Of a stretch of 15,255 nucleotides of DNA, positions 1 to 15,255 are shown one piece after another. The notes beneath the pieces were generated by a model. It searched no databases and was not told the origin of the DNA. It saw only the letters and a program-made list of their open reading frames with translations. The DNA is from a bacterium (lineage in GTDB: Bacteria > UBP15 > UBA6099 > DSWB01): the NCBI GenBank assembly GCA_020061125.1, contig JAGUYV010000482.1, positions 1-15,255 on the forward strand, given 5' to 3'. Both the position numbers and the translations under genes were made by a program. How positions within the stretch are numbered: the stretch's first letter is position 1; each line of letters begins with the position of its first letter.

Positions 1-578
1 ACCCGCGCCGCGCCCTGCGCCTGGCCGCCGCGGGCCGCGCCAGTCCCATGGACGCGGGTCTGTGCGGCGATGCGCTATTCCTCGAAGCCGCGGGAATCGG
101 TTTCCACGCCCGGGTTTTGCGCCTGTACAGCCGCTCCCGCACCAAAAGCCTGGCGCGCAGCATCTACTCCCTGGCCAGAACGGCCCTGGAAATGCAGCCC
201 ATCGAGGCTGCTCTCACAGTGGACGGCGCGCCGCAACGCCATGAGGCCGCTCAAATCACGGTCAGCAACCTGCCCCTTTACGGCACGAACTTCCGCCCCG
301 CGCCGCACGCGCGCCCGGACGACGGGTATCTGGATGTGACCGTGGTTCCGCCCGCCCCGGCAAGCGCCCTGCCCGCTTTTGTTGCGGCCTTGCGCTCCGG
401 CAATCTGCATGCTTTGCCGGGCGTGCGCTCGTTCCGGTGCCGCGAAATCCATATAAGCGCGCCCGGCCCTGAACCCCTGCACATGGACGCTGACGCGTCG
501 CGCCACACGCCAGCGATGCTCCGCATCTGGCCCGCCGCCATAAATATCGTGCGGCCCTGCGCCGCGCCGCGCGCATAA
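1..578 (+). CDS. Diacylglycerol kinase family lipid kinase, C-terminal part (5' end outside window)
   Basis: The frame is open from position 3 with no start needed, so this is the 3' part of a longer gene (about 191 codons visible). Enzymes of this family (DgkB/YegS/sphingosine kinase fold) phosphorylate a lipid hydroxyl using ATP; the missing N-terminal half would carry the GGDGT nucleotide-binding loop. What is visible fits the C-terminal beta-sandwich lobe: a Gly-Arg-Ala-x-Pro-Met-Asp stretch, then LFLEAAGIGFHARV, which matches the usual N/E-x-A-G-I-G-F-D/H-A pattern, then NLPLYGTNFRPAPHARPDDGYLD with the conserved Asp-Asp-Gly-x-Leu-Asp, and a terminal LHMDAD...IWPAAINIV that corresponds to the family's 'DGE...PA.i.v' end. 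The internal ATG at 48 is not the true start, because family similarity extends upstream of it. The exact lipid substrate cannot be read. No hairpin terminator is evident after the stop. Confidence 0.82.
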   Translation, partial: PRRALRLAAAGRASPMDAGLCGDALFLEAAGIGFHARVLRLYSRSRTKSLARSIYSLARTALEMQPIEAALTVDGAPQRHEAAQITVSNLPLYGTNFRPAPHARPDDGYLDVTVVPPAPASALPAFVAALRSGNLHALPGVRSFRCREIHISAPGPEPLHMDADASRHTPAMLRIWPAAINIVRPCAAPRA

Positions 579-734
579 TTTCACACATTTTGTTTTTTCA
601 ATTTTTTTTCTGATTTCCTCTAAAGTTCTGATCCTTTTCATCCGATAACCCTAATGGAAAAATGTGCCAGTGAACCGGCATGAATCGGGCGGGAGCCTGC
701 TTCATAGCCATTACTAAAAAGTTTTGCGCTTCAC

Positions 735-742
735 AAAGGAGG
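735..742 (+). promoter_or_regulatory. Strong Shine-Dalgarno AAAGGAGG that fixes the start at 751
   Basis: AAAGGAGG ends 8 nt before ATG 751. An in-frame ATG at 724 lies upstream of this site and has no comparable motif, so 751 is the better start. Confidence 0.8.
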
Positions 743-750
743 ATGCAGAC

Positions 751-1320
751 ATGGAAACCACAGGAGTTGTTCAGGCTGCGCAGGGTGTTGTCAATCAGGC
801 CAACAAAACCTCGACTCAAGAACCGGACTCCAGGGCCAGACAGGCGAAACAGGCGCAGGCCGCGGACACGGGAGTGAAACTGTCTCCCGAAGCCGCCAGG
901 GAACTCAAGTCCCGGGTGGCCGAAATCCTTGCCGGCCTCAAGAAGAGCGGCGTGAGCCTGCCGGACAGGGAGGACGCGGCCGCACAGGCCGTGAACACTG
1001 CGCCGCGCGTGGACAGAACCAGCTACATTGATGTGCTCCACGATGTGCTGCTGGGCGAAACATCGGTGGACAAAATGACCTTCGGCGAGTTCGTGCAGGA
1101 ATCCGCGAGCGGCGCTGTCATGCCCAAACTCCCGGCCTATCCGTTCGACCGCTCGTTCCTGCAGGTCAGTCTCCAGTATCTCAAGACCCTGGTGCAGGGA
1201 GAAGGCGCGCTGGACCAGCACCTGGCGCAGCGCATCCAGACCCAGCTCGAGGCCCTGGAAAAAGACGCGGAGCAATCATCGTCTTCACGGGTGTCCACGC
1301 TTTTCGAAGAAGTGATCTGA
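751..1320 (+). CDS. Hypothetical protein, soluble, helical
   Basis: I do not recognise this 189-residue protein. It starts at ATG 751 behind a near-perfect Shine-Dalgarno, which argues that it is really translated, probably well. There is no signal peptide and no membrane segment, so it should be cytoplasmic. The first ~45 residues are rich in Gln, Ala, Thr, Asn and Lys and look disordered. A DTGVKLSPEAARELK segment follows, of a type seen in FlgM-like and other small regulatory proteins, but this is far too weak to name it. Residues ~90-165 (from SYIDVLHDVLLGE to LQYLKTLVQGEG) look like a compact amphipathic helical domain, and the end (LAQRIQTQLEALEKDAEQ) like a terminal helix. It has its own leader and a likely terminator at ~1393-1420, so it is probably monocistronic. 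It is convergent with the histidine kinase gene. Confidence 0.7.
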   Translation: METTGVVQAAQGVVNQANKTSTQEPDSRARQAKQAQAADTGVKLSPEAARELKSRVAEILAGLKKSGVSLPDREDAAAQAVNTAPRVDRTSYIDVLHDVLLGETSVDKMTFGEFVQESASGAVMPKLPAYPFDRSFLQVSLQYLKTLVQGEGALDQHLAQRIQTQLEALEKDAEQSSSSRVSTLFEEVI

Positions 1321-1370
1321 TCACGCCTGGACATTTATTGGATATAGGCAACGCGATTTATTAAGCGCAC

Positions 1371-1386
1371 AGAACGCGTTCTTTTT
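1371..1386. repeat. 12-bp perfect palindrome followed by a T run
   Basis: AGAACGCGTTCT at 1371-1382 is self-complementary, and its final T starts a run of five Ts (1382-1386). As RNA it could form only a 4-bp stem with a 4-nt loop, so it is a poor terminator alone. It may be a protein-binding site or part of the terminator region that follows. Confidence 0.4.
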
Positions 1387-1392
1387 GATAAT

Positions 1393-1420
1393 AGCCGTCG
1401 GCTTGCTCCGGCGGTTTTGT
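1393..1420 (+). terminator. Probable intrinsic terminator of the 751-1320 gene
   Basis: CCGTCGG (1395-1401), loop CTTGCT, CCGGCGG (1408-1414) forms a 7-bp stem with one G-U pair. It can extend by a G-U and an A-T pair, and is followed by TTTTGTCTTT. It lies about 75 nt after the stop codon of the + strand gene, in the convergent gap. Confidence 0.65.
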
Positions 1421-1525
1421 CTTTCAGTGATTGAAATAGTCCCGCGAATGAAAATTATTTTGTGGGCGGCTTTTCGGCATGGTGGAGCACTGCGATCAAT
1501 GGAATTATTCATTTCTTTTGAGACG

Positions 1526-1556
1526 CCTTGCATTGATTAAGGCTGTTGATGCAAGG
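1526..1556 (-). repeat. 8-bp inverted repeat just downstream of the kinase gene
   Basis: CCTTGCAT (1526-1533) and ATGCAAGG (1549-1556) are perfect inverted arms around a 15-nt loop, 21 nt past the stop codon of the minus-strand histidine kinase. No U-run follows on the minus strand. It may stabilise the 3' end or act as a weak terminator. Confidence 0.4.
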
Positions 1557-1577
1557 GAATATCGCCTTGACCCGGAA

Positions 1578-2339
1578 TCACGGAACAGTTGGAAGATATA
1601 TGCTGAATATTGTTCCGGTCCCCGGGATACTGTTGACATGCAGACTTCCCCCATGGTTTTGAACAATAAACCTGGAAATGAACAAACCGAGGCCGGTTCC
1701 CTGATCTTGAGGTTTTGTTGAATAAAACGGCTCGAATACTCTTTTGATGTGATTCTTCGGAATGCCATGCCCTGTATCGAATACCTTGATCACAGCGTAT
1801 TGCTTCTCGATAGATTCACCGGCGAAAATTTTGCCGTTGATATTCTGCGTTTTTATCATCAGCTTTCCTCCATCCGGCATGGCGTGAATAGCGTTTTTAC
1901 ACAGATTCACAACGACCTGTTCAAGTAGATACTGATCGCCAAGGATGTGCAATGTATCTGGGGAGAGCGCCATGTTGAAACTGATCCCGCCGGGCACAGT
2001 TCTTTTCAGCATGCTTAGAGGTTTTTCAACAATGTCATTCACCGAAATGAGGGATTTTGAAAACTCCATCCCGCGCCCTAGCGATAGCAGGTGTCTGGCA
2101 AGATGCCGCGCGCGCGATGCGGCCGTAACAATTTCCTGAAGTTCCTCGAATCCCGGATGTCCTGGCTCCAACTGCTCAAAGGCGATAGCCGCGTTCCCCA
2201 TGATAATGCCGATCATGTTGTTGAAATCGTGCAACAGTCCACTTTTCACTTGGCTCATGACCGCAACCGTGTCATCCCGGCTTATGCCCGAAATCCACAG
2301 AGAGCGCTTGCGGCTTTGGGCATCCAATACCGTGTCCAT
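1578..2339 (-). CDS. Short soluble sensor-less histidine kinase
   Basis: A 253-residue kinase core of the 'HDFNN' type. Visible blocks: H-box SGLLHDFNNMIGIIMGNA with phospho-acceptor His37; N-box VVVNLCKNAIHAM around residues 142-154; G1 FDTGHGIP (Asp188); F-box FEPFYSTK (203-209); G2 GTGLGL (214-219); and a normal FSIYLP C-terminus. All catalytic boxes are intact, so it should autophosphorylate and pass phosphate to a receiver such as the Asp51 of the protein at 4744-5118 (inference). It has only ~28 residues before the dimerisation helix: no PAS, GAF or membrane segment. Its input must come from a partner, for example the soluble receptor encoded upstream. Start: ATG 2339 has a modest GGGGA 9 nt upstream, and an in-frame TGA lies just before it, so no longer N-terminus is possible. 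It begins 25 nt after the U-run of a strong terminator. Confidence 0.88.
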   Translation of the reverse strand: MDTVLDAQSRKRSLWISGISRDDTVAVMSQVKSGLLHDFNNMIGIIMGNAAIAFEQLEPGHPGFEELQEIVTAASRARHLARHLLSLGRGMEFSKSLISVNDIVEKPLSMLKRTVPGGISFNMALSPDTLHILGDQYLLEQVVVNLCKNAIHAMPDGGKLMIKTQNINGKIFAGESIEKQYAVIKVFDTGHGIPKNHIKRVFEPFYSTKPQDQGTGLGLFISRFIVQNHGGSLHVNSIPGTGTIFSIYLPTVP

Positions 2340-2364
2340 TCCGGATCATCCCCATTCATTCTGT

Positions 2365-2402
2365 AAAAAGGCGGCACAGGACTCTTAACGAACCTGTGCC
2401 GC
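2365..2402 (-). terminator. Intrinsic terminator between the MCP and kinase genes
   Basis: On the minus strand GCGGCACAGG, a 12-nt loop and CCTGTGCCGC form a perfect 10-bp stem (arms 2393-2402 and 2371-2380), followed directly by CTTTTT. It lies 82 nt after the receptor stop codon and only 25 nt before the kinase ATG, so it should end most receptor transcripts just before the kinase gene. Confidence 0.88.
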
Positions 2403-2484
2403 ATTGATCAAATCATGCTGTGACGCATGAGAAAGGGCCTGAATGTCATAAAAGCGTCCGCTCTCGCGGTGACTTTCATAACTT

Positions 2485-4494
2485 TTAGAACTCCCCAAAG
2501 TCCTCGTCGGTGAACGGGATGACGGTCTCGGCGCGCGGCCTTCCGGCCAGAGCGGGTTTTCTTGAATCCGGGCGGGCGCTTGCGCGCTTTGCGGGCAGTT
2601 GCGCTTTGGCCTGTCGCACGAGCTGATGCAGGATGCTGATGTCGAGACCCTGGAGCAACGATGCCGCGGAGTCTGCGGCCAGGGATTGCCGCGCGGCAAC
2701 CTTGAAGTCCCCGACCATGTCCGAAAGCGCCTTTGCCTGGGAGGCGAGTTCTTCGGCCGCGCTCGCAGACTCTTCGGCATTGGAGGCGTTCGTTTGAGTG
2801 ACCTTGTCCATCTGCCCCACGGCGATGTTGATTTGCTCGATGCCCTGCGACTGCTCTTTGGAAGCGGCGGCGATTTCGGACACCAGATTGTTGACCTTGG
2901 TGGCGGCATCGGCGATTTGAGCGAGGGCTCCGCCCACCTCGTCGGCGATGGCCACCCCGTTGTTGGAGTTTTGCGTGGATTCGGTGATGAGGTCAGCCGT
3001 GCTTTTTGCGGCTTCAGCGCTGCGCATGGCCAGGTTTCGCACCTCTTCGGCGACTACCGCGAACCCCTTTCCCGCCTCGCCCGCGCGCGCGGCTTCCACG
3101 GCAGCGTTCAACGCCAGCAGATTGGTCTGGAACGCTATTTCATCAATGGTCTTGACGATCTTCGCCGTCTCCTCGGACGATTTCTTGATGTCTGAAATGG
3201 CCCTGTTCATGCGTTCCATGGCCTGGTTTCCGTTGACGGTGCGTTCATTGGCCTCTTGGGCCAGCGCGCGCGCCTGATCCGCATTTCCGGCGTTTTGTTT
3301 CGTCATGCTGGCCATTTCTTCGAGGCTGCTGGAAATCTCTTCGAGTGAACTGGCCTGTTCTGATGTGCCCTCGGCCACGCCCTGGGCGCCTGCGCTGATC
3401 TGCTCTCCCGCGGCATTGATCTGCCCGACCGCTTCGGCCACCTGCGCCACAATGTCGTGAAGCGCTTTGATGGAATCGTTCAGGTTGGCCACAATGGCTC
3501 CGTACGCGCCCGCAAAGTCTCCGCTGATGTGGACCGTGAGATCCTTGTCCGCGAGTTTCTGGCACGCACCGGTGATTTCGTTCATCGTGGTTTCGATGTT
3601 GACCATGGCTGTGTTGAGGTTTTGCGCGATGGCGCCGAAATCCCCGGTGTACTTGCTTTCGATGCGGCGGGACAGATCGCCTTGCGCCAAGCCCTCGGCC
3701 ACGGTGATGATGTCATTGAGGACATTCTTGCGATCTGTAATATCAAGCACGAACTCCACCGCGCCGATGATATCGCCGCGGTTGTCTTTGACCGGAGCGC
3801 CCGTGTACTCGATGATAATGTCCCGTCCACCTTGGTGAGTGACGGTTTCCGCGGAGAAAACGCCGTCGCGGGTCATGGCCTGGGAGCAGCGGCATTCGGC
3901 GGTGCGGCAGTGGGTCGTTTTGAACAGGTCATAGCACTTGCGGCCGATGCAATCGTCCTGCCGCAGCCCGAGCACATTCGCGCCCGCGAGATTCATGTAG
4001 CGCACGGTGAAGCTTTTGTCTATCGCCATGATTGGCGTTGGAAGGTTTTGGAGATATTCGACTTTTTCCGAGGCGTCGTCCATGGCGCGCCGAGTTTCGG
4101 AGATGTCAACGACATATTCGAGAGCGCCGACGATTGCGCCTGCGGCGTCTTTGACGGGCATGCCCGTATACTGGATGGGCATATTTACGCCGTCCGGGGC
4201 CGCCACGGTCTGGCCCGTAAAAACGCCGTCGCGGCGCATGGCTTGGTCGCAGCGGCATTCGGCGCTCCGGCAGTGGGGCGTCTTGAACAGCTCGTAACAC
4301 TTGCGGCCCGCGCATTGCTCCAAACTCATATTCAGCAGCGCCGCGCCAGCGGGGTTGATGTAGGTGACTTTGAATTCCCGGTCAATTGCCATTACCGGGG
4401 TGGGCAGCATCTCGATGTACTGCTCTTTGAGCGTGTCTTTCACTGTTCCTTGCACTCCGTCACCTGTTGCGGCGTTAACGGGTTTGCTGGTCAT
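2485..4494 (-). CDS. Soluble methyl-accepting chemotaxis protein with two Cys-rich PAS domains
   Basis: A 669-residue cytoplasmic chemoreceptor with no membrane segment or signal peptide. Order: PAS1 (~25-135), PAS2 (~146-255), two HAMP-like segments (~258-350, each with an ADKDLT/AQGDLS turn), then the helical signalling domain with the hairpin tip [21 protein letters not shown] (452-472), which contacts CheA/CheW. The two PAS domains are tandem copies 121 residues apart. Both carry C-x4-C-x8-C-x4-C-x-C with a His before the third Cys: C61, C66, H74, C75, C80, C82, and C182, C187, H195, C196, C201, C203. This suggests metal, Fe-S or redox sensing (inference). After ~600 comes a basic, flexible linker and an acidic aromatic end, FTDEDFGEF, which could tether adaptation enzymes. 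Start: ATG 4494 with AAAGGAGA 6 nt upstream. An intrinsic terminator follows at 2365-2402. Confidence 0.93.
3855..4325 (-). repeat. Internal tandem duplication within the MCP gene (PAS Cys module)
   Basis: The DNA around 3860-3960 and 4223-4323 is clearly similar, offset by exactly 363 bp (121 codons). For example, CGCCGTCGCG occurs at 3861-3870 and 4224-4233, and both are followed by near-identical GCAGCGGCATTCGGCG stretches. It reflects a duplication of one PAS domain, with the Cys motif the best conserved part. Confidence 0.8.
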
Positions 4495-4590
4495 TTTCTG
4501 TCTCCTTTAACATTTTTGAATTATGTTGTCCTCCAGGCCGCTTGCCTGACATAGCATTCCGGATGAACGAAATAATCTTCGACATTTCCA

Positions 4591-4615
4591 AGACGCTGAT
4601 GGTTCACAAGCGTCT
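4591..4615. repeat. 7-bp inverted repeat in the MCP leader
   Basis: AGACGCT (4591-4597) and AGCGTCT (4609-4615) are perfect inverted arms around an 11-nt loop, about 100 nt upstream of the receptor start. There is no U-run, so it is either an operator candidate or a weak leader hairpin. I see no convincing sigma-28 or sigma-54 promoter in the 4495-4743 gap. Confidence 0.35.
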
Positions 4616-4743
4616 GCAAGCGCTATCTCCCCTTCGTCAGACCCCGCGACAGGTTCTGGCCTTTCATTAGTTTGCCAGTCCTTCCATCACATGGAGCTTT
4701 GATTTGCCCGCTTCATAATGCTATGGTTTTGCGTTGCTGTCTC

Positions 4744-5118
4744 TTATTGTCCCGTGTTGCCGTCCGAATGATGCCGCAGCACAACTAACAGCTCCTCTAC
4801 AGTAAATGGCTTAAGAAGAAACGAGCTGTGCGGAGGCGGATGCTTTTCGTGCCTCAAGCTCGCCTCATGAGACGCGGAACAGAATATGATTGGCACATTA
4901 TGCAAACTGACGGTCTCTCTGATTGCTTTCATCGCTGACCACCCATCCATTTCGGGCAGATTCACATCCATGAGAATCACATCGGGATAGACATTCCGCG
5001 CAGTTTCCACTGCGGATGTACCAGTCGCCGCCTCGAACACCGTGTAGCCGGCCACCTTCGCAATTTCACGCAGCAGGCATCTCAAGTCTTCTTCATCTTC
5101 CACGATTAAAAGTTTCAT
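4744..5118 (-). CDS. Stand-alone CheY-like response regulator receiver protein
   Basis: A 124-residue single receiver domain with no output domain. Conserved positions are present: acidic pocket Glu7/Asp8 in LLIVEDEED, phospho-acceptor Asp51 in VILMDVNLPEMDGW, Ser81 in the Thr/Ser switch position (IIFCSAS), and Lys103 in LLKPF followed by the usual Pro. It should therefore be phosphorylated and act by protein contact, either as a CheY or as a phospho-relay shuttle. Between the switch Ser and the Lys it has a His- and Pro-rich segment (SASHEASLRHEKHPPPHSSF) in place of the usual Gly-Ala-(Asp/Asn) loop, which is unusual and could alter the partner surface. The start ATG 5118 has no strong Shine-Dalgarno, only a purine-rich stretch upstream. 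It is co-directional with the MCP gene 249 nt downstream and the LuxR-type gene 469 nt upstream. Being an orphan, its cognate kinase is unknown; the kinase at 1578-2339 is the nearest candidate. Confidence 0.9.
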   Translation of the reverse strand: MKLLIVEDEEDLRCLLREIAKVAGYTVFEAATGTSAVETARNVYPDVILMDVNLPEMDGWSAMKAIRETVSLHNVPIIFCSASHEASLRHEKHPPPHSSFLLKPFTVEELLVVLRHHSDGNTGQ

Positions 5119-5587
5119 GATCTTATCTGTTTCTCTTTTTGTATGTTCAGTTATTTACCAGGACGAAACAAAGTAAGGAGACAGACTATTGGCAAGGACT
5201 TCAGAAACAAATAGTCCGGATCGGCCTGTAGCACTACTTTTGTTCTCCTTAGCAAGAGTTCGGCCGTGCATTCGACAATCCGGCGGTTATTAATCGTGTT
5301 CATCGTTATGATTGCTATCAACGCATCACTTTTTGCCGAACTGATATGGGCGCATAACATGCAACTCTATTTTTAGTGTAGGGACGCTTAAATCGTGAGC
5401 ACAATGCTTGATTTATACTTGGATAACCCTAGCCTTATGTCAGTAGGCAAGCGTGAAAATCTGGAGCATGCGAGTGATGCATCAGGTATGCTTCGAGCAT
5501 TGATTGCATGAAATATTACTGTAACAGAGCCGGTTTTTATCCATCAGAGAAGATTTGCTAGAGGCACTGCCAAGCCTGCCGCATGGA
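5119..5587. other. 469-bp AT-rich spacer, no convincing gene
   Basis: This spacer separates the receiver gene from the LuxR-type gene, both on the minus strand. It contains a 69-codon minus-strand frame (5151-5360). I see no recognisable domain or Shine-Dalgarno for it, so I do not call it a gene, though it ends only 32 nt before the receiver start. The stretch 5477-5509 is an imperfect inverted repeat. No clear promoter or U-tailed terminator was seen. Confidence 0.5.
5477..5509. repeat. Imperfect nested inverted repeat (about 13 bp of pairing)
   Basis: The inner arms ATGCT (5488-5492) and AGCAT (5496-5500) surround TCG. Outside them TCA (5482-5484) pairs with TGA (5501-5503), and ATGCA (5477-5481) with TGCAT (5505-5509), with small bulges. 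It lies ~80 nt downstream of the LuxR-type gene stop on the minus strand. There is no U-run. It may be a 3'-end structure or a binding site. Confidence 0.4.
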
Positions 5588-7324
5588 TTAAGTCATAGAG
5601 GAAAGGTAAGTTTTCAGATTGATGTTTCGGTCCGTAAGGCCGAGTTTTTTGCGGATGGTGTTCCTGTGAAACTCTACGGTGCGAAGTGATACATTCATTT
5701 CAGATGCGATTTTTTTGCTGTAATATCCCTGTTTGATGTAATTTGCGACCTGGACTTCGGTCGGGCTAAGGCATAGTAGCTTTTCAGCAACTTTCCGGCC
5801 ATGAGGCCTAGACATTTCTGCGAAAGCCGCTTCCAGAGCATTGATGTGTTCTTCCTGGAGCTTGTCCAGTTTTGTCCTTCTCATCCGATCAAGAAATGGC
5901 ATGATCAGGGTGTTCAAACTCTCTGAAAACCCTGCCTCCATGTCATTCTTTTCCCTGTCACGATGTTCGGCCAGAACCTTGAGCGCCGTGATCATCTCTT
6001 CAAGACGAATGGATTCCTCGCGCAACTTCTTTTCGTTCTCCCTGATCGCTTCGTCCGCCTTCTTTTTCTCCGTGATGTCCCGAATCACGCTCACGACGAG
6101 ACTAACCTCGCCGTATTCATCGCGTATCACTTTAACCGTTTGAGCAGTTGGGAAAACCGTGCCGTCCTTTCGCCTCATATTCAATTCCATGCGGAACACA
6201 TCGTCTGCGTCAATCGCAGCAATGAGCTTTTTCACATAATCGCCGTATGACCTTCTGGTGACATGGATAAATGCCGTATTTCTACCTATCATCCCTGCTC
6301 TGTCATATCCGAAGATATTTTCCGCTGCGGCATTGCATGAAATGATTTTTCTCGTCCTTGCTTCAATTATGAAAACCGCTTCATCAAGACTGGCGTAAAC
6401 GATTTCAAGCAAATGCGTATGATATTCCAGTTGCTTTTCGAGGTTCTTGCGCTCGGTGACATCAATCTCGACACCGACGATTCCGGCAATATTTTCAGCT
6501 TCGTAAATAGGAGAAGCAAAGACATTAAAAATCCTGCCTTTAGATTCAATTTCACCGGCAACCGATTCTCCTGACAAAACCCTATGAAATACCGATTCAG
6601 CATCTGTGACATCCCCGTCGCTCTCCCTGACCGCCAAGCTTCCGAACAACTCGAAGGCTGAACAACCAACGATGTGACCGCGCTCCATTCCCGATTCATA
6701 AATCCACTTGCCTTCGTGTGTTATGAAGGTGCCCTTTTCATCCGTGGCAAAAATGATGACGGGCAAGCTGTTCAGCACGGCGCGAAGCCATTTCTCCGAT
6801 TGTTGCAGTTCTATCTCCGTAGCGCGACGCTCGAGACATTCCTGTTCGAGTCTTTCAATCTTTTTCTCCAAAGTGTCGTTTCGCTCTTTCAACCATGTTT
6901 CAAATTTCGGAATCAGTTTCTGAAATAAAACTGTCGCATCCGCATCTATAAAAGCGCTGGCAATATCCACGAAAGTTATGATAGCGCCTTCGACGTCTCC
7001 TGATTCTGCCTCGATGGGAACAGCGCTGGTTTTCAACCATAACACAGAGCCATCCGGCCGATTGACCCCGGCAATGGTTTGCATCAGCTTGTTTTCTCGC
7101 AACGCCCTTGCGCCAGCCCTCTCCTGCGGCGGCATTACCGTCCCGTCCGGTTTCACAAGATCGAAATCCTTCTCGAACACATTCCGCTTCCTCATCTCTT
7201 CGCAGGAAAGGCATAACAGACGCTCCGCGGCGGGGTTGGCCATGTGAATACCGCCGTCTGGAGTCACAAAGATTACTCCTTCCTGCATATGCTCGAAAAG
7301 TGTAGCCAGAACCCGAATGTTCAT
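5588..7324 (-). CDS. Triple-PAS sensor protein with C-terminal LuxR-type HTH (transcriptional regulator)
   Basis: A 578-residue soluble protein. PAS1 spans ~1-125 (EHMQEGVIFVTPDGGIHMANPAAERLL) and a coiled coil ~135-175. PAS2 is ~178-292, ending in VEIDVTERKNLEKQLE. PAS3 is ~303-420, with the typical NAAAENIFGYDRAGMIGRN motif and the VIRDITEKK exit. A second long coiled coil runs ~421-460, a helical linker ~461-512, and the HTH ~517-578 (LSPTEVQVANYIKQGYYSKKIASEM...RTVEFHRNTIRKKLGL). The HTH closely follows the LuxR/GerE pattern, so the output is DNA binding. There is no receiver and no kinase domain, so signal must come from PAS ligands. This architecture is common in Desulfobacterota. PAS1 has Cys38 and Cys41. 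The start ATG 7324 lacks a clear Shine-Dalgarno, and an in-frame TGA lies a few codons upstream, so a longer N-terminus is unlikely. It is the first gene of the minus-strand signalling block and divergent from kdsA. Confidence 0.9.
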   Translation of the reverse strand: MNIRVLATLFEHMQEGVIFVTPDGGIHMANPAAERLLCLSCEEMRKRNVFEKDFDLVKPDGTVMPPQERAGARALRENKLMQTIAGVNRPDGSVLWLKTSAVPIEAESGDVEGAIITFVDIASAFIDADATVLFQKLIPKFETWLKERNDTLEKKIERLEQECLERRATEIELQQSEKWLRAVLNSLPVIIFATDEKGTFITHEGKWIYESGMERGHIVGCSAFELFGSLAVRESDGDVTDAESVFHRVLSGESVAGEIESKGRIFNVFASPIYEAENIAGIVGVEIDVTERKNLEKQLEYHTHLLEIVYASLDEAVFIIEARTRKIISCNAAAENIFGYDRAGMIGRNTAFIHVTRRSYGDYVKKLIAAIDADDVFRMELNMRRKDGTVFPTAQTVKVIRDEYGEVSLVVSVIRDITEKKKADEAIRENEKKLREESIRLEEMITALKVLAEHRDREKNDMEAGFSESLNTLIMPFLDRMRRTKLDKLQEEHINALEAAFAEMSRPHGRKVAEKLLCLSPTEVQVANYIKQGYYSKKIASEMNVSLRTVEFHRNTIRKKLGLTDRNINLKTYLSSMT

Positions 7325-7503
7325 AATCAGTTCAACTCACATATATAAAATGGAATTATTTCAAATCATGATAACCTTTTACTGCATGGAAATCAATCTG
7401 ACAGCGCTTGTGATCAGCGTCAAAATATGGCAAGAGTTGCTCTCATTTGCGCGACATTGTTTTATGGAATCGTGCGCGGTCATGCCAAGCGCGGGAAATC
7501 GGC

Positions 7504-7509
7504 TATAAT
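7504..7509 (+). promoter_or_regulatory. Candidate -10 hexamer for kdsA
   Basis: TATAAT at 7504-7509 sits 50 nt before the kdsA start and matches the sigma-70 -10 consensus. I could not find a matching -35 at 16-18 nt, so this rests on the hexamer and its position alone. The 235-nt divergent gap (7325-7559) shows no other clear site. Confidence 0.35.
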
Positions 7510-7559
7510 AATAAAGTGCGCGCCCTCTGGCGCGGCTTCATCTTTTCGGGAGACATTTC

Positions 7560-8390
7560 ATGCACGAAGTCATTGTGAACGGCATCCCGGTGGGAAACGG
7601 AAACCCGTTCCTGCTGGTGGCCGGCCCCTGCGTTATCGAATCCGAAAAAATGTGCCTGGACATTGCGCGCCGGGTGCGCGACATCTGCGGAGAACTTGAG
7701 ATCAGTTTCATCTTCAAGGCATCGTTCGACAAGGCCAACCGCTCCTCGATCAATTCGTATCGCGGGCCGGGCCGCGACCAGGGCCTGCGAATCATGGAGA
7801 AAATCCGGGACAAGGCCGGAGTGGGCATCCAGTCCGATGTGCATTCCTTGGAAGACATCGAGGAGTTCGCGCCTGTTCTCGATGTGCTGCAGATTCCCGC
7901 GTTCCTGTGCCGGCAGACGGACCTTGTGCTGGCCGCGGCCGAGACGGGCAAAACCGTGAACATCAAGAAGGGCCAGTTCCTGGCCCCGTGGGATGTGCGC
8001 AACATCATTGACAAGATCACGAGCGCAGGCAACCGGAGCATCATCATCACCGAACGCGGCACAAGTTTCGGGTACAACAACCTTGTGGTGGATTTCAAGG
8101 GTCTGCCCATCATCCGGCAGTTCGGCTATCCCGTGTGCTTCGACGCCACGCACAGCGTACAGCTTCCGGGCGGCGCGGGCACCAGCTCCGGCGGCCAGCG
8201 CGAGTTCGTGCCGCACCTGGTGCGCGCAGCCATGGCCGTGGGCGTGGACGCGCTTTTCATGGAAGTGCACGAAGACCCGGACCACGCCCTGTCCGACGGT
8301 CCCAACATGGTCACGCCCGAAGACCTGTACCTTATTCTGAAAAACGCTAAACTGTTGGATAAACTGGTCAAGAAAAAGATGATGATATGA
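7560..8390 (+). CDS. kdsA: 2-dehydro-3-deoxyphosphooctonate aldolase (KDO-8-phosphate synthase)
   Basis: A 276-residue, full-length KdsA. It condenses phosphoenolpyruvate with arabinose 5-phosphate to give KDO-8-phosphate, the first committed step toward the KDO of lipopolysaccharide, in the cytoplasm. Family signatures: LLVAGPCVIES, KASFDKANRSS, YRGPGRDQGLRIMEK, DVLQIPAFLCRQTDL, KKGQFLAPWD, FDATHSVQLPGG and GVDALFMEVHEDPD. Cys24 in the AGPC motif, with His198, Glu235 and Asp246, are the metal ligands of the metal-dependent class (as in Aquifex), where metal-independent enzymes have Asn for the Cys. So this is predicted to be a metal-dependent KdsA. The start ATG 7560 has GGGAGA 6 nt upstream. 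The last four bases overlap the lipoprotein start (ATGA), which suggests translational coupling. The kdsC or lpt genes often found beside kdsA are absent here. Confidence 0.96.
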   Translation: MHEVIVNGIPVGNGNPFLLVAGPCVIESEKMCLDIARRVRDICGELEISFIFKASFDKANRSSINSYRGPGRDQGLRIMEKIRDKAGVGIQSDVHSLEDIEEFAPVLDVLQIPAFLCRQTDLVLAAAETGKTVNIKKGQFLAPWDVRNIIDKITSAGNRSIIITERGTSFGYNNLVVDFKGLPIIRQFGYPVCFDATHSVQLPGGAGTSSGGQREFVPHLVRAAMAVGVDALFMEVHEDPDHALSDGPNMVTPEDLYLILKNAKLLDKLVKKKMMI

Positions 8391-9703
8391 GACAAGCCAG
8401 GAAGACCGGATCCTTGAACAAAAAACTTTGTGTTTTGGCGTTCGCGCTGGCCGCGGCGCTCGCCGCCGGGTGCGGAGGAGGAGGAGGCGGCGGATCGTCA
8501 ACGCCCGCCCCGGTAACCCCCACAGGGGACATGTTCCTTATTGTCACGGAGCCTGCTTCAAGCGGAAAAATCTACAGCGCCTCTTCCGTCACCGTGCAGG
8601 GGCAGGCCCTGGCCGGCTCCACAGTCACGGTCAACGGCTCGCAGGTCACGCTCAATTCCGACGGCTCGTTCTCCAGGGCCGTGTCCCTGTCCACCACCTC
8701 GAACCCCACCACCATCACCATAGCGGGAACCGGGAACGGAACCACATACACTGTGTCCCGGCAGGTTTACTACCAGAACCAGAGCCGCTGCACCCTGGTG
8801 TACGCGGCCAAAGACCCGTCATCGGGACGGGATCGGATCTACGACTACGATCCGGCGATCCCCGGGTCGGCGCGCGCCATCAGCCCGGACACCGCCAATG
8901 CCGTGGACAGTTCCCCGGCGTTGAGTCCTGACCGCACAGTGGTGATGTTCGTCCGTGACATCAACGGAACCCAGAGCCTGATGAAAAGCTCATGCGCTGA
9001 CAGCAGCATTAACGCAGCCATCGCCACCGGCGCGCGCTATTCGGCGCCCTCATGGTCACCTAATGGTTTCGATGTGGCGTTTTCCTCGGATGCCGCAGGC
9101 AATTACGAAGTTTATATCATGTCCAACAGCGGCGCAGGACTGCGGCGCGTTACCACGCACGCCGCGCTGGACGACTCGCCTGTGTTCACGGCCGACGGCG
9201 CGACACTGGTTTTCTCTTCGAACCGCGACCCTGCGGGCGGCGCGGGCGTAGCCCAGAAATCGCAGCTCTGGAAAGTCTCCCTAAGCCCTGTCACCGGAAC
9301 TCCCGCCCTGCTCTACAACGCCGCGGCAGGCCAGGGTCCCACATGCCCGCAGGGCGCGGGCAACTGCTCCGCGCTCAACCCCGATCTCAACACCTCGGAT
9401 CAGCTCGTGTTCCAGTTCGAATCCTCGTGCGGAACAACAGACGGCGGCACCGGCGCGCCTGCGGCCACATGCAACAACCTCTACACCATGCCCATGAACA
9501 CGCCCACGGCCATCACGCGCATTGACTGGAGCGCGAACAATTATCACACGCGCCCCCGCTGGAACACCGCGGGCAACGCCATCGTGTTCCTGCGCACAGC
9601 GGCCACCGGGGTGACCTCCGTGATGCAGGCCTCCATCACCGGCGGCGTGCCCGGCGCTGTCTCCGAAACCGGCCTCACGGAATGCTCCGGCCCGGACTGG
9701 TAA
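8387..9703 (+). CDS. Lipoprotein with Ig-like domain and TolB/PD40-type beta-propeller
   Basis: A 438-residue exported lipoprotein. Residues 1-28 are a type II signal peptide: basic N-region, hydrophobic core and lipobox L-A-A-G-C with the acylated Cys29. A run of seven Gly and a Ser/Thr/Pro linker follow. Gly rather than Asp after the Cys suggests outer-membrane sorting. Residues ~48-128 resemble a bacterial Ig-like (glucodextranase B-type) domain, with SVTVQGQALAGSTVTVNG and NSDGSFSRAVSL. Residues ~134-438 hold WD40-like/PD40 blades: SSPALSPDRTVVMFV, SAPSWSPNGFDVAFSSD, DSPVFTADGATLVFSSNRD, LNPDLNTSDQLVFQF and RPRWNTAGNAIVFLRT. Several Cys pairs (e.g. 320/327, 348/362) could form disulfides in the periplasm. 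The start overlaps the kdsA stop by 4 nt. Function unknown; a binding or scaffold role at the envelope is likely. Confidence 0.87.
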   Translation: MRQARKTGSLNKKLCVLAFALAAALAAGCGGGGGGGSSTPAPVTPTGDMFLIVTEPASSGKIYSASSVTVQGQALAGSTVTVNGSQVTLNSDGSFSRAVSLSTTSNPTTITIAGTGNGTTYTVSRQVYYQNQSRCTLVYAAKDPSSGRDRIYDYDPAIPGSARAISPDTANAVDSSPALSPDRTVVMFVRDINGTQSLMKSSCADSSINAAIATGARYSAPSWSPNGFDVAFSSDAAGNYEVYIMSNSGAGLRRVTTHAALDDSPVFTADGATLVFSSNRDPAGGAGVAQKSQLWKVSLSPVTGTPALLYNAAAGQGPTCPQGAGNCSALNPDLNTSDQLVFQFESSCGTTDGGTGAPAATCNNLYTMPMNTPTAITRIDWSANNYHTRPRWNTAGNAIVFLRTAATGVTSVMQASITGGVPGAVSETGLTECSGPDW

Positions 9704-9803
9704 ATCGCCTTACGGTGCCATGCTGAATTTGAATTATTTGTTAGCGTGTATGGTATTTGCGCGCCAGACTGAATTCACAGGATAATTCCATGCAAATCAT
9801 TTC

Positions 9804-9827
9804 TCTCCGCGTCTCCGCGCTTCCGCG
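9804..9827. repeat. Three tandem 8-bp units in the convergent gap
   Basis: TCTCCGCG, TCTCCGCG and CTTCCGCG lie head to tail, followed by GTGTCC. They sit in the 162-bp gap between two convergent genes and outside any coding sequence. The composition and phrasing resemble short dispersed intergenic elements of bacterial genomes, but I cannot verify copies elsewhere. No intrinsic terminator is evident in this gap. Confidence 0.5.
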
Positions 9828-9865
9828 GTGTCCTTTGAATTGCTTACGCGGACTCACGGAACCGG

Positions 9866-10801
9866 CTATTCCTCGTATGGGAAAAGCTCACCGGACAGGT
9901 AGCGCTCGCCGGTGTCGCAGATGACGGTCACGATGAGCCTGCCTTCATTTTCCTCGCGTGCGGCCACCTGGAGCGCTGCATGCACATTCGCGCCAGAAGA
10001 CACGCCGCCGAGAATGCCTTCTTCTCTTGCGAGACGGCGCGCCGCGGCCATGGCTTCGTCATTGGTCACCTGGATGATTTCGTCAATGATTCCCGTGTTC
10101 AGAACCGCGGGCACAAACCCCGCGCCGATGCCCTGAATTTTGTGCGGCCCGGGCTGTCCCCCGCTCAACACCGGCGAATGCACAGGCTCAACGGCCACGG
10201 CCTTGAATGACGGCTTGCGCGGTTTGATGACTTCGCTCACACCCGTGATGGTGCCGCCCGTGCCCACGCCCGAAACGAAGATGTCCACTCCGCCGTCCGT
10301 GTCGCGCCAGATTTCCTCGGCCGTGGTCAGCCGGTGGATTTCGGGATTGGCCGGGTTCTCGAACTGCTGGGGCATGAAGCTGTCCGGTGTCTCATCAAGA
10401 ATTTCATTGGCCCTGGCGATGGCGCCCTTCATGCCTTTGGGGCCTTCGGTGAGCACGAGCTGCGCGCCCAGCGCCTTGAGAATCTTTCGCCGCTCCAGGG
10501 ACATTGTCTCTGGCATGGTGAGGATGAGCCTGTACCCGCGCGCGGCGCACACCATGGCCAGGGCGATGCCCGTGTTGCCGCTGGTCGGCTCCACAATGGT
10601 TGTTTTGCCGGGTGCGATGCATCCGCTTTTTTCCGCGGACAGAATCATGTTGTTGCCGATGCGGTCCTTGACCGAACTCATGGGGTTGAAGGATTCGAGC
10701 TTGGCCGCCACACGGCCCGGCAGATCCGCGGCGATCCGGTTCAGCCGCACCAGGGGCGTATTGCCAATAAGGTCCGTTATACTGTTTGCGATGCTGGCCA
10801 T
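9866..10801 (-). CDS. cysK: Cysteine synthase A (O-acetylserine sulfhydrylase)
   Basis: A 311-residue PLP enzyme that converts O-acetylserine and sulfide to cysteine and acetate. The expected motifs are all present: [20 protein letters not shown] with PLP lysine Lys45; EPTSGNTG (71-78), which binds substrate; phosphate-binding [10 protein letters not shown] around residue 180; and GVSSGAN around 267-271, contacting the pyridine ring. Length is typical. The start ATG 10801 follows the cysE stop by 3 nt, and its Shine-Dalgarno (GGGGGA) lies inside the end of cysE, so cysE and cysK are surely co-transcribed and probably form the cysteine synthase complex. The CysE C-terminus here ends NGNGGKGE rather than in the usual Ile that docks in the CysK active site, so complex formation may differ. 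It is the last gene of the nifU-nifS-cysE-cysK set. Confidence 0.96.
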
Positions 10802-10804
10802 GCG

Positions 10805-11758
10805 TCATTCCCCCTTGCCGCCGTTGCCGTTCGGGTCCCAGTTGACCACGCAGTGTTTGGGCGGATTCAAGAATACCTTGCTGTAGGGCGGCACCGAGTG
10901 TGTGAGCCACACATTACCGCCGATGATGCTGTGATGCCCGATCACGGTGTCGCCGCCAAGAATGGTTGCGCCCGCGTAAATGGTGACGCTGTCCTCAATG
11001 TCGGGGTGGCGTTTCACGCCCTTGACCGGGTTGCCGCTCTCGTCTCGCGCGAAGCTCAAGGCGCCCAGGGTCACGCCCTGGTAAAGCTTGACATTTTCTC
11101 CGATGCGGCAGGTTTCGCCGATGACCACGCCCGTGCCGTGGTCAATGAAAAAGCCCTTGCCGATGGACGCGCCGGGGTGGATGTCAATGCCGGTGCGGTG
11201 GTGCGCGCGCTCGCTCATGATGCGCGGTATCAGCGGAACGCCGTGCAAATACAGTTCGTGTGCGATGCGGTGCGTGGCCACGGCCTCTATGCCCGGATAG
11301 CTCAACACAATCTCGTTCACGGAAACCGCGGCGGGGTCGCCCTGGTATGCGGCGCGCACATCGGTCATGAGCACGGCGTGGATGTCCGGGAGCTGTTCGA
11401 GCAGATGGATGACCGTGTCCGCGGCCATGGTTTCACAGTCGCAGCCTCCGTCGCACAGGCCGATGTCGCAGCGGTGCCGGAACGCGAATTCCAGCAGCTT
11501 TCCGAGAATGGCCGCAGCGTGCCGCATGTGGTTGCCCACGAAAAGGGACACATCGCAGGTGTCGAACTGCTCACGCGCATAACATCCCGGAAACAGGACT
11601 TCGAGCAGCGAGTCCAAAGCCTCGTATGCGGACTTGCGCGTGCTCATGTTCACGCGGCCGTCCTTGGAGCACAGGTTGCACGCGCCGCCCAGGGTTTCGG
11701 ACATCTGATCGCACAGGTCCGGCAGTCCGCGGTTAATCCAGTCGTTGAGTTTTTTCAT
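10805..11758 (-). CDS. cysE: Serine O-acetyltransferase (EpsC/CysE type)
   Basis: A 317-residue enzyme that acetylates serine with acetyl-CoA, the first step of cysteine synthesis. The C-terminal half is a left-handed beta-helix of hexapeptide repeats (TGIDIHPGASIGKGFFIDHGTGVVIGE...LYQGVTLGAL). It carries the catalytic Asp192/His207 pair equivalent to E. coli Asp143/His158, then KRHPDIEDSVTIYAGATILGGDTVIG. The N-terminal ~110 residues are unusually Cys-rich: C16, C27, C30, C59, C68, C97, C102, C106 and C108, including CNLC and CDIGLCDGGCDC. This suggests metal or redox control (inference). I chose ATG 11758. An in-frame TTG at 11791 lies inside a 9-bp hairpin loop and lacks a Shine-Dalgarno, while GGGA sits 10 nt before the ATG. 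The C-terminus lacks the usual terminal Ile that binds CysK. Confidence 0.93.
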   Translation of the reverse strand: MKKLNDWINRGLPDLCDQMSETLGGACNLCSKDGRVNMSTRKSAYEALDSLLEVLFPGCYAREQFDTCDVSLFVGNHMRHAAAILGKLLEFAFRHRCDIGLCDGGCDCETMAADTVIHLLEQLPDIHAVLMTDVRAAYQGDPAAVSVNEIVLSYPGIEAVATHRIAHELYLHGVPLIPRIMSERAHHRTGIDIHPGASIGKGFFIDHGTGVVIGETCRIGENVKLYQGVTLGALSFARDESGNPVKGVKRHPDIEDSVTIYAGATILGGDTVIGHHSIIGGNVWLTHSVPPYSKVFLNPPKHCVVNWDPNGNGGKGE

Positions 11759-11776
11759 GTCAGTCAGGTCCCATCC

Positions 11777-11801
11777 GCTGCGCGCTTTCAATGCGCGCAG
11801 C
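11777..11801 (-). repeat. 9-bp perfect hairpin in the cysE leader
   Basis: GCTGCGCGC (11777-11785) and GCGCGCAGC (11793-11801) enclose a 7-nt loop. It lies 18 nt upstream of the chosen cysE ATG and its loop contains the alternative TTG start. It would fold strongly in RNA, so it is a candidate leader control element. No U-run follows, so it is not a terminator. Confidence 0.55.
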
Positions 11802-11816
11802 CGCGCCCTTACAGTT

Positions 11817-11837
11817 AATATAGTACCACAATGTGGT
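11817..11837 (-). promoter_or_regulatory. Candidate cysE promoter -10 with palindromic operator
   Basis: On the minus strand TATATT (11817-11822) is a possible -10. Directly upstream, where the -10/-35 spacer would be, is the 13-bp palindrome ACCACAATGTGGT (11825-11837), as expected of a repressor site. No good -35 was found. It would give cysE-cysK its own control inside the nifU-nifS-cysE-cysK run. Confidence 0.35.
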
Positions 11838-11876
11838 TTTTTGTTTCAGCAGAAAATAAAGAATCGCCCGCGCGGC

Positions 11877-13043
11877 TTAATACACATCCCCGCCCACGAA
11901 CGGCGACATTTTGCGCAGCCGGTCAATGATGGGCGGCACTTGCTCGATTACATAATCAATCTCCTGTTCGGTGTTGTACCGGGAGAGCGAGAAGCGCGTG
12001 GAGCCGTGTACGGCTGTGAACGGCACGCCCAGGGCGCGGATCACATGGGATGGCTCCAGGGAGCCTGATGTGCAAGCCGAGCCGGAAGACGCGGCAATAC
12101 CCACGGCGTCCATGAGCAGCAGAATGGCTTCGCCTTCGATGAACTCGAAACTGATGTTGGAGGTGTTGGGCAGGCGCAGGACTTTGTGGCCGTTTCGCCG
12201 CGCGTCCGGGCACTGCTCGATCAGCGCGTTTTCGAGCTTGTCGCGCAGGGCCTTGACGCGCGTGTTTTCGTCGTCCATGTATTTTGCGGCCAGTTCCGCG
12301 GCTACGCCCAGTCCCACGATATAGGGCACATTATGGGTTCCGGCCCGGCGGCCGTGTTCCTGGTGGCCTCCGAGCATGAACGGCTTGAGCGGCGTGCGGC
12401 GGCGCACGAACATGGCGCCGATACCCTTGGGCGTGTGCAACTTGTGGCCGGACAGCGCCAGCATACTTACCGGAGTCTTCTTCACATCAATGGGGATTTT
12501 GCCGACAGCCTGCACAGCGTCTGTGTGGAAGGACACGCCCTTTTCCGCACAGATTTCCGCAATCTCCTGTATCGGAAAAATGACTCCGGTTTCGTTGTTG
12601 GCCCACATGGCGCTGACGATGGCGGTTTCATCTGTGATGGCGGCGCGCAGTTCGTCGAGATTCAGCAGGCCGTCGCCATCCACGAAAAGCTGCGTGACGC
12701 GCGCGCCTCGCGAACCCAGATATGCGGCCACTTCGAGCACGGCTGGGTGTTCAACTTTGGTGGTGACGATGTGCCTTCTTCCGGGCTGGGCCAGGAGCGA
12801 GCCGCGAAGCGCCCAGTTGTTGCTCTCCGTGCCGCAGCTTGTGAAAGTGATTTCGTCCGGCTCGGCGTTGATGAGCGCGGCCAGTTGCTCCCGCGCCCTG
12901 TCGAGATACTTTTTCACGCGGCCGCCGATGGTGTGCATGGAGGACGGATTGCCGTATTCGGTGGTGAAAAACGGCTGCATGGCCTCGGCCACTTCGGGCG
13001 CGATGGGCGTGGTGGCGTTGTTGTCGAGGTACACTTCCTTCAT
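11877..13043 (-). CDS. nifS: Cysteine desulfurase, NifS/IscS family
   Basis: A 388-residue PLP enzyme that removes sulfur from cysteine and holds it as a persulfide for Fe-S cluster assembly on NifU. Visible: YLDNNATT start typical of NifS; EYGNPSS; TSCGTESNN; PLP-stacking His99 (KVEHPAV); Asp175 in HTDAVQ; PLP lysine Lys201 in SGHKLHTPKGIG; and catalytic Cys324 in SSGSACTSG, the persulfide loop. In the GHQEHGRRAGTHNV segment the usual Glu of the GTEN motif is His237, which is odd for the family. Start: ATG 13043 with GAGGGG 8 nt upstream, inside the end of nifU. A longer open frame (to 13154) is not real, since it runs back into nifU. nifU ends 5 nt before this start, so the two are co-transcribed. 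A 118-nt gap precedes cysE. Confidence 0.96.
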   Translation of the reverse strand: MKEVYLDNNATTPIAPEVAEAMQPFFTTEYGNPSSMHTIGGRVKKYLDRAREQLAALINAEPDEITFTSCGTESNNWALRGSLLAQPGRRHIVTTKVEHPAVLEVAAYLGSRGARVTQLFVDGDGLLNLDELRAAITDETAIVSAMWANNETGVIFPIQEIAEICAEKGVSFHTDAVQAVGKIPIDVKKTPVSMLALSGHKLHTPKGIGAMFVRRRTPLKPFMLGGHQEHGRRAGTHNVPYIVGLGVAAELAAKYMDDENTRVKALRDKLENALIEQCPDARRNGHKVLRLPNTSNISFEFIEGEAILLLMDAVGIAASSGSACTSGSLEPSHVIRALGVPFTAVHGSTRFSLSRYNTEQEIDYVIEQVPPIIDRLRKMSPFVGGDVY

Positions 13044-13048
13044 GGCAA

Positions 13049-13897
13049 TCACCCCTCTCCCTGCTGCACGGTGATGTCCGGGTCCACTTCCTGCCGCAGG
13101 CGGGACTGCACTACATCGCGCAGGGTGGTCTCGGAGATGGCGCAACTTGCGCACGCCCCACGCAGGGCCACGATGACCACGGTTCCGTCTATGTCCAGCA
13201 GTTCCACATCACCGCCGTCCCGTTGAAGGGCCGGGCGGATTTTCGAGTCAATGATTTCCTGTATCAGCGCGATGCGTTGCAGATTGGTGAGTTTCTTTTT
13301 GGGAGGCGCGGCCACGCCGCCCGCGGCCATGTCCCCGCGCACGCGGGCGATAATTTTTTCAATGTCCGGGATGCACTCGCCGCAGCCGCCCCCGGCCTTG
13401 ATGTAATGCGTCACATCATCAGCTTCTTTGAGGTCGTTCTCGCGCACCACGCGCTCGATGGCCTCTTCGGTCACGCCGAAGCACTTGCACACGATGTCCT
13501 CGTTCACGGCCTTCTGGCCTTTTTTGCCGGTGCGGAAATTGTCCACCGCGGCTTCGAGCGCCTCGCGGCCCATGACCGAGCAGTGCATTTTTTCATCCGG
13601 AAGCCCGCCGAGAAATTCGGCGATGTCCTGATTTGTGATTTGAAGCGCCTCTTCGAGTGTCTTTCCCACAACCATCTCGGTGAGAGCGGAGGAAGAGGCG
13701 ATGGCGCTGGCGCAGCCGAAGGTCTTGAACTGCGCGTCAACGATCTTCTCCTTGTTATCATCAAGCTTGAAGGTGAAGGTGAGCGCGTCTCCGCAGGCCA
13801 GGGATCCGACTTCCCCGGTGCCGTCGGCATTCTCTATAATGCCCACATTGCGCGGATTGAAAAAATGATCCTTTACTTTGTCGGTATAATCCCACAT
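13049..13897 (-). CDS. nifU: Fe-S cluster scaffold protein NifU (three-domain)
   Basis: A 282-residue full-length NifU, the scaffold on which clusters are built from NifS sulfur and iron, then delivered to apoproteins. The N-terminal IscU-like domain (1-125) has the three cluster cysteines C35 (SLACGDAL, with Asp37), C62 (FGCASA) and C106 (MHCSVMG). The central Bfd-like [2Fe-2S] domain (~134-186) has C137, C139, C172 and C175 (VCKCFG...GCGEC). The C-terminal Nfu domain (~205-275) has C249-x2-C252 in GACASC. So all nine expected cysteines are present. Start: ATG 13897 with GAGGTGG 6 nt upstream. It opens a run of nifU-nifS-cysE-cysK. The leader (13898-14003) holds two CGCCCCC direct repeats and AT-rich -10-like stretches, but no promoter I can fix. 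Whether this NifU serves nitrogenase or housekeeping clusters is not decidable; no other nif gene is in view. Confidence 0.96.
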   Translation of the reverse strand: MWDYTDKVKDHFFNPRNVGIIENADGTGEVGSLACGDALTFTFKLDDNKEKIVDAQFKTFGCASAIASSSALTEMVVGKTLEEALQITNQDIAEFLGGLPDEKMHCSVMGREALEAAVDNFRTGKKGQKAVNEDIVCKCFGVTEEAIERVVRENDLKEADDVTHYIKAGGGCGECIPDIEKIIARVRGDMAAGGVAAPPKKKLTNLQRIALIQEIIDSKIRPALQRDGGDVELLDIDGTVVIVALRGACASCAISETTLRDVVQSRLRQEVDPDITVQQGEG

Positions 13898-13935
13898 GGA
13901 TTTCCACCTCGATTCCGTGCGGTCCTGAAAAGGGA

Positions 13936-13958
13936 CGCCCCCACAATCTGGCGCCCCC
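13936..13958. repeat. Two direct repeats CGCCCCC in the nifU leader
   Basis: CGCCCCC occurs at 13936-13942 and 13952-13958, 16 bp apart, about 40-60 nt upstream of the nifU start. Spacing of about one and a half helical turns could suit a regulator, but short GC-rich repeats arise by chance, so this is only a candidate. Confidence 0.25.
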
Positions 13959-14003
13959 GGAATCCGCTTTAAGGATATTGTTATAATAGCAGCCGCCGCA
14001 ACA

Positions 14004-14528
14004 TCAGACCATGCGGTTTTCGATGCCCGGCAGCGGGGTGAAGGTGCGCTGGCCCATTTCCTGGTCGAGCATCCACAGGCCGGGTCCGTCGTCCTTCACG
14101 ATGTTGAGCTGCTTGATGACCTCGACAACCTGGTTTTCCTCCTCCACCTGTTCGTCCACGAACCACTGGAGGAAACTCTCGGTGGCTTTGTCTTTTTCTT
14201 TCTGGGCCAGATCCACAAGATCATTAATGCAGGCCGTGATGTGCCGCTCGTGATCCAGCGCCTGCTTGAAGATGTCGGCGGCGCCCTTAAAGTCCCGGGG
14301 CGGCTTCTGGAGTTCGGGCACAAGGGGTTGTCCATTGTGCTCGATAATGTACTGATAAATCTTCATGGCGTGGGAATCCTCTTCCCTGGCCTGCATGCGC
14401 ATCCATGTGGCGAACCCATTGAGATTCTGGTCCGACAGATACGCGCTCATGGCGAGATAGAGGTAACCCGAATACAACTCTTCCTGAATCTGCTTGTTCA
14501 GAGCCTTGAGCATTTTTTTTGAGAGCAT
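14004..14528 (-). CDS. Ferritin (non-haem, FtnA-like)
   Basis: A 174-residue ferritin that stores iron as a 24-subunit cage after oxidising Fe2+ at a di-iron site. Ferroxidase residues fit the FtnA pattern: Glu17 (QEELYSGYLYLAMSAY), Glu50 and His53 (REEDSHAMKIYQY), Glu94 (DHERHITACI), and Gln127/Glu130 (FVDEQVEEEN). Tyr24 is near the expected site. There is no haem-binding Met signature of bacterioferritin. Start: ATG 14528 has AAGGAGG with an ideal 8-nt spacing, whereas ATG 14534 is only 2 nt from it. The longer open frame to 15011 runs antisense-free but into the aminotransferase region and is not real. It lies just upstream of nifU in the same direction, with a 106-nt gap, and is preceded by a leader inverted repeat. 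The location beside Fe-S genes suggests joint iron control, though no Fur box was confirmed. Confidence 0.93.
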   Translation of the reverse strand: MLSKKMLKALNKQIQEELYSGYLYLAMSAYLSDQNLNGFATWMRMQAREEDSHAMKIYQYIIEHNGQPLVPELQKPPRDFKGAADIFKQALDHERHITACINDLVDLAQKEKDKATESFLQWFVDEQVEEENQVVEVIKQLNIVKDDGPGLWMLDQEMGQRTFTPLPGIENRMV

Positions 14529-14536
14529 AATCATCG

Positions 14537-14543
14537 CCTCCTT
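14537..14543 (-). promoter_or_regulatory. Shine-Dalgarno AAGGAGG that fixes the ferritin start
   Basis: AAGGAGG on the minus strand, 8 nt before ATG 14528 and only 2 nt before the other ATG (14534), so it selects the former. Confidence 0.8.
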
Positions 14544-14583
14544 GACATGGAACAAGCGTGCGGGCGCAAATTGTTCCTTGACA
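14540..14583 (-). repeat. Inverted plus direct repeat in the ferritin leader
   Basis: GGAACAA (14549-14555, + strand) and TTGTTCC (14571-14577) form a 7-bp inverted repeat around a 15-nt loop. It is framed by two copies of the octamer CCTTGACA (14540-14547 and 14576-14583). The near copy overlaps the Shine-Dalgarno on the minus strand. It could be a regulator site or a translation-control hairpin. Confidence 0.45.
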
Positions 14584-14692
14584 GCTTTGAATTCACCAGA
14601 AGACATTGTAACACGAAAAGCATGCGCGGCGCTCATGCTGCTTGAAACATTGGTGGACGCACCGGAAAACACAGGCTTTTCAAGGGAATAGA

Positions 14693-15255
14693 TTATGCGG
14701 CGTACCAGGCGCATATTTTTCGCACGGCCGCAATCACATCCCGCACATCGTCGTCCGTCATGGCCGGGAACAGGGGCAGTGTGATGAGGGAAGCGCCCGC
14801 ACTCTCGCATTCGGGAAGCATGCCCGGCCCCGTTCCGAACGCCTGGCGGAAATAGGTGTGAAGATGCGCGGGCTTGTAATGCACATTGGCGGCGATGTTC
14901 TCCGCGCGCAACGCGGCCAGCAGGCGGTCGCGGTCCACCCGGAACCCTTCGGGCCTGACCCGGATCACATACAGGTGATGCGCGGACTGCGATTGCGGCG
15001 TTTCGCGGCACAGAATCAACTGGTCCATGCCGCGGAATTCGCTGTCGTAAAGCGACACGATCTCGCGGCGGCGCGCCAGAAACGCGTCCAGCTTTTTCAA
15101 CTGCACGAGGCCGAGCGCGGCCTGAATGTCGGTGACATTGTATTTGAATCCCAGATCGGAGACATCGTATTCCCAGGGCTTGTCCGAAGAGGCGCGGCTC
15201 CAGGCGTCGCGGGCCACGCCGAAAAAGCGGCGCGTGCGCATGGTGCGCGCCAGGG
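14693..15255 (-). CDS. DegT/DnrJ/EryC1/StrS family sugar aminotransferase, C-terminal part (5' end outside window)
   Basis: The frame is open to the window edge (about 187 codons), so the N-terminal half, including the PLP lysine, is missing. Members transfer an amino group from glutamate to a keto-sugar nucleotide for surface polysaccharide synthesis, as in PseC or ArnB. Visible: DLGFKYNVTDIQAALGLVQLKKLDAFLARRREIVSLYDSEF, the highly typical block after the lysine; HHLYVIRV; RLLAALRAENIAANVHYKPAHLHTYFRQ; the final SLITLPLFPAMTDDDVRDVIAAVRK; and a TAA just after a WYAA end. The start of the visible part reads RTRRFFGVARDAW, where relatives usually have an 'R-x-H-G' tetrad, so a His appears to be Phe. 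Exact sugar not determinable. Confidence 0.9.
   Translation of the reverse strand, partial: LARTMRTRRFFGVARDAWSRASSDKPWEYDVSDLGFKYNVTDIQAALGLVQLKKLDAFLARRREIVSLYDSEFRGMDQLILCRETPQSQSAHHLYVIRVRPEGFRVDRDRLLAALRAENIAANVHYKPAHLHTYFRQAFGTGPGMLPECESAGASLITLPLFPAMTDDDVRDVIAAVRKICAWYAA

Follow-up and report, generated by a model that had tools for sequence, protein, structure and literature searches.

The window (the whole stretch of DNA analysed, 15,255 nucleotides) carries a signalling cluster on its reverse strand (1578-7324), consisting of a PAS-LuxR regulator (5588-7324), a single receiver domain (4744-5118), a methyl-accepting chemotaxis protein (MCP), and a kinase (1578-2339) with a HATPase domain, in which no sensor domain was recognised. 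In another genome of the same order, a single-receiver response regulator also starts next to a related MCP, on its downstream side (locus L008, after about position 3075). On the forward strand of the window, positions 8387-9703 encode a lipoprotein-like open reading frame (ORF) with a glycine run, a glucodextranase-B-like domain and PD40/TolB-like propeller repeats. The MCP is the subject of this study, and its features are as follows:

2485..4494, reverse strand: soluble methyl-accepting chemotaxis protein, PAS-PAS-HAMP-MCPsignal, 669 aa (ORF, domain profiles and hydropathy)
4096..4419, reverse strand: PAS1, three-Cys PAS module (domain profiles, AlphaFold)
4249..4314, reverse strand: PAS1 motif Cys61-Cys66-Cys75-Cys80-Cys82, conserved core Cys66/Cys75/Cys80 (sequence and relatives)
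3733..4056, reverse strand: PAS2, three-Cys PAS module (domain profiles, AlphaFold)
3886..3951, reverse strand: PAS2 motif Cys182-Cys187-Cys196-Cys201-Cys203, conserved core Cys187/Cys196/Cys201 (sequence and relatives)
3601..3720, reverse strand: HAMP_2 signal-relay domain, residues 259-298 (PF18947, 38.4 bits)
2797..3264, reverse strand: MCPsignal domain, residues 411-566 (PF00015, 158.6 bits against a cut-off of 34.6)
2488..2502, reverse strand: C-terminal DFGEF, which fits the xZxxZ criterion for CheR/CheB-binding pentapeptides (PMC7390727)

A soluble receptor with two cysteine-rich PAS domains

The PAS region of the MCP matches PAS_4 (PF08448) in two stretches at 122.3 bits (Pfam). Because the highest mean hydropathy over 19 residues is 1.1, against 2.6-3.1 in the membrane-bound relatives L016 and L008, the protein lacks a transmembrane stretch and is a soluble, cytoplasmic chemoreceptor, in agreement with the preliminary description of this DNA. 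The sister receptor L016 ends in DFDDF, compared with DFGEF here.

Each PAS domain bears the motif C-x4-C-x8-C-x4-C-x-C, with a His immediately before the third Cys and an offset between the two copies of exactly 121 residues, just as the preliminary description had reported. On the reverse strand of the window, the Cys codons of PAS1 run from 4312-4314 (Cys61) to 4249-4251 (Cys82), and those of PAS2 from 3949-3951 (Cys182) to 3886-3888 (Cys203). Ten of the 11 cysteines of the protein fall in the two motifs, the remaining one being Cys311. The two domains are 58% identical as proteins; at the DNA level, their identity is 0.83 over a 96-nt segment spanning the motif, 0.65 when the entire domain is compared and about 0.6 beyond the motif, which bears out the earlier remark that the DNA is strongly alike around it. 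Where the two domains have identical amino acids, the codons also match at 19 of 25 positions in the motif (12.8 expected from codon usage) and at 15 of 35 outside it (15.1 expected). This higher synonymous agreement inside the motif (inside versus outside, Fisher p = 0.017) gives a weak hint of gene conversion between PAS1 and PAS2, which we do not put forward as a claim.

Three of the five cysteines are conserved

Starting from an initial small alignment, a scan of one genome per species found 36 loci; a second scan covered 395 genomes from the phylum of a Desulfobulbaceae member, with matches accepted at E 1e-10 or better. Domain borders in the relatives were set by profile, independently of the Cys motif. 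Each of the middle three cysteines (C-x8-C-x4-C) is present in 151 of the 152 distinct domains scoring at least 80 bits, while the first Cys occurs in 29, the last in 95 and the His in 112 of them. Among the 150 domains that bear the core, the first Cys is found in 28 and the last in 93; the two occur together in 14, not above the chance level (odds ratio 0.54, Fisher p 0.19). Since the core is present in every close relative, the motif in the window MCP is, on this comparison, not a product of chance.

As a Cys-containing profile favours Cys-bearing matches, we also ran a motif-blind control, in which 22 motif columns of alignment A5 were masked and the domains found were re-scored with the masked model. 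The core was present in all 25 domains scoring at least 60 bits and in 11 of 12 at 40-60 bits; at 25-40 bits it was present in 16 of 28, ten had no such motif, and ordinary Cys-free PAS domains began to appear. The three cysteines are also retained where their spacing is altered, as C-x8-C-x3-C in sigma-54 activators and C-x10-C-x2-C in looser relatives.

Because the core is near-invariant, the motif-blind search included, while the other two cysteines vary, we conclude from the alignments that the three core cysteines define a PAS subclass (C-x8-C-x3/4-C in the Ealpha-Falpha segment), to which both PAS1 and PAS2 belong, and that the first and last cysteines are accessory. The preliminary description had treated all five as one element and had proposed aligning family members to see whether they co-vary; in that alignment the middle three are conserved and the outer two show no co-variation, so that a five-Cys unit is ruled out by the independent variation of its first and last members. 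Five-Cys PAS domains do occur elsewhere: both PAS domains of L019, from a Pirellulales metagenome-assembled genome (MAG), have all five, and a version lacking the His is found in L075 (994-1875, reverse strand) and in L076-L083, in proteins of about 300 aa. By Pfam, L075 is a PAS-STAS protein and may regulate a different output in response to redox state.

PAS1 and PAS2 are not sister domains

In domain trees, PAS2 groups with L006, L008 and L016 (support 0.88 for the full tree and 0.94 with the motif masked), and it is 68% identical to L006 and 63% to L016, both of which are the single PAS domains of membrane-bound MCPs in the window's order. PAS1 groups with the first PAS domains of the other tandem MCPs L018 and L021 in the full tree (support 0.85), and its position is unresolved in the motif-masked tree. 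Because PAS2 thus joins membrane MCPs of the same order and PAS1 joins other tandem MCPs, the trees indicate that the two are not sisters and hence not the outcome of a local duplication, which is ruled out by the trees with and without the motif. The earlier idea of a duplicated element therefore does not hold, and one to seven tandem copies are ordinary in this family: many proteins have two to six three-Cys PAS domains, and receptors of Desulfobulbaceae have up to seven.

L034 (2185-6036, forward strand) encodes seven closely similar three-Cys PAS domains at a spacing of 122 residues, together with a divergent Cys-bearing N-terminal PAS; N-terminal PAS domains akin to the latter occur in other Desulfobulbaceae, with motifs such as TCEEACPTQLCGTKDC. 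A receptor of Methanolobus vulcani (L048, 1171-5010, forward strand) combines two three-Cys PAS domains with six HAMP_2 stretches.

Distribution and gene context

In the one-genome-per-species scan, carriers were found mainly in Desulfobulbaceae, Methanolobus and MAGs; the two named lineages are anaerobes. Three-Cys PAS domains occur in at least 227 of the 395 genomes of the Desulfobulbaceae phylum (E 1e-10 or better, with the best 12 candidates per genome scored for many genomes), so that the element, described earlier as rare, is common there, and the earlier impression that Cys-bearing PAS domains are common in Desulfobacterota is supported. In a 98-genome sample around the window, a match was found in 10 of the 91 genomes outside the window's order, a contrast with the phylum sample that is indicative, the two samples having been drawn differently. 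At least one of these genomes, G029, seems to be shared with the phylum sample, since its match and that of G141 lie at identical contig positions.

Three-Cys PAS domains occur on MCPs (some with Cache or four-helix sensors, others with neither), Cache histidine kinases, sigma-54 activators and a STAS protein, and by this spread of domain architectures the domain is a mobile module. Genes for three-Cys PAS MCPs have CheA (L023, L046 and L047) or CheW (L006) as neighbours, and in the Desulfobulbaceae-type genomes of L024, L027 and L030 a protein of about 510 aa with three CheW domains is encoded directly upstream of a multi-PAS receptor. Because CheA, CheW or three-CheW genes adjoin them, a chemotaxis output is well supported by gene context for the MCP forms. 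For some flanking ORFs of three-Cys PAS loci, a Pfam scan returned no family.

Predicted structure

Residues 16-265 of the window MCP were modelled with AlphaFold2, together with 37 tandem relatives, at a mean pLDDT of 90.9. In the model both PAS domains adopt the canonical fold (VIA Z 15.1 to the single PAS domains 3b33 and 3lyx); the tandem fold matches NifL, MmoS and DosP, and the nearest solved folds also include FixL, all four being PAS sensors that bind a cofactor. Residues 46, 51, 60, 65 and 67 of the modelled fragment correspond to Cys61, Cys66, Cys75, Cys80 and Cys82. Cys61 is placed at the end of a short helix, Cys66 opens the short helix Ealpha (fragment residues 51-54), Cys75 and Cys80 belong to an irregular loop that is modelled with confidence (pLDDT blocks of 89 and 95), and Cys82 lies in the first turn of Falpha (fragment residues 66-73).

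The Ealpha/Falpha side of the PAS fold is its usual cofactor-binding side. In alignments to PDB profiles, Cys66 is aligned with the photoactive Cys of LOV domains, which faces the cofactor pocket. The predicted loop, ordered though irregular and carrying cysteines next to the pocket, fits a metal site. Sequence searches of the PDB, of which few alignments were examined, revealed no solved structure with the three-Cys motif.

What the three cysteines may bind

From the observed conservation, domain linkage and predicted fold, we infer that a metal centre is bound by the three-Cys PAS domain, an Fe-S cluster being the likeliest, and that it drives redox or gas taxis; we give this reading a probability of about one half. 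The invariant C-x8-C-x4-C, on and between Ealpha and Falpha, would ligate the metal centre, above all an iron-sulfur cluster held on three cysteines and sensitive to O2, NO or redox state, with a fourth ligand that may be variable or exogenous (the cysteine of the C-x-C pair, the His, or none) and with the first and last cysteines as accessories. Altering the cluster would displace Falpha and the beta-sheet, and this movement would be relayed by the helical linkers and HAMP to the signalling tip, where it would alter CheA activity and so produce redox or energy taxis; this route from cofactor to CheA is drawn from general knowledge of PAS-HAMP-MCP receptors. Metal ligands are favoured because the three cysteines are retained through changes of spacing (C-x8-C-x4-C, C-x8-C-x3-C and C-x10-C-x2-C); an odd number of cysteines makes a poor structural disulfide. 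The analysis supports the proposal of the preliminary description that these PAS domains hold a Cys-based cofactor or redox site. Fe-S precedents are the PAS domain of NreB, with a four-Cys [4Fe-4S] cluster (PMC4601167, PMC10468136), and the sensor NsrR, whose cluster is held by three cysteines (PMC4601167).

A zinc site or a thiol switch would leave the same Cys conservation as an Fe-S cluster. In the more probable of these alternatives, which we still rate as unlikely, the ligand is a zinc ion, structural or sensory, that is held by the three cysteines plus either the His or the C-x-C Cys and steadies the Ealpha-Falpha loop, while the PAS domain senses another ligand or zinc itself. Three cysteines plus a His or Cys are a standard zinc set, and a candidate fourth ligand (the His, the last Cys or both) is present in 135 of the 152 domains scoring at least 80 bits; neither is present in the other 17, nor at those columns in any of the 20 domains at 50-80 bits, which argues against a general fourth protein ligand, and zinc would leave the lineage bias unexplained. 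A short motif query gave a weak, non-significant match to the ribosomal zinc-finger-like L40e (E 0.57), and the cytoplasmic PAS domain of WalK binds zinc, according to a title cited in PMC10468136. Ranking after zinc, and doubtful, is a metal-free thiol switch, in which the core cysteines would respond to oxidants or reactive sulfur by forming a disulfide or persulfide. Sulfur-cycling anaerobes are numerous among the carriers, and some three-Cys PAS domains sit on sigma-54 activators; another sigma-54 regulator, FisR, senses persulfide, in Cupriavidus via cysteines of its regulatory domain (PMC7315123), a likeness in regulator type. However, a two-Cys switch cannot account for three invariant cysteines that are retained despite changes of spacing.

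That the cysteines merely stabilise the fold, with no cofactor, and that the PAS domain has a small organic ligand or serves purely as a signal relay, is improbable: the model is a canonical PAS fold and many PAS domains have no known ligand, but three near-invariant cysteines in cytoplasmic MCP, histidine kinase, sigma-54 and STAS contexts are hard to explain without a function. Least likely of all is the haem sensor suggested earlier, in which haem b would be ligated by the His next to the third Cys or by one of the cysteines. The closest solved folds include the haem PAS domains DosP and FixL, and the His is present in 107 of 114 close relatives; it is not kept in the wider ones (5 of 38 domains at 80-130 bits and 0 of 20 at 50-80 bits), in which the cysteines persist, and the 669-aa protein contains no CxxCH, so that it also falls outside the c-type haem PAS domains of the GSU0935 kind.

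Few bacterial sensors are as common as PAS domains, and to our knowledge the sensors by which anaerobes steer towards or away from gases and redox conditions are poorly assigned. With three-Cys PAS domains in over half of the genomes sampled from the Desulfobulbaceae phylum and up to seven repeats per receptor, identifying what binds the three cysteines would serve to annotate a large number of sensors together, on MCPs, kinases and sigma-54 activators alike. We tentatively suggest that these domains may form an unrecognised class of site-differentiated Fe-S sensors common to the chemotaxis, two-component and sigma-54 systems of anaerobes, in which receptors with two to seven copies could act as a graded or co-operative redox array.

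Comparison with known systems

Neither PAS sensors with cysteines nor chemoreceptors with tandem PAS domains are new in kind. The three-Cys subclass is seemingly uncharacterised and may be described elsewhere: a search mainly of openly available papers turned up none that deals with this motif in PAS domains, and the Pfam and NCBIfam matches of the window MCP comprise general PAS, HAMP and MCP models, none dedicated to a three-Cys PAS. The papers and structures searched likewise named no ligand for this arrangement, as the preliminary description had supposed.

The window MCP shares the PAS-HAMP-MCP layout of Aer2 and Aer, and its top NCBIfam match is Aer2 of Vibrio, at 286.7 bits against a cut-off of 1200 for the equivalog NF041847, which leaves it outside that family. 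The PAS domains of Aer2 and Aer carry haem and FAD, respectively (PMC10468136), whereas the Cys core is a different element. MmoS and NifL resemble it in their tandem PAS fold (Z about 15) and differ in being FAD sensors (PMC10468136). Among PDB profiles the best match is the LOV domain 6rhg (E 1.2e-10), whose photoactive Cys in GRNCRFLQ aligns with core Cys66 (GRKCYELF); only this Cys and the flanking G-R agree, the rest of the LOV motif past the Cys is missing from the window MCP, and the second and third core cysteines are missing from LOV. A further parallel is NreB of Staphylococcus, compared here by description, which is also a cytoplasmic PAS with a Cys cluster and in which Fe-S sensing, proposed for the window MCP, has been shown, by an O2-labile [4Fe-4S] cluster (PMC4601167, PMC10468136). 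NreB is a histidine kinase with four Cys ligands, whereas each PAS domain of the window has five cysteines, of which the family conserves three, as C-x8-C-x4-C, often in MCPs and in tandem.
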